64,000 bases of DNA, from contig NZ_AOII01000042.1 of NCBI RefSeq assembly GCF_000337615.1, positions 18,625 to 82,624 of the forward strand, in the 5' to 3' direction. The notes beneath the pieces were generated by a model, which worked only from the letters and a program-made list of their open reading frames with translations, searched no databases and was not told the DNA's origin. The stretch is from Natrinema pallidum DSM 3751. Its GTDB lineage: Archaea; Halobacteriota; Halobacteria; Halobacteriales; Natrialbaceae. The position numbers and the translations under genes are program-made. Below are positions 1-64,000 of the stretch, piece after piece; within the stretch, counting starts at the first letter, position 1, and each line of letters opens with the position of its first letter.

Positions 1-16
1 TGTGTATAAGAGACAG
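1..16. other. Nextera transposase mosaic-end remnant (adapter)
   Basis: The first 16 bases, TGTGTATAAGAGACAG, equal the 3' 16 bases of the 19-base Tn5/Nextera mosaic end. An exact match at the very first base of the window, where a gene is cut open, is best explained as untrimmed library adapter at a contig end. These bases should not be treated as genome. Confidence 0.95.
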
Positions 17-535
17 GATGAAGACGTCGTCCTCGTTGGAGGTGTGTCGATCCCAGAGACGAGTGTTACGAACCCAGTAGCGGCGGTACATCGCCATTCC
101 GATGCCGACGACGAAGAGGAGCCCCAGCGCGTCGACCATGAACTGGTAGGCGAGATAGAAGTCGCCGTTCCAAAACGACATGTGGAGGAGTTTCTTCGCG
201 GCGTACTCCTCGGCCATCAGGATGAGCGTCGCGACGAACAGCGTCAGGAAGCCCCACAGAATAAACGAGTGCATCAGACCGCCGTAGAGGTCCCTGTTGA
301 ACTGTTTCTCGTTCGAGAGCACGATCTTGGTTGCGCTCACGACGCGGTGCTGCAGGTCATCGAGTCGGGGGAACGAATCGTCGTCCCCCGCTGCGTAGCG
401 GGCGAACCGCTGATAGACGCCGTAGGTGAAGACGGCGATGGCGGTAAACGCAAGGAGGTAGAACACCGCGTACTCGACGCTGGTGATCCCCCAGTACGTC
501 TCCCTGGCCACGTCCGACTGTGCGAAGGCGTTCAT
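17..535 (-). CDS. Membrane/Fe-S oxidoreductase, N-terminal part only (NarI/Hdr-like)
   Basis: The minus strand is open from ATG at 535 to the contig edge, giving 173 residues without a stop. Three hydrophobic segments lie near residues 20-42, 86-107 and 128-150, with an amphipathic loop that contains His63 and a His89 next to the second segment. This layout resembles the cytochrome-b-like gamma domain that haloarchaea fuse to heterodisulfide-reductase-type iron-sulfur domains. The Fe-S half would lie beyond the contig end, so the assignment rests on the membrane part and is from memory of the family. A TATA-like stretch near 556-567 fits a leaderless start at 535. A membrane electron-transfer role is inferred. 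Confidence 0.6.
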
Positions 536-684
536 GTCCAATGACGGGGAGGGCTGTAACTTAATTCTTGTCACACCGTCTGGGCGACAACCCCGACGCC
601 GTCTTGCGAAAATTTCCGCACTATTTCGAGTTTATAATTGTCGACCATGTGCGACTCGGCCGCCCAACGTGATCTGGCAACAGG

Positions 685-692
685 CTTAAATA
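685..692 (+). promoter_or_regulatory. TATA box of the cmi4-like gene
   Basis: CTTAAATA lies 25-32 bases before the ATG at 717, the usual archaeal spacing to the transcription start, so the mRNA should be leaderless or nearly so. Confidence 0.6.
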
Positions 693-716
693 GACTCCCG
701 TCTGGAGTGTCCACCC

Positions 717-1307
717 ATGAACGATAAAACCGAGGAACTCCGTGATATTTTCACCGACGTCACCGACGGCGAGGAAACGGTCACCGAATCGCAGGAGAAC
801 ACCCGCGGGTCCCTCGAGCGAGACGAGCGATCCGACGCGGACCGGCTCGAGAGCGTCGTTCAGCAGATGCGCGAGCGCTACGAGTTCGAGACGGAACTCT
901 CGGACGACGAACTCATACGGGTCGCCAAAGCCTTCTACGACGGCACTAGCGACGCGGAAATCGCCGACGAACTCGGCGTCGAGGCGGCCGAGGTCTTCGA
1001 GGCGCGACTGTCGTTGCATCTCGTCGGGGAGGACGACGCCGACGAGGTCGATCTCGCGGCGATCCGCGACCGCGAGGAGGACGACACGACGCTGGCTGCG
1101 GAGTACGACGTCAGCGAAGCCCGAATTCGTCGCTACCGCCGCGTCGCCGACGCGAAAGACCAGTCACGAGCCGCGAACGACCGCTATCGCGACGAGTTCG
1201 ACAGCATCCTCGCCGACGCCGATCTCTCCGAGCGCATGACCTCCGACCTCCGCGAGGACGGTCTCGAGGACGCGACGGAGGGCATGGAGACCGACGTGGA
1301 ATTCTGA
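717..1307 (+). CDS. Conditioned medium-induced protein 4 (Cmi4) family
   Basis: This 196-residue, very acidic protein begins MNDKTEELRDIF and matches what I recall of the haloarchaeal Cmi4 family, named from genes induced by conditioned medium. Residues about 65-105 contain a helix-turn-helix-like pattern (DGTSDAEIADELGV), and a second similar segment (TTLAAEYDVSEARIRRYRR) follows at about 125-145. The two HTH-like repeats suggest DNA binding, which is an inference. It is transcribed alone from a promoter just upstream. Length and start are consistent with the family. No catalytic motif is visible. Confidence 0.75.
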   Translation: MNDKTEELRDIFTDVTDGEETVTESQENTRGSLERDERSDADRLESVVQQMRERYEFETELSDDELIRVAKAFYDGTSDAEIADELGVEAAEVFEARLSLHLVGEDDADEVDLAAIRDREEDDTTLAAEYDVSEARIRRYRRVADAKDQSRAANDRYRDEFDSILADADLSERMTSDLREDGLEDATEGMETDVEF

Positions 1308-1471
1308 GGCCGATTTTGTCCGCGATCGTGTGAGCGGGCGTCGGCTTCCCGTGACTGGGTGACTCGAAGCATCGCGAGATCGTCGGCCCTCTCGCTCATC
1401 CGTCGGACTCGTTCGCGGCCGCAACGATCCGGTCCGTCCGGTGACCTGTCCGCCGCCCCGCTACGAGACTT

Positions 1472-1478
1472 CTTATAC
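1472..1478 (+). promoter_or_regulatory. TATA box of the Cas4-like gene
   Basis: CTTATAC ends 22 bases before the GTG at 1500. This spacing favours the GTG over longer upstream starts in the same frame and implies a leaderless transcript. Confidence 0.5.
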
Positions 1479-1499
1479 GAAGCCGGGACCAGACGGGTT

Positions 1500-2186
1500 G
1501 TGACACGTACTCCGGTTTCGTTTAGCGATCTGCGGACCGCCGCCTACTGTCCGCGGAAGTGTTACTACCAGCGACGGCTGCCGGACGAGGATCGCGAGCC
1601 GCCGCCCGAGGTCGAGTCGGTTCGAGCGCTTGCGACCCGGTACGACGACCTGCTCGAGTCCCCGCCGGAGGCCCTCGACGAGGAACCGATCGCCGTCCCG
1701 GCCGCTCGCTACCGCGACCGGCTTGGGGCGACCCGCGAGCGACTCGTCGACGCGGGTCAGTGGGAGCGTCTCTGTACCCCCGCCGACCGAGCGGTGTTCG
1801 CGACCGGCCGCCACTGTCACGGCGTCGTTCACAAGGTCCTCGCCGAGCCGCTCGAGCCGACGCTGATCTCGTCGGGACGGCCGCCCGAAAACGGCGTCTG
1901 GAAACCCCAGTCCGTGCACGCGGTCGCGGCCGCGAAGGCGCTGGCCTGGGAGCACCAGGAGACGGTCGACCGGGCATGGCTCGAGTATCCCGCCTACGGC
2001 GTGATCCGGTCGTTCGAATTGACGACGCGGCGGACGGCACAGTATCGGAGCGCGCTCCGGGCGGTCCGGGAGTTGGATGGTCCACCAGCGCGGACGACCA
2101 ACCGCTCGAAGTGCGAGGCCTGCGAGTTCGCCGCGGAGTGTGGCGTCAAGATGCGAACGCTCCGATCGTTGTTGGGGATCGAGTAG
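1500..2186 (+). CDS. Cas4/Dna2-like Fe-S protein, probably not a CRISPR gene
   Basis: The 228-residue product has the cysteine layout of Cas4: an N-terminal CPRKC motif and a C-terminal three-cysteine cluster (KCEACEFAAEC), consistent with a [4Fe-4S] cluster bracketing a PD-(D/E)XK fold. The usual nuclease residues are not obvious: the expected G-x-x-D position reads GVVHKV and no clear E-x-K follows. There is no CRISPR array or other cas gene nearby. The GTG start at 1500 is chosen because of the TATA box at 1472-1478; the frame is open further upstream to 1359. The role is probably DNA-related but unknown. Confidence 0.7.
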   Translation: MTRTPVSFSDLRTAAYCPRKCYYQRRLPDEDREPPPEVESVRALATRYDDLLESPPEALDEEPIAVPAARYRDRLGATRERLVDAGQWERLCTPADRAVFATGRHCHGVVHKVLAEPLEPTLISSGRPPENGVWKPQSVHAVAAAKALAWEHQETVDRAWLEYPAYGVIRSFELTTRRTAQYRSALRAVRELDGPPARTTNRSKCEACEFAAECGVKMRTLRSLLGIE

Positions 2187-2211
2187 CCCATGCGGGCTCG
2201 CCTCGAGACGC

Positions 2212-2424
2212 CTACCGATCCAGCGCGACTTTCAGGAGCGCGGTCCCGGCGGCGAAGACGAGACCGAAGACGAGGCCGACCGGTGCCGCACTCGCGAGCG
2301 CTCGATCGGCGATCACGAGTTGGCTCACGGTATAGCCGAGTCCGGGGACGGTGATAGCGAGGACGGACCACAGAACCGGGCGCGTCCGAACCCACGAATC
2401 GGTGTGTTGGGAACGACGGCTCAT
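2212..2424 (-). CDS. Small two-helix membrane protein
   Basis: A 70-residue protein starts at the ATG at 2424 (MSRRSQHTDSWV) and has two hydrophobic segments, residues about 15-35 and 42-65, with a basic N-terminus. A TATA-like AATATATC lies roughly 20-27 bases upstream on the minus strand, supporting this start over the longer frame that begins at 2466. It is convergent with the Cas4-like gene. No family was recognised. Confidence 0.6.
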   Translation of the reverse strand: MSRRSQHTDSWVRTRPVLWSVLAITVPGLGYTVSQLVIADRALASAAPVGLVFGLVFAAGTALLKVALDR

Positions 2425-2543
2425 GTGGAGACATGCGAGATATATTCGGCCGAAACCACATAACATTTCCCGGCCGGACAGTTCGCGAGCGGCGCTGTCA
2501 CCGCCGGATCGTCCCGGCTCCGCTGGCGCAATTCGTCCCGCCG

Positions 2544-3131
2544 TCAGTGCTGCTCGAGCCAGGCCTCGATCTCGTCGGCCTGTGCTCCGTGGCGGTGGAT
2601 CGTCCCGCTCGAGACGTCGACGACGGTACTCTCGGTCCCGCCGTCGGTTCGGCCGCCGTCGAGGACGACTGCGGCCGCCTCGCGGATTTCGGGGTCGAGG
2701 TCGTCGAGTCGGCGGGCGCTCTCGCGGCCGCTGACGTTCGCGCTCGTCGCGGTGATCGGCGTCCCGGCTCGCTCACAGAGCGCGAGCGCGAGATCGTTGT
2801 CGGGGATGCGGACGCCGACGCGCTCGCGGCCCGCCGTGAGTTCGTCCGGCACGGCCGCCCGTCGCCGACAGAGCACCGTCACGGGCCCGGGGAGGAACGT
2901 CGCCATGAACCGCCGCTCCCGGTCGGTCGCACGGACGTACTGCAGCGCCGACGGCACCGACGGCACGGCGAAGGAGAGCGGCTTCGTACGGTCGCGTCCT
3001 TTTACCTCGAAAACGCGCTCGACGGTCTCGGACTCGAGCGCCGCTCCGCCGAGGCCGTAGACCGTTTCGGTGGGATAGACGACGAGATCCCCCGATTCGA
3101 TCGCGTCGGCCGCGCGGTCGAGTTCGCTCAT
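2544..3131 (-). CDS. tsaC: L-threonylcarbamoyladenylate synthase (TsaC/YrdC type)
   Basis: This enzyme makes threonylcarbamoyl-AMP from threonine, bicarbonate and ATP for the t6A37 modification of ANN-decoding tRNAs. The 195 residues carry the YrdC signature: VVYPTETVYGLG near residue 17, a KGRDRTKPLSF nucleotide-binding segment near 44, the FLPGPVT motif near 79 and the TSANVSG motif near 130. The length fits a stand-alone YrdC domain; the C-terminal Sua5 extension is absent. It lies on the minus strand just after the redoxin pair, with 54 bases between them, so it could share their transcript. Confidence 0.92.
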   Translation of the reverse strand: MSELDRAADAIESGDLVVYPTETVYGLGGAALESETVERVFEVKGRDRTKPLSFAVPSVPSALQYVRATDRERRFMATFLPGPVTVLCRRRAAVPDELTAGRERVGVRIPDNDLALALCERAGTPITATSANVSGRESARRLDDLDPEIREAAAVVLDGGRTDGGTESTVVDVSSGTIHRHGAQADEIEAWLEQH

Positions 3132-3185
3132 TCGGTTCGAAGTCGGCGGATGCCGAGCAAAAAGGTATCGTTCGGGTTCGAGCCC

Positions 3186-3701
3186 TTACTCGAGGCCGAG
3201 TTCCGCCTCGAGCGCGTCGTAGTCGGGGAAGTCGGGCCAGTCGGTGGCGACCCACGCGCCCGCGACCGTGCGGTCGTCGTCGAGCGCGAAGAAAGCGACG
3301 CGGGGTTCGCTGATACCGGTCATCCCGTCGAGATCGTGGTCGACGCCGTACGACGCCGCCACCCGGTTGCTCGGGTCGGCGAAGAACGCGAACGGGTGTT
3401 CGGTGTCGTCGAGGAAGCGTTTGATGCCGTAGGGTGTCGTGGCCGTGACGCCGACGATCCGGCCCGCGCGGTCGTCCCAGTTTCGCTCCGCGAGTTCGTC
3501 CCAGACGTACGTGGCGAGGAAGGAACCGGTCATCGGCGTGAAGACGAGGATAGTCGACCCATCGGTCTCGTTGACGAGCCTCGAGAGCGTCCGGTCCTCC
3601 CAGAACTCGTCGGTGACGAGCGGCCGCGTGAAGTCGGGGGCTTCCGCGCCGGGGCCGGGATGATCCGCCGGCCCCAACTCGACGACGTCGAACTCCGGCA
3701 T
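3186..3701 (-). CDS. Peroxiredoxin-fold protein without cysteine
   Basis: The 171 residues follow an AhpC/TSA thioredoxin-fold pattern: a GAEAPDF entry near residue 18, the first core strand with FTPMTGSF at 54-61 and a later FFADPSN strand. The peroxidatic cysteine normally sits shortly after the F-x-P stretch, but the whole protein contains no cysteine, so ordinary thiol peroxidase chemistry is impossible. The start codon overlaps the stop of the upstream CPYC protein by one base (TGATG), implying translational coupling. A structural, chaperone or binding role with that glutaredoxin-like partner is inferred. Confidence 0.75.
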   Translation of the reverse strand: MPEFDVVELGPADHPGPGAEAPDFTRPLVTDEFWEDRTLSRLVNETDGSTILVFTPMTGSFLATYVWDELAERNWDDRAGRIVGVTATTPYGIKRFLDDTEHPFAFFADPSNRVAASYGVDHDLDGMTGISEPRVAFFALDDDRTVAGAWVATDWPDFPDYDALEAELGLE

Positions 3702-4006
3702 CAGGCGTCACCTCCGGCGCTCGCCGCGGCCGCGTCGGGGCGGTCGCCCTCGCCGTAGGTGGACTCGAGGTAGTCGACGATGTTGGCGCTCTCCGCCATG
3801 GTGACGCCGGTGTTCTCGTCGACCACGACGGGAACCGTCCGGACGCCGGCGACCCGTTTGACGACGTCGCGATCGGAGTGCATCGGCTCGACGAACCGCG
3901 AGCGGTACGCGAGATCGTACTCGTTTAGCAGTCGGGTAACGCGCTCACAGTACGGACAGCCCTGCAGTCGATAGAACGTGATCGGTGGCTCGGCGGTCTC
4001 GCTCAT
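3701..4006 (-). CDS. Glutaredoxin / GST N-terminal-domain protein (CPYC)
   Basis: This is a 101-residue thioredoxin-fold protein with the redox motif C17-P-Y-C20 right after the first strand (ITFYRLQG). A cis-proline segment (VRTVPVVVDE) near residue 56 and a MAESANIVDYL helix near 70 match GST N-terminal and glutaredoxin folds. It probably performs thiol-disulfide exchange, with gamma-glutamylcysteine or protein thiols as partner in haloarchaea. It is the first gene of a coupled pair with the cysteine-free peroxiredoxin-fold protein. The last 15 residues are Ala/Gly-rich and likely disordered. Confidence 0.85.
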   Translation of the reverse strand: MSETAEPPITFYRLQGCPYCERVTRLLNEYDLAYRSRFVEPMHSDRDVVKRVAGVRTVPVVVDENTGVTMAESANIVDYLESTYGEGDRPDAAAASAGGDA

Positions 4007-4118
4007 GGCCGCCCGTACGGGAAACGCCCGGGTAAACGTGTCGTCGCCGGCGTCGATGGCCGTGAGTCGGTAGAAAATGGGAAACGGTTAACCGATCCAG
4101 CTATAACGCTGTATATCA

Positions 4119-5534
4119 ATGGCGTTGTCTCCGCTGTTTGCGGTCCCGTTGGCCGCCTACGAGGTCCCAGTCGTGGGTGTCGGGTTCGATCAGTCGACGG
4201 TGACGGTCGTCGGCGCGCTCGCGATTGTCGTCCTCATCGCCCTTTCGGGATTCTTCTCGTCCTCGGAGATCGCGATGTTCAATCTCCCGAAACACCGTCT
4301 CGAGGGAATGATCGAGGACGATATCCCGGGTGCGAGCCTGGTCAAGGGACTCAAGGACGACCCCCACAGGCTGCTCGTGACGATCCTGGTCGGCAACAAC
4401 ATCGTCAATATCGCGATGTCCTCGATCGCGACGGCGATCCTGTCGATCCACTTCGGTGGGCTGGTCGGCGTCTTCCTGGCGACGTTTGGGATCACTGCCC
4501 TCGTCCTCCTGTTCGGCGAGAGCGTCCCCAAGTCCTACGCCGTCGAGAACACGGAAGCGTGGTCGATTCGAATCGCGAGACCGCTGAAGGCCACGGAGTA
4601 CCTCCTCTTCCCGCTGATCGTTCTTTTCGATTACCTCACCCGACAGATCAACAACCTCATCGGGTCGACGGGCGCGATCGAGTCGCCGTACGTGACCCGC
4701 GACGAGATCCAGGAGATGATCGAGTCCGGCGAGCGCGAGGGCGTCTTGGAGGAGGAGGAACACGAGATGCTCACGCGTATCTTCCGCTTTAACAACACCA
4801 TCGTCAAGGAGGTGATGACGCCGCGTCTCGACATGACGGCGGTCCCGAAAGACGCCGGTATCGACGAAGCGATCGAGACCTGTATCCAGAGCGGCCACGC
4901 CCGCATTCCGGTCTACGAGGGCAGCCTCGACAACGTGCAAGGCGTCGTCCACATCCGCGATCTCGTCCGAGACCTGAACTACGGCGAGGCGGAAGACGGC
5001 GAACTCGAGCTCGCGGACCTCATCCAGCCGACGCTGCACGTCCCCGAATCGAAGAACGTCGACGAACTCCTGACCGAGATGCGGGAGAACCGGATGCATA
5101 TGGCGATCGTCATCGACGAGTTCGGAACCACCGAGGGGCTGGTGACGATGGAGGACATGATCGAGGAGATCATCGGCGAGATTCTCGAGGGCGGTGAGGA
5201 ACAGCCCATCGAGGAGATCGACGACGACACCGTCCTCGTCCGCGGGGAGGTCAACATCGAGGACGTCAACGAGGCGCTCGAGATCGATCTGCCCGAGGGA
5301 CAGGAGTTCGAGACTATCGCCGGCTTCATCTTCAACCGCGCCGGGCGGCTCGTCGAGGAAGGCGAGGAGATCACCTACGACGGCGTCCGTATCACCGTCG
5401 AAGACGTCGAAAACACCCGGATCATGATGGCCCGACTGACGAGACTCGAGGCGGATGCGACCGCCTCCGACGGGGACGAGTCGGTCGAAGAGGAACCCGA
5501 TGCCGGCGACGTGACGGACAGCCCGCTCGAGTAG
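4119..5534 (+). CDS. CNNM/CorC-family membrane protein (DUF21, two CBS, CorC domain)
   Basis: The 471-residue protein has a DUF21 transmembrane domain (residues about 28-190, starting ALSGFFSSSEIAMFNL), a CBS pair (about 225-335, VMTPRLDM marks the first) and a C-terminal CorC/HlyC domain (about 345-425). Bacterial and eukaryotic relatives are involved in magnesium or cobalt transport, where the CBS pair binds nucleotide. The tail after residue 440 is acidic and low in complexity. It is transcribed alone, with ATATCA just before the ATG and TATAACG about 15-20 bases upstream. Hemolysin-type names for this family are historical. Confidence 0.88.
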   Translation: MALSPLFAVPLAAYEVPVVGVGFDQSTVTVVGALAIVVLIALSGFFSSSEIAMFNLPKHRLEGMIEDDIPGASLVKGLKDDPHRLLVTILVGNNIVNIAMSSIATAILSIHFGGLVGVFLATFGITALVLLFGESVPKSYAVENTEAWSIRIARPLKATEYLLFPLIVLFDYLTRQINNLIGSTGAIESPYVTRDEIQEMIESGEREGVLEEEEHEMLTRIFRFNNTIVKEVMTPRLDMTAVPKDAGIDEAIETCIQSGHARIPVYEGSLDNVQGVVHIRDLVRDLNYGEAEDGELELADLIQPTLHVPESKNVDELLTEMRENRMHMAIVIDEFGTTEGLVTMEDMIEEIIGEILEGGEEQPIEEIDDDTVLVRGEVNIEDVNEALEIDLPEGQEFETIAGFIFNRAGRLVEEGEEITYDGVRITVEDVENTRIMMARLTRLEADATASDGDESVEEEPDAGDVTDSPLE

Positions 5535-5621
5535 CTCACGAGGGGCGTCTCACGACGATTCGCTGCCGACGACCGAAACGGCATCGTCGCCCCTGCGTCG
5601 TAGCGACACGGTGCCGACTGC

Positions 5622-6479
5622 TCACCGTCCGATGAGACGCCGCAGTCGGCGTCCGATACCCCGTAGCCGCCGTCCGACGAGACGCCGCAGTCGGCGTCCG
5701 ATACCCCGTAGCCGCCGTCTGACCCGCTCGGAGAACCGGAGTCGACGCGTCTTGACGATCGCTCGAATTTCGACGGCGATCGCGGGTGGCACGGCGATTC
5801 GGCGCGGTCCCGCAACGTACTGCCCGTCGGGCTGTTCGTACTCGAGGGAGACGATGGCCGTATCGCCAATCTGCCGGCTGGACACGGCGTTGACCAGCGC
5901 GAGATCGATTCGCTGTTCGGGTTCGTAGAGGTAGATCGTCCCCTCCTCGCGGTCGAACGCCCCGACCGACTGCAGGAACGAGGCGAGGACGAGTGCGATG
6001 AGAGCCCCCGGAATCAACAGGGCGGCAAGGCCGGTAAACGGGCCGGCACCGGCGGCCAGCAGTTCGTTTTGTGAGACGTACCGCCCGATGCCCATCAGCG
6101 CGCCGATGACCGCTCCCATGACGACCGTGCCGACGGCGGCGTCGATCGCACGATTCAGATTCGTTCCCGCCGGTGCGTCGATGGGGAGGACCTCGGCGAT
6201 CCGCGCCAGATGGGCCTCGGTGTGGCTCGAGGCGGCCAGTGCGAGAACGGTCGCCGCGAACGCCGCGATGAACGCAAGCACGACGGTTCCGCCGGGGCCG
6301 CCCGCGGCTTCGCTGCCGAGCCTGTACAGTCGCCAGCAGACGACGGTCCCGATCGCGGCGAAGAACGTCCCGACGCCGAACGCCCACAGGAGTCGCACGG
6401 TGCGTGAGGTACTGGCGTCGCGCCGCCACTGCATCGTTTCGTCGGCGGTGTCGGTGCCGTCGACGGCGTCCTCGTCCAT
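5622..6479 (-). CDS. Membrane protein with Arg-rich 15-residue tandem repeats at its C-terminus
   Basis: The 285-residue protein begins MDEDAVDGTDTADE, has about four hydrophobic segments between residues 28 and 185, and a soluble region after that. The C-terminus repeats a 15-residue basic unit, RRLRGIGRRLRRLVG, twice and then starts it again, encoded by 45-base direct repeats at 5634-5723. The tail is strikingly basic for a halophile and would form an amphipathic helix. It lies 49 bases downstream of a PiT transporter on the same strand, so the two may be co-transcribed. No family was recognised for the membrane part. Confidence 0.65.
   Translation of the reverse strand: MDEDAVDGTDTADETMQWRRDASTSRTVRLLWAFGVGTFFAAIGTVVCWRLYRLGSEAAGGPGGTVVLAFIAAFAATVLALAASSHTEAHLARIAEVLPIDAPAGTNLNRAIDAAVGTVVMGAVIGALMGIGRYVSQNELLAAGAGPFTGLAALLIPGALIALVLASFLQSVGAFDREEGTIYLYEPEQRIDLALVNAVSSRQIGDTAIVSLEYEQPDGQYVAGPRRIAVPPAIAVEIRAIVKTRRLRFSERVRRRLRGIGRRLRRLVGRRLRGIGRRLRRLIGR
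5634..5723. repeat. Two 45-bp direct repeats inside the Arg-tail gene
   Basis: The unit starting GAGACGCCGCAGTCGGCGTC occurs at 5634-5678 and 5679-5723, nearly identical, with a partial copy before them. The unit length is a multiple of three and keeps the reading frame, so expansion or contraction changes only the number of 15-residue blocks in the protein tail. Confidence 0.9.
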
Positions 6480-6528
6480 GCGTCGAACTCACGACCTCTC
6501 GGGTAAAGACCGTTCGATGTCGCACGGA

Positions 6529-7725
6529 TCAGAGCACGAGCGCGGCGACGGTGGTGTAGCCGATAAAGGAGACGGTGATCGCGCCGGCCAGCGAGCCGAT
6601 CCACGCGAGGACGGTAACGCCCATCTTCCGCGCGCTGACACCGCCACCGGCACCGGCCGCAGCGTAGCCGCTCCCGATGATCGCACTGACGATGATCTCG
6701 TTGAACGAGACCGGGATGCCGTAGAAGACGGCGGCCTGCGCGATGATGAACGAGGGAATGAGCGCGGCGATCGACCGGCGCGGCCCCAGCGAGGAGTAGT
6801 CCTGCGAAATGGCTTTGATCATCCGCGGTGCGCCGGTCCACGATCCGATCAGGAGGCCGAACCCGCCGCCGACGAGCATCGCGAGCAGCGGCAGGTCGAG
6901 GTCGCTCGAGAGCGGGATCAGCGGCCCGATTGCCAGCCCAACCTGACTGCCGCCGGCGGAGAAGGCAACGAGCCCACCGAGGATGAGCAGGAAGTGGCGT
7001 TCGCCCCGCTCCGTCCCGTTGCGAAGGTCGACCCCGATCGCGACCGCCCACAGCACCGCAATCGCGAGCGTCGCGAGAGCGGTGCCGACGACCGCCGGAC
7101 CCGGAAGCGACGTGCTCGAGGCCTGTGCGATCGACGCGCCGCCGCCCGCCGACGAACCGAGGATCGCGAACTCGATGTTGGCGACGATCGCGCCGACGAT
7201 GGCGGCCAACACGATGATCAGGGACTCCTCGGCGATCACTTCCGCGCGGAGCGCGCGGGCGACCGCGTAGGCGATGGAGCCCCCGACGAACGGCGTCAGT
7301 ACCCACAGCGTAGCGATTTCGGTATACTTCGCCCACGCGGGATCGCCGCCCATGGCGAGCCCGGTGCCGATGACCGCGCCGGTAACGGTAAACGCCGTCG
7401 CGATCGGGTAGCCGGTGAAAATGCCGATCGCCACCAGCCCGGCCGCGATGAGCAGGGCGAGCGTCGCCGCCATCGACGAGAGCGTGACATCGCCGGCGAT
7501 CAGTTCCGTGCCGACCGCTTCGGAGACGTTCGCACCCTGGAGGACCGCCCCGGCGAAGCCGAGCAGGCCGACGAGAAAGCCGGCCCGCATCACCGAAATC
7601 GCGTTCGCGCCGACCGCCGGCGCAAAGGGTGTCGAGCCGCTCGAGCCGGCACCGATCGCCCAGGCCATGAAGAGACTCGCGACTGCGGCCACGGCAAAGG
7701 TGCCGAACGTGGCGATATCGACCAT
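6529..7725 (-). CDS. PiT-family inorganic phosphate transporter-like protein (first copy)
   Basis: This 398-residue, almost entirely hydrophobic protein shows the PiT inverted-repeat layout: one conserved block near residue 22 (AWAIGAGSSGSTPFAPAVGA) and its counterpart near residue 245 (AFSAGGSQVGLAIGPL). In canonical PiT proteins both blocks read GANDxxNxxG; here the Asn-Asp pair is replaced in both. It is therefore a divergent member, and phosphate as the substrate is assumed from the family, not shown. The ATG at 7725 gives a normal length. The Arg-tailed membrane protein follows on the same strand. Confidence 0.8.
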   Translation of the reverse strand: MVDIATFGTFAVAAVASLFMAWAIGAGSSGSTPFAPAVGANAISVMRAGFLVGLLGFAGAVLQGANVSEAVGTELIAGDVTLSSMAATLALLIAAGLVAIGIFTGYPIATAFTVTGAVIGTGLAMGGDPAWAKYTEIATLWVLTPFVGGSIAYAVARALRAEVIAEESLIIVLAAIVGAIVANIEFAILGSSAGGGASIAQASSTSLPGPAVVGTALATLAIAVLWAVAIGVDLRNGTERGERHFLLILGGLVAFSAGGSQVGLAIGPLIPLSSDLDLPLLAMLVGGGFGLLIGSWTGAPRMIKAISQDYSSLGPRRSIAALIPSFIIAQAAVFYGIPVSFNEIIVSAIIGSGYAAAGAGGGVSARKMGVTVLAWIGSLAGAITVSFIGYTTVAALVL

Positions 7726-7924
7726 CTACTCGGTCCCTATTAGCGGCCCCTACAAGTGTGTGCCGACCTCCTGCCGCCGGGAGAGCGGACGACAACACAC
7801 GGTACGGGACCGGCTCGACCCGATCACGTTCGTGTCGGTCCGACCCGATCGTCGATCGGCCTCGTCCTGAGTCCCGTTCGAGCCGTATCTTAACACATAA
7901 ACCATTGCTATTCTAGTGCCGGGT

Positions 7925-8752
7925 ATGGAGAACATGGAACGGACGGACGAAACGGACGCACTCGACCGCCGACAGTATCTGAAACTGTCGGGTACTGCGG
8001 GCATCGCTGTCACTGGACTCGCCGGCTGTCTCGAGAGCAGCGGCAGCGACTCCCCGGACCCCGACGACGAGAACGTGATCGTCCCGGGAACGGCCGCCGG
8101 CTTCCCGCCGTTCGAGATGAAACGGGGGAGCGATCTGGTCGGGTTCGACATCGACCTGCTCGAGGCCATCGTCGGCGAGACCGAGTACGAACTGGCCGAG
8201 TGGAAAGACCAGGGGTTCGACGGGCTCCCGCCAGCCCTCAAGGACGGCAAGATCGACGTCATTGCCGCGGCAATGACGATCAACGAGAAGCGCCAGGAGT
8301 CCTTCGACTTCACCGACCCGTACCACAGCGCCGACCAGGCGATCCTCGTCCAGTCCGGCGGCGACTTTCAACCCGAGTCGCTCGCGGACCTCGAGGGAAC
8401 GACCGTCGGTGCCCAGAGCGGAACGACCGGCGCGGTGCTCGTCAAGGACGACCTGATCGCAGCCGGCCTGATCGCCGAGAGCGACTTCAACTCCTACGAC
8501 AACTACGTGTTGGCGACGGAGGAACTCGAATCCGGAACGATCGACGCCGTCGTGCTCGACGATCCGGTCGCAGAGACGTTCGCGTCCGAGCGCGACGTCG
8601 AAGTCGCGTTCGTCCAGGAGACCGGCGAGGAGTTCGGCTTCGCCGTCCGGCCGGACGACGACGACCTGCTCGAGGCGCTCAACGAAGGGCTGGCTGCGGT
8701 CCGCGAGAGCGGCAAGTACGACGAAATCTCCGAAGAGTGGTTCAGCGGCTAA
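7925..8752 (+). CDS. Amino-acid ABC transporter substrate-binding lipoprotein
   Basis: This is a family 3 solute-binding protein of about 275 residues. A Tat-type signal (DRRQYLKLSG) is followed by the lipobox LAGC at Cys35, so it is anchored outside the membrane by lipid. The body contains typical features: FPPFEM near the N-terminus, GFDIDLLEAI, and an ISEEWF C-terminus. It opens a four-gene set with two permeases and one ATPase. ATG at 7925 is used; GTG at 7916 is in frame, and a TATA-like CTTAACAC near 7889 allows either. Polar or basic amino acids are likely ligands, by family only. Confidence 0.88.
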   Translation: MENMERTDETDALDRRQYLKLSGTAGIAVTGLAGCLESSGSDSPDPDDENVIVPGTAAGFPPFEMKRGSDLVGFDIDLLEAIVGETEYELAEWKDQGFDGLPPALKDGKIDVIAAAMTINEKRQESFDFTDPYHSADQAILVQSGGDFQPESLADLEGTTVGAQSGTTGAVLVKDDLIAAGLIAESDFNSYDNYVLATEELESGTIDAVVLDDPVAETFASERDVEVAFVQETGEEFGFAVRPDDDDLLEALNEGLAAVRESGKYDEISEEWFSG

Positions 8753-8766
8753 CCGAGAGATCATAG

Positions 8767-9630
8767 ATGGACCTCACGCTCTGGCTGGGACAGTCCCTGG
8801 CAGCGCTTGCACACCGCCCGGACGGAGTCCTCGCCGTCGCGGAGACGGTCCCGGCGCTGGTCGATCCGGTCGCAGCGGGGCCGCTCCAGGCCGGTGATTG
8901 GGAGTTCGTTGCGGCGAATGCTGACTACCTGCTCGGGGGGACGGTATTGACCGTTCTCCTCACAGTGACCAGCCTCGTGCTCGGCTTCCTGCTCGGCTTT
9001 CCTGCGGGTGCGATCGAGGTGTACGGCGACGGTGTCCTGCGGACGCTCGTCCGCAAGTTCGGCGTGGTACTGCGCGGAACGCCGATCATCGTCATCATGA
9101 TCTTTACCTACTACGTGTTGCCCATCGAGATTCCGATCAACGCGATCGTCGCGGTCCTGACGGCCGTCGACGCCGCACTCGGGCCGACGCCGTTTACCGT
9201 GCCGACGAGCGTGCCGGATACCTTCATGGCGGCGACGCTCGCGCTCGGCTTCCGGAGCGCGGCCTACCAGTCACAGATCTTCCGCGGCGCTTTGGAGAGC
9301 ATCGACGAGGGCCAACTGGCCGCGGCCAGATCGATCGGGATGAGCCGCTTGGAAGGAATCCGACACGTGGTCGTTCCCCAGGCGCTCCGCCGGAGCGTTC
9401 CCGGGTTCCAAAACGAGTTCACGATCGTACTCAAGGACACCTCGATCGCGTTCGCGATCGGCCTCGCCGAACTGCTCAAGCGCAGCCACGATCTGTTCCT
9501 CCAGCAGACCACCGCAGTCCTCGAAATCGTCCTCTTTATGAGTCTGATCTACTTCGTCCTGACGTTCGCCGTTAATCGGACGCTCGACTACGGAAGCAAC
9601 TACTTCGCAATTCCAGGTGACTCGTCGTGA
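8767..9630 (+). CDS. Amino-acid ABC transporter permease 1
   Basis: This is a 287-residue HisM/GlnP-type permease. It has an N-terminal region of about 60 residues, five or six membrane segments and the cytoplasmic EAA-type loop (SIGMSRLEGIRHVVVPQALR) near residue 185 that docks to the ATPase. The start lies 14 bases after the binding-protein stop, and its stop overlaps the GTG start of the ATPase by four bases (GTGA). With the second permease downstream it would form a heterodimeric channel. Confidence 0.9.
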   Translation: MDLTLWLGQSLAALAHRPDGVLAVAETVPALVDPVAAGPLQAGDWEFVAANADYLLGGTVLTVLLTVTSLVLGFLLGFPAGAIEVYGDGVLRTLVRKFGVVLRGTPIIVIMIFTYYVLPIEIPINAIVAVLTAVDAALGPTPFTVPTSVPDTFMAATLALGFRSAAYQSQIFRGALESIDEGQLAAARSIGMSRLEGIRHVVVPQALRRSVPGFQNEFTIVLKDTSIAFAIGLAELLKRSHDLFLQQTTAVLEIVLFMSLIYFVLTFAVNRTLDYGSNYFAIPGDSS

Positions 9631-10472
9631 CAGTTCCTCGGACGAACGACGGTGACGGACGCACAGCAGACGAACAACGTGGCGACGGCGACGAGCGGAC
9701 CGCTTCGCCGTCGTCCGCGACCGCGGCGACGGACCCGCTCTTGCGGATCGAGAACCTCCATAAGTCCTACGGGGCCGAGGAGGTCCTGCGGGGCGTTTCC
9801 CTCGAGATCGACCGCGGCGACGTCGAGGTGCTTGTCGGCCCGAGCGGGAGCGGCAAGTCGACGTTGCTGCAGTGTCTCAATCGCCTGACCGAGATCGACA
9901 GCGGCCATATCTATCTCGGCGACACCGAGGTGACGGCGTCGGAGACCGACCCGAACGAAATCCGCCAGCAGATCGGGATGGTCTTCCAGGATATCAACCT
10001 GTTTGCCCACCTCACCGCCCGCAAAAACATTACCCTCGGCCTCCGGAAAGTCCGGGGGATGAGCGCGGAAGCGGCCCGCGAGCGGGCCGATTCCGAACTG
10101 GACCGCGTCGGTCTCGCGGACCAGGCTGACTCGTACCCGGCACAGCTTTCGGGCGGGCAGAAACAGCGCGTCGGGATCGCCCGTGCACTGGCGATGGACC
10201 CCGAGGTAATGCTGTTCGACGAGCCCACGAGCGCGCTCGACCCCGAACTGAGCAACGAGGTGCTCGCGGTGATGGACGAACTCGTCGACGAGGGGATGAC
10301 GATGGTCGTCGTTACCCACGAAATGCGCTTCGCCCGCGGCGCGGCCAGCGGTATCACGTTCCTCGCCGACGGGCAGATCGTCGAGCGGGGGCCGCCCGAC
10401 CGACTGTTCGAGAACCCCTCCCACGAGCGGACCGCGCAGTTCTTCGAGAACATCAGCCACGACCATGACTGA
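9627..10472 (+). CDS. Amino-acid ABC transporter ATP-binding protein
   Basis: The ATPase subunit (281 residues) has Walker A GPSGSGKST at 71-79, the signature LSGGQKQR at about 174, Walker B VMLFDEP and the switch histidine in VVVTHEM. It closely follows the GlnQ/HisP pattern. About 35 N-terminal residues are acidic and low in complexity before the conserved start LLRIENLHKSYG, so a later start is conceivable, although the GTGA overlap with the upstream permease favours 9627. It overlaps the next permease by eight bases, marking one operon. Confidence 0.93.
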   Translation: MTVPRTNDGDGRTADEQRGDGDERTASPSSATAATDPLLRIENLHKSYGAEEVLRGVSLEIDRGDVEVLVGPSGSGKSTLLQCLNRLTEIDSGHIYLGDTEVTASETDPNEIRQQIGMVFQDINLFAHLTARKNITLGLRKVRGMSAEAARERADSELDRVGLADQADSYPAQLSGGQKQRVGIARALAMDPEVMLFDEPTSALDPELSNEVLAVMDELVDEGMTMVVVTHEMRFARGAASGITFLADGQIVERGPPDRLFENPSHERTAQFFENISHDHD

Positions 10473-11514
10473 GGGGACCGACGTCACGACCGCGACCGAG
10501 CGGGACCCGGTGGCCGGAACGGAGCCGCGACCGACCGCCCGTGACCGACTCCGCAGTTCGTTCGATCGCGCCGGGCACCTGCTCGCCGTGCTCGCCGGAC
10601 TCGTCTTCTGGGGCTGGCTGCTGACGCGCTGGCTCTACGACTGGGTGCTCGCGCGCGTGGGCATCGGCCCGGGTGCCGGCGAGGCCTTCCTCTCGCCGGC
10701 CCCGCTCGAGGCGTTGGCCGCGTCGCTTTCGTCCGCTGCCGGGTCGTTCGGCCCACTCGGCGTCCCGGTCGGCTGGCTCGCGTCCGCGGCCGATGCGGCG
10801 GCGCTCGGCGTCGACATCGGCCCGGCGCTGGCGACCGGCGCTTGGTACACGATCGTCCTAACGCTGAGCAGCCTCACGCTCGGGTTCTGTATCGCAGTTC
10901 CCCTCGCGATCCTGCGGGTCTACGGCGGCCCGATGCGGTGGCTCGCGCTCGCGTACACGGAACTGATTCGCGGGACGCCGCTGCTCGCGCAACTGTTCGT
11001 TCTCTACTACGGGCTGCCGTTGTCGGCCTGGCTCAACGACTTCTCCGTCGTCGGACGCGGGTTCGTCCCGGGGTACGCGTTCTGGATCGCCATCCTCGGG
11101 TTCACGATCAACGGCTCGGCCTACCAGGCCGAGTACATTCGCGGCGCGCTCGAGACCGTCGACGAGGGGCAGCTGACGGCTGCGCGCGCGCTCGGCCTGT
11201 CGAAATTCGAGGGTATCCGCCACGTCGTCCTGCCGCAGACGCTCCGATACGCGATTCCGGCCTGGACGAACGAACTCGTCTACCTCATCAAGTACTCCTC
11301 GCTGGCGGGCTTCATCACGGTGCCCGAACTGTACTATCGCGCCAACGACATCGCCTCTTCCACCCTCGAGTACACGTCGATCTTCGGGCTGCTCGCGATC
11401 GTCTATCTCGGTCTGGTGCTGTCGGCGACGAACGTCATGGGCTGCGTGGAACGTCGCGTCGCAGTCCCGGGACTCGGCGGTGCCGAGGGTCGCCAACAGG
11501 AGCCAAACGAGTAG
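10465..11514 (+). CDS. Amino-acid ABC transporter permease 2
   Basis: This is a second HisQ/GlnP-type permease of 349 residues, longer than permease 1 because of an N-terminal extension and extra periplasmic segment (about residues 60-115). The EAA-type loop (ALGLSKFEGIRHVVLPQTLR) lies near residue 245. It is the last gene of the importer operon and begins inside the end of the ATPase gene. The pairing of two different permeases with one ATPase and one binding protein is the classical His/Gln importer design. Confidence 0.9.
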   Translation: MTEGTDVTTATERDPVAGTEPRPTARDRLRSSFDRAGHLLAVLAGLVFWGWLLTRWLYDWVLARVGIGPGAGEAFLSPAPLEALAASLSSAAGSFGPLGVPVGWLASAADAAALGVDIGPALATGAWYTIVLTLSSLTLGFCIAVPLAILRVYGGPMRWLALAYTELIRGTPLLAQLFVLYYGLPLSAWLNDFSVVGRGFVPGYAFWIAILGFTINGSAYQAEYIRGALETVDEGQLTAARALGLSKFEGIRHVVLPQTLRYAIPAWTNELVYLIKYSSLAGFITVPELYYRANDIASSTLEYTSIFGLLAIVYLGLVLSATNVMGCVERRVAVPGLGGAEGRQQEPNE

Positions 11515-11612
11515 CGACTTCGCTATCGGTCCGCCGCTCGAGTCGGCCCCGTTTACCCACGCCACGAACCGACGCGTGACTCCGACGCGAGAACGCCTGC
11601 GAACGCGGCGAC

Positions 11613-12044
11613 TTACTCGACCGGCTCGGCATCGGCCGCGGCGTGCTCGAGAAAGAACGCCCTGTGTTTGTACAGAATCCATAGGCCGGTCAGCCAGAGT
11701 GTTGCGGCAGCCACGACACTTAGTAGCAGATCGACATCGTCTTGGACAGTCCCCGAGTCGAGAACCTCAAAAAATCCCAATGTAATGTGCAAGCTCCACC
11801 CGAGGACTCCCCCGGCGAGACCGATCGGTCGGCCAGTGATGAGCGTCCAGCCGAGACCGATTGCACACACACCGACGACGATTGCTGGCCAGATCCCGAG
11901 GAGGTTATCCCCACTAATGCTTTGACTACCGATCCGAATTCCGTTGATGAGGACTAGCCATCCCAGTATTCCGACGCTGAGCGGTGCTGTATTTGTATTC
12001 GGCTCGAGCAGACCGCTTCGCGTCGTGGGTCTCGCCAGTACCAT
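11613..12044 (-). CDS. Four-helix membrane protein, unknown
   Basis: The 143-residue protein from ATG 12044 has four hydrophobic segments (about residues 20-40, 48-65, 72-92 and 103-125) and a short charged C-terminus. The coding sequence is noticeably less GC-rich than its neighbours, which may indicate recent acquisition. A GTG two codons upstream (12050) is an alternative start. It is convergent with the ABC importer operon. No family was recognised. Confidence 0.55.
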   Translation of the reverse strand: MVLARPTTRSGLLEPNTNTAPLSVGILGWLVLINGIRIGSQSISGDNLLGIWPAIVVGVCAIGLGWTLITGRPIGLAGGVLGWSLHITLGFFEVLDSGTVQDDVDLLLSVVAAATLWLTGLWILYKHRAFFLEHAAADAEPVE

Positions 12045-12201
12045 CGTCACTACGTGTCTGCTGTCGTAGATGCACGCTCCGGAGACATATCGTCTATCTC
12101 ATTTAAAAAAGTAGTCAACTGCGTGGACTGCGGTCGATGAGCCGCCGCCGTTCTCGAGGGCACTCCCGCCGGACACCTCTCACTCGAACCGGTTCGAGCG
12201 G

Positions 12202-12924
12202 TCAGTTCGTCGTCGATTTCGAGTTATCGCCGTTATCCGGCGGCGGCTCCGCACCCTCGATCGCTTCGGCTGCGTCGGTGTTTTTCTCCACTTCGACGTG
12301 CCAGCGGTCGATCTCGTCCTCGTACTCGGCGAGGCGGTCGGAGACCGCCTCTTTCAGTTCGTCGTCGTTGACGTTGACCTCGAAGACGAACTGCTCGCCG
12401 TTGCCGCCGTTGCGCGTCGACTGCTGGACGTTGGCACTGACGAGTTCGTTGTCGAAGTAGTAGGGCGCGAGTTGGGTCATCACGTTCTGATAGACCGTGT
12501 CCTCGACGCGGCGCAATGCCTTCCGGCTCGCCGAATCGGCTGCCCGTGCGACGTAATCGACTGATTCCTTCCAGTTGTCGACCGCGGCCCCGGCGTCGTC
12601 CTCCTCGAGTTGCTCGTAGGACTCCGAGAGTTTCTCTCCGGCGGTCTTGATGTCCTCGTCCGGCTCTTTTCCGGCTTTCTCGCCTTTTCCTTCTTCGACG
12701 CTGGCCTGATCCGCGGTTTTTTCGCTGACGTCGGAGTCGAGGGTTTCGTGGGCTTTGGGACGCCACTCTTCCCACTCCTCGAAGGCGCGCGCGAAGCGCG
12801 AACCGGTCTCTCCGTCAGGATCGTCGACGTCGACGTCTCGAAGCGCGCGCGTGATGCGCTCGCCGTGTTCGACGATGTCGCCCCAGTCACCGCGAACTTT
12901 GAACCCCGAGATGCTCTCTTCCAT
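12202..12924 (-). CDS. Haloarchaeal DUF5828-type protein
   Basis: This is a soluble acidic protein of 240 residues starting MEESISGFKVRGDWGDIVEH, which I associate with the haloarchaeal DUF5828 family. Residues about 60-110 are a charged, low-complexity segment; residues 110-200 are helical and contain the only strongly patterned region, a YQNVMTQLAPYYFDN stretch. The ATG at 12924 is chosen because TTATACC lies about 26-33 bases upstream on the minus strand; the frame continues to 13032 without support. No function is known. Confidence 0.65.
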   Translation of the reverse strand: MEESISGFKVRGDWGDIVEHGERITRALRDVDVDDPDGETGSRFARAFEEWEEWRPKAHETLDSDVSEKTADQASVEEGKGEKAGKEPDEDIKTAGEKLSESYEQLEEDDAGAAVDNWKESVDYVARAADSASRKALRRVEDTVYQNVMTQLAPYYFDNELVSANVQQSTRNGGNGEQFVFEVNVNDDELKEAVSDRLAEYEDEIDRWHVEVEKNTDAAEAIEGAEPPPDNGDNSKSTTN

Positions 12925-13053
12925 TCGGCTGGGCGAGTGGTAGCGTGCGGATAGGTATAAACTTCTCCCGTCGACCGCTTGGACGGCGGTGGTCTGCAGG
13001 GAGCTACCGCTCCCCGTCCGTTCCCTTGCCACCCAGCTGCTGGCCGCCGGTCA

Positions 13054-13776
13054 TCATCTGGTCCGGCCGCCGCTTGGCTGCTGTGTTCCCATCGCCTGCC
13101 CACTCATCTGTTGGCCGCCCATCTGCTGGCCCCCCATCTGCTGGCCGCCTTCGACCGTCTCGAGTAGCGTCAGACAGGAGTCTATCGTCCGATCGATCAC
13201 GGTAATCGTCTCGGCAACGTGGGGGTGTTGCTGGAACTGCCGGAGTTCCGGCAGGCCCTCCTCGGCGATCCGGACGAACGTGTCCGCGACCTCCGGGCCA
13301 AACATCGAGTCGCGCGCGATCAGTTTCTCGTTGAACTCGGCCAACTCCGCGATGTCACGACAGATCGCCGCGCACGTCGCGAGCTGTGGTCCCTCCGACG
13401 CGCACATCTTCGCACACCAGTCGGCGACGTGTGAGAGTTCGGTGAAGTCCTCGAGCGCGATCCGAAGCTCGTTGGTGAGGTGGTTCTCGAACGACTGCCC
13501 GCTCTGGATCTCCTGTCCCGCCATCGGTTGCTGTCCGCTACTCATCGACTGCGGCTGTTGGCCGCCGCTCATCGACTGCGGCTGTTGGCCGCTGCTCATC
13601 GATTGCGGTTGTTGGCCGCCGGCCATTGATCGCTGTCCGCTCCTCATTGGCTGCTGGCCACTGTTCGTTCCTTGCGGCGCTCCTTGGCTGCCGCTCATCG
13701 TCCGCTCGCTGGGCATTCGTGTCGGCTGCTGTTCGGTCCGCCCTCGCCGTTGCTGTTGCTCGTACTGGTGTCCCAT
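13054..13776 (-). CDS. Five-cysteine helical protein with Gln/Met/Ser/Gly repeat tails (Csp/DUF326-like)
   Basis: The 240 residues divide into a disordered N-terminus (1-95) with three tandem copies of the nine-residue unit GGQQPQSMS, a helical core (96-210) and a C-terminal GGQQM repeat. The core has C121-x3-C125, C135-x3-C139 and C201 plus His116, His184 and His186. Paired CxxxC motifs on helices are the hallmark of four-helix copper-storage (Csp) and DUF326 proteins, so cuprous ion binding is plausible but inferred. The methionine-rich tails could add further weak Cu(I) sites. The gene is monocistronic, with TTTAATC about 55 bases upstream of the ATG. Confidence 0.6.
   Translation of the reverse strand: MGHQYEQQQRRGRTEQQPTRMPSERTMSGSQGAPQGTNSGQQPMRSGQRSMAGGQQPQSMSSGQQPQSMSGGQQPQSMSSGQQPMAGQEIQSGQSFENHLTNELRIALEDFTELSHVADWCAKMCASEGPQLATCAAICRDIAELAEFNEKLIARDSMFGPEVADTFVRIAEEGLPELRQFQQHPHVAETITVIDRTIDSCLTLLETVEGGQQMGGQQMGGQQMSGQAMGTQQPSGGRTR
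13106..13150. repeat. Three 15-bp repeats encoding GGQQM
   Basis: The unit ATCTGYTGGCCSCCC is repeated at 13106-13120, 13121-13135 and 13136-13150 and encodes the C-terminal GGQQM blocks of the five-cysteine protein on the minus strand. Confidence 0.85.
13541..13621. repeat. Three 27-bp repeats encoding the GGQQPQSMS unit
   Basis: Units starting CTCATCGACTGCGGCTGTTG occur at 13541-13567 and 13568-13594, with a third, slightly diverged copy at 13595-13621. Degenerate copies flank them on both sides. All are in frame and encode the N-terminal low-complexity tail of the five-cysteine protein. Confidence 0.85.
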
Positions 13777-13856
13777 CGTTGTTCAGCGCCCGTGATGAGG
13801 CATCGAGCGCTACACGGATGGGTTGATTAAACCGGACGCACCGTTACGACCGTTTC

Positions 13857-13876
13857 CGGCGGCAAACCGCCGTTTT
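13857..13876. other. GC hairpin with T-run between divergent genes
   Basis: CGGCGG-CAAA-CCGCCG followed by TTTT is a perfect six-pair hairpin with a T-run on the plus strand. It resembles an intrinsic terminator, but no plus-strand gene ends just upstream. It lies 175 bases before upp and 80 bases before the divergent repeat-tail gene, so it may mark the end of a small transcript or be a regulatory structure. Confidence 0.4.
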
Positions 13877-14050
13877 CACCTCGTGACGACGACACGCGAA
13901 CTCGGACCGCCGGTCCACGCTCGACCCAGTAATCACGGATTAGCTCTTTCAAGGTGGTGTTTCCTGCGCTACCGCTGATTCGGATCGCGAGCTGACAGAC
14001 GGTCGCCGGTGATCGACACTGTGAACTACCCGGCGAGTGGCTGTACGGGT

Positions 14051-14728
14051 ATGCCGATCGAAAACCGGGACAATGCCTATCTCATTACGCATGGACTGGC
14101 GAAGGACACGCTCTCGCACCTGCGCGACGTCGAGACCGAGCAGGTCAGCTTCCGGAAGGGGCTGGTCAAACTCGGCCGGATCTGTGGTTACGAGATCATC
14201 GACGGTCGAATGGAGACCGAGTACGTCGAGATCGAGACGCCCCTGGAGCAGACGATGGGCGAGCGCGTCCGCGGGCTCGACGATGTCGTCATCATCAACG
14301 TCTTGCGTGCGGCAACACCGTTCGTCGAGGGACTGCTAAAGGCCTTCCCGCGGGCACGACAGGGCGTCATCAGCGCGAGCCGCGACGAGGAAGCCGGCCG
14401 CGCGGAGGACGGTTCCTTCCCGATCTCGGTCGACTACGTGAAACTGCCCGAAATTCACGAGGAAGACACCGTCATCATCGCCGATCCGATGCTCGCGACG
14501 GGAAGTACGATGTGTACCGTCCTCGAGCACGTCGTCGAGAACGCGGTCCAACCGGAGAACCTGATCGTCCTCTCTGCGGTCTCGGCACCGGAGGGGCTGC
14601 TTCGGGTCAACGACGAGTTCGACGAGGCCGACCTGCTGACGGTGTCGATCGACGACCGCCTCGACGACGATGGGTTCATCATCCCCGGTCTCGGCGACGC
14701 CGGTGACCGCGCGTTCCGAACGACCTGA
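14051..14728 (+). CDS. upp: Uracil phosphoribosyltransferase
   Basis: This is the salvage enzyme that converts uracil and PRPP to UMP. The 225-residue protein from ATG 14051 ([15 protein letters not shown]) carries the PRPP-binding loop [14 protein letters not shown] near residue 140 and the C-terminal uracil-binding region ending PGLGDAGDR. The frame is open 14 codons further upstream to a GTG, but the family starts at MPIE. It is transcribed alone. The prs gene that makes its PRPP substrate lies 27 kb away in this window. Confidence 0.93.
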
Positions 14729-14802
14729 GCGCTCGACCGCCGACTGTCACCGAGCGAACGGGTGGCGACGGACTTTTGCGGGTCCCCCGAACCGGGCCTC
14801 CT

Positions 14803-15150
14803 ATGGAGTACGTCGTCGTCGATCTCGACGACCTCGAGCGAGTCGCCGAACGACCCTGCGCGGCCTCCGCCGACTGAGCGAGGCGGCGGGGTTGAACAAC
14901 CTCGCGATCAATCGGTTCGACACGGAGCCGGGCGAACAGCTGCCGCTGGCCTCCTACGGCCACGAAACGCAGGAGGAGGTGTTTCTCGTCCTCTCGGGAA
15001 CGCTTCACGTCGAGACACCGGGGAGAGGATTCGTCGTCTCCGAGGACTCGATGTTCGCGGTCCAGCCGGACTCGCTACACCGAGCGTACAACCCCGGCGA
15101 CGCCGAGGGAGCGGTCGGTCGCACCGCTACGACGCGTCCGTCTCGACGGT
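14803..15150 (+). pseudogene. Decayed cupin-domain gene
   Basis: An ATG at 14803 opens MEYVVVDLDDLERVAE, typical of small haloarchaeal cupins, but the frame stops after 24 codons. The rest of the cupin (LRRLSEAAGLNNLAINRF, then the metal-site region with HETQEEVFLVLSGTLHVETP) is read in another frame from about 14860 on. A net two-base gain or one-base loss near 14850-14862 explains the shift. Near 15110 the end of the cupin is lost as well: the text jumps from the GDAEGAV region to HRYDA in a third frame. Both lesions together indicate a pseudogene rather than one sequencing error. Confidence 0.75.
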
Positions 15151-15333
15151 ATCGATTCCCAGCACGGCGTTGACCGGACACCGCTGGATGACCGCCGTTG
15201 CGAGGAGATCGCTTCCGGCGATGAACGCCAGCGTGCCGAGCGTGTGCTTCCGGTGTCGGTAGCCCAGCGAGAGCAGTATCGCTGCGAGGACGACCCGCCC
15301 GATGCGGTCGGCCCCGCCGACGTTTCTGTCCAT
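15127..15333 (-). CDS. DUF2892 (YgaP-type) small membrane protein
   Basis: The 68-residue protein begins MDRNVGGADRIGR and ends with RCPVNAVLGIDT, matching both conserved ends of DUF2892: the N-terminal N-(V/I)-G-x-x-D-R motif and the C-terminal C-P-x-x-x-x-L-G-I motif, with two membrane helices between. In bacteria the domain is the membrane part of the rhodanese YgaP; here it stands alone. It overlaps the decayed 3' end of the cupin on the opposite strand. The function is unknown. Confidence 0.85.
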   Translation of the reverse strand: MDRNVGGADRIGRVVLAAILLSLGYRHRKHTLGTLAFIAGSDLLATAVIQRCPVNAVLGIDTVETDAS

Positions 15334-15465
15334 GTCGAACCGACGAACGGGAGCGTACGTATAGCTGCTCCTTCTCCCCCCACGTTTCCAGTCGAACCCC
15401 GTTCCCGTCGGCGGAATTCGTCTCGGTCGGATCCGGACGAAGCGGGCGTTCGAGCGCTCCTCGCG

Positions 15466-17559
15466 TCACGCCGCCGTGTCGTCCTCGTCCGCTTCGTCCG
15501 ACTGCGCGGAGAGGCCCGCGTCGCGGTCGCGCTCGAGTGCTGGCGGTGTCTCGTGGTGGGCCGAGTAGCCGTCGAACCAGCGAGCGATGCGCTCGAGGCG
15601 GTCGACGACATGTGCTGGCTCGCCGGAGCGGGAGAGTTCGTGGCCCTCGCGGGGGTAGCGGACGAGCCGAGTGTCGACACGGTGTTTCTTCAGCCCGTGG
15701 TAGAACAGCTCGGCGGTGTTCGCCGGCGTGCGGTAGTCGCGGTCCGAGTGCACCACGAGCGTCGGTGTGTCGACGTCTGGGACGGCAGCGACGGGTGACT
15801 GCTCCCAGAGGAACTGGGGCTCCTCCCAGGGCGTCGTCCCGAAATCGCCCTCGAGGAGTTTGAAGGCGTCCGTCGAGCCGTAGAATCCGGTGAGGTCGTA
15901 GACGCCCCGTTGGGAGACGGCCGCGCGGAAGCGGTTGGTGTGGCCGACCGTCCAGGCGGTCATGAACCCGCCGAAGCTGCCGCCGGTGACGAACGCGTCG
16001 TCGGCATCGACGAACTCGCGTTCGCAGACCGCGTCGACGCCGGCGAGGACGTCAGTCAGCGTGACCGCTCCCCAGTCGCGTTCGATCGCTGTCGCCCGGG
16101 CCTCGCCGTAACCTGTCGACCCTCGCGGGTTACACCAGAAGACGACGTACCCCCGCGCTGCGAGCGTCTGGAACTCGTGCCACATCGTGCCGGCCGTCGT
16201 CCAGTGGGTGTGTGGGCCGCCGTGGATCTCGACGACGAGCGGATAGAGTTCGTCGGAATCGAAGTCGGGCGGGGTGAGGAGCCACCCCTGTAGCTGGCCA
16301 GCAGCGCCGTCGCTCTCGAACCAAACTGCTTCCGGCTGGGAGACGGCTCGATCCGCAAGATACTCGTCGTTGACCCGGGTCAGCCGGGTCGTCTCGCTGC
16401 CATCCCGTGTCGTCACGAAGACATCACCGGGGTGGTCCCACTCGCTCTGGACGTAGGTGATCGCGTTCCGACCGACGTCGAACGACTCGACGGTAACGCC
16501 GTCGCCGTAGATCGCCGTCGGCTCCTCGCTCGCATCTCCGGGCACCGTCCAGACGACGCGCGATCCCCTGTCCGGCGTGCTGAAGTAGAGCGCGTCGCCG
16601 TCAGGTCCCCACTGGAACTCACACTGATGACCGACGGTTCGATCCAGCGACTCCGTCGGGGTGGTTTCCGTTCCACTCTCGCGGTCGTGGACGCGAAGTT
16701 CCGTCTGGCGCATCGAGGCCTGCTCTTCCGGCGTGTACTCGAACGCGACCCTGCCGTCCGTGGTGGCGTCGATCGAATCGATCCAGCCGGTCGTCTCCGT
16801 GAACGCGTCGACCGCATCCGACTCGAGGTCGTGCTCGTACAGCTCGTATTCTAGCGAGTCGTCGGCCGCTTCCCCGGTCTTGGCGGCGTAGTAGATCGTC
16901 TCGTCGTCACCCCACGCTGGGGCGACGTAGTCGACGTCCGCGTCGGTCGGCTCCCCGTCGTCGGTGACTCGCGTGACCGCGTCGCCGTCGGGCTCCGGGG
17001 TATTCGAGAGCGCCGTCTCGACCTCGAGGACGTAGACGTGATTGCGCCGGCCATCGACGTACGCCATATCCGCGCGGTAGATCATGCGGTCGATCACTCG
17101 CGGGTCCGGCTCGCCGCGCTCGTACTCGGAGTCGACCGCCCGATCGCGTCCCATCTCTCGATCGGCCGCGGTGACCTGCTGGGTGAAGAGCAGTCGGGAG
17201 CCGTCCGGACTCCACGCGAGGTCGGTGACGCCGCCGACGACCGACGTGACACGTCGAGCCTCACCTCCGCCTGTCGGGACGATCCAGAGCTGCTCGCGAT
17301 CGTCTCCCTCGCCGCGGGTGCTGGCGAACGCGAGGTACTCGCCGTCGGGACTCCACCGGGGCTCGCTGTCGACGCCGTTGCTGACGGTGAACTGCGTCGG
17401 TTCGCCGCCGCCGATCGGAACGACGTGAATCGTCCCCGTGTACGATTCCTCGTCCTCGGGACGCCGCTGAACGAACGCGACGCGCTCGCCGTCCGGCGAG
17501 AGTCGGGGGTCCTCGACGCCCACGATGCCGTGGTAGTCTGTCGCCTCGATTTTGTTCAT
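15466..17559 (-). CDS. S9-family serine peptidase (acylaminoacyl-peptidase type)
   Basis: This is a prolyl-oligopeptidase-fold peptidase of 697 residues. The N-terminal part (about 1-420) is a beta-propeller made of TolB-like repeats (SPDGERVAF, SPDGEYLAF, SPDGSRLLF). The C-terminal alpha/beta hydrolase carries the nucleophile elbow GGSFGGF with Ser528, an Asp in HSDRDYRTP near 612 and a His in GEGHE near 644. No signal peptide is visible, so it is probably cytoplasmic. The ATG at 17559 is preferred because an AT-rich TATA box sits 23-32 bases upstream; the open frame extends to 17769. The C-terminus is acidic. Confidence 0.93.
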   Translation of the reverse strand: MNKIEATDYHGIVGVEDPRLSPDGERVAFVQRRPEDEESYTGTIHVVPIGGGEPTQFTVSNGVDSEPRWSPDGEYLAFASTRGEGDDREQLWIVPTGGGEARRVTSVVGGVTDLAWSPDGSRLLFTQQVTAADREMGRDRAVDSEYERGEPDPRVIDRMIYRADMAYVDGRRNHVYVLEVETALSNTPEPDGDAVTRVTDDGEPTDADVDYVAPAWGDDETIYYAAKTGEAADDSLEYELYEHDLESDAVDAFTETTGWIDSIDATTDGRVAFEYTPEEQASMRQTELRVHDRESGTETTPTESLDRTVGHQCEFQWGPDGDALYFSTPDRGSRVVWTVPGDASEEPTAIYGDGVTVESFDVGRNAITYVQSEWDHPGDVFVTTRDGSETTRLTRVNDEYLADRAVSQPEAVWFESDGAAGQLQGWLLTPPDFDSDELYPLVVEIHGGPHTHWTTAGTMWHEFQTLAARGYVVFWCNPRGSTGYGEARATAIERDWGAVTLTDVLAGVDAVCEREFVDADDAFVTGGSFGGFMTAWTVGHTNRFRAAVSQRGVYDLTGFYGSTDAFKLLEGDFGTTPWEEPQFLWEQSPVAAVPDVDTPTLVVHSDRDYRTPANTAELFYHGLKKHRVDTRLVRYPREGHELSRSGEPAHVVDRLERIARWFDGYSAHHETPPALERDRDAGLSAQSDEADEDDTAA

Positions 17560-17581
17560 ATTTGTTGTCGCATTCGATCGG

Positions 17582-17591
17582 TTATATATTT
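17582..17591. promoter_or_regulatory. Symmetric TATA element between divergent genes
   Basis: TTATATATTT is nearly symmetrical. Read on the minus strand it lies 23-32 bases before the S9 peptidase ATG at 17559; read on the plus strand it lies 33-42 bases before the ATG of the small membrane protein at 17624. It may direct transcription both ways. Confidence 0.55.
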
Positions 17592-17623
17592 CGCCCCCCG
17601 TTCCGAGGCAGTGGATCCTCCTG

Positions 17624-17824
17624 ATGGTCCCCGAAATGCCACTCCTCGTCCTCGAGGCCGTCCTCTCGCTGGTCGGGCTGTCCGTCGGCCTCACCGGCCT
17701 CTCCGTAACGCTCCCGCTCCGGACGCTCGGACTGGCGATTTTCGTCTCGCTGTCGTACCGGAACGCCACCCGCTCGTCCGGGTCCGAGTTCGGGTCCGCC
17801 GCGCCGGCTCCGGCCGACGCGTAA
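17624..17824 (+). CDS. Small membrane protein, divergent from the S9 peptidase
   Basis: A 66-residue protein from ATG 17624 (MVPEMPLLVLEAVLSLVG) has two hydrophobic segments, residues 5-30 and 30-45, and a polar, Ser/Ala/Pro-rich C-terminus. It shares the 64-base intergenic space with the divergent S9 peptidase gene and may use the same TATA element. No family was recognised. Confidence 0.5.
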   Translation: MVPEMPLLVLEAVLSLVGLSVGLTGLSVTLPLRTLGLAIFVSLSYRNATRSSGSEFGSAAPAPADA

Positions 17825-17866
17825 CTCTCTCATTACTATTTTAACACGACCGGTCGAAGGTCGGCT

Positions 17867-18724
17867 ATGACCAACCGGGATGCGGCTCGCTCGCGTGTGC
17901 CCGACGATGTTCCTCCCCCGGACCGTGCCTTTCGACTCGCGTTCGGCGGCTACATCGGCGTTCTCGTCGCGGGACTCGTGACGGCGATGGCCGTTCTGCG
18001 TCGCCCGGCGATGGCTTCGACTGCGGTGACCGGCACGGCCGTCGCCGGTCTGGGAGGCGGGTGTCTCGCTGGCGTCGCCTTCGCGGGACACAGCCCCGGG
18101 CTGGCCGTCCGTCTCGGTCGAACCCGACGCCGACGAGCGGCGCTCCTCCTCCCGGCCGTCCCGTTCGGACTGGCGGTCGCCGCATCACTGGTCGGGCCGC
18201 TCGAGTCGCGGTTGGCGTTCGTCGCGCTCGTGTCGATGGTTGTCGTCGCTCTCACGGGCGGTCTCGTCACGTGGATGGCACAGACCCGGTACGTGGACGC
18301 CGTTACGAGTGACGCGCCAGTCGCCACGTGGCAGTGGGAGCCGCCGAGCAGTCCCACGCTGGACGCCGTCGTGTTCGCCATGTGGCTGCTGCTCGGCGCT
18401 GCCAACGCGTATCGCGGCGACTGGCTGCAATCGATCGTGTGGGCCGGTCTGGCGCTACTCTGGCTCTGTAGCGGCCTCACCGAGGGTCGATGGCGGATCG
18501 GGTCGATGGGGGCAACGCCCGAAATCCGCGTTCACGAAACCGGACTGGTCAAGCAACGACCGTACACCCGATTGATCGTCCTGTGGGACGATGTCGACCA
18601 CGTCAGACTCCGAGCGGACGACCTCGTCTTGGACCGTAGCCTGTTCGACGTGCGATTCGACCGCGACGAACTCGCGGCGCTCGAGGCAGCGCACGAGGAA
18701 ATCGAACGACGGCTTCCGAACTGA
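17867..18724 (+). CDS. Membrane protein with C-terminal PH-like domain
   Basis: The 285-residue protein has about six hydrophobic segments between residues 25 and 205 in three pairs. A C-terminal domain of about 70 residues follows, starting IRVHETGLVKQRPYTRLIVLWDDV, that looks like the bacterial PH-like beta domains attached to membrane proteins. A TATTTTAA element about 30 bases upstream supports the ATG at 17867. The function is unknown; the domain reading is by pattern only. Confidence 0.55.
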   Translation: MTNRDAARSRVPDDVPPPDRAFRLAFGGYIGVLVAGLVTAMAVLRRPAMASTAVTGTAVAGLGGGCLAGVAFAGHSPGLAVRLGRTRRRRAALLLPAVPFGLAVAASLVGPLESRLAFVALVSMVVVALTGGLVTWMAQTRYVDAVTSDAPVATWQWEPPSSPTLDAVVFAMWLLLGAANAYRGDWLQSIVWAGLALLWLCSGLTEGRWRIGSMGATPEIRVHETGLVKQRPYTRLIVLWDDVDHVRLRADDLVLDRSLFDVRFDRDELAALEAAHEEIERRLPN

Positions 18725-18776
18725 CCCGCCGATTGACGCCTCGTGGCGGCCGCCCGACGTCTCCCGCGTCAATCCA

Positions 18777-19394
18777 TCACTTGAGGTCGGCGCGGCCGCT
18801 CGTTGCGCTCCGAATGCGGTCCCGGAACGCCTCGCCCTCTGCGCGCGGGACGCGCACGTCGAAACTGACCGTGGCCTCGTAGTCGGCCTCGAACTCGTAA
18901 CCCTCGCTCTCCAGGATCGAGCGCACGGTTCCGGAATCGTCGTATGCGACGGTGATCACGACCCGTTCGTGTGGCCGCTCCTCGACGATGCCGGCCGCTT
19001 CGACTGCCTCTGTCACGGCGCGGGAGTAGGCCCGAACGAGGCCGCCGACGCCGAGGTTTGTCCCGCCGTAGTAGCGCGTCACGACGACCGCACAGTTCTC
19101 GAGGTCCTGCTGTGCGAGGACGTTCAGCGCCGGTTTGCCGGCCGAGCCGGAGGGCTCGCCGTCGTCGCTCGAGTACTCCCGGAGGAAGTGGCCGTCCGTC
19201 TCCTCGTTGCCGGCTCGGACACGATAGGCGGGCACGTTGTGGGTCGCGTCGGCGTACTCCTCGCGAACGGCGTCGACGAACGTTTCGGCCGCGTCGACGG
19301 ATTCGACGGGCCGGACGTGCCCGATGAACTCCGAGCCCTGGACGACGAACTCGGCGGTGGCCGGTTCCGGAACGGTGCGATACGCCCGGCTCAC
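18777..19394 (-). CDS. YigZ/IMPACT family protein (UPF0029)
   Basis: The 205-residue protein has the UPF0029 signature region YSSDDGEPSGSAGKPALN, followed by VVVTRYYGGTNLGVGGLVRAY. A C-terminal ferredoxin-like domain starts at about residue 140. Relatives include E. coli YigZ and the eukaryotic translation regulator IMPACT; the molecular role in archaea is not established. It is transcribed alone on the minus strand and is normal in length for the family. Confidence 0.92.
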   Translation of the reverse strand: MSRAYRTVPEPATAEFVVQGSEFIGHVRPVESVDAAETFVDAVREEYADATHNVPAYRVRAGNEETDGHFLREYSSDDGEPSGSAGKPALNVLAQQDLENCAVVVTRYYGGTNLGVGGLVRAYSRAVTEAVEAAGIVEERPHERVVITVAYDDSGTVRSILESEGYEFEADYEATVSFDVRVPRAEGEAFRDRIRSATSGRADLK

Positions 19395-19590
19395 GGCCGC
19401 CCTCCCTCGTCTCGTCGGCGGACGTACCGACGCGGAGACGGCGTCTCGAAGCGGGTCATAGCGGTGCTACGTTGGGCCACGAAAAGAGACCGTCGGTCCC
19501 GCCCGTTTCGCCTCGGGGAACGGGGCCGAATCGTGGGAACGTTTCGCTGGGACCCGTACGCTATTGGTCCTCCATGCGCTGTGTGGACAC

Positions 19591-19998
19591 ATGAACGGCG
19601 AGACCATCGACGCCGAACTCGCGGACGAAATCTACAGTAGCTGTCGGACGACGGTGGGTGACGAACTGCGCAGCATCACGTACTTTACCGCGGACGACAT
19701 CGAGCAGTTGTACCTCCGTTCGGACCTGGAACAGACTGCGGACCTGATCGGCTTCGCCGAGCACGAGCGGCTGGGCTTTCGCTCGCAGTCGGCCTACCGG
19801 AACACGCAACTCGGCGAGTACCAGGCGACGATCCGGATGTTCGAGAACGGTTACTTGTCCCGGGTCATTCGCGGGCCACACGGCGTCTGGGTGACGACCG
19901 ACGATCTGTCGATGGAACGGTTCGAGGAACTCACCAGCGCACTCGAGTCGATCCTCGACGACTTCGCGGACACCGTCGCCGTCGGGGACGACGACTGA
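19591..19998 (+). CDS. Conserved haloarchaeal protein, unknown
   Basis: This is a soluble acidic protein of 135 residues from ATG 19591. It has an ELRSITYFTADDIEQLYLRSDL segment near residue 22, a YQATIRMFENGYLSRVI strand near 75 and a C-terminal helix. Many haloarchaeal genomes encode similar proteins with the same ENGY strand, but I cannot name a function. The frame is open nine codons upstream to a GTG; the ATG is used. It is convergent with the ACT-domain regulator, eight bases away. Confidence 0.6.
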   Translation: MNGETIDAELADEIYSSCRTTVGDELRSITYFTADDIEQLYLRSDLEQTADLIGFAEHERLGFRSQSAYRNTQLGEYQATIRMFENGYLSRVIRGPHGVWVTTDDLSMERFEELTSALESILDDFADTVAVGDDD

Positions 19999-20005
19999 CT
20001 GTCGG

Positions 20006-20509
20006 TCACTGAATCTCGATCTTCCGGACGAACGAGAGGTCCCGGATCGCGGTGATGACCTCGCCCGATAGCTCCTCGTCGGTGATCAGGTAGAGCCGCG
20101 GTTCGTCGGTGAACTCGGGGTCCTCGCTGATCGTCTGGCGGATCGAGATGTCGTGGTCGGCCAGCGTGCCGGTGACGTCGGCAACGATCCCCTCCTGTTC
20201 GGCGTTGGTCACCTCGACGGAGAGGACGGTCAGGTCTAGGACCGGTGCCAGGTCCATCAGGCTCGGTACCTGCGAGATGTTCTGGAAAATCCGCCGTAGC
20301 TCGGGGTCCTCGAGAATGACGTCGGTCGTCGAGTCGACGACTCGCCGGTCGACGCCGATCTCGCGGGCGATTCCCGTGTTCGGAATCTCGATGCCGCCGG
20401 AGACGACCCGGCCGTCGTCGTTGACCGAGAACCCGCGCTCGAGCAGCAGTCGGATCACCGCCTGCTGGCTCGGCGATCCCTCGAACTTCTCCATGATCTC
20501 GTCGAACAT
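20006..20509 (-). CDS. ACT-domain regulator of amino-acid metabolism
   Basis: The protein (167 residues) has an N-terminal helix-turn-helix-like part (residues about 10-75: SQQAVIRLLLERGF, then GIAREIGVDRRVVDST) and a C-terminal ACT domain (about 90-165, LTVLSVEVTNAEQEGIVADVTG). This order matches the archaeal family annotated as a predicted amino-acid metabolism regulator with an ACT domain. The ACT domain probably binds an amino acid and the N-terminus DNA. No target can be read from this locus. Confidence 0.85.
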   Translation of the reverse strand: MFDEIMEKFEGSPSQQAVIRLLLERGFSVNDDGRVVSGGIEIPNTGIAREIGVDRRVVDSTTDVILEDPELRRIFQNISQVPSLMDLAPVLDLTVLSVEVTNAEQEGIVADVTGTLADHDISIRQTISEDPEFTDEPRLYLITDEELSGEVITAIRDLSFVRKIEIQ

Positions 20510-20649
20510 TCGTTGCCGAGTGTACGGCCGCGCCGGTATAATGTCCGGTGATCGGTCTCGGCCGGCGTCGGCGGCGACCCGCTCGCGGGTGGCCGCCCGG
20601 CACGTCGTCTGACGGATGATTTTTCACCGTTCCCGTGCAGGCCGACACT

Positions 20650-21444
20650 ATGCGCGAACTCCGGAGCTGTGACTTCTGTGGTGCCGAGGCGATCGGCGCG
20701 TTCGAGATCGTGCCCCCCGAACTCGAGCCGACCGAGGCCGAACAGCGCCGCGTCGTTCCCTGCCGTGACTGCAAGGTTCGACTCGAGACGCTGCTCGAAC
20801 CGCTGCTCTCCCGGGCCGGTGCCGAGCGCGAAACCGACGCCGCGGATCGCGATCGGGACGGAAGCCCGACCGACGCGTCCGACGGCTCCGAGGATGTCGT
20901 CGCCAGCGCCGGCCGATCGACGGAGAAGCGACGGCGGACCACAAGCCCGAACGCGACCGTCTCGGACGCGTCGGCGGAGCACGACGAGCGGACGAGCCCT
21001 CGAGACGACACTGGGGCTGAAGCCGACCGTGACCCTGCTTCCGACCCCGAATCGGGATCGCAGTCGGACGCGCCCGCGGAGCCGGTCCTCGAAGACGGGA
21101 TCACCTTCGAGCGCACCGAGCGGGCGGCCCGGGACGGCTCGACCGAGTCGGACGAGACCGAGACAGGGACGGCGGCCGCGGCCGATTCGACCGACGGGTC
21201 GTCGGACGACGAGTCGCTGTCCGACGAAGCCGCCACGACCGACGCACCGACCGGTCCGCCAACGGCTTACAGCAAGGTCCTTCGTCTCCTTCGCAACCGC
21301 GAGTTTCCAATGGACCGCAGCGCCGTCGAGGAGTTAGCGGTGGGGGCCTACGACCTCGAGCCCCACGAAGCAGCGGCGATCGTCGACTATGCCATCGCCG
21401 AGGACGAGTTCGTCGACGAACGGGGCACGCTTCGGCGCTCGTAA
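20650..21444 (+). CDS. Zinc-ribbon protein with long acidic linker and C-terminal helical domain
   Basis: The 264-residue protein from ATG 20650 starts MRELRSCDFCG and has two CxxC pairs (CDFC and CRDC) within 40 residues, an apparent zinc ribbon. Residues about 55-205 are a Ser/Asp/Glu/Thr-rich disordered linker. The last 60 residues (YSKVLRLLRNREFPMDRSAV) look like a winged-helix or similar helical domain. The N- and C-terminal parts may be one conserved family with a variable linker. A GTG at 20635 is also in frame. A nucleic-acid role is inferred from the domain types. Confidence 0.6.
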   Translation: MRELRSCDFCGAEAIGAFEIVPPELEPTEAEQRRVVPCRDCKVRLETLLEPLLSRAGAERETDAADRDRDGSPTDASDGSEDVVASAGRSTEKRRRTTSPNATVSDASAEHDERTSPRDDTGAEADRDPASDPESGSQSDAPAEPVLEDGITFERTERAARDGSTESDETETGTAAAADSTDGSSDDESLSDEAATTDAPTGPPTAYSKVLRLLRNREFPMDRSAVEELAVGAYDLEPHEAAAIVDYAIAEDEFVDERGTLRRS

Positions 21445-21492
21445 GCTGACAGCCGTAACCCAGTTCGGTTCTCGCGTCCGCGCGACAAACGG

Positions 21493-22080
21493 CTACAGCG
21501 TCCCCTTCGTGCTCGGCGTCCCCTCCCGTCGCTCGTCGCGTCGCGTCGCGTCGTCGAGGCTCCGGGCGAGCACTTTGAACAGGGCTTCGACCTCGTGGTG
21601 GGCGTTCTCGCCGTCGACCTCGAGGTGGAGTGTCAACCCGGCGTGCATCGCCAGCGATTCGGCGAAGTGGCGGGCCATGTCGCTGGTGAACCCGCCGATC
21701 CGTGCCTGCGAAAAGCTGCCGTCGAAGTAGAATCGCGGTCGCCCGCTGACGTCGACGACCGCCTCCGCGACGGCCTCGTCGAGCGGAACCCGCCGGTCGG
21801 CGTAGCGGACGATCCCCGCCCGGTCACCCAGTGCGTCGTCGATGGCCTCGCCGAGCACGATCGCGACGTCCTCGACCGTGTGGTGGTCGTCGATCTCGAG
21901 GTCGCCGTCACAGTCGATCTCGAGGTCGAACAGGCCGTGCTTGGCGAACGACGCTAGCATGTGATCGAAGAAGCCGATACCGGTCTCGACCGTGGCCGTC
22001 CCGCTGCCGTCTATCTCGAGCGTACACTCGATCGTCGTCTCGGCCGTCGCACGGGTGACAGTCGCCGTTCGCTCGCTCAT
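21493..22080 (-). CDS. hisB: Imidazoleglycerol-phosphate dehydratase
   Basis: This enzyme catalyses the sixth step of histidine synthesis. The 195-residue protein has GIGFFDHML at about 31, DDHHTVEDV near 62 and the C-terminal [16 protein letters not shown], which supply the metal-binding histidines and glutamates. No phosphatase domain is fused, as usual in archaea. The ATG at 22080 ([10 protein letters not shown]) is used. hisA lies 0.75 kb away on the same strand but is separated from it by a plus-strand gene and a gene remnant, and hisI is 24 kb away, so the pathway is scattered. Confidence 0.95.
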
Positions 22081-22355
22081 GGGAGAGTCATGCCGCCCCC
22101 GATACAAGGCGGTTCCGCTCGCCGTAGTCGACGGACCGTCGACCGGGTCGATCGACTCCGATTCCCGTGTCCGTCCCGATTCGCGAATATCGGCTCAAAC
22201 CGAGTTATAAAATGTCTCCTGGCCGCATGTCGGGTTTCAAAACGTCGTTTGCCACTCCTTAGCGGGAGTGAAACGGTCCGAAACGACGCCAATCTTCGGC
22301 CGATTATATACTCCGGTAGCTGAATGTCATACTCGAGAAGAGGTGACCCGTTTCG

Positions 22356-22622
22356 ATGTCCAACCCCTCCCCCGTTTCGAACGAATCGATCGCCCCGTCG
22401 AGCCCTGATGCGGAGCCGAGCCGTGACTACGCCGATCGGTTCGTCCGCTCGCTCAAAGGCCCCGCTCAGTTCCTGTCGTTCTGGATCGCTATCGCCCTGC
22501 CCTTCGTGCACCTCCCCCTCCTGGCACAGGGACTCGGCGATCCAGCCGTCACGCTCGCGTTCGTCCTCCTGTTGGTCGCCAACGTTTTCGCTCTCTACGT
22601 CGGTCACGGCTACAACAGCTAA
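22356..22622 (+). CDS. Small two-helix membrane protein
   Basis: The 88-residue protein begins with a disordered Ser/Pro-rich stretch (residues 1-25) followed by RFVRSLKGPAQFLSFWIAIA and two membrane helices (about 36-58 and 63-84). It lies between hisB and hisA on the opposite strand. An AATTATA-like sequence upstream, around 22302-22310, could be its promoter. No family was recognised. Confidence 0.6.
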   Translation: MSNPSPVSNESIAPSSPDAEPSRDYADRFVRSLKGPAQFLSFWIAIALPFVHLPLLAQGLGDPAVTLAFVLLLVANVFALYVGHGYNS

Positions 22623-22643
22623 GCCCGCCGGTCGCCCCTCGAG

Positions 22644-22804
22644 TCACCGTCGGGAAGCACGAAGAGCACGACCACGTCCGAGGACGGCGATGAACGGGCC
22701 GACGAAGAGCATCGCCGGCAGGAGGCGAACACCGCGGCCATTCGGACGTGGTCAGAGTGCTCGTCCGCGTCAGCCACTGGGAGACGGTTCGTCGTCTGCC
22801 GCAT
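22644..22804 (-). pseudogene. Possible frameshifted small membrane-protein gene
   Basis: An ATG at 22804 opens MRQTTNRLPVADADEHSDHV. About 30 codons on, the natural continuation into a membrane helix (LLPAMLFVGPFIAVLGRG) is only found in a neighbouring frame, which ends at 22644. A one-base indel near 22715 would join them into a protein of about 55 residues. It starts 26 bases after hisA and might have been its co-transcribed partner. The evidence is limited to the coding pattern. Confidence 0.28.
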
Positions 22805-22829
22805 TGGTTCCCTTCGTCGCTCGCGTCGG

Positions 22830-23582
22830 CTACTCGTTGGCGTCGACCGCCGCCTGCGCTTCCTCGAGCGTGAAGTTCCCCTCGTAGAGCGCGCTCCCGA
22901 CGACGACTGCCGCCGCGCCGGCGTCCGCGAGGGTCCGTACGTCCGCGAGGGTCGCAACGCCGCCGCTGGCGATCACCGGGATATCGGTCGCCTCGACCAG
23001 TTCGCGGACGGGTTCGGTCGCGACCCCCTCGAGTCGCCCCTCGACGTCGACGTTCGTAAAGAGGATCGCGGCGGCACCGAGGTTCTCGTACCGCTTGGCC
23101 GCTTCGACGGGGCTGATACCCGCGCCCTCGGTCCAGCCCTCGACGACGACCTCGCCGTCTTTCGCGTCGAGGCTGACGACGACGCTCTCGGGATGGCGCT
23201 CGCTGATCTCGCCGACGATCTCGGGGTTCTCGACCGCCGCCGTCCCGAGGATGACCCGATCGACGCCCCGCTCGAGCAGGGCGACGGCGTCGTCGACGGT
23301 GCGGATACCACCGCCCAGTTGCGTCGGTACGTCGACGGCGTCGATCACCGCGTCGATGGCGTCGGCGTTCGCCCGTTCGCCCTCGAACGCCCCGTCGAGA
23401 TCGACCAGGTGCAGCGATTCCGCACCGGCGTCGATCCACCGCCGGGCGGCCCCGACCGGCTCGCCGTAGGTCTTTTCGGTGCCGCGTTCGCCCTGCACGA
23501 GCTGGACGACCTCGCCGTCCTGAACGTCGACCGCGGGGATCACCTCGAACTCGCCGTCTGCGTCGTTGGCCTCAGTACCCAT
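22830..23582 (-). CDS. hisA: Phosphoribosylformimino-AICAR ribotide isomerase
   Basis: This is the (beta-alpha)8-barrel isomerase that acts on ProFAR in histidine synthesis. The 250-residue protein from ATG 23582 has the catalytic Asp region FEVIPAVDVQDGEVVQL, the LHLVDLDGA strand, the GGGIRT phosphate loop near 96, a second catalytic Asp in VVVSLDAKDG and the ASGGVATL phosphate loop near 205. The acidic N-terminal extension of about 10 residues is typical of halophiles. The frame continues to 23735 but without family similarity. Confidence 0.95.
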   Translation of the reverse strand: MGTEANDADGEFEVIPAVDVQDGEVVQLVQGERGTEKTYGEPVGAARRWIDAGAESLHLVDLDGAFEGERANADAIDAVIDAVDVPTQLGGGIRTVDDAVALLERGVDRVILGTAAVENPEIVGEISERHPESVVVSLDAKDGEVVVEGWTEGAGISPVEAAKRYENLGAAAILFTNVDVEGRLEGVATEPVRELVEATDIPVIASGGVATLADVRTLADAGAAAVVVGSALYEGNFTLEEAQAAVDANE

Positions 23583-23837
23583 ACTCGAGTGCGCGAGGCC
23601 GGCGCGAGTAAAGGCGACGGTTTCGTCGACTGCCATCGCTGCGACACTGTCCCCGCGCTGACCGGCGTTATTGGGATGGTCGTCACGGGCCTCCTCGAGT
23701 CGAACGAAGGCTACGACGCCATGCAGAATCCCCAAAGTGATTTCACACGTTGTGCTGAAATGACGGTACGTGATGTGATCCCGTATGGATCGAGTTCGAA
23801 ATCAACTCGCGACTGCGCTGACGGGGCCAGCCGAACG

Positions 23838-24215
23838 ATGAAGCCACGCTATATCGACGCGATTATCGATCTCGCCTACGGCGGTCTGATTTTCGTCTCA
23901 GTCGGTTTGATCGTCGTCGAGGGAACGCGAGTCGGGTTAGCGCTCGGGTTAGGCGTCCTCGTCTCGTACGCACTACACGTCATCTGGAAGATGGCACGCT
24001 TCGATCCGGAGTGGATGACGACGGAGATGGAAGAGACGGTCGAAGAGGCCATCGAACAGACGATCGGCGAGCAAGTCGACACGGTCCAGCAACGGATCGA
24101 AACCGTCGACGAACGTATCGACCGTCGGCCACGCGAGGACGAAATCGAGGATCTCCTCGAGGAGACGGTCGTCGACACCGACGAACCGGACGAGACCGGC
24201 GACGCCGCTCGATAG
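23838..24215 (+). CDS. Membrane-anchored coiled-coil protein
   Basis: The 125-residue protein from ATG 23838 has two N-terminal membrane helices (residues about 8-45) followed by a charged region (55-125) in which Glu/Thr/Val-rich heptads (EETVEEAIEQTIGEQVDTVQ) suggest a coiled coil. Similar proteins occur widely in haloarchaea near phosphate or stress genes, though the function is unknown. In-frame ATG 23760 is possible but lacks family-like sequence. A PiT gene follows 116 bases downstream. Confidence 0.6.
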   Translation: MKPRYIDAIIDLAYGGLIFVSVGLIVVEGTRVGLALGLGVLVSYALHVIWKMARFDPEWMTTEMEETVEEAIEQTIGEQVDTVQQRIETVDERIDRRPREDEIEDLLEETVVDTDEPDETGDAAR

Positions 24216-24331
24216 CCCCTCGTCGCCGATACCTTCCGCCGATCGAAAGCCGCGTCCGACGGCCGTCGATCTTCTCTGCGTACGAGACGGCATAACGAAT
24301 ATCCGAATCGACGTGATACCTGTCTCTCAGT

Positions 24332-25510
24332 ATGGTGTCCGTGTTGCTTCTCGTCGGCATTCTCGTGGCCGTTTTCGTGGGATACAACGTCGGCGGTGCG
24401 ACGACCGGACCGGCGTTCGGCCCGGCCGTCGGTGCCGATGCCATCTCGAAGACCGCGGCCGGCGTGCTGATGACGGTGTTTTTCTTCGTCGGGGCGTGGA
24501 CGATCGGTCGCCGCGTCGTCGATACCCTCGGCCGCGAACTCGTCCGGGATCCCGGCGTCTTCACGCTCGAGGCGAGTATCGGCGTCCTCTTCTTTATCGG
24601 CGCTGCGTTGTTCATCGGCAACTTCTTCGGCGTCCCCGCATCGACGTCGATGACGGCCGTCGGCTCGATCGCGGGGCTCGGGCTCGCCGCCGGCGAACTC
24701 AACGTGGCAGTCATGGGCGAGATCGCTATCTGGTGGGTCGTCTCGCCGTTTATCGGGTTCTGGGTCTCGCTGATCATCGGCCGCTACTTCTACTCGGCTC
24801 TCAATCGACGGCTCGCGATGGTGCGCAGTGAGGGGCCTCTCTACCGGCTCGATCAGTCCCGTCGGGTCCCGGTTCCGGTTCCGACCGACACCACGAACTG
24901 GCGCGAGCTGGGGGGCGTGGCGATGGTAATCGTCATCGGCTGTCTGATGGCCTTTTCTTCCGGCACCTCGAACATCGCGAACGCGGTCGCCCCGCTCGTC
25001 GGCAGCGGCCAACTTGCGATGAACCCCGCGATCGTCATCGGCTGTGCCGCGGTCGGGATCGGCACGGTCACGATCGCACGGCGCACCCTCGAGACGATGG
25101 GGAACGATCTCACGGAGCTGCCGTTGACGGCGGCGATCGTCACCGCGACGGTGAGCGCCTCGCTCGTTATCTTTCTCTCCGCGATCGGCATTCCCGCGAG
25201 TTTCGTGATCATCGCGACGATGTGTATCATCGGTCTCGGCTGGGGGCGGGCGACGCGCCCGATAACGGTGGCCGACGCCGTCCGGGGCGAGGAGTCGGTC
25301 CCGCTCTCGGTCGACGCCTTGACCGCCGACGAGGAGGGCGAAACGCTGCCGCCGATCGGCGGCGAGGACCCGGAGCGGATCCCCAGCGCGTCCGACCTCT
25401 TCGATCCGGCGACGACGGCCCGCGTAGTCCTCATGCAGAACATCGTCCCGGTCATCGCGACAGGTGGAGCGTACGCCACGTTCCGGTTCGTTCCGATCTT
25501 CGGACTCTGA
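24332..25510 (+). CDS. PiT-family transporter-like protein (second copy)
   Basis: The 392-residue protein starts MVSVLLLVGILVAVFVGYNV. The two PiT repeat blocks read GYNVGGATTGPAFGPAVGA (near residue 17) and AFSSGTSNIANAVAPL (near residue 208), each lacking the canonical GAND. A soluble acidic loop at about 325-350 precedes the last helices, which contain ASDLFDPATTARVVLMQN. It is a close paralogue of the protein at 26273-27454, with a UspA gene between them. Phosphate transport is likely from the family, unproven here. Confidence 0.85.
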   Translation: MVSVLLLVGILVAVFVGYNVGGATTGPAFGPAVGADAISKTAAGVLMTVFFFVGAWTIGRRVVDTLGRELVRDPGVFTLEASIGVLFFIGAALFIGNFFGVPASTSMTAVGSIAGLGLAAGELNVAVMGEIAIWWVVSPFIGFWVSLIIGRYFYSALNRRLAMVRSEGPLYRLDQSRRVPVPVPTDTTNWRELGGVAMVIVIGCLMAFSSGTSNIANAVAPLVGSGQLAMNPAIVIGCAAVGIGTVTIARRTLETMGNDLTELPLTAAIVTATVSASLVIFLSAIGIPASFVIIATMCIIGLGWGRATRPITVADAVRGEESVPLSVDALTADEEGETLPPIGGEDPERIPSASDLFDPATTARVVLMQNIVPVIATGGAYATFRFVPIFGL

Positions 25511-25718
25511 CTCGAGGGCGCCTCTCAGTTCGACACACTGTACACTCGGCCCACTCTCGTCTCGCGTTCGGTGAACCGCCTCGGGAGCACGCCCCGAGGC
25601 ACTCGGCCTGCTCCGCCCGTAGAGCCGCAGACTGTGTCCCGCACCCGCTCGGCCGCCGGTCCGACCCGGGGCCGTGCCGTCCCTGCGTGTTTATTCTTCC
25701 CGGTGTGGAACGGGGCGT

Positions 25719-26144
25719 ATGGTTTCACGCGTCTTGGTTCCGATGGAGGACTCGGAAATGAGCGACCGCGCCCTCGAGTACGCCCTTGAGGTCTATCCGG
25801 ACGCCGAGATAACCGTCTTACACGTCGTCGGCGAACCGTCCCAGATGTGGGGACACGCGACGGGGATTGCACTCGCCGACGATCTCGAGGACGCCGCGGA
25901 GGAACACGCGAATGCGGTATTCGATCGCGCACGCGAAATCGTCGCGGACGCCAGCGGCGACGTGGACCTCGAGACCGCGATCGAATTCGGCCATCCCGCT
26001 CGTGCGATTATCAACCGGGCGGGTGACTACGAGACGGTCGTCATCGGTACCCACAGTGGGTCCATTGCGAATCGTATCTTCGTCGGCAACGTCGCGGAAA
26101 AGGTGTTCCGGAGTTCCCCGGTTCCGGTGGTGGTCGTCCGGTAG
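25719..26144 (+). CDS. Universal stress protein between two PiT genes
   Basis: This is a UspA-fold protein of 141 residues starting MVSRVLVPMEDSEMSDRAL. It ends with the nucleotide-binding pattern (IGTHSGSIANRIFVGNVAEK, then SPVPVVVV), although the consensus G-x2-G-x9-G-S/T is imperfect (it begins GTHSG). A TGTTTATTC element at 25688-25696, 23-31 bases before the ATG, suggests its own leaderless transcript. Its place between two paralogous transporters suggests that it modulates them, perhaps in response to ATP; that is an inference. Confidence 0.9.
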   Translation: MVSRVLVPMEDSEMSDRALEYALEVYPDAEITVLHVVGEPSQMWGHATGIALADDLEDAAEEHANAVFDRAREIVADASGDVDLETAIEFGHPARAIINRAGDYETVVIGTHSGSIANRIFVGNVAEKVFRSSPVPVVVVR

Positions 26145-26272
26145 GTTGGTGGGCCGCCGTTGTCGTGAAGACCGGACCGACGCACGTCTCAAGCCGCCAC
26201 GTGTGTCTTCGATTCGACAATGGGAACTGCAAATGGGCGCGTTTTTACGATCGGACGTACGAGTTATCTGCC

Positions 26273-27454
26273 GTGACAGAAGTACTGCTTATCGTAGGGA
26301 TTCTCGTCGCTATCTTCGTCGGATTCAACATTGGCGGTTCGACCACCGGACCCGCGTTCGGGCCGGCGGTCGGAGCCAACGTGATCACGAAACTGATGGC
26401 GGCGGGCTTGATGTCGGTCTTCTTCTTCCTCGGGGCGATCACCATCGGCCCGCAGGTCGTCGAGACGCTCGGCGGAGAACTGGTGCAGGACCCCAGCATC
26501 TTTACCACGCAGTCGAACGTCGCCGTGCTCTTCTTCATCGGCGGCGCGCTGTTCATCGGGAACTACGCCGGCGTCCCCGCGTCGACATCGATGACAGCGG
26601 TTGGAGCGATCGCCGCGCTCGGACTCGCGACGGGCGAACTCGACTGGGCGGTGATGGGCGAGATCGTCGTCTGGTGGATCGTCGCGCCGATCATCGGCTT
26701 CTGGGTCGCGGGGGTCGTCGGCCGATACTTCTACCCGCGGATCAACGCCTGGATCGCGATCGAGGGGAACGATGGCGGCAGAGAGATGATTACGATCGAT
26801 TCCTCGGGGTTCGTCCCCCGGTTCCGGTTCGGGGAGAACGCGACGCAACGGGAAATCACCGGTGCGTTCGCCGTCGTCGGAATCGGGTGTCTGATGGCGT
26901 TTTCCTCGGGGACGAGTAACATCGCGAACGCCATCGCCCCGATCTACGGGACCGGTGACGTCGACATGGTCCCGCTCATCCTCATCGGTTCGGCGGCGGT
27001 CACGGTCGGTTGCTTCACCATCGCTCGCCGAACGCTCGATACGCTCGGCAACGACATCACGAACCTCCCGCTGACGGCGGCGATCGTCGTCGCAGTCGTC
27101 GCATCGGCGATCGTGATTTCGCTGTCGATCATCGGTATTCCCGCGAGTTTCGTCGTGGTGGCGACGATGAGTATTATCGGTCTCGGCTGGGGCCGTGCGA
27201 CCCGGACGACGACGCTGTCGGGCGTCAGGGCCGGCGAGGAGACCCGCGTTTCGGTCGGCGCGCTGACCGCCGAGGAGGAGGGCGAACAGTCGCCCGAGAT
27301 CGGCGAGGAGGAACCCGAAGACATCCCGAAGGCGTCGGACCTGTTCGATCCCTCGACGACCGCTCGCGTGATCCTCATGCAGAACGTCGTACCGGCGATC
27401 TCGACGGTCGGCGCCTATCTCACGTTCCGATTCATCCCGATTTTCGGGTTCTGA
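26273..27454 (+). CDS. PiT-family transporter-like protein (third copy)
   Basis: The 393-residue paralogue of the protein at 24332-25510 starts at GTG 26273 (MTEVLLIVGILVAIFVGFNI). Repeat blocks are GFNIGGSTTGPAFGPAVGA and AFSSGTSNIANAIAPI, again without GAND. The C-terminal ASDLFDPSTTARVILMQN block is shared with the sister gene. A TTTTTACG element about 24-31 bases upstream supports the GTG over the longer open frame from 26165. The pair probably arose by tandem duplication around or before the UspA insertion. Confidence 0.85.
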   Translation: MTEVLLIVGILVAIFVGFNIGGSTTGPAFGPAVGANVITKLMAAGLMSVFFFLGAITIGPQVVETLGGELVQDPSIFTTQSNVAVLFFIGGALFIGNYAGVPASTSMTAVGAIAALGLATGELDWAVMGEIVVWWIVAPIIGFWVAGVVGRYFYPRINAWIAIEGNDGGREMITIDSSGFVPRFRFGENATQREITGAFAVVGIGCLMAFSSGTSNIANAIAPIYGTGDVDMVPLILIGSAAVTVGCFTIARRTLDTLGNDITNLPLTAAIVVAVVASAIVISLSIIGIPASFVVVATMSIIGLGWGRATRTTTLSGVRAGEETRVSVGALTAEEEGEQSPEIGEEEPEDIPKASDLFDPSTTARVILMQNVVPAISTVGAYLTFRFIPIFGF

Positions 27455-27739
27455 CCCAACGGCGGTGCTCGACCGGACCGGCCGTTTCCGTTATCCGGTT
27501 ACCGGATCCGATCCCCCGACCCGGGAGCGTGTCACTGGGCGTCCCTCCGGATTTCGGACCCGGCAACGAACGCATCGGTCCTGCGAATACGTTCGGACAT
27601 TTCTGTTTCCTCTGCCGTTCGAGCACGGGTCTTGTAACGAACCATGGCATTGTTTCCTCCGAATTGGTCAATTCTGACTCAAAGACAATTTAGGACTGAA
27701 CAGCAAGCTATACCAGTGCGGGACTCGAATCGCAGAGTG

Positions 27740-28129
27740 ATGCCCACGGTAGAATACCTCAACTACGAAGTACTGGACGATCAGGGCTGGGACATGGACG
27801 ACGACGACCTCTTCGAGCAGGCCGCCGATGCTGGCCTCGACGAGGAGGACTACGGCTCGCTCGATGTCGCCGAGGGCGAATACATCCTCGAGGCGGCCGA
27901 AGCACAGGGCTACGACTGGCCCTTCTCGTGTCGCGCCGGTGCCTGTGCGAACTGCGCCGCGATCGTCTTCGAGGGCGAGATCGACATGGACATGCAGCAG
28001 ATCCTCTCCGACGAGGAGGTCGAGGAGAAAAACGTCCGCCTGACCTGCATCGGGTCCGCCGAGACCGACGAGGTCAAAATCGTCTACAACGCCAAGCACC
28101 TCGACTACCTGCAGAACCGCGTCATTTAA
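27740..28129 (+). CDS. Halophilic [2Fe-2S] ferredoxin
   Basis: This is a plant-type ferredoxin of 129 residues. Cys64, Cys69, Cys72 and Cys103 form the C-x4-C-x2-C...C cluster site (CRAGACANC and LTC). The N-terminal acidic insertion (residues about 9-40) is the hallmark of haloarchaeal ferredoxins, which accept electrons from pyruvate and 2-oxoglutarate ferredoxin oxidoreductases. The ATG at 27740 gives the expected length of the well-known Halobacterium protein. A TATA-like AATTTAGG lies about 50 bases upstream, allowing a short leader. Confidence 0.96.
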
Positions 28130-28720
28130 ACCGACTGACGGTGCTTCGCCGCGCAGTTATCGATCCCCCCGTTTTCCGGGGTCGCATTGTCACTCTTTCC
28201 GCAGCGTCACATCACACGAGCAGCGCCGGCCTCGACGGTCGATTCGCGGGTTCCACATTCGGTTCGTCGCGGCCGGTACGGACCGGTCGGGAGCAGTCGC
28301 TCGAAGACGAGTAGCGGGCGGGCCGCGTCACCGCATCGGTCTGCGGCCCGTTCGCGGACGTGCTGTCTCCGTCGCTCGCCCGCCCCACTACTTGAATTAC
28401 CTCTCAATTGTCATGTGGCGAATGACGCACCAACCGCCACTTCAGTTGGGCTAACATGTCCTGTTGCGATCTATGTCTCTCCCACTCGGAACTATTAATT
28501 GAATACTTTTTCAACTGACTATCGATAGCGCGAGCAACGGAGCGGTTACGGCGGTACCTCGAGGACGAGGAACTTTGCGTTTTCCCCGTCTTGCTCGCGC
28601 TGGTTCACGTCGCGCTGCCCTTCCAGCGGCGGTTCGACCGGACGGGGTTCGAAACCGGTCGCCTCGAGCCGACTGCTGCATCACCTGCCGACGACCACCC
28701 CCCCACCGAATTCCACGATC
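28130..28720. other. 591-base gap: terminator-like hairpin, AT-rich promoter zone, possible gene remnant
   Basis: Just after the ferredoxin stop, CCCCG-TTTTC-CGGGG at 28167-28181 could end that transcript. From about 28390 to 28515 the sequence is AT-rich, with ACTATTAATTGAATAC resembling a promoter. From about 28550 to 28715 the plus strand reads as GC-rich codons (RRYLEDEELCVFPVLLALVH) without a start codon, possibly the end of a lost gene. No intact gene is visible. Confidence 0.45.
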
Positions 28721-29171
28721 ATGTCCACCACAGACACTACCGACGATTCGATTCGTCTCGCCTTCGTGTGCGTCCAGAACGCCGGCCGCTCTCAGATGGC
28801 CACCGCGTTCGCCGAACGCGAACGCGACCGCCGCGGCCTGGTGGACCCCGTCGAAATCCTGACCGGCGGCACCCGTCCCGCCGACGGCGTTCACGAGGCG
28901 GTGATCGCCGTCATGGACGAAGTCGGCGTCGATCTCACCGACCGAACACCCAGGGAGATCACGCCCGACGACCTCCGCTCGTGTGACACCGTCGCGACGA
29001 TGGGCTGTTCGACGCTCGAACTCGGCGACGTGGACAGCCGTCGACGTTCGCGACTGGGCGCTCGAGGACCTGGACGGTCGCGATCTCGAGGCAGTCCGTG
29101 AGATCCGCGACGGAATCGAGGCCCGAGTCGCCGCGCTCTTCGATGAGTTCAGCGACGTCTCCGGGAGTTAG
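28721..29171 (+). pseudogene. ArsC/low-molecular-weight phosphatase-like gene with frameshift
   Basis: The protein begins MSTTDTTDDSIRLAFVCVQN and contains the CX5R active site (Cys17 to Arg23), as in arsenate reductases and low-molecular-weight tyrosine phosphatases. After ...STLELGDVD the reading frame is lost. Removing one base, most simply the A at 29036, restores AVDVRDWALEDLDGRDLEAV and a family-like C-terminus ending at 29171, for a total of about 149 residues. As read, the frame instead continues with 20 unrelated residues to 29101. Either the gene is recently broken or this is an error; the catalytic loop is intact. Confidence 0.8.
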
Positions 29172-29662
29172 CCACTGACCGCTGGCCCGTGCAGGACGAG
29201 TTCGTGCACGGCGACGAGGACGACGACGGCGACCACGATGAGCGCGCCGTCGGCGAGCGACGGGAGGAGCCCCAGGGAGACGATCAGCGTCGTCGCGCAG
29301 GCGGGCGGGTGGACCGTCTCGGTCGCGAGCATCCCGCCCGTCGTGAGGACGACGGCGACCACGCCGCTGGCGACGACGCGGAACTGTGCGGTCGCGAGCA
29401 GCGGCGCGGCCGTGGTCATGCTCACACCGACCCCGGGCGCGATCGTGTGATACGCGACCAGCCCCGCCATGACGCCGATGACGTGACCGCCGATCACGCG
29501 CCGCGGCGCGGTCACGTTCCCTTCCCGAACCGTCGCTAACAGGAAGGCGGTGGGTCCCAGACTCGGGAAAATAAACGCCTGGCCGGTCAGCCAGGCCAGC
29601 AGGCCCGGAACCGCAAGCAGCACGCCGACGTACAGGGTCGAAACCGCCGCGCCCTCTCTCAT
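29168..29662 (-). CDS. HPP-family membrane protein
   Basis: The 164-residue protein has four or five membrane segments, the FIFPSLGPTAFLL motif near residue 30 and the family-naming VHPPACATT near residue 117. HPP proteins are widespread in bacteria, plants and haloarchaea; a plant/cyanobacterial relative has been linked to nitrite transport, but no general function is fixed. Its stop codon overlaps the end of the convergent ArsC-like gene by four bases. Confidence 0.88.
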   Translation of the reverse strand: MREGAAVSTLYVGVLLAVPGLLAWLTGQAFIFPSLGPTAFLLATVREGNVTAPRRVIGGHVIGVMAGLVAYHTIAPGVGVSMTTAAPLLATAQFRVVASGVVAVVLTTGGMLATETVHPPACATTLIVSLGLLPSLADGALIVVAVVVLVAVHELVLHGPAVSG

Positions 29663-29838
29663 GGGCGGCCCCTTGTCAGTACCGACGGATATACCGTTTG
29701 TTCCGACGCTTTTCGCGGAACCGGCGCATTACCGGTGGCCGTGGTCGATACCGCTCGTCGTTTCGTTCCGCGGTCACGTCGCGACCGTCCGCCCGGGAGG
29801 CCGAAAACGTAAGGGGACCGCGCTTCGGAGGAACGGTC

Positions 29839-30864
29839 GTGACGCTCGCTGGTGCCGTCGCGACGGGTCCGGACCTCCTTCGACTCGTCGCCGTCCCCGT
29901 CTTCGCCTGGACCGCGTACCGCGACATCGAGACCCGCCGGGTCTCGAGCACCGTCTGGATACCCCTCTCCCTGCTGGGGACCGCGCTGTTGCTCTGGGAC
30001 GGCTGGCTGGCCTGGCACGCCGGCGGGACCGCCTGGACCGACTCGTTCCTGATTCCGACGGCGATCAGTCTCGGACTGGTCGTCCCCATCGCCTACCTGT
30101 TCTGGTGGTTCGGCGGCTTCGGCGGGGCCGACGCCAAGGCCCTGCTCGTCCTCGCCGTCCTCTTCCCGACGTTTCCCGAGTACGCGCTCGGCTCGTGGAC
30201 GCTCCCGCTCGAGCCGACCACGACGATCGGTGCGTTCTCGTTTACCATCCTCACCAACGCCGTCCTGGTCGGCGTCGTGTTGCCGCTCGTCCTCGCCGTT
30301 CGCAACGCCGCCGCGGGACGGATCGCACCGGTCATGATCGTCGGCTGGCCGGTCGCGTGGGATCGGGTGCCGGAGACTCACGGTCGCCTGCTCGAGACGC
30401 CTGCGGGACTCTCTCAGGGCGGGCTCGATCTCGACGCGCTGCGGATGTACCTCCGCTGGCGGGGGCTCTCGCTGTCTGAGCTTCGCGACCGACCCGATCG
30501 GTACCGGAACCCGGCGACGCTGCCAGCCGAGCCGAACCCGCCGACCGACGGCGCGGTGACCGCGGATGGACCCGTTTGCGGGGACGGCGGCACGCTCGAG
30601 TCGGCCGCCGACGACGCGGGGCTCGAACGGGAGTCCGAGATGCCTTCGGCGTCCGACGACCCCTGGGGTGCCGCGGCGTTCTTGGACGATATCGACGGCT
30701 CGGCCTACGGGACGACGCCCGAGACGCTCCGCGACGGGCTCGAGGTGCTCGCGACCGCGGAGACGGTCTGGATTTCGCCCGGGACGCCGTTTCTCGTCCC
30801 GATCTTCGTCGGACTGCTGATCGCGCTGGTGTACGGCGATCTCCTGCTCGGAACGGTGTTCTGA
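29839..30864 (+). CDS. pibD: Type IV prepilin/archaellin peptidase (PibD, A24 family)
   Basis: This aspartic membrane peptidase processes prepilins and prearchaellins. The 341-residue protein from GTG 29839 has the first catalytic Asp in AYRDIETRRV (near residue 29) and the second in the GGADAKAL motif (near 95), flanked by membrane helices. Between residues about 190 and 310 is a long soluble, partly acidic loop before the last helix, a layout known from haloarchaeal PibD. The open frame starts at 29698, but the family begins near MTLAGAVATGPDLLRL. Confidence 0.85.
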   Translation: MTLAGAVATGPDLLRLVAVPVFAWTAYRDIETRRVSSTVWIPLSLLGTALLLWDGWLAWHAGGTAWTDSFLIPTAISLGLVVPIAYLFWWFGGFGGADAKALLVLAVLFPTFPEYALGSWTLPLEPTTTIGAFSFTILTNAVLVGVVLPLVLAVRNAAAGRIAPVMIVGWPVAWDRVPETHGRLLETPAGLSQGGLDLDALRMYLRWRGLSLSELRDRPDRYRNPATLPAEPNPPTDGAVTADGPVCGDGGTLESAADDAGLERESEMPSASDDPWGAAAFLDDIDGSAYGTTPETLRDGLEVLATAETVWISPGTPFLVPIFVGLLIALVYGDLLLGTVF

Positions 30865-31043
30865 CGGGAGATGGCGACGCGCTTCGCTTTCCCGACGCGG
30901 TAGCGAGCGCCGAACGGCGTTTCACGTCGCCCACACGAACGGGCGGCGGACGGCACGACGCGGGTGCTCCGGACGGGATCGCCTCCTCGAGTGCCCGCGA
31001 GGAGCACCCGCCCGAGGTGGTCGTAACGTGTTACTGTAGCCGC

Positions 31044-31271
31044 TTACAGCGTCCGCTCGTACAGCGGGACGAGCACCGTCCAGAAGAGCACGAAGGCGAC
31101 GCCGACGCCGATCAGCGCCAGCCACGGGTCGCCCCTGCCGGTCGGCGCGCCCATCGCGAGGAGGACGAAGGTCCCGGCGAACAACAGACAGCAAACGAGG
31201 ACGCTGCCGAGTTCGAGAGCCACGGCGACGGGATGGGCACGCAACTGGGCGACGATGCCGGCGAGGGCCAT
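31044..31271 (-). CDS. Small two-helix membrane protein
   Basis: A 75-residue protein from ATG 31271 (MALAGIVAQLRAHPVAVALE) has two strong hydrophobic segments, residues about 15-38 and 50-70, and ends in PLYERTL. A longer frame to 31472 encodes Arg-rich, shadow-like sequence and is not supported. It lies between pibD and the HIT gene. No family was recognised. Confidence 0.55.
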   Translation of the reverse strand: MALAGIVAQLRAHPVAVALELGSVLVCCLLFAGTFVLLAMGAPTGRGDPWLALIGVGVAFVLFWTVLVPLYERTL

Positions 31272-31496
31272 ACCCGAGCCACACACGGGGACGGCAAAAA
31301 CGTCACGGCACTGGGACCGCCGACGGCAGCCGTCGCCGACAGCATCGTCTTCGCGACGCGTCGCTGCCGGTCGCTCGAGCGCGCCCTCTCGGCCGGCCGC
31401 GTGGGCTGGCGCTCGAGGCGGACGGACGCGGACGCCGTCACGGTTTGGATGCTGTTCGCGTCGCGCCGACACGGAGCGGCGACTCCCACGCCCGGG

Positions 31497-31916
31497 TCAG
31501 GCTCGAGACTCGATGTCCGCGGCGATGTCGTCGAGTTCGTCGTCGGCGAGGTCGGGGCGATCGCCCGTGATGGCGTGAATGGGGCCGCCGCCGTCGCCCT
31601 CGAAGCGGGGGACGATGTGACAGTGGACGTGGGGGACCTCCTGCCCTGCCGCCTCGCCGTTGTTGAACGCGACGGTCGTCGCGTCGGCGTCGACGCTCTC
31701 CTCGACGGCGGGGACCATGCGGTGAACCGTGTCGTAGAGGGCTGCGGCGACGTCGTCCGGCACGTCGTTCAGCCGCTCGTACTCGTCTCTCGGGATCACC
31801 AGCGTGTGGCCCGGAGCCAGCGGGTTGGCGTCGAGGAACGCGACGGTCGTCTCGTCTTCGTACACGATTCGCGCCGGGATCTCTCCCTCCACGATCTGGC
31901 TGAAGATCGTACTCAT
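31497..31916 (-). CDS. HIT-family nucleotide hydrolase
   Basis: This is a histidine-triad protein of 139 residues. The catalytic motif HVHCHIVPRF (H-x-H-x-H) is at about residue 96, and the N-terminal FSQIVEGEIPARIVYED and GHTLVIPRDEY are typical of the HINT/Hit branch that hydrolyses adenosine phosphoramidates or other dinucleotides. It is monocistronic, with ATG at 31916. The gene borders the AT-richer accessory patch, so it marks the edge of the core chromosome there. Confidence 0.93.
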   Translation of the reverse strand: MSTIFSQIVEGEIPARIVYEDETTVAFLDANPLAPGHTLVIPRDEYERLNDVPDDVAAALYDTVHRMVPAVEESVDADATTVAFNNGEAAGQEVPHVHCHIVPRFEGDGGGPIHAITGDRPDLADDELDDIAADIESRA

Positions 31917-32040
31917 ACGCGGGTATGTGTCGGCTCGGCGTATGAAGGTTACCGACGAGTCGATCGGGGATCGGTTTCGATCGGACAGTTGGCGGCGTCC
32001 GCGATGTGCCACTATTGTATCGTTTGATATCGCTGTCGTA

Positions 32041-32436
32041 TCAACTACTGCTGTCGTATACGTGGTCCGGGCTTGTGAGGTCAATTACAATGAGTTCTTG
32101 TTCGTCATCCCATGTCGCTTTGTATCTTGTTGTCTTCTCTGGTACGATGTCGTATTCATTTAAGAACGCTCTACAGTTGACTTGTCCACCGTGCCCTTCT
32201 CGGTCACTTTTTCGAACCTTATACGATGCATCCGTCTCATCGACTCTCGGATGGAGGCCAACTTTCTGGTTCACAGCGTCGTTGAACAGCTCAACGTAGT
32301 CCTTTTCCTCGAAATATTCCGAGACAGCCGCATGATTAATTCCTACTGTGCCGCTTTTGCGAAGCGAAACACGAGGTCCAACTCCGGATTTGCCACCTGC
32401 TTTACCACCTTTCTTGGTAAACTTCTTGAACCCCAT
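32041..32436 (-). CDS. Plasmid/virus-like haloarchaeal protein in the AT-rich patch
   Basis: The 131-residue protein starts MGFKKFTKKGGKAGGKSGVG and continues with a VSLRKSGTVGINHAAVSEYF segment, a GGQVNCRAFLNEYDI segment and a YKATWDDEQELIVIDL C-terminus. I associate this pattern with conserved haloarchaeal proteins carried by proviruses and plasmids; the function is unknown. The DNA is clearly poorer in GC than the neighbours. ATG 32460 (MHEDILEYM...) is an alternative start. It sits beside an integrase remnant, supporting a mobile origin. Confidence 0.55.
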   Translation of the reverse strand: MGFKKFTKKGGKAGGKSGVGPRVSLRKSGTVGINHAAVSEYFEEKDYVELFNDAVNQKVGLHPRVDETDASYKVRKSDREGHGGQVNCRAFLNEYDIVPEKTTRYKATWDDEQELIVIDLTSPDHVYDSSS

Positions 32437-32549
32437 ATACTCCAATATATCCTCATGCATAATATGTCTTTCCCACTTACTTCTTTTACGGTTGTTTTTG
32501 CAACACTGACCTACTGAATTCCACCCTTCGGATAAATCAATGTGTATCT

Positions 32550-32711
32550 CTACCGTTTCCAGTTTACATGATCGAGCGCCTCCTGCAACGTACTGTCGTT
32601 CATGTCTCCCTTCAGTGCGGCGACATCGAATGAACGCCTAAGCGTGTCTGCGGTAGTTTTGCAACGGTTGCTTTCGTTCAGTCTTCGTACTTTCTTGCTT
32701 CTACAACTCAC
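32550..32711 (-). CDS. Possible 53-residue ORF overlapping the integrase end
   Basis: A GTG at 32711 opens a 53-codon frame (MSCRSKKVRRLNESNRCKTT, then ADTLRRSFDVAALKGDMNDS) that ends LDHVNWKR at 32550. It overlaps the stop region of the recombinase remnant by 11 bases, the arrangement expected of a small accessory gene translated with the integrase. Charge and hydrophobic patterns look protein-like, unlike most short frames here. There is no other support. Confidence 0.35.
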   Translation of the reverse strand: MSCRSKKVRRLNESNRCKTTADTLRRSFDVAALKGDMNDSTLQEALDHVNWKR

Positions 32712-33087
32712 TCGCTATCTCTTTCCCTCGGCGTTGTGCATCTTCCTCGAACATGGAACTGTCGTAGTGTTTCCGGAGGGTATCAGGAGCTGCGTTTACT
32801 CGACCACTGATTACCTCCCACGAAAGCTATTTTCCCCGCATACGGGTGACTGAACTACGCCGAAGGTCATAGGTACCAATGCTCTTATCGCACTTGTGCT
32901 TGTTATGCTTCGAGTACGCACGGTCACCTCAGACACTTACTGACGTGGTATCATGATATAGTGTGGACTTGGCTACCCAACCATAGGCTGAGGTTAGCAG
33001 TGTACCACTGTTTTCCTTCGGTTCCTTGCACTCGTGTTTGATGTAGTCGGAGATGACGGTCATCACCTCGATAGTGTTCAGATACGC
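32701..33087 (-). pseudogene. Tyrosine recombinase (integrase) remnant with two in-frame stops
   Basis: A single minus-strand frame of 129 codons reads AYLNTIEVMTVISDYIKH, then LLTSAYGWVAKSTLYH, DLRRSSVTRMRGK, and SWEVISGRVNAAPDTLRKHY before ending EIASEL. These blocks, in this order, are those of the C-terminal catalytic domain of haloarchaeal XerC/D-type integrases. The frame is interrupted by TGA at 32929-32931 and TAG at 32827-32829. The N-terminal SAM-like domain is missing, cut where the transposase fragment begins. It is dead as a single gene and marks a past integration. Confidence 0.8.
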
Positions 33088-33089
33088 CG

Positions 33090-33358
33090 ATTCCATGCGA
33101 AGGCGAATGATCTCAACCACTCATCAGCAATTTCTGCTTTGGTGTTACGAAAGCAGTTCGAAAATGATATAGTTCGTTGCTGAAATCGAGGCTGTGTCGA
33201 GAGCAAGCGTCTTGAAGCGGTGTTGCTCCATTGATGGGAAACACGGCGTCATCGACATCGTGTTTTTCACGTAGTTCAGCGAAGAATGTGTGAGCGAAGA
33301 CGTTTGTTCTCACTGGTTTAAGCTTTGTATAGAGCAAATCGCTTGTCTCAGGATCGAC
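33090..33358 (-). mobile_element. IS6-type transposase fragment, fused and deleted
   Basis: Two minus-strand pieces match the middle and end of haloarchaeal IS6-family DDE transposases. The first (33358-33182) reads VDPETSDLLYTKLKPVRTN, FFAELREKHDVDDAVF and GATPLQDACSRHSLDF; the second (33164-33090, another frame) reads FSNCFRNTKAEIADEW and RSFAFAWN. The stretch between them, which should hold the catalytic Glu region, is missing, and the second catalytic Asp reads Asn (VFPINGA). No inverted repeats are seen. The element is a remnant and cannot transpose. Confidence 0.75.
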
Positions 33359-33790
33359 GGTCTCGAGTTCGGTCAGCAGATGGGGCCGGCAGTTCGTTCG
33401 CTCTTCGGGAGTGGGTTCGCGATTGCTCGTCGGGTCGGTCGGGTCCACTGGAACGCATTTCACCGCGTTCGTGTAGTAGGCGTCGTCACCGTAGCCGATG
33501 TCGGCGACCAGCCGACGAATGCGCCGTCCGGAGTGGCGCGAGGTGTAGGCCTTGCCGGTCCAGTTCCCGCCCCGCCAGCGATCGGCGTCGGGGGTGCCGC
33601 GGCCAGGTGCCTCGCCGACGACCACGATGCTGGTGTCGAGGTCGCCGGTTCCCCACGAAATGCACTCCCGGGAGTCGGCAAGGGCTGAGCAACGGGTACA
33701 TCCGGGCTCGAGGACGTTGCGACTGGTCGGATAGGTTGGGTCGTCGGTGCCTGCGGAGTCGGGGTCGGTATCGGGAGCTGACGCGGGCAC
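33113..33790 (-). CDS. Chimeric ORF: N-terminal uracil-DNA glycosylase fused to transposase
   Basis: Residues 1-148 are the start of a family 4/5-type uracil-DNA glycosylase: CTRC (31-34) for the Fe-S cluster, the VVVGEAPGRGTPDADRW water-activating motif at 56-72 and YYTNAVKC near 105. From VDPE (145-148) the sequence becomes IS6-type transposase through residue 203, then 22 residues of out-of-frame transposase DNA. The glycosylase C-terminus with its HPS-type catalytic motif is absent. Both parents have a VDPE-like stretch at the joint. The product is very probably inactive as a glycosylase. Confidence 0.8.
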   Translation of the reverse strand: MPASAPDTDPDSAGTDDPTYPTSRNVLEPGCTRCSALADSRECISWGTGDLDTSIVVVGEAPGRGTPDADRWRGGNWTGKAYTSRHSGRRIRRLVADIGYGDDAYYTNAVKCVPVDPTDPTSNREPTPEERTNCRPHLLTELETVDPETSDLLYTKLKPVRTNVFAHTFFAELREKHDVDDAVFPINGATPLQDACSRHSLDFSNELYHFRTAFVTPKQKLLMSG

Positions 33791-33905
33791 GGTCGGAGAT
33801 ACGCTTCCAGCGGTTTAGCCCGGTCGATCCGAACATGTGAACAACGGTATCTTGTCACATTCGAGGGGACAAGTTTACGTTGGACGGGCGGCTAACGGTG
33901 TGCTA

Positions 33906-34136
33906 ATGACATCGATCGGCCCGGAACTACTCGCGGAATCACTCCAATTGGTCCTCTACGCTCTCATCGGGGGCGTGTTGACGGTCGGCGGCGTCCTCGT
34001 CGAACAGGCGAGCGTCCAGCACTACGGGTCCGGCGAGGCGATGATCGCGCTGTGGCTGGCCGCGCTCGGCGGCGTTATGCTCTATGCCGGCGCGTACGGA
34101 CTGGGCTACCAGAAGGTACTCTCGCAGTACGTCTGA
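33906..34136 (+). CDS. Small membrane protein
   Basis: A 76-residue protein from ATG 33906 (MTSIGPELLAESLQLVLYAL) has two hydrophobic segments, residues about 10-32 and 44-66, and ends GYQKVLSQYV. In-frame upstream sequence to 33837 is not protein-like. It is divergent from the glycosylase chimera. Similar short proteins are common in haloarchaea; the function is unknown. Confidence 0.6.
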   Translation: MTSIGPELLAESLQLVLYALIGGVLTVGGVLVEQASVQHYGSGEAMIALWLAALGGVMLYAGAYGLGYQKVLSQYV

Positions 34137-34332
34137 GCGCCGCAGGACTGGCTCGGTTTTCGAACTCTTATAGATGCTCGCCGTACCGTTCGCACACCGA
34201 ACGCACAGCCGTCGTGCGACGGGTGCGCTCGGCTGTCAGCGGTTCCGATAGCCCTTACCAGCGACCGGTGGCAACCATGCGGTGACCCGCAATATCGATT
34301 CCTCTTTACTGTCGGAGGCGATTAGGTGGGGT

Positions 34333-37300
34333 ATGAGCAGGTTCGGCGAGGTCGACGACCAGTACGACCCACACGAACTCGAGCAGCGGGTCTTCGAGTA
34401 CTGGGACGACGTCGATGCCTACGAGCAGACGGTCGAGCACCGATCGGACGGCGAGTCCTTCTTCTTCGTCGACGGTCCGCCGTACACGTCGGGGTCGGCG
34501 CACATGGGGACGACATGGAACAAATCGCTGAAGGACGTTTACCTCCGCTTTTTGCGAATGCAGGGGTACGACGTCACCGATCGGCCGGGCTACGACATGC
34601 ACGGGCTCCCGATCGAAACCCGTGTCGAGGAACGGCTGGGATTCGAAAATAAACAGGACATCGAGGAGTTCGGCGAGGAGAACTTCATCCAGGAGTGCAA
34701 GGACTACGCCGACGAGCAACTCGAGGGGCTTCAGGAGGACTTCCAGGACTTCGGCGTCTGGATGGACTGGGACGACCCCTACCGGACGGTCGAACCCGAG
34801 TACATGGAAGCTGCCTGGTGGGGGTTCTCGAAGGCGGCCGACCGCGGACTCGTCGAGAAGGGCCACCGCTCGATCTCGCAGTGTCCCCGGTGTGAGACCG
34901 CGATCGCGAACAACGAGGTCGAGTACGAGGACGTCGAGGACCCCTCGATCTACGTCAAATTCGATCTCGAGGATCGGGACGGGAAACTCGTCGTCTGGAC
35001 GACGACCCCGTGGACGGTCCCGGCGAACACCTTCGTCGCCGTCGACGAGGACGGTGACTACGTCGGCGTCCGGGCCGAGAGGGACGGCGAGGAGGAACTG
35101 CTGTACGTCGCCGAAGCGAAACACGAGGCGGTCCTGCGCGAGGGCCGCTACGATGACTACGAGGTCGTCGCGGAACACTCCGGCGAGGACCTGATCGGCT
35201 GGTCCTACGAGCACCCGCTCGCCGAGGAGGTGCCCGATCACGTCGACGCCGAGGGGACGTTCGAGGTCTACGCGGCCGACTACGTCGATACCGACGGCGA
35301 CGGCACCGGACTCGTCCACTCCGCGCCCGGCCACGGTGAAGTGGACTTCGAGCGCGGCCGCGAACTCGGATTCCCGATCTTCTGTCCGGTCGGCGGCGAC
35401 GGCGTCTACACCGAAGAGGCCGGCAAGTACGCGGGCCAGTTCGTCAAAGACGCCGATCCGGAGATCACGGCCGACCTCGAGGACAACGGCGCGTTGCTCG
35501 CCTCGGGGACGGTCCAGCACAGTTACGGTCACTGCTGGCGCTGTGACACGGGCATCCTCCAGATCGTCACCGACCAGTGGTTCATCACGATCACCGACGT
35601 CAAAGACGACCTCCTCGCGAACATCGAAGACAGCGAGTGGCACCCCGAGTGGGCGCGGGACAACCGCTTCCGTGATTTCGTCGAGGAGGCACCCGACTGG
35701 AACGTCTCCCGGCAGCGCTACTGGGGCATTCCGCTCCCGATCTGGACGCCCGAAGACCGGGACGACGACGAAGAGCGGCTCGTCATCAGCGACCGCGAGG
35801 AACTCGCGGACCGCGTCGATCAGGACATCGACCCGGACGCCGTCGACCTCCACAAGGACACGGTCGACGATCTGACGATCACCGAAGACGGGACCACCTA
35901 CACGCGCGTTCCGGACGTGTTCGACGTCTGGCTCGACTCCTCGGTCGCGTCGTGGGGCACCCTGAACTACCCCTCGGACGACAGCCGGTTCGACGACCTC
36001 TGGCCCGCCGACTTCATCCTCGAGGCTCACGACCAGACGCGGGGCTGGTTCTGGTCCCAGTTGGGGATGGGGACCGCGGCGCTCGGCGAGAGCCCGTATC
36101 AGGAGGTTCTGATGCACGGCCACGCGCTCATGCCCGACGGCCGCGCGATGAGCAAATCCAAGGACATCCTGATCGACCCCCACGAGGCGATCGATCGCCA
36201 CGGCCGGGACGTCATGCGGCTGTTCCTCCTCTCGAACAACCCGCAGGGCGAGGACATGCGCTTCGACTGGGACGGGATGCAGACGATGGAGAACCACCTC
36301 CGGACGCTCTGGAACGTCTTCCGGTTCCCGCTGCCGTACATGCGGTTGGACGAGTTCGACCCCACGGCGACGACGCTCGAGGAGGTCGACGCGGACCTCG
36401 AACTGATCGACGAGTGGGTCCTCGCCCGCTTGCAGTCCACGAAGGCCGAGATGACCGCGGCCTTCGAGGACCGCCGGCAGGATCGGGCGCTCGAGGCGCT
36501 GATCGAGTTCGTCGTCGAGGACGTCTCGCGGTTCTACGTGCAGGCGGTCCGCGAGCGCATGTGGGCCGAGGAGGACAGCGGCTCGAAGACGGCCGCCTAT
36601 GCGACGATCTATCGGGTCCTCCGGGAGGGCGTCGCCCTGCTTGCACCGTACGCGCCGTTCATCAGCGAGCAGATCTACGGCACGCTCACCGGCGACGACG
36701 GGTTCGATACCGTCCACATGGAGGACTGGCCCGCCGTCGACGAGTACTGGGAGGACGAGCAACTCGAGACAGACGTCGCGCTCCTGCGCGCGATCGAGGA
36801 GGCCGGCGCGAACGCCCGTCAGCAGGCCGGCCGCAAGCTTCGCTGGCCCGTTCCGCGCGTCGTCGTGGCCGCCGACGATCAGCGGGTCGTCGACGCCGTT
36901 TCCCGCCACACCGAACTGCTCGAGGACCGGCTCAACGCCCGCGAGATCGAACTCGTCTCGCCGGACGACCGCTGGGAGGAGCTGCAGTACAGCGCCGAGG
37001 CCGACATGAGCGAACTCGGTCCGGCGTTCGGCGACCGCGCCGGCCAGGTCATGACCGCGCTCAACGAGGCCCGCATCGACGAGCCGAGCCTCGACGCGAT
37101 CGAGGACGCCGTTTCGGATGTCCTCGAGGAGAGCGCGGAGCCACGCTCCGCGGAAGACGCGAGCGGCGATGAGCCGCGAGCGCGACAGGAGATCACCGAC
37201 GAGATGGTTTCCTTCGTGACCCAGACGCCGGACAGCGTCGCCGGCACCGCGTTTAGCACCGACGGCGACGACCGGGGCGTCGCCTACGTCGACGCCTCGC

Positions 37301-37590
37301 TGACCGACGACATCGAGAGCGAGGGCTACGCCCGCGAGGTCATCCGCCGCGTCCAGGAGATGCGCAAGGACCTCGAACTCGATGTCGAAGAGCGGATCGC
37401 ACTCGAGTTCGCGATCGACGACGATCGGATCGCCGATCTCGTCGACGAACGGGAGAGTCTGATCCGCGAGGAGGTTCGTGCCGACGAACGCCGGCCCGTC
37501 GAGGACGGCCACCGGAAGGAGTGGGATGTCGAGGACGTGTCGATGGAGATCGCGATCGAGCCGCTGGCGGCGGCGGAAGCATCGGACTAG
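34333..37590 (+). CDS. ileS: Isoleucyl-tRNA synthetase
   Basis: This class I synthetase (1085 residues) charges tRNA-Ile. The HIGH motif is HMGT at 57-60 after DGPPYTSGSA, the KMSKS loop is MSKSK at about 606-610, and the CP1 editing domain (about 185-400) and anticodon-binding domain (about 700 onward) are all present. Residues about 935-960 form an acidic, low-complexity insertion common in halophiles. The ATG at 34333 is chosen: it has G-rich SD-like sequence just upstream (AGGTGGGG). The frame is open to a GTG at 34282. It is a single-gene unit. Confidence 0.97.
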   Translation: MSRFGEVDDQYDPHELEQRVFEYWDDVDAYEQTVEHRSDGESFFFVDGPPYTSGSAHMGTTWNKSLKDVYLRFLRMQGYDVTDRPGYDMHGLPIETRVEERLGFENKQDIEEFGEENFIQECKDYADEQLEGLQEDFQDFGVWMDWDDPYRTVEPEYMEAAWWGFSKAADRGLVEKGHRSISQCPRCETAIANNEVEYEDVEDPSIYVKFDLEDRDGKLVVWTTTPWTVPANTFVAVDEDGDYVGVRAERDGEEELLYVAEAKHEAVLREGRYDDYEVVAEHSGEDLIGWSYEHPLAEEVPDHVDAEGTFEVYAADYVDTDGDGTGLVHSAPGHGEVDFERGRELGFPIFCPVGGDGVYTEEAGKYAGQFVKDADPEITADLEDNGALLASGTVQHSYGHCWRCDTGILQIVTDQWFITITDVKDDLLANIEDSEWHPEWARDNRFRDFVEEAPDWNVSRQRYWGIPLPIWTPEDRDDDEERLVISDREELADRVDQDIDPDAVDLHKDTVDDLTITEDGTTYTRVPDVFDVWLDSSVASWGTLNYPSDDSRFDDLWPADFILEAHDQTRGWFWSQLGMGTAALGESPYQEVLMHGHALMPDGRAMSKSKDILIDPHEAIDRHGRDVMRLFLLSNNPQGEDMRFDWDGMQTMENHLRTLWNVFRFPLPYMRLDEFDPTATTLEEVDADLELIDEWVLARLQSTKAEMTAAFEDRRQDRALEALIEFVVEDVSRFYVQAVRERMWAEEDSGSKTAAYATIYRVLREGVALLAPYAPFISEQIYGTLTGDDGFDTVHMEDWPAVDEYWEDEQLETDVALLRAIEEAGANARQQAGRKLRWPVPRVVVAADDQRVVDAVSRHTELLEDRLNAREIELVSPDDRWEELQYSAEADMSELGPAFGDRAGQVMTALNEARIDEPSLDAIEDAVSDVLEESAEPRSAEDASGDEPRARQEITDEMVSFVTQTPDSVAGTAFSTDGDDRGVAYVDASLTDDIESEGYAREVIRRVQEMRKDLELDVEERIALEFAIDDDRIADLVDERESLIREEVRADERRPVEDGHRKEWDVEDVSMEIAIEPLAAAEASD

Positions 37591-37868
37591 AGAGCCGCTG
37601 TCCGTCACCGCACACCCGTTCACGCGACGGCTGTGCGATCAGTGTGTCGATCGTTGCAGTTGGTATTATCGCGTCCCCCGAACGTCGCGAGAGCTGCAGC
37701 GGATGCGCACCCCTCGAACCTGAGCGGGGAACGGAGTGACCGTGAGCGGTGAGGCGGTTGTTTTCTGGCCGGAGTTGTGCGTAACCGGTCCCGACAGAAG
37801 GGAGTCACCCGAACGTGACAGTGACGCTGCCACAAACGTCTTGATCGCTGACTCACCAGAATCGAGTA

Positions 37869-39959
37869 GTGAACTCCCGTGTCGTCGGTCTCGCGGTCGT
37901 CGTCTTGCTCGTCGGAAGCCTGCCGGCCGGCGTCGGTGCCGGGGAGCCGTCCCGACCGGTCGACTCGCCGTCGGCAGCCAGCGTCGATATCGGACCCGCC
38001 GACGAGCCGCCCGCTTCGGTTGGGACGAGTGCCGGGTCGACGGCGAGCAGCGATACCGATAACGTCCTTTCCCGGACGACCGTCCTCCGCCACCGGCAGG
38101 ACGACCCCGACACCTTCGAGGTGGAGACGACGGTTCACGTCCCCGAGGCCGTGACGGCACTCGAGATCGAACTCGAACCGGGCGCGACCGTCGAGGAGAC
38201 TGCAGGACTCGAGCGGACGGACGAGCGGACGTTCGAGTGGGCCGGAGACGCCGCCGAGGCGACGATCCGGTACGCGATGCCGGCCGAGCGGCGGGGGAGC
38301 CAACAGCAGGGGGACGGCTCCGGAGAGGGGTACACGTTCGTCGATACCGGCGACTGGGGCGTGGTAGCGGTTCCGGACGTGTCGCTTTTCTACCGGCGAA
38401 CCGCGCCCGTCGGACTCGAGCGGACGGTCCGGGTCGACGGCCCGGGCGCGACCGGCGGTGATATCGCTTTCTTCGGCCCGGTAACGGTCCACGAGCGACC
38501 CGTCGACGGCGGGACGATCAGGCTGGCCGTCCCCGACGCTGCGACGCTCGAAGAGTCGCCGGACGCGGTACTGACCGCACTCGCGGACGCACGCGACCGC
38601 CTCACCGTCGGCGCACGGAGCGACGACGTATTCATGGTCGCGGTACCGAACGAGACCGACTGGGGCTCGAAGCGCGGGCTCCAGTACGGCGAGTCGGACG
38701 CGTGGGTCGTCGACAACGCCACGCTCGACGAGCGGAACCCGGTCTGGCTCCACGAATACGTCCACATCCGGCAGGATTTCGCCGACGGGACCGAGGTCGA
38801 CCCCGCGGTGGCGTGGGTTTCCGAGGGGCAGGCAGACTACTACGCCGGTCTGCTCGCCCTCGAGAGCGGCGCGACCGACTTCGGCGAGTTCCGATCGCTC
38901 CTCGAGCGCGGCGAGCGCGAGCCGTACGCCGGTGGCGTCCTCGCCGACCGGTCCACGTGGGACCACCCGGAGACCCACTACGCGAAGGGCACACTCGTCT
39001 ACGGTGAGATCGACCGCCGGCTGCGGCTCGCGACGGAGGGTGATCGGACGCTTGCGGACGTGTTCCGGTCGCTGAACGCCCAGGAGGAACCCGTGACCGA
39101 GGCGGCGTTCATGGACGCGCTCGAGGACGAAGGCGGACCGGCGGTCCGTACGGTCGCGGAGCGATACACGCGGACGGCGGAGACGCCCGAGATGTGGACC
39201 CGACGCGAACACGAGGCCGCCTTCGGCCGGTCGGCCGCGGTCTTCGAGCACGGACTGGGGTCCGGGCCGATCGACGTAGCCGATCGAGAGTGGCCGCGCT
39301 GGTCGGCGTCGGCAACCGGCGGTACCGACGGCGACGACCGCACGCTCATCGCGGTGCCGGCCGGCGAATCCGTGACGGTTCCGAGCGCGGCCGCCAACGT
39401 CGGCGAGCACGAGGGGACCTACGACGCGACGCTACAGGTCGACGGCCGCGTCGTCGATCACCGCCGGGGGACGCTCGCGCCCGGCGAGGATGCGACCCAC
39501 GCCCTCTCGTGGACGCCGTCCGAACCAGGTGAATACGATATCCGCGTCGGCTCGGGGCGGCTGACGGCGGTCGTCCGGTCGTCCTCGAGCGTGACCGTGA
39601 GGGAGCTGCAGGTCTCGCCCGACCGCATCGAACCCGGCGAGTCGGTGACGGCGACTGCGACGGTCGCGGCCGCCGGCGATCGGCCGGCCGCGGCTAGCCT
39701 CGCGTTCCGGACGGCCGACGGCGTCGCCGCGGAACGCGCGGTGGCGCTCCGGCCCGGCGAGACGACGACGGTCGACGCCACGCTCTGGTTCGACGAGGAC
39801 GGTCAGTACGAGGTCGCCGTTGGCGATCGAACGATGACGGTCGATGTCGGCGGCGACGCGTCGACACCAATGAGCGAGGAACTGCCCGGTTTCGGCGTGT
39901 CGGCGGCGCTGATAGCGATCGCACTCGTATTTGTCGGGGCGGGTCGTCGGCGCAGCTAA
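37869..39959 (+). CDS. Secreted HExxH metallopeptidase with PGF-CTERM anchor
   Basis: The 696-residue protein has a Sec signal peptide (about 1-24, AVVVLLVGSLPAGVGAG), a zinc site HEYVH at 295-299 with a likely third ligand Glu319 (WVSEGQADYY), giving a gluzincin-type arrangement, and a beta-sandwich region (about 480-650) with CARDB-like repeats. The C-terminus, ELPGFGVSAALIAIALVFVG then Arg-rich, is a PGF-CTERM signal cut by archaeosortase A, so the enzyme is lipid-anchored on the cell surface. The start is GTG 37869. The substrate is unknown. Confidence 0.85.
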   Translation: MNSRVVGLAVVVLLVGSLPAGVGAGEPSRPVDSPSAASVDIGPADEPPASVGTSAGSTASSDTDNVLSRTTVLRHRQDDPDTFEVETTVHVPEAVTALEIELEPGATVEETAGLERTDERTFEWAGDAAEATIRYAMPAERRGSQQQGDGSGEGYTFVDTGDWGVVAVPDVSLFYRRTAPVGLERTVRVDGPGATGGDIAFFGPVTVHERPVDGGTIRLAVPDAATLEESPDAVLTALADARDRLTVGARSDDVFMVAVPNETDWGSKRGLQYGESDAWVVDNATLDERNPVWLHEYVHIRQDFADGTEVDPAVAWVSEGQADYYAGLLALESGATDFGEFRSLLERGEREPYAGGVLADRSTWDHPETHYAKGTLVYGEIDRRLRLATEGDRTLADVFRSLNAQEEPVTEAAFMDALEDEGGPAVRTVAERYTRTAETPEMWTRREHEAAFGRSAAVFEHGLGSGPIDVADREWPRWSASATGGTDGDDRTLIAVPAGESVTVPSAAANVGEHEGTYDATLQVDGRVVDHRRGTLAPGEDATHALSWTPSEPGEYDIRVGSGRLTAVVRSSSSVTVRELQVSPDRIEPGESVTATATVAAAGDRPAAASLAFRTADGVAAERAVALRPGETTTVDATLWFDEDGQYEVAVGDRTMTVDVGGDASTPMSEELPGFGVSAALIAIALVFVGAGRRRS

Positions 39960-40067
39960 TCGAGTCCGTCCCGCTCCGGTCGCCGTGACACCTGCCCGAA
40001 CCGGCGTTCGAGAACTCCTGACCGACCGATCGCGTTCCGACGGTGGCGGCGAACGACCCCCTCGCGA

Positions 40068-40607
40068 TCACTCGAGGTCGACGCGGAACCGACAGGCGTC
40101 GGCTCCGTCGTCGACGCAGTCGGTTTTCGTGACGGTCGCGTCCGCGTCGAACGCGGCGACCACGCCCTCGAGAATGCCGTGGGCGAGCGCGCAGTATCGC
40201 TGGTCGCGGTGGGTGTCGTAGCTGACGATGGCGTGATCGGCCTCGGACGTACAGGAGAGTTCGGGAAGCGACGTGTCATCCGTGGCGGCCTCGATGTCGT
40301 TGTAGACGTCCTCGAGCCCGGCGAGCAGGTCGGGCAGCTCCCAGTCTCGGTTGATGTGGGCGCTGAACGTCGAGAGCAGTTTCGGGGCGAGCGTCGTCCC
40401 GAAGTCGCGCTCGATCGCCCGACGGTCCTGTGTCGCCATCGTCGAGAGCGTCTCGAGGATAGCGTCGATTTCCCCGTCGTCGTAGTGAGAAACGGGGAGG
40501 TAGAGCTTCGGCTCGAAGCCGGACTGCTCGACGATCGTATCCCAGGTACCGTCGTCGGTCCGTTCGACGACGTACTCCTTGAGGGTCTTGTGGACGATTC
40601 CGTGCAT
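40068..40607 (-). CDS. H-NOX (heme NO-binding) fold protein with Tyr in place of the proximal His
   Basis: The 179-residue protein starts MHGIVHKTLKEYVVERTDDG, a clear H-NOX N-terminus. A Y-x-T-x-R (YDTHR, 130-134) matches the Y-x-S-x-R heme-propionate motif, and the end has C164 and C172. The proximal heme ligand normally lies in an L-x-x-L-H helix; the equivalent helix here reads LEDVYNDI, placing Tyr102 where the His is expected. Either the heme is Tyr-ligated or the protein no longer binds NO in the usual way. It is monocistronic and not next to a kinase or cyclase. Confidence 0.75.
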   Translation of the reverse strand: MHGIVHKTLKEYVVERTDDGTWDTIVEQSGFEPKLYLPVSHYDDGEIDAILETLSTMATQDRRAIERDFGTTLAPKLLSTFSAHINRDWELPDLLAGLEDVYNDIEAATDDTSLPELSCTSEADHAIVSYDTHRDQRYCALAHGILEGVVAAFDADATVTKTDCVDDGADACRFRVDLE

Positions 40608-40710
40608 CTGAGAGTTCCGGTCGTTCTCCGTGACGGCTCGTGTGGCCGAGCCGCTCTCGTGCCACGCGCTAACAACTAGACCCGCGTCTGGGGGCTACTT
40701 AATCGTTTAC

Positions 40711-41568
40711 TTACAGGTGTGCCCCGAGCGTCGGTGCGACGGAGACGGTGTCGACGCCTCGCTCGATGGTATCGGTGCCGTATATCGCTTCGACGCCGGC
40801 TCGCGAGAGCTTCGTGACGGCGTTACGAGCCAGCAGGGGATGAACGCAGGTGACGAAGACTCGGCCGACGTCTCGCTTTTTAAGGACGGCAACGGCTTCG
40901 CTCATCGTCGACCCCGTCGCGATGATGTCGTCGACGACGACGACGTCGCGGCCGGCGACCTCGACATCGCTCGGCGAGATGTCGACTTCGGTTCCGGATC
41001 GGCGGGTCTTCTCGAAGTAGTCGGTCTCGCCCGCGCCGTAGGTATCCCGAACCGTTTCGGCGAGTTCGATAGCGCCCGCGTCGGGAGAAAGGAAAATCGG
41101 CTCCGCGAGGTCCTCGGGCAGGGGGGCGGCCAGTCGCCCGGCCGCGTCGACCGCCGTCGCCGTCGGCTCGAAGAAGTCACAGACCGCCCGCTCGTGAGGG
41201 TTGACGGTCAGTACCCGGTCCGTTCCGGTCGAAATCGCACGAGCGACTGCCCGCGCGGAGACGGGATGGCCCGGCTCGAAGGCCGCATCCTGCCGGCCGT
41301 AGCCCATGTAGGGCAGAACGGTGACGACCTCCTCGACGCCGGCCTCGCGGACGGCGTCCTGGAGTTGGAGCACCTCGAGATGGGCGTCGCTCGAGACGGT
41401 CGAGGCGACGATTACCGCCCGCTCCGGCTCGGCCTCGGCGACGCCGGGGACGGCGGCGAGCAGTTCACCGTCGGGAAAGCGGTCGTACTCGACGGCGGCG
41501 AGCGGTTCCTCGAGGTCGCGTGCGAGCGCCGCGGCCAGAGATTGCGACGCGGATCCGCTGATGATCAT
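40711..41568 (-). CDS. prs: Ribose-phosphate pyrophosphokinase
   Basis: This enzyme makes PRPP from ribose 5-phosphate and ATP for nucleotide, histidine and uracil salvage pathways. The 285-residue protein starts MIISGSASQSLAAALARDLE. It has the flexible-loop region VVTVLPYMGYGRQD near 83, the pyrophosphate/ribose loop VVVVDDIIATGSTM near 205 and the TVNPHERAVCDFF segment. The length fits archaeal class enzymes. A GGTTTAGC element about 22-30 bases upstream of the ATG at 41568 supports a leaderless start. It supplies Upp, HisA and HisI routes encoded in this window. Confidence 0.96.
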   Translation of the reverse strand: MIISGSASQSLAAALARDLEEPLAAVEYDRFPDGELLAAVPGVAEAEPERAVIVASTVSSDAHLEVLQLQDAVREAGVEEVVTVLPYMGYGRQDAAFEPGHPVSARAVARAISTGTDRVLTVNPHERAVCDFFEPTATAVDAAGRLAAPLPEDLAEPIFLSPDAGAIELAETVRDTYGAGETDYFEKTRRSGTEVDISPSDVEVAGRDVVVVDDIIATGSTMSEAVAVLKKRDVGRVFVTCVHPLLARNAVTKLSRAGVEAIYGTDTIERGVDTVSVAPTLGAHL

Positions 41569-41818
41569 AATCGGTGGGACAGCCCGGGGGCTAAACCAGT
41601 TTTCGTTCTCGATCGGCCCGTATTCGATCGGCAGACTCGGTGCAGCGCTCGACCGGTCCGCAATACCGAGGAACCGACAGCCGGTGCTCACCGTTTCGGG
41701 TGACCTTCCGCCGCGAAAACGCCCTTCGTAGCTTCACCTTGTGACGAGACGTACTTAAACCGCCCACGCGGGTTCGGGATGTATCGCCCCCGATCGGTGG
41801 CTCACCGCGGCGGATCGA

Positions 41819-42328
41819 TCACGCCGTGGCGTCGTCGACGGCCGCGTCGCCATCGCCACACGGGCCGCCGTCGGTGTCGCTCAGGATCTTCAGCCCGCCG
41901 TCGCGATCGACCAGTGCGAAGACGTTGACACAGCTCGAGTCGCCCAACTCTGCCGGGGTGACCTGGGTGGGTTCGCCCCCGTCCAGTCGGAACAGTACCC
42001 GGAAATCACCGGGTTCGGACGGCCAGTTTCGCTCGAGTTCCGCCCCGCTGTCGCCGGTCAGTTCGTGTGTCGACCAGTGTTCCGGTCCGTCGCCGAACTC
42101 GACGATCGCGTCGATGGTGTGCGTCTCGTCGTCCAAGTTCTCGAGCGAAATCGTCCCGAGGAGAGTCCCGTCGGTCCCGCTATCGGGGTCCGACGCCGCC
42201 GCGTCGCGGTCCGAGTTCCCGTCCTCGTTCCCGTCCCCGTCCCCATCACTGCCCATACAGCCGGCGACTGCGCCGGTAAGCGCGGTGCCGGTTGCGGCCA
42301 AGAGCCGCCGCCGTGGGTATCCCATCAT
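41819..42328 (-). CDS. Tat-exported lipoprotein, unknown
   Basis: The 169-residue protein has the twin-arginine signal YPRRRLLAATG and lipobox VAGC at Cys24. An Asp/Gly/Asn-rich linker (25-55) follows, then a compact domain with two cysteines near the end (DSSCVNVF and GGPCGDG) that could form a disulfide. It is probably anchored on the cell surface. Haloarchaea carry many similar orphan lipoproteins; no function can be assigned. Confidence 0.7.
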   Translation of the reverse strand: MMGYPRRRLLAATGTALTGAVAGCMGSDGDGDGNEDGNSDRDAAASDPDSGTDGTLLGTISLENLDDETHTIDAIVEFGDGPEHWSTHELTGDSGAELERNWPSEPGDFRVLFRLDGGEPTQVTPAELGDSSCVNVFALVDRDGGLKILSDTDGGPCGDGDAAVDDATA

Positions 42329-42391
42329 GTATCCACCGAGAGTAATTCGGTGTAGTTAAATATACGTCAGACAGCGGCCGCGTTCACGGAC

Positions 42392-43246
42392 TCAGCGCTC
42401 CGTCCCTCGCGGCGGGACGGCGATTCCTGTAACATCTGTGATACCGAGCAATCGTGTCCGCCACTCCCCTCCGCTCGCCGAGAGAAACGTCCCGTCGGCC
42501 GTGACGGCGTAGACCGTGTCACCGTACCCGAATCCGACGATAGCGTCGTTCGAACGCTCGCTTTGCGCCCACTCGCCGTCGATCGGATACTCGTAGCACG
42601 CATCGTCCGCAACCGCGTGTGCGCGCTCGAGTCGCCCGGGTTCCGAGCGCGGGTCCGCCGCGACGGTCTCGAACGACCCTCCGAGGAGTTCCAGCCAGCC
42701 GTTCCCGAGTTTATAGAGCCCGTCGACGGTTGCGGCGAGCGGGACACCGGCGGCCGAAACGTCGCGGACGGCCGTCAACCCCGCGTGCTCGAGCCTGCCT
42801 CCGTGGACGCGGGAGACGCCGTCATCGGTGCCGACGAGGTCGTCATCGATCGCCCGCACCGTGGCACCGCTCCCGTTCTCGAGCGTGGTCCACTCGTCGG
42901 TCCCGGCCGCTCGCCGCGCGATGCGGCCGTCCGGATCGGCGGCGATCAGATCGCGGTCGTCGTAGCCAACGGCGACTGCCGGGCCGAATCCCGTTCCGAC
43001 GAACGTCTCGTCGCCGGTACCGTTCCCGCCCTCGAGCGTGCGGACGCGAACGTCGTCGTCGGTCGCGATGGCGACGCCGTCACCGATTGCCGCAACGTCT
43101 CGAGCGTGACAGCGCTCACAAAGTCCGAATTCGCCGACGGTATCGCCGGCGACGCGAACGCGGACGACGCCCATCTCGCTCGTGACGTAGGCCGTACTCG
43201 CGCCCTTGCGGTCGCCGTAGACGCGTTTTTCCTCGATCGAGTCCAT
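42392..43246 (-). CDS. HVO_0234-type beta-propeller protein
   Basis: The 284-residue protein starts MDSIEEKRVYGDRKGASTAY and consists of repeating short strands (VRVRVAGDTV, GVAIATDDDVRVRTL, DGVSRVHGG, ADGTFLSASG) typical of a beta-propeller without signal peptide. I associate it with the haloarchaeal HVO_0234 family, which I recall being found near phosphoglucosamine mutase, as here: glmM is divergent, with 102 bases between them. The conserved pairing hints at a role in sugar-phosphate or glycan metabolism; that is an inference. Confidence 0.7.
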   Translation of the reverse strand: MDSIEEKRVYGDRKGASTAYVTSEMGVVRVRVAGDTVGEFGLCERCHARDVAAIGDGVAIATDDDVRVRTLEGGNGTGDETFVGTGFGPAVAVGYDDRDLIAADPDGRIARRAAGTDEWTTLENGSGATVRAIDDDLVGTDDGVSRVHGGRLEHAGLTAVRDVSAAGVPLAATVDGLYKLGNGWLELLGGSFETVAADPRSEPGRLERAHAVADDACYEYPIDGEWAQSERSNDAIVGFGYGDTVYAVTADGTFLSASGGEWRTRLLGITDVTGIAVPPRGTER

Positions 43247-43348
43247 ACGAATCCGTGGCGGCGACGGGCCGAAAACGTTCCGTCACGGACGGCCACCGTC
43301 GGTCGGTTTGCGGAATCCCTTTCAGGAGTCCGGTCGGACTAGGGCGTG

Positions 43349-44725
43349 ATGCAAGTCTTCGGATCGAGCGGGACACGAGGCGTCGCCAACGAGGAGCTGA
43401 CGCCCGCGTTCGTCTTGCGCGTCGCGAAAGCGGCGGGGACAACCTGGGGAGACGGGCACGGTGGGGACCGAGTTGCTATCGCCCGCGACACTCGCCATAC
43501 CGGGCGGATGCTGGCCGACGCGGCCGCGAGCGGGATGGCGAGTACCGGTACCGATGTCGACCGCCTCGGAATCGTCCCGACGCCAGGTGCACAGGCCTAC
43601 GCCGAACGGGAGGGCGTCCCAGTACTGGTCATCACGGCCTCGCACAATCCGCCACCGTATAACGGCGTCAAACTCGTCGGCGACGACGGCGTGGAGCTCT
43701 CGACTGCCGACCTCGAGTCCATCGAGGAGACGCTGCTCGCCGAATCGTTCACCGTCGCCCCCTGGGACGAGACCGGCTGCGTTCGCGAGGTTGACGGCGT
43801 GACGCAGGCGTACGTCGACGAACTGCTTGCAGCCGCCGATCGGGACCGGATCGCCGACGCCGACCTCACCGTCGCGCTCGATCCGGGTCACGGCGCGGGA
43901 TCGCTGACCAGCCCCGAGTTCTTCCGAGCGCTGGGCTGTCGAGTGGTCACGGTCAACGCCCAACCCGACGGCCACTTCCCGGGTCGGGACCCCGAGCCGG
44001 TCCCCGACAACCTCACCGACCTCGGCCGACTCGTCCGCGCGACCGACGCCGACATCGGCATCGCTCACGACGGCGACGCCGACCGCGCCATCTTCTTCGA
44101 CGAAACCGGCTCGTACGTCGAGGGTGACGCCACGCTCGCCGCGCTCGCGGCTGCCGAACTCGAGGCCGGCGACACCACCGTCTCGGCGGTCAACGTCTCT
44201 CAGCGGCTCGTCGACGTCGTCACCGAGGTCGGGGCCGAACTCGAGTTGACCCCGATCGGCTCGACGAACATCATCACCCGGATCGAGGAACTCGAGGAGA
44301 ACGGCGAGCGGGTGCCAGTCGCGGGGGAGGGCAACGGCGGGATCTTCTTCCCCGATTACCGGCTCTCGCGAGACGGGGCCTTCACGGCCGCGCGTTTCCT
44401 CGAGTTGGTCGCCGAGCGCCCCGTCAGCGAGATCGTCGCGCCCTACGGCGGCTACGTCAACGTCCGCCACAACGTCGAGTACGAATCGACGGCCGAACGC
44501 GACGCGATGCTCGACGCGGCGGCCAATCAGGCCCAGGCCGCCGACGCGGACCTCAACACGCGCGACGGCTACCGGCTGGATTACGGCGACGCGTGGGTGC
44601 TCGCCCGCCCCTCCGGAACCGAACCGCTCGTCCGGATCTACGCCGAAGCCCGCGACGGCGACCGCGCCGAGGAACTCGCCGGCGACATGTACGATGCACT
44701 GGCCGCCGCGAAGGCTGACATCTGA
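43349..44725 (+). CDS. glmM: Phosphoglucosamine mutase
   Basis: This hexose-phosphate mutase (459 residues) is predicted to convert glucosamine 6-phosphate to glucosamine 1-phosphate for UDP-GlcNAc. The phosphoserine loop is ITASHNPPPYNG with Ser98, the metal loop is AHDGDADRAIFF near residue 235, the sugar loop is GEGNGGIFFP near 330 and the phosphate loop is RPSGTEPLVRIY near 423. It could also act on mannose or glucose phosphates, since the archaeal subgroup is broad. ATG 43349 follows an in-frame GTG at 43346. Confidence 0.92.
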   Translation: MQVFGSSGTRGVANEELTPAFVLRVAKAAGTTWGDGHGGDRVAIARDTRHTGRMLADAAASGMASTGTDVDRLGIVPTPGAQAYAEREGVPVLVITASHNPPPYNGVKLVGDDGVELSTADLESIEETLLAESFTVAPWDETGCVREVDGVTQAYVDELLAAADRDRIADADLTVALDPGHGAGSLTSPEFFRALGCRVVTVNAQPDGHFPGRDPEPVPDNLTDLGRLVRATDADIGIAHDGDADRAIFFDETGSYVEGDATLAALAAAELEAGDTTVSAVNVSQRLVDVVTEVGAELELTPIGSTNIITRIEELEENGERVPVAGEGNGGIFFPDYRLSRDGAFTAARFLELVAERPVSEIVAPYGGYVNVRHNVEYESTAERDAMLDAAANQAQAADADLNTRDGYRLDYGDAWVLARPSGTEPLVRIYAEARDGDRAEELAGDMYDALAAAKADI

Positions 44726-44749
44726 ATCCTTCGACTGCCACCCACCTAT

Positions 44750-45145
44750 TCACGGAACGATCGTCACGGGAAGTTCCGCGCGCCGCGTGACGGCCTCCGC
44801 GACGCTGCCGAGCAACACTCGCGAGACGCCGGTTTTCCCCTCGCTGCCCATGACGATCGCGTCGACATCCGCTTCGGTCACGTACTCGAGGATCGCGTCC
44901 GCGACCCCGCTGCCCTCGATGACGGTCATCTCGAGGGTGCCGTCGTACGCGGCGGCGGTGTCCCGGACGTCGGCGAAGAACGCGGGCTCGTCATCCCCCG
45001 CGACGCCGCCACCGTAGTCCGTCTCGAGGTCGTCGACCGCGTGGACGACCGTCACTCGATCGGCCGGCACCCACTCGAGGGCGTGCTCGAGTGCCGCTTG
45101 CGCCGGCTCGGAGTCGTCCATCGGGACGAGGACGTGTCTGGGCAT
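44750..45145 (-). CDS. Universal stress protein (UspA)
   Basis: This is a 131-residue UspA domain starting MPRHVLVPMDDSEPAQAALE and containing the nucleotide-binding pattern MGSEGKTGVSRVLLGSVAEA with the glycine spacing of ATP-binding Usps and the final LPVTIV strand. It is convergent with glmM, 24 bases apart. It is one of three separate Usp genes in this window. Confidence 0.93.
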   Translation of the reverse strand: MPRHVLVPMDDSEPAQAALEHALEWVPADRVTVVHAVDDLETDYGGGVAGDDEPAFFADVRDTAAAYDGTLEMTVIEGSGVADAILEYVTEADVDAIVMGSEGKTGVSRVLLGSVAEAVTRRAELPVTIVP

Positions 45146-45212
45146 ACGCGACTATTCGGGGAGTAGCGGCTAAAATCCGGGGTCGAGAGTCCGGACCGTC
45201 GGAGTCGCGGAC

Positions 45213-46394
45213 TCAGACCGGGTCCTCGATCTCGAGGGCGTCCTCGAGTCGCTCCCGTTCGGTTCGCAGGGCCTCGAGTTTGTCCGCGACGCGGCCGTCG
45301 CTCAGGCGCTCGCGTTCGGCGGGCGTGAGTTGTGCAACCGCCTGTGCGGCGGTCTGCAGGCGATCGTAGTCGGGACCGGTCGCGAGCAGGCGGACCTCGC
45401 GCAGTGCCGCGACGGTGTCTTCGTCGGCGATTCGGGTGACGAAGGGGCGATACTCCCGCGCCCGGCAGCGAAGCGCGCCGGCCGGCTCCGGCGGCCAGTC
45501 GATCGTCAGCGGTTCGGCGTCGATTCCGTCGAGGTACGTCTGCTGTGTGGCGACGTTTCGCTTGAGTTCGTCCGCGCTGTTGACGTAGTGTGAGAGCTTC
45601 GATCGGGAGTAACTCGCATAGTCAAGCAGTTCCGGGAGCGTACACTCGCCGGCCGGGTTGTCGCGGACGTATTCCGCCAGATCGGCGGGCGGTTGCTCGT
45701 AATCCACGAACGGATACCACCGGCTCCGCTCGAGCAGGGCGAACACCTCGCGCGCACTGGCCGCGAGCCGATACTCCCGAAAGGCCTCGCGGACCGCCTC
45801 GTTGTACCGCTCGATCGGCTCCCGGAGCCGCTCGACCGGAGCATCGAGGTCCGCGTTCGCCAACTCGAGCAGCCGTTCGTGCTCGTCGATTTCGTCGTCA
45901 AGTCCCCGTAGACGTTTGGCAGCCGTTTTTCGGGCCTCCGCTACCTCCTCGCGGGCGGCCTCGCGTTCTTCTAACAGGTCGGCGTACTCGGCGGCCGGCT
46001 CGAGACAGTCGTGGGCGCGCTCGAAGTCGGACTCGCTGAGCCGGCGCTTGTCGATCGCCTCGAGGGCGTCCTCGAAGACCTCGTACTCGGGGAGGTCCTC
46101 GGCGAGGCCGGAGACGAGCCCGTCGAACTTGCCCTCGAGTTCGATGTAGGCCTGAAAGTTCTCCTTGCCGGTCCCGGTCGCGCGGTCGACGTAGTCCTCG
46201 AGGAGCGTCGTCGCGTTGCGGTAGGCCGCTGTCACTGCCTCGACGGTCTCCTCGCCGTGGTCTTCGATCCGTTCGTCTGCCGTCGCGAATCGCTTTCGGG
46301 CGGTTTCGAGCGATTCGAGGGGCGTCGGCTCGCCGTCGGTACGCCGGTCGGGAGCGCTCGAGCCGGCGTCGGCGGGAGGGGCGCGTTCGCTCAT
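45213..46394 (-). CDS. DUF7118-type coiled-coil protein, coupled to hisI
   Basis: The 393-residue, very acidic protein starts [17 protein letters not shown] and is mostly helical. Residues about 40-230 contain charged heptads (REAAREEVAEARKTAAKRLR), while 255-330 form a more globular part with RSRWYPFVDYEQPP and ECTLPELLDYASYSRSKLSH, reminiscent of a small helix-turn-helix. I associate it with the haloarchaeal DUF7118 family. It starts one base after the hisI stop, so it is co-transcribed, which suggests but does not show a link to histidine synthesis. Confidence 0.7.
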   Translation of the reverse strand: MSERAPPADAGSSAPDRRTDGEPTPLESLETARKRFATADERIEDHGEETVEAVTAAYRNATTLLEDYVDRATGTGKENFQAYIELEGKFDGLVSGLAEDLPEYEVFEDALEAIDKRRLSESDFERAHDCLEPAAEYADLLEEREAAREEVAEARKTAAKRLRGLDDEIDEHERLLELANADLDAPVERLREPIERYNEAVREAFREYRLAASAREVFALLERSRWYPFVDYEQPPADLAEYVRDNPAGECTLPELLDYASYSRSKLSHYVNSADELKRNVATQQTYLDGIDAEPLTIDWPPEPAGALRCRAREYRPFVTRIADEDTVAALREVRLLATGPDYDRLQTAAQAVAQLTPAERERLSDGRVADKLEALRTERERLEDALEIEDPV

Positions 46395-46395
46395 T

Positions 46396-46764
46396 TCACT
46401 CGTAGACCGCGTCGGGGTCAAACACTTGCTCGCCGACGTTCTCGCCCTCGATCGTCCGGTAGAAACACGACCGGTGGCCGGTGTGACACGCACCGCCCTC
46501 TTGGTCGACCAGATAGAGGAGCGTATCGGCATCACAGTCCACGCGGACCTCCTCGACCGCTTGGACGTGGCCACTCGTCGCGCCTTTCTCCCAGAGCTCG
46601 TCGCGGCTCCGGGAGTAGTAGTGCGCTCGGCCGGTTTCGCGCGTCCGCTCGAGGGCCTCCGGCGAGACGTATGCCAGCATCAGTACCTCGCCGGTCTCGG
46701 CGTCCTGTGCGACGGCGGGGACGAGCCCGTCCTCGCCGAAGTCGACCGAAACGTCGTCGTCCAT
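46396..46764 (-). CDS. hisI: Phosphoribosyl-AMP cyclohydrolase
   Basis: This zinc/magnesium enzyme opens the purine ring of PR-AMP in histidine synthesis. The 122-residue protein has the conserved [17 protein letters not shown] block near 50 and the metal-binding [12 protein letters not shown] block, followed by [11 protein letters not shown]. The PR-ATP pyrophosphohydrolase domain (HisE) is not fused, as is normal in archaea. ATG 46764 gives the expected length. The DUF7118-type gene follows immediately. Confidence 0.95.
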
Positions 46765-46862
46765 ACTCGTGATATCGGTCGGCCGAGCGATAGGTCTTTT
46801 GCCGCGGGTGACCCGCACGTAGCGCTTTCGAAAATCACGGGTCCGAAAACGGGGGCGTGGTG

Positions 46863-47138
46863 CTAGCGGCCGGTCCAACTCCAGCGGCCGAGGACGAACG
46901 GTACGGCCGTGTACACCGGGAAGCCGATCGCTACGGCGATCGTTGTGGCGGTCGCCATCGACGCCGCGACCAGACCCGACACCACCATGAGTCCGACCGC
47001 GAGCAGCAGTCGGCCGACGACGAAGCGGTCGATAATCCGATCCCTTCTCGAATCCCCTCTCTCGTCTCTGCGGCGTCCTCGAGGCTGCTCTTCGTCGGTG
47101 TATCGGCCCTGATCCTGCGGCTTGACGGGATCTCTCAC
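46863..47138 (-). CDS. Small membrane protein with basic N-terminus
   Basis: A 91-residue protein from GTG 47138 has an Arg/Asp-rich N-terminal half (residues 1-40) and two membrane helices (about 42-64 and 66-84), ending GRWSWTGR. It lies between hisI and serA on the same strand. The start is uncertain because no clear TATA box was found. No family was recognised. Confidence 0.45.
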
Positions 47139-47191
47139 CGGACCGTGACGAAAAATATCGCTGCGTCGGTCGGTTCGGTCCTCGAGACCGA

Positions 47192-48778
47192 TCAGGCCTG
47201 CCCGTTCAGCGTGATGTCGCTGACGCCGATGACCCGGTCGTCGGACTCGAGTTCCGCCTTGGCCGCGTCGGGAACCTCGCTGTCGACGTTGTAGACGGTC
47301 AGGGCCTCGCCGCCGATGGTCTCGCGGGCGTTGAACATACCGGCGATGTTGACGTCGTGGGAGCCCATGACGGACCCGATGAGGCCGATGACGCCGGGTT
47401 CGTCGGTGTTACGCGTGACGACCATCCGCCCGTGGGGGATCGCGTCGACGCGGTAGCCGTCGATGCGGACGATCCGCGGATCGTCGCCGGCAAAGAGGGT
47501 CCCGTCGACCGAGACCTCGTCGTCGTCGTTGCTGACGGTCACGGAGACCAGGCTCTGGAAGTCCTCGGCCTGGCGGGTCTTGGATTCGGTGACGTCGACG
47601 CCCCGATCCTCCGCGATCTGGGGCGCGTTGACCGCGTTGACCTGCCACTCGAGGGGTTGGAAGACGCCCTTGAGTGCGCTCGCAGTGACGAACTCGATGT
47701 CCTCATCGGCGATATCGCCTTCGTAGACGACTTCGATGTCTTCGATGCGGCCCTCGAGCAGTTGGGCGGCGACCTTGCCGGCGGTTTCGGCGAGGTCGAT
47801 GTAGGGCTCGACGCGGGGGAACGCGCTCTCGTCGATCGAGGGGGCGTTCAGCGCGTTCGCGACGGGCTCCCCGACCAGTGCGGCGTTGACCTGGGCCGCC
47901 GTCGAGGTGGCGACGTTCTCCTGGGCGGCCTCCGTCGACGCGCCCAGATGGGGCGTCACGATGATCTCGTCGTGCTCGAGCAGCGGCGAATCGGCCGCCA
48001 GGGGCTCTTCGGCGAAGACGTCGATCGCCGCGCCGGCGAGGGTGCCGTCCTCGACCTTGGCAGCGAGGGCGTCCTCGTCGACGACGCCGCCGCGGGCGCA
48101 GTTGACCAGGTAGCCGTCGCCCAGCAGGTCGAGTTCGTCCTCGCCGATCAGCCCCTCCGTTTCGGGGGTCAGCGGGGTGTGGACGGTCACGAAGTCGGCG
48201 GCCTCGAGACACGGCTCGAACTCGACGAGTTCGGCACCGATACGCTCGGCGCGCTCCTCGCTGATGTAGGGATCGTAGGCGACGACGTCCATACCGAGCG
48301 AGTCGAGTTTCTTGGCGACCTCCTGGCCGACGCGACCGAGGCCGACAACGCCCAGCGTCTTGCCGTTGAGTTCGGTCCCGAGGTAGTCGCTTTTCGCCCA
48401 CTCGCCGTTCTGCAGGCGGATGTGGGCCTGGGGGATCGAGCGGGCGGTCGCGAACGTCATCGCGACGGTGTGTTCGGCGGCCGCGCGAACGTTCCCTTCG
48501 GGCGCGTTGGCGACGATAACACCGTGGTCCTTCGCAGCGTCGATATCGATGTTATCGACACCGATCCCGGCGCGGCCGACGATCACGAGGTCCTCGGCGG
48601 CCTCGAGGACCGCCGCGGTGACCTCGGTCCCGGAGCGAACGATCAGTCCGTTCGCATCGGATACCGCCTCGAGGAGGTCGTCGCCCTCGAGTTCGTAACC
48701 CGTCTCGACTTCGTGGCCGGCCTCTCTGAGTACGTCCAGACCCGCGTCCGCGATCGGATCCGTGACGAGAACCTTCAT
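47192..48778 (-). CDS. serA: D-3-phosphoglycerate dehydrogenase
   Basis: This is the first enzyme of phosphorylated serine synthesis, oxidising 3-phosphoglycerate with NAD. The 528-residue protein has the substrate domain split around a Rossmann domain ([13 protein letters not shown], about 145), the catalytic region [13 protein letters not shown] and [12 protein letters not shown], an allosteric substrate-binding domain (about 330-440) and a C-terminal ACT domain (about 450-528) that binds serine in homologues. This is the long, type I form. ATG is at 48778. serB lies 3.1 kb away on the other strand. Confidence 0.95.
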
Positions 48779-48950
48779 GCGCGAGACAACCGCGCGGAGC
48801 ACGTAAACCCTTCCGTTGTGGTCGAGGGCGGCAAAAAATACCGCTGTCCGGCACACTCACACTTCGCGACAGCGGCCGGTCCCATAGCCCGTATCGGCGC
48901 ACGGGGCGACCGATCCGATGTGGAACTCCCACGACGCAGGAATTGTGGGC

Positions 48951-48960
48951 CATATCTATA
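48951..48960 (+). promoter_or_regulatory. TATA region of a uspA gene
   Basis: CATATCTATA lies 25-34 bases before the ATG at 48985, in AT-rich sequence between two divergent genes. It fits a leaderless promoter. Confidence 0.5.
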
Positions 48961-48984
48961 TGTCGAACGCGTGTATTGTCCCGT

Positions 48985-49440
48985 ATGTACGATCGAGTCC
49001 TGCTGCCGACCGACGCTGCGGAGGGGACGGAACTAGCGACTGAACACGCCATCGCCCTCGCCGAGCACACCGGTGCGGAGCTCCACCTACTGTACGTCGT
49101 CGACAGCGATGTCTACAACACGTACAGCGGCGACGAATACGTCCACGAGTTCGAAAGTCTCGAGGCCGCCCTCGAGCACGTCGGCGAGGAGGCCCTCGAG
49201 TCGGCGGCCGACGCGGCCCGGGAGGCGGGACTCGAGCCGACGACGGTCGTCAGACACGGCCGACCCCACGAACAGATCCTCACGTACGCCGACGAGGCTG
49301 CCGTCGATCTGCTCGTTATGGGATCGAAGGAACGCTCGGGCGAGTACCGCCAACTGCTCGGGAGCGTCACCGATCGCGTCGCACGGCTGGCTAGCCGACC
49401 GGTGACGATCGTCAAGACGCCGGTCGAGGACGACGACTGA
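48985..49440 (+). CDS. Universal stress protein (UspA)
   Basis: This is a 151-residue UspA protein starting MYDRVLLPTDAAEGTELATE, with the ATP-binding type motif MGSKERSGEYRQLLGSVTDR and the PVTIVKTP end. CATATCTATA at 48951-48960 is its TATA region, 25-34 bases before the ATG at 48985, so the transcript should be leaderless. It is convergent with the histidine kinase gene. Confidence 0.93.
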   Translation: MYDRVLLPTDAAEGTELATEHAIALAEHTGAELHLLYVVDSDVYNTYSGDEYVHEFESLEAALEHVGEEALESAADAAREAGLEPTTVVRHGRPHEQILTYADEAAVDLLVMGSKERSGEYRQLLGSVTDRVARLASRPVTIVKTPVEDDD

Positions 49441-49472
49441 AGTCGGCCGGGCCGTTCGATTCGCAGGGTTGC

Positions 49473-50942
49473 TCACGGGGGCTGCGCTCGCGGAAGGCAC
49501 ACGGTCACGCAGCTTCCGGAACCGTCGGCTCGAGGTTCGTAATCCAGATAGCCACCGTAGTCGTCGACGATCAGGCTGGCGAGCCAGAGCCCGAGCCCGT
49601 TGCCGTGTCTGACCTGCGTGATCTGTTCGTCGTTGAAAATCCCCGTCCGCTCGGACACGGGAATCCCGGGACCGGTATCGAAGACGCGAACGCCGACCGT
49701 ATCGGCGTCGACGGTGACGACGCTGATCTCCACCGTCGGATCGGAGCCCTCGGCGTGGACGATCGCGTTGTGGATCACTTCCTCGAGGACGGTGTTCAGG
49801 CGGGAATCGGCGGCGACCGCGGCATCGACGGAGTCGACGACCGTGATCGAACTCGCGGGATACTGCGTCCGGAGATCCGCGACGACCGTCTCGAGGATGT
49901 CCCGGACGTCGATCGCCGTCCGGCCGCCGTCCTCGTCGAGGGTGGCATCGGCGAGCTGTTTCGCCGTTTCGGTCGTGTCGATCAGCGCGCTCGACGTGTC
50001 CACGATCTCGGCCGCGTACTCGCGGTGGGTCTCGTTTTCGACCGCCGACTGGAGGGTTTCTGCGAAGCCGTTGATGATGTTGAGGTCGTTTCGAAGGTTG
50101 TGTCGGAGCAGTCGATGGAGGACCCGAAGGTGTCGTTCGCGTAGTTTGAGGGCGGTGATGTCCCTCCCTTCGGAAACGAGCAGCTGTATCTCCCCGTTCC
50201 GATCGGTGATCGGGCGGATCGAGAAGTCGATGATCGCGGTTCGGTCGGCCCCCTGGATTCGGAGTTCGTCCCGGAACAGTTCCCCCTGTCTGGCGCGTTC
50301 GACTCCTTCGAGCGCCGTGTCGCGCGCGGCGTCGCGCAACTGAAACCACTCCGTCTCCCAGACCGGTTCGCCGACGACGTCGTCGAGTTCGAGGTCGACG
50401 AAAGACAGCGCCGTCTCGTTTACTTCGAGGATCGTCCCGTCGGGCTCGAGAAGCCCGGTAAACTGGTAGGTATTGTTGAAGACGGCCTCGAAGCGGCGCT
50501 GTCGCGCCTTCCGATCGGAGATGTCGCGGAACAGCCCCGTAAACAGGCGCTGTCCCTCGTGTGTGTGTTCCCGAAGGCTCACCAAGACGGGCACCTCGTG
50601 GCCGTCCTCGTGGACCGCGGGGAGTTCGATCCCGTCCCAATCGATGTTCCGCTCGCCCGTCCGGAGGTACGTCTCGAGCCCGGCAGCGTAGGCCGACTGG
50701 AGTCGATCGGGGATCAGCGTCGTCTTCGAGGAGCCGATCAGCGCCGCGGGACTGTAGCCGAGGATGTCCTCGATCGCGGGATTCGCGAACACGATCGTGC
50801 TCTCCTCGTCGATCGTCAGCAGCCCCTCGGACGTGTTTGCCACTAACTGCTGGAAGAAATCGCTGTCGTCGAACGAACAAAGCGGGGACTCGAGGGACTC
50901 GCTTGCGGTCGGTCGTTCGCCCGCCCGGTCGTCGCTGGCCAC
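49473..50942 (-). CDS. PAS-domain sensor histidine kinase
   Basis: The 489-residue soluble kinase has two PAS domains (about 25-145 and 155-270; each ends DISDRKARQ or DITALKLRE), a HisKA-like dimerisation region with the phospho-acceptor His in RLLRHNLRNDL near 288 and a HATPase domain with the N box EEVIHNAIVHAEG, G1 DTGPGIP and G2 NGLGLWL. No membrane helix is present, so it senses cytoplasmic signals. GTG 50942 is used because of the TATA at 50966-50975. No response regulator is adjacent. Confidence 0.93.
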   Translation of the reverse strand: MASDDRAGERPTASESLESPLCSFDDSDFFQQLVANTSEGLLTIDEESTIVFANPAIEDILGYSPAALIGSSKTTLIPDRLQSAYAAGLETYLRTGERNIDWDGIELPAVHEDGHEVPVLVSLREHTHEGQRLFTGLFRDISDRKARQRRFEAVFNNTYQFTGLLEPDGTILEVNETALSFVDLELDDVVGEPVWETEWFQLRDAARDTALEGVERARQGELFRDELRIQGADRTAIIDFSIRPITDRNGEIQLLVSEGRDITALKLRERHLRVLHRLLRHNLRNDLNIINGFAETLQSAVENETHREYAAEIVDTSSALIDTTETAKQLADATLDEDGGRTAIDVRDILETVVADLRTQYPASSITVVDSVDAAVAADSRLNTVLEEVIHNAIVHAEGSDPTVEISVVTVDADTVGVRVFDTGPGIPVSERTGIFNDEQITQVRHGNGLGLWLASLIVDDYGGYLDYEPRADGSGSCVTVCLPRAQPP

Positions 50943-50965
50943 GCGACGGTAACGTACCGGGCGAG

Positions 50966-50975
50966 TTATATAAAC
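50966..50975 (-). promoter_or_regulatory. TATA box of the histidine kinase gene
   Basis: TTATATAAAC on the plus strand is a strong TATA element for minus-strand transcription, 24-33 bases before the GTG at 50942. This decides the start in favour of 50942 and not 51110, where the open frame begins. Confidence 0.65.
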
Positions 50976-51060
50976 ACCGGAGATAGAGGTCGGCCGTATC
51001 GCCCGACGGCGCGGATGTCGGCAGTGCTGTACGCGACCCCGAGTCGGATCGGTCGGACGG

Positions 51061-51750
51061 TTACTCGTCGCCCGCCGGTCGCAGTCGCGGCAGAGCGGCG
51101 ACACCGGCACCGAGTAGCGCGAAGGTGAGGACCGTTCCGCCGACGGTGACGATCAGCGAGAGGTCCGTCGCGGCAGTGATCGCACCCTCCTCCATCCCTT
51201 CGGTCCCCGTCCCGGGCGTCCACTGGGCGAGTACTGCGAGTCCGACGGCCAGAACGACGTAACTCACGAGGAACGCGCCGACCGCGACTCCGGCCTCCCG
51301 GCGCGTCTCGAGGGCAACGTATCGGACGAGGAAGTAGCCGGCGGCGAGCAGGACCACTGCCGGAATCAGCGCCGAGACGGACGGGACGAGGCCGACGGGA
51401 TACATTCCGATCCCGTCGATCGGTTCGCCGCCCTGTTGAATCGCCGCGCCGTGGTTTGCCAGCGTCGTGAGTCCCGCGATGACCCAGTTACTCGGGCCGG
51501 AGTCGCCCTGTCCGTACGAACCCGTTGCGGCGTACGCCGTGATCAACTGGTAGAACGCGGCGAACACGATCACGAACGCGCTCACGCCCGCGACGGACCC
51601 GGCCTTCCAGGGGGCGACCGCGATACGTCGATCGCCGGCGTCGGGCGCGGGTCGCTCGTCAGCGTCCGCGTCATCGTCGCTCTCAGGAGGTGTCGTGTCG
51701 TCCTCGAGACGCGGTCCTTTGTCGTACTCGAAGCGTCGATTCTGCGACAT
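51061..51750 (-). CDS. Membrane protein with acidic N-terminus
   Basis: The 229-residue protein starts MSQNRRFEYDKGPRLED, has a disordered acidic N-terminal region (residues 1-42) and about five hydrophobic segments (about 50-72, 118-142, 150-170, 175-190 and 203-222). An extracytoplasmic loop with GSYGQGDSGPSNW lies near residue 77. Such proteins are common in haloarchaea, but I recognise no function. It is divergent from serB. Confidence 0.6.
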   Translation of the reverse strand: MSQNRRFEYDKGPRLEDDTTPPESDDDADADERPAPDAGDRRIAVAPWKAGSVAGVSAFVIVFAAFYQLITAYAATGSYGQGDSGPSNWVIAGLTTLANHGAAIQQGGEPIDGIGMYPVGLVPSVSALIPAVVLLAAGYFLVRYVALETRREAGVAVGAFLVSYVVLAVGLAVLAQWTPGTGTEGMEEGAITAATDLSLIVTVGGTVLTFALLGAGVAALPRLRPAGDE

Positions 51751-51868
51751 GTGGGCGGCAACGGAGCCGGCGTCATAATACGTTTCGGTCGCTCGATACG
51801 TGGAACCAGTGCGCCGCGGCGGCTGGAAACCTGAACTGGTTTATCCGGGGGCCGACAACCGGGCCACC

Positions 51869-52513
51869 ATGACAGTCGTCGCTTTCGACTTCGACGGGAC
51901 GCTTTCCGACTCCGAGATGACCGTGTTGCTCGGCGACCGCCGCAGTGTCGCCGAAGACATGGCCGACATCACCGACCGTGCGATGAACGACGAGATCGGC
52001 TATGCCGAGAGTCTCCGCAGGCGCGCGGCCCTGCTCGAGGGGCTCCCAGAGGCCGAGGCCGACGCCGCCTTCGACGAGGTCGTCCTCCGCGAGGGTGCTG
52101 CCGATCTCATCGAGGAACTGAACGACGCGGGCGTTACGACCGCGATTCTCACGGGCGGATTCGAACGCGGCGTCGCGGCCGCCTTGGAGCGCGAGGGGGT
52201 CTCCGTCGATCACATCGTCTCGAACCGGCTCCCGATGCAGGCGGGCGAACTCACGGGCGCGGTCGACGGGCCGCTGATCGAGGGCACCAAAGACGACGCG
52301 CTCGCGGACCTCGCCGACGATGTCGGCGTCGACCTTGCGGACACCGTCGCGGTCGGCGACGGGGCCAACGACCTGCCGATGCTCGAGGTCGCCGGTCTCG
52401 CGATCGGCTTCGAACCCAAGCCGGCGGTCGAACCCCACTGCGATGTCGTCGTCACGTCGATGGCCGAGGCCCGAGAGACGCTCGTCGAAGACGGCGTGCT
52501 CGCCGACCGCTGA
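51869..52513 (+). CDS. serB: Phosphoserine phosphatase (HAD family)
   Basis: This enzyme catalyses the last step of phosphorylated serine synthesis. The 214-residue protein has HAD motif I DFDGTLSDSE (residues about 7-16), motif II TGGF near 93, the lysine of motif III in GTKDDALADL near 138 and motif IV VGDGANDLPM near 166, all in SerB-like form. ATG 51869 is preceded by TTTATCC at 51839-51845. The distance to serA (3.1 kb, opposite strand) shows that the two are regulated separately. Confidence 0.88.
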   Translation: MTVVAFDFDGTLSDSEMTVLLGDRRSVAEDMADITDRAMNDEIGYAESLRRRAALLEGLPEAEADAAFDEVVLREGAADLIEELNDAGVTTAILTGGFERGVAAALEREGVSVDHIVSNRLPMQAGELTGAVDGPLIEGTKDDALADLADDVGVDLADTVAVGDGANDLPMLEVAGLAIGFEPKPAVEPHCDVVVTSMAEARETLVEDGVLADR

Positions 52514-52708
52514 TTCCACCGGTACTACTGACTTATCGAGCGTAACCAGCTGTTGTGTGCTCGTGCTCGCACTCGATCCGCGACTGAGCGGCGCGAAGCG
52601 CCGCTGACCGCTGGGTCGGTCGGACGGTCATCGATCCGTGAATATCCGCTCTAAGTTCCGATTTCTCGACCGAGAAGGTTTTAACTCGTACTCGAGTAAG
52701 TGCTTTTG

Positions 52709-53092
52709 ATGATGTGGCAGGACTTCGTCTTCATGCTCGGAAGCGGCCTCTCGATCGTCTTTCTCGCGCCGACGTTGCGTGACCCGAACGCACGGGTCCC
52801 TCTCGGCACGAGTCTCCCCTCGATGGGGATCGGGTTCGTCTACAGTCTGACCTTCTTTACGCTGGGAATGACCTTCTCGGCGACCGGCGCGTTCGCCGCC
52901 GGCTCGATGTGGTCGTTGATCGCCCTGTTCCGGTCCCCACAGGGAGTCTCGATGAACCTGTTCGCCCGGGAGAACCTCGCGCTGTTCGTCTCCGACCTTC
53001 GCTACTGGCTCGCGCGCCGCCGGTCCGATCGGTCGCTCGCCGACCAGTACGTCTCCTTTGACCGCGGTGCCGGCCACGGGACCCCCCGATAA
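52709..53092 (+). CDS. Small membrane protein with basic C-terminus
   Basis: The 127-residue protein starts MMWQDFVFMLGSGLSIVFL and contains three hydrophobic segments (about 4-22, 38-60 and 62-76), then a cytoplasmic basic/Arg-rich part (RYWLARRRSDRSL). A TTTTAACTCG element about 22-30 bases upstream supports a leaderless start. Similar proteins occur across haloarchaea with no known function. Confidence 0.6.
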   Translation: MMWQDFVFMLGSGLSIVFLAPTLRDPNARVPLGTSLPSMGIGFVYSLTFFTLGMTFSATGAFAAGSMWSLIALFRSPQGVSMNLFARENLALFVSDLRYWLARRRSDRSLADQYVSFDRGAGHGTPR

Positions 53093-53176
53093 CGTCCGCT
53101 CCGGTCTCTCGAGTCGCGGATAGCCACCGCCGACACGATCACACAGCCGTTCGAGACCCGTCCCGCCGTCAGCCCG

Positions 53177-54382
53177 TCATTCGGAAAAGAGACTCGTGTG
53201 AACCGGCGCGAACTCGGTTTGCTCGTCGGACTCCGGCACCGTATCCGTGATCGCCCGCCCGGCGAGTCCCTCCTCGAGCAAGTTCGACAGCGGCGGGCCG
53301 ACTTTTTCGGGTTCGACGAGGAAGGCGTCGTGGCCGTGGTCGGATTCGACCACGTGGTGTGCGATGTCGACGGCGGCCTCGCGACAGGCCCCCGCCAGCG
53401 ATTCGGCCTGGTCGACGGTGAAGTGCCAGTCCCCGGTAAACGAGAGGAGCAGGAGTTCGCCCTCGAACGCCGCCAGCGCGTCGGCGTCGGATTCGTAGCC
53501 GGCTGCCAGATCGAAGTCGTCCATCGCGCGTGTCAGGTAGAGGTAGCTGTTGGCGTCGAACCGATCGGTGAACTTGTCGGCCTGATAGTCCAGATAGGAC
53601 TCGACCTCGCGATACGGGAAGAAGGCCGCGGCGGGGTCCGGCGGCTCCTCGCGGACCGCTTCCCGGCCCGCCGATCGGCGACCGAACTTCCGGCCCATCG
53701 AGGCCTTCGAGAGGTACATGATGTGTCCGATCTGGCGCGCTCGAGCCAGCCCCTCCTCGGGTCCGGGTCCGCCGTAGTAGTGGCCGCCGTTCCAGTTAGG
53801 GTCGCCCGTGATCGCCCGCCGGGCAACGGTATCGAGCGCGAGACACTGGGCGTCGAGGCGGGCGGCGGTCGCGACCGCACCGGCACGTTCGACATCGTCG
53901 GGGAACCGGCGCAACCAGTCGAGGACGTTCATCCCGCCGACGCTGCCGCCGATGACGGCGTGGAGCCGGCCGACGCCGAGTGCGTCCAGCAGCCGCCGCT
54001 GGGCGCGGGTCCAGTCGCCGACCGTGACCGGCGGGTAGTCGGTCCCGTAGGGTTCGCCCGTCTCGGGGTTCTCGCTCGCCGGGCCGGTCGTCCCATAACA
54101 CGACCCCGGGACGTTCGCACAGATGACGTAGTACTCCGTCGTATCGATCGCTTTCCCGGGGCCGACGACATCGCCCCACCAGGCGCGAGCCTGGCCGGCG
54201 GTTTCGCCCCCCGAATCGGGCCGGCGAGCGACGTGGGCGCTGCCGGTCAGCGCGTGACAGACCAAGACCGCGTTGTCGCCGGTAAAGTCGCCGTAGGTCT
54301 CGTACGCGATCTCGAAGTTCGGAACCGACTCCCCCGAGAGGAACTCGAACGTCCCGATGCTGGCCGTCTCCTTCGTTGTCAC
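53177..54382 (-). CDS. metX: Homoserine O-acetyltransferase
   Basis: This alpha/beta-hydrolase-fold enzyme acetylates homoserine for methionine synthesis. The 401-residue protein has the nucleophile elbow [12 protein letters not shown] near residue 147, the [11 protein letters not shown] oxyanion region near 90, the Asp of SFTGDWHFT near 318 and the His of [10 protein letters not shown] near 350. The ATG overlaps the stop of metY by four bases (ATGA), so the two are translationally coupled. It makes O-acetylhomoserine for its partner. Confidence 0.94.
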
Positions 54383-55788
54383 GCTGTCTCACCCGCCGCC
54401 CGCGTCGCCGCCGCGATCGCTCCCTCGAGATCCGCCAGGATATCCTCGGGGTCCTCGATCCCGACGGACATCCGAATCAGATCGGCCGTGACGCCCGCCT
54501 CCTCGCGTTCCGCGGGCGTCAGCTGGCCGTGGGTTGTACTGGCGGGATGGATCACCAGCGTCTTGGCGTCCCCGATGTTCGCGAGGAACGAGGCCAACTC
54601 GACGTTCTCGCAGAAGGCCTTGCCCGCCTCGAAGCCGTCCTCCAGCCCGAACGCGACCATGCCACCGAAATCCGACAGGTAGCGGGTGGCGTTGTCGTGG
54701 GTTGGATGCTCCTCGAGTCCGGGGTACGTGACCCAGTCGACGTCCTCGTGGTCGTCGAGGTACGCCGCGACGATGGCCGCGTTCTCGCAGTGTTTCTCGA
54801 CGCGAAGCGGCATGGACTCGAGTCCCTGTAACGTTTGCCAGGCGTCGAACGGTGACTGCTGGTTGCCCAGACTGCGCAGCGAGCGGAACCTGGCCGCGGC
54901 GGCGACGGGAGCGTCCGGGAAGTCCCGCGAGAAGTCGACATCGTGGTAGGCGTGGTTCCGGCCCGCGATCTCGTCGTAGCCGTGGTCGCCCCAGGGAAAG
55001 GAGCCGCCGTCGACCAGCACGCCGCCGACGGTCGTGCCGGAGCCGTGGAGCCACTTGGTCGTCGACTCCCAGACGATGTCAGCCCCGTGCTCGAGCGGGC
55101 GACAGAGCGCCGGCGTCGCGAACGTGTTGTCCACGACGAGGGGAACCCCGTGCTCGTGAGCGATCTCGGCAAGACGTTCGAAGTCGGGCGTCACCAGCGA
55201 CGGGTTGCCGATCGTCTCGACGTGGACGAAGGCAGTGTCCTCGTCGATGGCCGCCTCGTACTCGTCGTACTCGAGGGTGGGGACGAATTTCGGCTCGATG
55301 TCCCGCCGGGTCGCGGTCTTCGAGAAGTAGGCCGTCGTCCCGCCGTAGGTGTCGGTCGAACAGACCACGTTGTCGCCCGCCTCGGCGAGAATCAGGACGG
55401 CTGAGTCGAGCGCGGCCATGCCGCTGCCGGTCGCGACCGCGCCCGCGCCGCCCTCGAGGGCGGCGAGGCGCTCCTCGAGCGTGGTGACGGTCGGGTTGGC
55501 GATCCGCGAGTAGATGTAGCCGTCGTCCTCGAGGGCGTACCGGGCGGCGGCGGTGTCGGCGTCGCCGAAGACGTAAGAGGTCGTCTGGTGGATCGGCGGT
55601 GCCATCGCACCGGTTTCCGGGTCCGGTGACTGACCTGCATGGACGCTCCGCGTGCCGAGGCCGCGCTCGTCGGTGGCGGCTTCGTCGTCCCTCGAACGAC
55701 ACCGTTCCGCGCTGCCGTCCTCCGGCGGTGTCGCCGACGTTTCGGTCTCGCCGCCGGCGTCGTGCCCGTCGCTCGCGTCGTCGCTCAT
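54379..55788 (-). CDS. metY: O-acetylhomoserine sulfhydrylase/aminocarboxypropyltransferase
   Basis: This PLP enzyme makes homocysteine from O-acetylhomoserine and sulfide. The 469-residue protein has an acidic N-terminal extension (1-50), the family start [16 protein letters not shown], the PLP lysine in [11 protein letters not shown] near 265 and [18 protein letters not shown] at the end. Start 55788 ([10 protein letters not shown]) is chosen since the TATA at 55812-55819 lies 24-31 bases before it; ATG 55797 is three codons upstream. It forms an operon with metX. Confidence 0.93.
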
Positions 55789-55811
55789 GTTTAACATGCA
55801 TACTTCTATAG

Positions 55812-55819
55812 ATATATAT
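55812..55819 (-). promoter_or_regulatory. TATA box of the metYX operon
   Basis: ATATATAT (plus strand) in an AT-rich island lies 24-31 bases before ATG 55788 on the minus strand, predicting a leaderless metY transcript. The AT island may also serve the plus-strand direction. Confidence 0.6.
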
Positions 55820-56038
55820 GCGTCGTAGTAACGGCAAAAAGCGCAGGCTAGAGAGTGTCACGCCTGATCGATGGCGCGCTCGAGCCCGAACCGGCCGACG
55901 GTCCGCTCAACGACGGCGACGACGACGAGGACGACCGAACGCGTATCGATTCCGACCGTATTGCCGTGCATGATACTGCCCGAATCGGTTCGGTCCGAGA
56001 CGAACGACTTGATAGTTCCCGAGCGCAAAGAGCCGGTC

Positions 56039-57270
56039 GTGCACTCGAGTGACCGCGACCGGGTCGTGCTCGCCGCCCTGGTCTTTGCGGTATTGTTCTC
56101 GCAAGTGCTGCTCTATCCCGGCGTCGCGACGCTCGTCGAGACGCTGGGTGCCGACGCGACGGCGTCGGCGTTCGCGGCGACCCCGCTAGACGCGAGCATG
56201 TGGTTTCTGGTCGCCGAGTTCGCCGCCTACGTTTCGTTCGTCGGCGTCTGGGGCGTCGTGAGCGATGCGACCGGTCGACGCACGCCGTTTATCGTCGCCG
56301 GTTCGATCGCCGGCGCGCTCGGGTATGCCGCCCTCGCCGCCGTCCCGATCGTCGGCTCGATCCCCTTCGAGGGGTGCTCCTCCTGCGAATCGTTCAGGGC
56401 GCGATGACCATCGGCGCGTTCTCCCTGACGATGACCATGCTGATGGACTTGGAGGGCGGCCACGGCCGGAACATGGGTGCGGCGGGGATCGCCATCGGGC
56501 TCGGGGCCGCTCTCGGCGCTCCGGTCGGCGGCCAGCTCACGGCGGTCGATCCAGTCGCGCCATTGCTCGTCGCCGCCGGTCTCCTGGTCTGTGTCGGCGG
56601 CCTCGTCTCGCTCGTCGACGATCGCGCCCCCGACGAGCACCGGACCGCTCGAGCCCTCGTCGAGGGTATCCGCCACCGGCCGACGCTGTCGATCCCGTAC
56701 GCCTTCGGCTTCGTCGACCGGCTTACCGCGGGGTTTTTCGCGCTCGTGGGCACCCTCTACTTTCAGGAAACGTTCGGCCTCGGCGCGGGAACGACCGGCC
56801 TCCTGCTGGCGTGCTTTTTCGCACCTTTTGCCATCCTGCAGTATCCGATGGGAGCCCTCTCGGATCGGATCGGTCGGACGGTGCCGATCGTCGTGGGCTC
56901 GGTGTGTTACGGCGGCGGTATCCTCCTCGTCGGGGCTTCGCCCTCGGTCCCGACCGCGGCGATCGCGATGGCAGGGGTCGGCGTCCTCGGGGCGCTCGTC
57001 GCCCCCGCGACGATGGCGCTGGTCACCGACCTCGCCGACGAGAGCGAGCGCGGCGTCGCCATGGCCGGGTTCAACCTGGCCGGCAGCCTCGGCTTCCTCG
57101 GCGGCTTTCTCATCGGCGGCACCGTCGCCGGCAGCTACGGCTACGATCTGGCCTTCCTCGTCGTCGGCGGCCTCGAGATCGCGATCGCCGTCGTCACCGT
57201 GCCCGTATTCTTGCGGCTCTCGCTCGAGCCTCCCGACCGGTTTCGGTCGGGCGACCGCGAAAACGCCTGA
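56039..57270 (+). pseudogene. MFS transporter gene with one-base deletion
   Basis: The first half (GTG 56039, MHSSDRDRVVLAALVFAVLF) has about three membrane helices of a major-facilitator transporter, including GVVSDATGRRTPF, the loop 2-3 motif. It runs out of frame after VGSIPFEG. The second half continues one base earlier as VLLLRIVQGAMTIGAF and gives nine more helices up to 57270. The break is at the GGGG run 56371-56374; a fifth G would restore the frame for a protein of about 410 residues. The substrate is unknown. It may be a true mutation or a homopolymer error. Confidence 0.85.
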
Positions 57271-57352
57271 TCGCGGACCCGTTCGAGCTCGTCTAATCGT
57301 TCTATGTTGTGCTATGTAGTCACATAACGTTGTATGGGAAGAAGGTATCAAT

Positions 57353-57360
57353 TTTTATGT
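57353..57360 (+). promoter_or_regulatory. TATA-like element of the cupredoxin gene
   Basis: TTTTATGT lies 19-26 bases before the ATG at 57379 at the end of an AT-rich intergenic stretch. Confidence 0.45.
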
Positions 57361-57378
57361 GCTCAGGCCCAAACCCCG

Positions 57379-57855
57379 ATGATGGCACGAGATAACCCGG
57401 TTTCGCGGCGGACAGCGCTGAAGCTTACTGGTGCGGCTGCATCGACGGCGCTCGTCGCCGGTTGTAGCAGCGACGGTAACGGTGACGGCAACGGTGACGG
57501 CAACGGCGGCAGTGAGGGGCCGTACACGATCGAGTCCGGGAAAGAAATCAAACTCAAATCGAATGCTCAGTCCTGGGAAGGTATGGCGCCGTCCAAGATC
57601 GAAGGCGTGGAGAACCCCGACCTCAGCCTCACCGAAGGTGAGACCTACACGATCACCTGGGCGGAGAACGAGCAGGGCACACACAACCTCGCGATCTACG
57701 ACGACAGCGAGTCGGCCGTCGCAGGACCGACTGAAAAGACCGATGACAGCGAACCCGGCCTGAGCGTCGAGTTCGAAGCATCGAGCGATACCGTCGAGTA
57801 CGTTTGTCAGCCCCACTACCGAGTCGGGATGCACGGCAGCATCAAACTCGAATAA
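57379..57855 (+). CDS. Halocyanin-like blue copper lipoprotein
   Basis: The 158-residue protein has a Tat signal (SRRTALKLTG), lipobox VAGC with Cys29, a Gly/Asp/Asn-rich linker (30-47) and a cupredoxin domain. The type 1 copper ligands are all visible: His102 (GTHNLAIYD), Cys143, His146 and Met151 in YVCQPHYRVGMHG. It is probably a membrane-anchored one-electron carrier outside the cell. TTTTATGT at 57353-57360 supports a leaderless start. ATG 57382 is the next in-frame option. Confidence 0.9.
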   Translation: MMARDNPVSRRTALKLTGAAASTALVAGCSSDGNGDGNGDGNGGSEGPYTIESGKEIKLKSNAQSWEGMAPSKIEGVENPDLSLTEGETYTITWAENEQGTHNLAIYDDSESAVAGPTEKTDDSEPGLSVEFEASSDTVEYVCQPHYRVGMHGSIKLE

Positions 57856-58195
57856 CGGATTCTACGCCACGGTTCGGGCGGAACGGTCGACACTGTCTGA
57901 CCGTTGCAGTTTCCGATCGCTTTCTGACGCTTTTTCTCGGTGGGCTCCGATAGCCACACAACAGTAATCACTACTGATACCCTATCGTCGTCGGGGAGTG
58001 TCCCGATGCAGCATCAACGTCCCTCTCCTTATTGTTCTGTCAATCTCGAGCCGTTCCACGCTCGAGCAGTGAGCGCACGTCCCTGATCGAACTGTCCGCC
58101 TGCTCGCGAAGGGAATACGTCCCGCCGGTGATCGCTCACTCACTGGGTGGCATCAAAAGTACCATACCACCTCGTTCCGCAGTAGCCCGTATCAG
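57856..58195. other. 340-base gap without a recognisable gene
   Basis: The sequence between the cupredoxin and aminotransferase genes is moderately AT-rich in parts and contains T-runs (CTTTTTCTCG near 57930) that could end the cupredoxin transcript. A CATACCAC near 58162 may be the promoter of the aminotransferase. No reading frame or RNA gene is convincing. Confidence 0.4.
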
Positions 58196-59317
58196 GTGAC
58201 ATCCGTGACGAAGAAACGCGAATACACGGGCGACTATCCCGACAAGACGCTGTATATCCCCGGTCCGACCGAAGTGCGCGACGACGTGATCGACGCGATG
58301 TGCGAGCCGATGTTCGGCCACCGGATGGACCGCATGACCGACCTCTATACGACTATCGTCGAGGACACCAAGGAGTTCCTCGGCACCGACAACGAGGTCG
58401 TCATCCTGACGGGGTCTGGCACCGAGTTCTGGGAGGCCTCGACGCTCAACCTCGTCGACGAGAACATCCTCGTCCCGACCTGTGGCAGTTTCAGCGAGCG
58501 CCACGCCAACGTGGCCGAGCGACTGGGCAAGGACGTCGACCGACTCGAGTACGACTGGGGACAGGCCATCAAACCCGCGGACATCCGTGAGGAACTCGAG
58601 GCAAGCGACAAGCACTACGACGTCGTCGCGACCGTGATGAACGAGTCCTCGACGGGCGTGCGAAATCCCATCGAGGAGATCGGCGACGTCGTCGCCGACT
58701 ACCCCGACACGTACTTCGTCGTCGACGCGGTCTCCGCGCTGGGTGGGGACATCGTCGACATCGACGAGCACAACATCGACGTCATCTTCGCCTCGAGTCA
58801 GAAGGCGTTCGCCATGCCGCCGGGGCTAGCGATCTGCGTCGTCAGCGACGACGCCTACGAGCGCGAACTCGAGAAGGACTCGGCGTCGTGGTACGGCGGC
58901 TTCCAGCGCACGATCGACTACTACGACCGAAAGGGACAGACCCACTCCACGCCCGCGATTCCGATCATGCTGGCCTACCGCAAACAGATGAAGCACATGC
59001 TCGAGGAGGGCCACGACGCACGGGACCAGCGCCATCGGGAGATGGCCGAGTACACCCGCGAGTGGGCGCGCGACCACTTCGACATGTTCCCCGAGGAAGG
59101 GTACGAGTCCCAGACGGTGAGCTGTATCGAGAATACGCAGGGGATCGACGTCGCCGCGACGATCGAGGCCGTCAGCGAGGAGTACGACATGGTCTTCTCG
59201 AACGGTTACGGCTCGCAACTCGGCGAGGAGACGTTCCGCATCGGCCACATGGGCGAACACGACCTCGAGAGCATCAGAGAACTGACCGACGCGATCGAAG
59301 ACATCGCGGATCTGTAA
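58196..59317 (+). CDS. Class V aminotransferase (serine-pyruvate/alanine-glyoxylate type)
   Basis: The 373-residue PLP enzyme begins MTSVTKKREYTGDYPDKTLY; GTG 58196 is used, and GTG 58205 is also possible. It has the family entry YIPGPTEVRDDVIDAM, SGTEFWEAS near 80, the PLP-contacting VVDAVSALGGD and the Schiff-base lysine in FASSQKAFAMPPG near 202. Close relatives are annotated as alanine-glyoxylate or serine-pyruvate aminotransferases. In a window that also encodes SerA and SerB but no SerC, it is a reasonable candidate for the phosphoserine aminotransferase step; that is an inference. Confidence 0.9.
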   Translation: MTSVTKKREYTGDYPDKTLYIPGPTEVRDDVIDAMCEPMFGHRMDRMTDLYTTIVEDTKEFLGTDNEVVILTGSGTEFWEASTLNLVDENILVPTCGSFSERHANVAERLGKDVDRLEYDWGQAIKPADIREELEASDKHYDVVATVMNESSTGVRNPIEEIGDVVADYPDTYFVVDAVSALGGDIVDIDEHNIDVIFASSQKAFAMPPGLAICVVSDDAYERELEKDSASWYGGFQRTIDYYDRKGQTHSTPAIPIMLAYRKQMKHMLEEGHDARDQRHREMAEYTREWARDHFDMFPEEGYESQTVSCIENTQGIDVAATIEAVSEEYDMVFSNGYGSQLGEETFRIGHMGEHDLESIRELTDAIEDIADL

Positions 59318-59862
59318 TCCGTCGTTCGGGATCGAGCGACTCGAGACGCTCGCAGCCGACCGATCAGTTACCGCCGGCGTTCATCTCGAATAGGTCGGCC
59401 CTCATTCGGTGACCGTTCTGGGGTACCTGCGCCGCGGGTATTCACGGGAACGCGGCTACAGTGATGACGTTTCCGACCAGTTTCGAACGTCGGAATCGCT
59501 GGACGTGACCGACGTGACCTACGACGTTCTCGGTGTGAATCCGCTGCATCCGCTGACGCGGATTCGATGGCGAGCTCGGTGATCGTCTAGAATCAGTAAA
59601 TCACAGTACCGTAGTCCCGCTCGAGTCGGACCCCCCTCAATCACTTCTCGGATGCCGAATCGCAGAAACCCCCTTGGTTTTGTCGGCGAACGAGCGGTTC
59701 GAGGAACCCGAGTGACGCCGTTCACCGCGAGGGCCGCAGGCCCGAGCAGGCCGACGACCGATGTGGAGGCCCCGAAGGGGCCAAAACGGAGAGAGAAGTG
59801 CTTTTCGTCGACGTTTTGCCGAGGGTACGCCGTAGGCGCGCCCGCAGAGCAAACGTTCGGTT
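59318..59862. other. 545-base noncoding region rich in hairpins
   Basis: The second half (about 59640-59862) has an unusual density of short perfect hairpins, including GGGCC-GCA-GGCCC at 59731-59743 and GGCCCC-GAA-GGGGCC at 59768-59782, in GC-rich sequence after a short CCCCCTTGG stretch. It abuts the aIF1A stop codon. I recall similar text at several places in haloarchaeal genomes, which suggests a repeated or structured RNA element. The first half (59318-59639) shows no gene. No reading frame is convincing on either strand. Confidence 0.5.
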
Positions 59863-60150
59863 CTATTGAATATGGCCTTCTTCCCGAAGCTGGTCGGCTT
59901 CGCTCTTCTCGTAGCGCCAGGTGATATCGGCCTTCTCGTCCTGCCAGTCCCAGGGTTCGACGAGCACGACGTCGTCTTCGCGGATCCAGATGCGTTTCTG
60001 CATCTTCCCGGGGATGCGCGCGGTGCGCTCGGTCCCGTCGGCACAGCGTACTTTGACCCGATTCGCCCCGAGCATGTCCGTGACGGTCGCGAAGACCTCG
60101 TCGTTCTCGGGCATCCGGAGGTTCTTGCGACCGCCATCTCCGTCGCTCAT
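59863..60150 (-). CDS. Translation initiation factor aIF1A
   Basis: This is a 95-residue protein with an OB fold, starting [20 protein letters not shown]. The block [20 protein letters not shown], then [20 protein letters not shown], is the well-conserved core of aIF1A/eIF1A, which binds the A-site region of the small ribosomal subunit and aids initiator tRNA placement. The acidic tails are short, as in archaea. The structured noncoding stretch lies immediately after its stop. Confidence 0.97.
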
Positions 60151-60251
60151 GGCCGCGGATTCACGTTCGAGGGGTTTAACGCTTTATCGTTCCATCTAGC
60201 GCAATGACCGGTGGCTGGCGGTTCTCGTCCGCTGAGCGGGGAACCACGCCG

Positions 60252-60258
60252 TTTATTT
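60252..60258 (+). promoter_or_regulatory. TATA box of the small hydrophobic protein gene
   Basis: TTTATTT lies 24-30 bases before the ATG at 60282. This predicts a leaderless transcript. Confidence 0.5.
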
Positions 60259-60281
60259 CGCTCGGCTCTGCAACCCTCCGT

Positions 60282-60461
60282 ATGTTACGGAATCTCGGTG
60301 CGCTCGGAATCGCCGGTCTCGTGATTCTGGTTGCTGGTATCGGCCTGATCGCCTCGCAGAACCTCTTGATTGCTGCCGGAATGGCACTCATCGTAGCCGG
60401 ATTGGGATTGGTCGTCAAGTCCCTGATCTCGGGTATGCTCCAGAACTTCGGGATGTTCTAA
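60282..60461 (+). CDS. Small hydrophobic protein (DUF7470-like)
   Basis: The 59-residue protein starts MLRNLGALGIAGLVILVAGI and is made of two membrane helices separated by SQN, ending MLQNFGMF. It matches my memory of the DUF7470 family of haloarchaeal small membrane proteins. The function is unknown. It is divergent from aIF1A and convergent with the DUF460 gene. Confidence 0.7.
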   Translation: MLRNLGALGIAGLVILVAGIGLIASQNLLIAAGMALIVAGLGLVVKSLISGMLQNFGMF

Positions 60462-60559
60462 CCGTCTCCGACTGCGTTCGCTGCGATCCCATACGTTTCT
60501 TCTCGCCAGCGGTCCTCTCGATCCACCGGTGCGCCACTGCCGTCGAACCGACGGACGGG

Positions 60560-62533
60560 TTAAACCTCGTTGTCGCCGGCTCGATGTTCGCTGATGAGTT
60601 GGTCGACCATCGCCGCTTTGCGATCCCGTTTTCGATCCTCGGCGCGTTCGTGCCAGTCGTCGATGGCCGCTTCGACATCGTCCTCGCGTGCGACGGCGAG
60701 TTCGTCGACCTCCTGCATGGCGACGTCGGCGGCGGGACCGACCGGAATCTCGTTCTCGAAGAGGAGTTCGTCGGCGATTTCGGAGAGTCCGCCGTCCTTG
60801 AGCACGACGCGGGGATCGAACCCCGCGAGCAGTTCGGCCGTCGACCGGCCCGCGCCGCTGGGGTCCCGGATGTAGACGACGTCGCCGCTCGCGATGCCGT
60901 ACTGCTCGTTGGCCTCGCGGATCGCCCCCTTGGTGAACTTCTCGACGACCTTGACCGGAACCAGCCCCTCCTTCTCCGCGGAGACGTCACTGAAGTTCGA
61001 GTGATCGAGCTTCCAGAGCGCTTTCATTCGCTCGACTTTCTTCTCGAGCGTCTCGACCTCGTCACGAGCCGCGTCGCGTTCGCGCTCGAGTCGGTTCGCC
61101 TTCCGCTCGAGGCGATTTACCTCCCGATCCCGGCGAACTTCCTTCCGCTCCTCGCTACGGGTGACACTGAGCTCCGTCTCGAGGTCGTCGATCCGCTCGT
61201 CGCGCTCGGCGACGCGACCCTCGAGCCGTTCGACGTGTGACTGGAGACGCTCGACCTGGCGTTCGAGGTCCTTGATCCGTTTTTCCTCCTCACTCAGCTC
61301 GCGTGGCTCGTGCTCGGTGGGCTCCGATTCGGGCTCCTCCTCGTCGTTCAGGTCGGTCAGGACGGCTTCGACGCTTTCCTCACCGGCGACGACGCGGGCG
61401 GTGACCTCACCGCGGTCGATCCCCGGCGGGAGCTTGCTGGCGATCCGCTCGAACTGGTCCTCGTGGGCGTCGAGGGCATACAGCGCGGCAGCCATCGCGT
61501 CGCGCTGGTGATCGTCGTCGTAGGGCTGGTCGCGCGTGCGGTGTTGTTTCTCGTCGATCGGCAGGTCGCTCTCGGGTGCCCAGCCGGCGGCGTCGAAACT
61601 CCGGCGGAATTTCTCGACCGTTTCGGGCATCGGCGTCACGTCCGCTGCAACGATGACGGGCCGCCCGCGCTCGACGATCCACTCGATCACCGCGGCGGTG
61701 TCGCTGGTTCGCGAACTCCAGACGTCGAGGACCTCACCCTCGAGTCCGACGATGGCGACGGCGGTCGTCGTGCCGGGATCGATCCCGACGATGACGTGAT
61801 CCCGGCGCTTGACCAGCGGCTCGAACTCGATGCCGTCGCGGCGCTGGCGCTCGATCTCGACGCGAACGTCACCCGACCGAGTGCGCGAAACGGGGATATC
61901 CCCGGGCCGGGCCGCGACGGTGAAGACGGCGTTGGCGAAGCCGCCGTACGCCTCCCGGACCTCCCGTTCGTACTCGAGGTTCGCGTCCTCGAGTTCGGAC
62001 TCGACCTCGCGGGCGCGTTTCCTGACCGAACCGTGGATACGGCGGGTGTAGCGGTCCTCGCTCCAGCCGCCGCTGCCGGTCGAGCGACCGCGTGCGACCT
62101 TGACTGCTGTCGTGTCGGTGAACGCGGAGACTTCGTGGCCGACGTTGTGGGCGGCCAGTCGGGCGGCGGCTTCGGCCTCCTGCATCGGGTCCTTGCCGTA
62201 GGGGACGTTGTGGCGGTTCGCCACGCGGGAGAGCGGCTCGGGCTGTTCGGCACCCGTCACCTGGACGAGTCGGGTGCCGGCGGGCAGCGAGCCCAGGAAG
62301 TGGATGAGCTGGTCCTTGTCGGCGGCCAGCTCGTACATATTGTCGGTTGCGACGATCGCCGGCTCCTCGTCGTCGATCAGTCGCCTGAGTTTCCGGTGAG
62401 AGACGACGTCCCGACTGACGTCGTCGCCGTCGTAGACGGCCAGTGCGTACGACGGTGCATCGCCGCGCACGTCACCGCTCTGAATATCGACACCGAAGAC
62501 GACTGCATCGAGCGCACTCGTTCGCGTACTCAC
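60560..62533 (-). CDS. DUF460 protein: RNase H-like domain with coiled coil
   Basis: The 657-residue protein has an N-terminal region with FGVDIQSGDVRGDAPSYALA (about 12), a central RuvC/RNase H-like block HVIVGIDPGTTTAVAIVG (about 245-265) with further acidic residues (VIVAADVTPMPETVEKF, DDHQRDAMAAALYAL), an acidic coiled coil (about 400-530, LEREREAARD-type heptads) and a C-terminal globular domain. This is the archaeal DUF460 (COG2433) family, a predicted nuclease of unknown role. GTG 62533 is supported by the TATA at 62557-62564; the open frame extends to 62710. Confidence 0.88.
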   Translation of the reverse strand: MSTRTSALDAVVFGVDIQSGDVRGDAPSYALAVYDGDDVSRDVVSHRKLRRLIDDEEPAIVATDNMYELAADKDQLIHFLGSLPAGTRLVQVTGAEQPEPLSRVANRHNVPYGKDPMQEAEAAARLAAHNVGHEVSAFTDTTAVKVARGRSTGSGGWSEDRYTRRIHGSVRKRAREVESELEDANLEYEREVREAYGGFANAVFTVAARPGDIPVSRTRSGDVRVEIERQRRDGIEFEPLVKRRDHVIVGIDPGTTTAVAIVGLEGEVLDVWSSRTSDTAAVIEWIVERGRPVIVAADVTPMPETVEKFRRSFDAAGWAPESDLPIDEKQHRTRDQPYDDDHQRDAMAAALYALDAHEDQFERIASKLPPGIDRGEVTARVVAGEESVEAVLTDLNDEEEPESEPTEHEPRELSEEEKRIKDLERQVERLQSHVERLEGRVAERDERIDDLETELSVTRSEERKEVRRDREVNRLERKANRLERERDAARDEVETLEKKVERMKALWKLDHSNFSDVSAEKEGLVPVKVVEKFTKGAIREANEQYGIASGDVVYIRDPSGAGRSTAELLAGFDPRVVLKDGGLSEIADELLFENEIPVGPAADVAMQEVDELAVAREDDVEAAIDDWHERAEDRKRDRKAAMVDQLISEHRAGDNEV

Positions 62534-62556
62534 AGAGGCTGCTAGGAACGAGATCG

Positions 62557-62564
62557 CTATAAAT
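62557..62564 (-). promoter_or_regulatory. TATA box of the DUF460 gene
   Basis: CTATAAAT (plus strand), read as ATTTATAG on the minus strand, is 24-31 bases before the GTG at 62533. This selects that start codon over upstream ones. Confidence 0.6.
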
Positions 62565-62633
62565 CCGGCGCGGGTTTGCACTCGCTTCAAGACGGTCCCG
62601 AACGCGGCTTCGGCGGCAGCGATCCGCCGGCGC

Positions 62634-63578
62634 TCAGTCTTCCCCGTCGTCGGGGTACCGGACATCGACCCCCTGCCCGTCGTCGGGGACGAACACGTCC
62701 GCGGGATCACCTGCGAAGACCTCGCGAGCCTGCTCGAGGTGATCGTCCGCCCGCCCGGCGTAGCGCGAGGAGATGTGCAACAGCGCGAGCCGGGCCGCGC
62801 CGGCTCGGTTCGCGATTTCGGCGGCCTGGCGGGCCGTCGCGTGAGCGGTGTCGGCGGCGCGCTCGGCTCGATCGTCGGCGAAGGTGGCGTCGTGGATCAG
62901 CAGGTCGGGGTCGTCGGCGACCTCGATCGTCGCCTCGGCCGGGCGAGTGTCGCCGGTGTAGACGATCGTCCGGCCGGGGCGGGGGTCGCCGACGACTTGG
63001 TCGGGATCGACGACGGACCCGTCCTCGAGTTCGACGGACTCGCCCGCGTGGAGTTTCGAGAACTTGGGGCCGACGGGGACGCCGAGTTCCTCGGCGCGCT
63101 CGCGGTCGAACCGACCCTTGCGATCGTCTTCGACGAGCGCGTAGCCGACCGAGCGGGTGTCGTGGTCGGTTTCGAACGCGCGGACCTCGTATTCCTCGGC
63201 ACGGTAGGCGACGTCGCCGGCCCCGATCTCGTTGATCCGGACGGGAAACGAGGGGCGATTGTCGAGGGCGTTCACCAGCCCCTTGAGTTGGCGGCGCGTG
63301 CCGTGGGGCGTGTGAATCGCCAGCGGCTCCTCGCGGTCGTTGAACGCCATCGTCTGCAGCAGGCCCGGAATCCCCAGGACGTGGTCGCCGTGGAGATGCG
63401 TGACGAACAGGTGCGAGACGGCAAACCCCGTCCCGAATCGCATCATCTGACGCTGGGTCCCCTCGCCGGCGTCGAACAGCAACCCGTCGCCCTCGCGGGC
63501 GACGAAGACGCTGCTCGGGTTCCGCTCGGTCGTCGGAATCGCCCCGGCTGTCCCCAGAAACGTCACGCGCAGTGGCAT
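62634..63578 (-). CDS. rnz: Ribonuclease Z (tRNA 3' processing)
   Basis: This metallo-beta-lactamase-fold endonuclease removes 3' trailers from tRNA precursors. The 314-residue protein has the zinc motif THLHGDHVLGIPG near residue 60, FETDHDTRSVGYAL, the GDTRP loop near 208 and the final histidine in LLHISSRY near 268. The length matches the short RNase Z form. A GGTTTAGTC element about 25-32 bases before the ATG at 63578 suggests leaderless transcription. Confidence 0.95.
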   Translation of the reverse strand: MPLRVTFLGTAGAIPTTERNPSSVFVAREGDGLLFDAGEGTQRQMMRFGTGFAVSHLFVTHLHGDHVLGIPGLLQTMAFNDREEPLAIHTPHGTRRQLKGLVNALDNRPSFPVRINEIGAGDVAYRAEEYEVRAFETDHDTRSVGYALVEDDRKGRFDRERAEELGVPVGPKFSKLHAGESVELEDGSVVDPDQVVGDPRPGRTIVYTGDTRPAEATIEVADDPDLLIHDATFADDRAERAADTAHATARQAAEIANRAGAARLALLHISSRYAGRADDHLEQAREVFAGDPADVFVPDDGQGVDVRYPDDGED

Positions 63579-63631
63579 CGGTAACCCCTCGGCGGGCCGC
63601 GACTAAACCGGCTTCGGATCGTCCGGGACTC

Positions 63632-63648
63632 CCGGGTCTCGAACCCGG
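63632..63648 (-). other. tRNA T-arm-like hairpin upstream of rnz
   Basis: On the minus strand, CCGGG-TTCGAGA-CCCGG is a perfect T-arm: five-pair stem and a seven-base loop matching T-T-C-R-A-N-N. It is followed by GAGTCCC, which looks like the 3' acceptor strand, but no D-arm, anticodon arm or 5' acceptor GGGACTC is found upstream. A second hairpin (CCGGG-AGT-CCCGG) overlaps it. It could be a tRNA 3'-end scar or chance. Confidence 0.35.
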
Positions 63649-63842
63649 CACGCACCACTCCCCAACGCTGGCGCTCGCCGGATCGATCACCGCGGGCGCT
63701 CGAAGCGGACGACGAACGGTGTTCGTACACTGTGGTAACTGTGGACTATTCCCGTAAATCGTCTCGGAACGATTCGCCGTCCTGCAAACGGACTGCGCGT
63801 TTTACATCCGTCGAGTGCCAAAGGGACGACGACCACACCCCA

Positions 63843-64000
63843 ATGAGTTCGAGACTGACGTTCGGCACGCTCAAGCGCATCGTCGCGATCCTGATCGCGA
63901 TCGCGATCGTGCTCGCCGCCGGTATCGTTGTCGGGCAGGCCCCGGCTATTTTCGGTGTCGAGGCGGATCCGGAGGCCTCGATTACGTTCGAAGACCAGCA
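63843..64000 (+). CDS. Secreted or anchored protein, N-terminal part, cut by window end
   Basis: ATG 63843 opens MSSRLTFGTLKRIVAILIAI with one membrane helix (about residues 10-32), then APAIFGVEADPEASITFEDQ, where the window ends. The A-S-x-(T/S)-F-x-D-Q pattern is like the start of haloarchaeal DUF7282 beta domains, so a surface protein with that domain is likely; this is a guess from about ten residues. Confidence 0.5.
   Translation, partial: MSSRLTFGTLKRIVAILIAIAIVLAAGIVVGQAPAIFGVEADPEASITFEDQ

Follow-up and report, generated by a model that had tools for sequence, protein, structure and literature searches.

Tyrosine recombinases share the catalytic tetrad R...HxxR...Y, as defined in section 8 of PMC8371274, where a YxxR form of box II is also described for the pNOB8-type integrases. 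The same source treats split integrase genes as a known archaeal feature, and its section 19 deals with archaeal integration into protein genes, which is known for genes other than the one discussed here. A literature search found nothing on the present locus or on uracil-DNA glycosylase (UDG) as an archaeal integration site. The systems closest to the remnants described below are, on the one hand, the haloarchaeal XerC/D-like tyrosine recombinases (PF02899 plus PF00589; L012, L018 and L010), showing ~29-37% identity to residues 7-121 of the integrase remnant int1, and, on the other hand, the IS6/ISH15-group insertion sequences (IS), for which a complete 0.69-kb element in the megaplasmid of Halobacterium sp. 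GN101 (L080), with a transposase annotated as IS6 family, has been used as the yardstick. The blocks (H/Y)xxR, 'VxSxR' and 'LxKHY' and the C-terminal end follow one another in the same order in int1 and in the XerC/D-like recombinases; however, int1 comprises the C-terminal third only, with two nonsense codons, a shortened loop and no Arg I.

The window, that is, the whole 64,000-nucleotide stretch of DNA that was analysed, contains int1 within a small island of low GC content, between an IS6 remnant and a second, weaker integrase remnant (Table 1). Taken as a whole, the locus is very probably the result of the integration of an element, an IS6 insertion, a deletion running from the IS into the UDG gene and subsequent drift, with int1 as the integrase pseudogene left behind.

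Table 1. Features of the locus, with coordinates in the window and the basis of each assignment
Feature	Coordinates	Strand	Basis
int1, haloarchaeal tyrosine recombinase, C-terminal remnant	32701..33069	-	homology, profile, alignment
In-frame TGA, in the Cys-rich loop of the recombinase	32929..32931	-	frame and alignment
In-frame TAG, between box II and the nucleophile Tyr	32827..32829	-	frame and alignment
IS6-family (ISH15-group) remnant, 3' transposase part with internal deletion	33070..33358	-	similarity and terminal repeat
Host uracil-DNA glycosylase (UDG) gene, 3' end lost	33351..33790	-	similarity, sister-genome comparison
Low-GC island, where sister genomes have the 3' end of UDG and intergenic DNA	32010..33350		GC, alignments
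int2, probable second tyrosine-recombinase remnant, XerC/D-like C-terminus, frameshifted	32470..32696	-	weak Pfam, profile
Intact 139-aa ORF inside the island, family unassigned	32041..32460	-	homologue search

When int1 was searched with X at the stops, tblastn-type matches with E <= 1e-3 were obtained in 113 of the 125 family genomes, its own included, and the best of those outside its own genome (G073, E 4.6e-11, 34% identity) is free of stops. Since Pfam gave no match to int1 and PHROGs a single one at E 0.19 only, a dedicated profile was built. Out of 24 loci, 20 had a tblastn match, and 16 intact homologues were aligned after discarding L019, which is too short, and L025, L032 and L081, whose long ORFs have doubtful starts. 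This profile, from which int1 was excluded, was run against the 642 six-frame pieces of the window, and the int1 frame was its sole good match (E 1.6e-19; the next place outside the frame, E 0.24), scoring 70.2 bits vs 14.9 for the best of 500 shuffles. Thus, the similarity to a haloarchaeal tyrosine recombinase C-terminus, as put forward in the original prediction, is far above chance, and by its catalytic domain int1 is a degenerate member of the family.

All of the intact homologues are encoded by unsplit genes, ~330-450 aa in length, and none of the 16 aligned has a stop. One of them, L012, contains the domains PF02899, PF13495 and PF00589 and resembles the XerC, XerD and XerA models with scores under their cut-offs. 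A structure search returned a single solved structure, 3nrw, whose match is to the N-terminal part of L029, another relative. No relative close enough to date the events, with more than ~35% identity across the whole stretch, came to light; exact peptide patterns of int1 gave no relatives in genome contigs or viral contigs, and relatives were absent from phages and represented in plasmids by two weak matches.

On the minus strand, the frame running from 33087 to 32701 has 128 codons up to its final stop (32703-32701), with a natural-looking C-terminal end, and strand, frame and both internal stops are just as had been claimed. The proposed span of 32701-33087 needs a correction: 33069-32701 is integrase, but the first ~18 nt (33070-33087) form the last part of the IS6 remnant, because the IS terminus lies at ~33070 and integrase similarity (E-V-M-T-V-I) starts directly there, at 33069. 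int1 keeps box II, which reads YDLR, and the Tyr at the nucleophile position in RKHYD; the TAG lies between them in a column where homologues mostly have Asp, Glu or Gly. Arg I belonged to the missing part, as did the N-terminal SAM-like core-binding domain, and the IS6 remnant and the cut UDG gene are found upstream instead. Taking into account that the catalytic tetrad is incomplete, int1 is a remnant rather than a working member of the family.

The neighbouring remnant belongs, by transposase similarity and terminal repeat, to the IS6 family, ISH15 group, the group name being taken from the annotation of matches H10, H11 and H22. It is closed at ~33070 by the terminal repeat TATCTGAACACTA and shows 84-85% identity to the L080 element over two blocks, up to and including this repeat, but the 5' half and an internal piece of the complete element are missing from it. 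At its other side, UDG similarity ends after codon 149, and the fusion point is the 8-bp GTCGATCC (33358-33351), which is the sequence of the IS parent, with GTCGAGCC in the UDG gene of sister genomes; the join at GTCGATCC thus creates an in-frame UDG-transposase chimera. Both joins, IS to integrase and UDG to IS, are plain in the sequence, and the earlier statement that the integrase abuts a transposase fragment whose flanks were later deleted stands, as the first join falls at the IS terminus and both UDG and the IS 5' half are cut.

UDG matches at E <= 1e-30 were found in 28 of the 29 genus genomes, own included; in the other 27, open frames have at least 237 codons, except in G051, where the frame has 132 codons with a TAA inside. 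The loss in the present genome amounts to ~90 codons, the locus is its only UDG match at E <= 1e-30, and a search of the rest of this genome for the UDG C-terminus, run without a positive control, was negative. The strain may, judging from its genome sequence, be without this uracil-DNA glycosylase. Loci L002-L008 of the same genome contain several partial and nested IS6/ISH15-like copies, some with repeated 3' ends, which show that this IS group is heavily decayed there.

The island is ~1.34 kb long, with a GC content of 0.44-0.54 in most 300-bp steps vs ~0.6-0.73 outside and a left edge blurred over 32010-32026. It is absent from two sister genomes, G054 and G051, which are 92-96% identical in most flanking blocks. 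G054 aligns at 31474-32008 (94%) and 33351-41849 (92%), and the ~374 bp that separate these blocks in G054 comprise the 3' end of UDG and a short intergenic segment; G051 aligns up to 32010 and again from 33351. None of the 124 other family genomes gave a match to the island DNA (32009-33060).

From the integrases, the low GC and the absence in sister genomes, an origin in integrative elements is inferred, and the order of events would be the following. One or more such elements would once have occupied the interval between HIT and UDG, beside or in the latter gene. An IS6/ISH15-type IS was then inserted into the integrase gene of the element, as is shown by the fact that integrase similarity ends at the IS terminus. 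A later deletion running from within the IS into UDG, its two ends sharing GTCGA(T/G)CC, would have taken the IS 5' half, anything between and the UDG 3' end, leaving the in-frame fusion and a headless integrase tail. This tail would have drifted thereafter without selection, acquiring its two nonsense codons.

It had been claimed that the coding text around the stops was intact. This is true of the reading frame, which has no frameshift in 369 nt, but not of its content: int1 keeps 17 of 35 strongly conserved positions (columns shared by at least 80% of homologues), compared with 27-34 of 35-36 for the homologues in leave-one-out comparisons. int1 has gaps at four of the 35 columns; once these are set aside, it keeps 17 of 31. 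The YxxR form of box II is no sign of decay, since it is also present in one intact homologue, L027, as well as in the pNOB8-type integrases. In a neutral-decay simulation limited to substitutions, the 16 homologues were randomly eroded to the level of int1 in 1600 runs, which took a median of 0.24 substitutions per site and produced a mean of 2.8 stops, with two or fewer in 47% of the runs; from the two most divergent homologues, ~0.15 substitutions per site and 2.1-2.2 stops were obtained. As such runs give 2-3 stops at the erosion of int1, its two stops are what plain neglect would be expected to produce. At 0.15-0.24 substitutions per site, some indels would normally be expected under neutral drift. 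Thus, given that there is no frameshift in 369 nt, part of the divergence is probably older than the inactivation, and the decay of int1 may be younger than its erosion suggests.

The idea that the decay must be recent or the stops read through finds no support: erosion of the conserved positions is heavy, both Arg I and the N-terminal domain are gone, and neither tRNA-Sec nor PylS was detected at cut-off. Read-through, with selenocysteine at the TGA, pyrrolysine at the TAG, or suppression, so that the protein would still be made, appears extremely improbable. When the loop is aligned to L010 without gaps, counting by eye backwards from HKCD, the TGA does coincide with a Cys of a C-x-C pair, where selenocysteine is classically found; however, the codon falls at other loop columns in the MAFFT and HMMER alignments. 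Haloarchaeal recoding was approached through its machinery only: the best tRNA-Sec matches (72-74 nt) reached at most 38.3 bits vs a cut-off of 47, and the one PylS match 31.9 bits vs 178, in loose searches that likewise give sub-cut-off matches in most control genomes. Moreover, the 5' two thirds of the gene are missing, and read-through would restore nothing useful to a protein deprived of its N-terminal domain and Arg I. That the stops are sequencing or assembly errors, in a gene otherwise recently truncated, would agree with the continuity of the rest of the frame, but we consider it quite unlikely: two separate wrong bases would be needed, and neither the IS truncation nor the 18 conserved positions lost out of 35 depend on the stops.

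As only the C-terminal part is present, int1 recalls the SSV-type 'suicidal' integrases, whose genes are split on integration, and could be an Int(C) half. In that case the gene would be broken at its own att core, but the break in int1 sits at the IS6 terminus; furthermore, the homologues are unsplit, with XerC/D-like SAM and catalytic domains in L012, the one scanned, and nonsense codons are found in addition, all of which leaves this explanation with a very small probability. There is hardly any likelihood that int1 is maintained for a new function, be it that of a C-terminal peptide binding DNA or one at the RNA level. The frame without frameshifts and the intact adjoining 139-aa ORF could be read in that way, but int1 has two stops and eroded conserved residues, in island DNA without a relative in the other family genomes. 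Most likely, int1 does nothing now.

Integrase and IS remnants are ordinary in chromosomes of this kind, and int1 is an ordinary integrase pseudogene, a genomic fossil of little importance as a single object. The use of the locus lies in its legibility as a record of integration, IS6 insertion, a short-homology deletion clipping a DNA-repair gene, and decay. It also teaches that readable frames on either side of a stop codon alone prove neither recent decay nor read-through.

Next to int1, the minus-strand frame 32711-32550 matches PF00589 at E 0.043, and at E 0.0023, still below the Pfam cut-off, when joined across a frameshift. This sequence, int2, matches the C-terminus of a 331-codon PF02899 plus PF00589 integrase in G005 (40% over 45 residues, E 8.1e-4), and a profile made of two sequences, the G005 integrase and one from G051, placed it at the top of the window (E 4.8e-4), with 22.7 bits vs 8.0 for the best of 1000 shuffles. 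int2 has His where its relatives carry the nucleophile Tyr. On these similarities, it is a probable second tyrosine-recombinase remnant of a type unlike int1, and, because the types differ, two integrases, and perhaps two elements, would have contributed to the island. A single element, as in the earlier view, is too simple for two unlike remnants side by side. A joint element carrying both types was considered, using two int2-type proteins as queries, and rejected, as no int2-type gene stands beside any int1-type homologue among the loci examined, mostly with 1.5-kb flanks. Besides itself, the 139-aa ORF has homologues in only two of the 125 family genomes, G073 (43%) and G041 (30%), and neither integrase type was found near these copies; viral contigs and phages gave no relatives of it, and plasmids one weak bacterial match.

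The att direct repeat near a tRNA gene that had been anticipated did not appear: there is no repeat of at least 11 bp in 31850-33500, and tRNA genes are absent from the window and from an 18-kb stretch of the same genome around the island (L076). Missing att sites are to be expected, since the right flank was deleted and the att partner would have gone with it.

In G051, a ~15-kb element (L065 9230-18001 plus L073 1-7284; contig C4, ~212237-227162) splits UDG between 11-bp direct repeats, ACCGCGTTCGT. Near one of its ends it encodes a 318-aa XerC/D-like integrase, adjoined by a 178-aa ORF; it also contains a 1214-aa ORF which looks by eye like a type IIG restriction-modification enzyme. The host gene is UDG, as here, and the integrase aligns with int2; however, the insertion lies elsewhere, ACCGCGTTCGT being uninterrupted in the window at the equivalent positions 33462-33472, and no int1-type integrase was found in the element. 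Taken with the two stacked integrase remnants described here, this case raises the tentative and rather doubtful suggestion that the UDG 3' part and the HIT-UDG gap are a recurrent landing site for integrase-bearing elements in the genus. If so, UDG would be a protein-gene attB whose repeated breakage could be tested for its effect on uracil repair.

The HIT-UDG gap is a variable slot, as two other genus genomes hold ~3 kb of extra genes in it (L063 5752-8887; L064 9287-12378), with ORFs that look by eye glycerophosphodiester phosphodiesterase-like, nucleotidyltransferase-like and glycerophosphotransferase-like.

Follow-up and report, generated by a model that had tools for sequence, protein, structure and literature searches.

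The closest described counterparts of the locus analyzed in this work are the family-4-like uracil-DNA glycosylase (UDG) paralogue of Natrinema gari JCM 14663 (G013), a protein of about 239 aa encoded by an intact gene at the same locus, and the ISH15/ISH29-type IS6 elements of haloarchaea. An adjacent deletion made by an IS6 element is expected to leave the IS whole and to have one endpoint at its terminus. The making of adjacent deletions as such is a documented activity of the family, as in IS26 (PMC9602291). No earlier description of a UDG/IS6 fusion in haloarchaea was found in our literature searches. The window considered here, i.e., the whole analyzed stretch of 64,000 nucleotides from Natrinema pallidum DSM 3751, harbors at 33113–33790 (minus strand) an open reading frame (ORF) that, on the basis of its homologies, we regard as a real in-frame chimera between a UDG paralogue and an ISH15-like IS6 transposase. 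Our verdict is that the chimera is true but ordinary, that is, a UDG paralogue pseudogene, and we suggest, with a probability of about 0.92, that a resident gene was turned into this pseudogene via a deletion of the microhomology type, which reached into debris left by earlier mobile elements.

The glycosylase half and its locus

In the ORF listing, the chimeric ORF encodes 225 aa from a GTG start. A previous sequence-only reading of this DNA had let it end at 33090, which has to be moved to 33113; the existence of the chimera and its division into a glycosylase (residues 1–148) followed by an IS6 transposase were borne out by the profile searches. Indeed, the Pfam UDG model PF03167 matches residues 47–148 (E = 2e-14, profile positions 2–85 of 141), the family-4 UDG models cover residues 31–149, and the IS6 transposase model NF033587 matches residues 145–206 (E = 5.7e-8, profile positions 90–150 of 202). 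The UDG-superfamily part (33347–33790, minus strand), delimited by PF03167 and by the N. gari orthologue, corresponds to the N-terminal ~60% of a ~240-aa gene. It shares with the N. gari paralogue the locus, the GTG start codon (the same as in the orthologues) and 85–87% identity over residues 1–147/149; unlike that paralogue, it is cut at codon ~148 and lacks the last ~90 residues. The sequence-only reading was also right in stating that the glycosylase C-terminus is gone, since homology ends at residue 148–149 and the HPSYQDVW motif, which in the orthologues lies ~50 residues further on, is absent.

This truncation is reflected in the profile matches. The type-4 UDG profile reaches position 164/184 in the intact N. 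gari protein and only 114/184 in the chimera, which scores 48.1 bits with TIGR00758 (cut-off 125.3) and 51.7 bits with NF040953 (cut-off 250); the intact orthologue is also below both cut-offs (69.6 and 79.4 bits, respectively). The complete UDG fold with the C-terminal HPS/HPA motif, by which an active family-4 UDG is recognized, is missing from the chimera. The four cysteines of the CxxC, KC and NC motifs, a presumed 4Fe-4S site, are kept, and three of the Cys positions align with Cys of the solved UDG 1l9g (first CxxC, KC, and the C of EQAAC). As a side observation, the intact paralogues (L039:3307-4023 in N. gari, and its orthologues) carry GGNWTGKAYTSRHSGR where family-4 enzymes show GxPFVGxAG, and the group may represent an uncharacterised haloarchaeal UDG subfamily.

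The DNA alignment of the locus to N. gari, N. altunense and other genomes stops at 33351; with N. gari it picks up again at about 32008, and both flanks are about 92–97% identical to N. gari at the DNA level. In the latter, a HIT gene lies directly downstream of the UDG gene, and a small membrane gene and ileS are on the other side. The corresponding HIT-family gene of the window (31497–31916, minus strand; PF01230, E = 1e-29) is intact and, according to synteny, is the ancestral downstream neighbor. Judging from this gene order, the UDG paralogue is a resident gene at its conserved place beside HIT and ileS and has not moved; the idea of a “captured” glycosylase gene, put forward in the sequence-only reading, must therefore be abandoned. 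Compared with N. gari, ~375 bp are absent, which comprise the final ~90 codons of the UDG gene and the spacer. A simple insertion that displaced the end of the gene was considered and rejected: a tblastn search of the N. gari protein against positions 28000–38000 of the window returned residues 1–149 only, which indicates that the C-terminus was deleted and not displaced.

The spacer between the UDG and HIT genes is itself variable within the genus. In several Natrinema genomes (L042, L043, L093, L094, L097, L100) it contains a variable gene set, missing in N. gari and in this genome, which by eye includes glycerophosphotransferase-, nucleotidyltransferase- and glycerophosphodiesterase-like genes. 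The possibility that the spacer represents an integration hot spot was rejected, because the genes held there, again by eye, look like ordinary chromosomal genes and no mobile DNA accompanies them.

The transposase half and the foreign block

In place of the ~375 bp of N. gari, the window carries a foreign block of 1342 bp (32010–33351), recognized from the DNA alignment and from its G+C content. A fall in G+C at the joint had already been pointed out from the sequence alone, together with the change of a catalytic Asp of the transposase to Asn, and both remarks hold; the G+C content is 0.68 for the UDG part and 0.47 for the block.

The block begins with an IS6-family, ISH15-like relic (33070–33358, minus strand), which was delimited by blastn against the complete IS copies of relatives and by NF033587, and which corresponds to an IS of ~700 bp from nt ~356 through to its right end. 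Its identity to complete copies is about 72% from nt ~356 and 78–83% past an internal deletion of ~55 bp, which is accompanied by a frameshift near 33165–33172; the plasmid sequences matching the relic are annotated as IS6/ISH15/ISH29. The right terminal repeat, TATCTGAACACTATC, is retained. Of the features of an IS6 insertion sequence, i.e., two terminal inverted repeats and an 8-bp target duplication, only the right end is found, the left half being deleted. Thus, the relic has the right end and 72–83% DNA identity in common with the ISH15/ISH29-type elements, and differs from them in lacking the left half, ~55 bp of internal sequence and the DDE triad. In the transposase half, all three catalytic residues are lost: the FLVDGA motif reads FPINGA, the Asn occupying what we take to be the position of the second Asp, while the Glu presumably fell in the ~55-bp deletion and the first Asp in the missing half.

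The NF033587 match covers only 61/202 positions and scores 32.7 bits (cut-off 125). An IS6 copy located elsewhere in the same genome is 62% identical to residues 142–212 of the chimera (E = 3.7e-26), so that the resemblance is not due to chance, and the expectation that the residues beyond 148 would align with transposases is confirmed. According to these similarities, the transposase half is homologous to the IS6 family, but it is a fragment. Owing to the IS deletion and the frameshift after residue ~204, the ORF ends with ~20 residues that are out of frame relative to the transposase.

Exactly where the right end of the IS stops, a second relic begins, namely a tyrosine recombinase/integrase gene of which ~120 C-terminal codons are left (32704–33069, minus strand; 45% identity, E = 8e-26), whose frame is interrupted by a TGA and a TAG and whose N-terminal part is gone. 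It was identified by similarity to stretches of 394 aa that contain Phage_integrase and SAM-like domains; the relic itself gave no direct Pfam match, no match was found in plasmids, and the phage matches were limited to E values of 0.1–0.8 (three matches, two to XerC/D-like integrases and one to an integrase). The block also contains an intact passenger ORF of 139 aa (32041–32460, minus strand), belonging to a sporadic haloarchaeal family found in 30/391 genomes of the class, with best homologues at 39–49% identity. It gave nothing above noise against Pfam and PHROG, and no match in plasmids or viral contigs. The family shares the motif RKSGTIGVN...TTQYxPxWDDE.

The joint and its proposed origin

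The joint, GTCGATCC, lies at 33351–33358 (minus strand) and is partly common to both parents. On the glycosylase side, the joint codon reads GTCGAGCC in N. altunense and ATCGATCC in other Natrinema UDGs; on the IS side, GTCGATCCTGAGACAA is found in a relative within this genome. The common stretch, GTCGA(TCC), is 5–8 bp long, and both parents read it in one and the same phase as Val-Asp/Glu-Pro, in agreement with the short VDPE-like similarity that the sequence-only reading had suspected. Since the phase is the same on the two sides, a deletion using this stretch gives an in-frame joint automatically, and the open frame does not represent evidence of selection.

On this basis, we propose that foreign DNA with a tyrosine integrase gene and a small ORF would have arrived between the UDG and HIT genes, its HIT-side edge lying near 32010, and that an ISH15-like IS6 element then entered the integrase gene, as shown by the IS right end abutting integrase codons. 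An illegitimate deletion at GTCGA(TCC), whose endpoints can be read directly and whose mechanism we infer, would subsequently have fused codon ~148 of the UDG gene with the middle of the element, taking away the rest of the UDG gene, the N-terminal part of the integrase and the left half of the IS. The decay visible in the block (the ~55-bp deletion and frameshift of the IS, the integrase stops and the Asp-to-Asn change) might have occurred either before or after this deletion, and it is by inference that the earlier insertions are placed in the order given. A plain jump of the IS into the UDG gene was rejected, as the element had sat in the foreign integrase gene downstream, and a later deletion connected the middle of the UDG gene to the middle of the IS. 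A common origin with the 15-kb element that interrupts the same gene in N. altunense (see below) was also rejected, as the latter has a different integrase, with a standard PF00589 match, and lies at a different codon.

The fusion might also have been produced by the IS6 transposase itself, through an adjacent deletion at the IS end and with no need of microhomology. Deletions of this kind are a documented activity of the family, but the endpoint observed falls within the transposase gene (nt ~356 of the ~700 of the IS) and not at the expected IS terminus, and we consider this route very improbable.

Decay of the chimera and loss of the gene in related species

The ORF at 33113–33790 is almost certainly a dead gene, resulting from an ordinary kind of genome decay; its product, if translated, should be inactive and would probably be unstable. 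One could alternatively imagine that the chimera works as a new protein, such as a DNA-binding or regulatory factor derived from the UDG and extended by a tail of transposase origin, given that the frame is open to residue 225, the start codon is retained and the UDG part is still well conserved. However, about 90 residues are missing from the UDG, the HPS motif among them, the transposase part is without any of its DDE residues and ends in an out-of-frame tail, and the fusion occurs in one genome only, so that a functional chimera is very unlikely. We would likewise give very little credence to a truncated fusion being expressed and kept in this lineage as a small protein that binds DNA or uracil. 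The dN/dS of the UDG part versus N. gari is 0.19, within the 0.13–0.35 found between intact genes, in a comparison dominated by the time preceding the fusion; as this value is no higher than that of intact genes, it is possible that purifying selection has acted on the UDG part since the fusion. The retention of the UDG reading frame and of the four cysteines likewise speaks against the pseudogene reading. In a comparison aimed at relaxed selection, the private substitutions of the UDG part were 8 non-synonymous and 9 synonymous in this genome, and 8 and 19, respectively, in N. gari; both comparisons fit decay and constraint alike. Lastly, the chance that the joint is an assembly error is very small: although the genome is a draft of 115 contigs and assemblies are often misjoined at IS elements, the joint lies within a 91-kb contig, and the relic is decayed and surrounded by unique DNA. 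The DNA most similar to the relic elsewhere in the genome is 70–82% identical, which makes the relic no recent repeat and its reads unlikely to be confused.

The UDG part is matched (E ≤ 1e-30) in 111/125 genomes of the family, and a fusion extending across residues 1–225 was found in none of the 124 others. The search for further glycosylases in this genome, which the sequence-only reading had envisaged, retrieved two paralogues that exceed the TIGR00758 cut-off and are standard family-4 UDGs, plus a third, weaker UDG. Mobile DNA has also interrupted this gene, independently and in different ways, in two further Natrinema genomes. In N. altunense AJ2, it is split at codon ~108 by a ~15-kb integrative element (L040:2727-17673, G008:C4) with an 11-bp direct repeat at its ends, ACGAACGCGGT; unlike in the chimera, this is an insertion and both halves are retained. 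In genome G014 (L095:2455-4098, G014:C2), residues 1–151 have been replaced by sequence with an OrfB_IS605 (TnpB-type) element and residues 152–228 alone remain; unlike in the chimera, it is the N-terminal part that was replaced. Within Natrinema, mobile DNA has thus disrupted the UDG paralogue at least three times independently, and such repeated loss suggests a gene that can be spared as long as other UDGs are present. The description of the fusion as clean and unusual appears overstated: neither half is alive, the IS half carries a deletion and a frameshift, and in sister species the gene was lost by other insertions. A caution for annotation also follows, in that the ORF, which could be labelled “uracil-DNA glycosylase” or “IS6 transposase”, is neither of the two.

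As for the other disrupting elements, that of G014 has a GC-rich terminal hairpin, and that of N. altunense AJ2 carries a tyrosine integrase (318 aa), a 1231-aa Eco57I/TaqI-like restriction-methylase, a PLD-domain protein and a DUF4268 protein, and looks like a mobile defence-type island.
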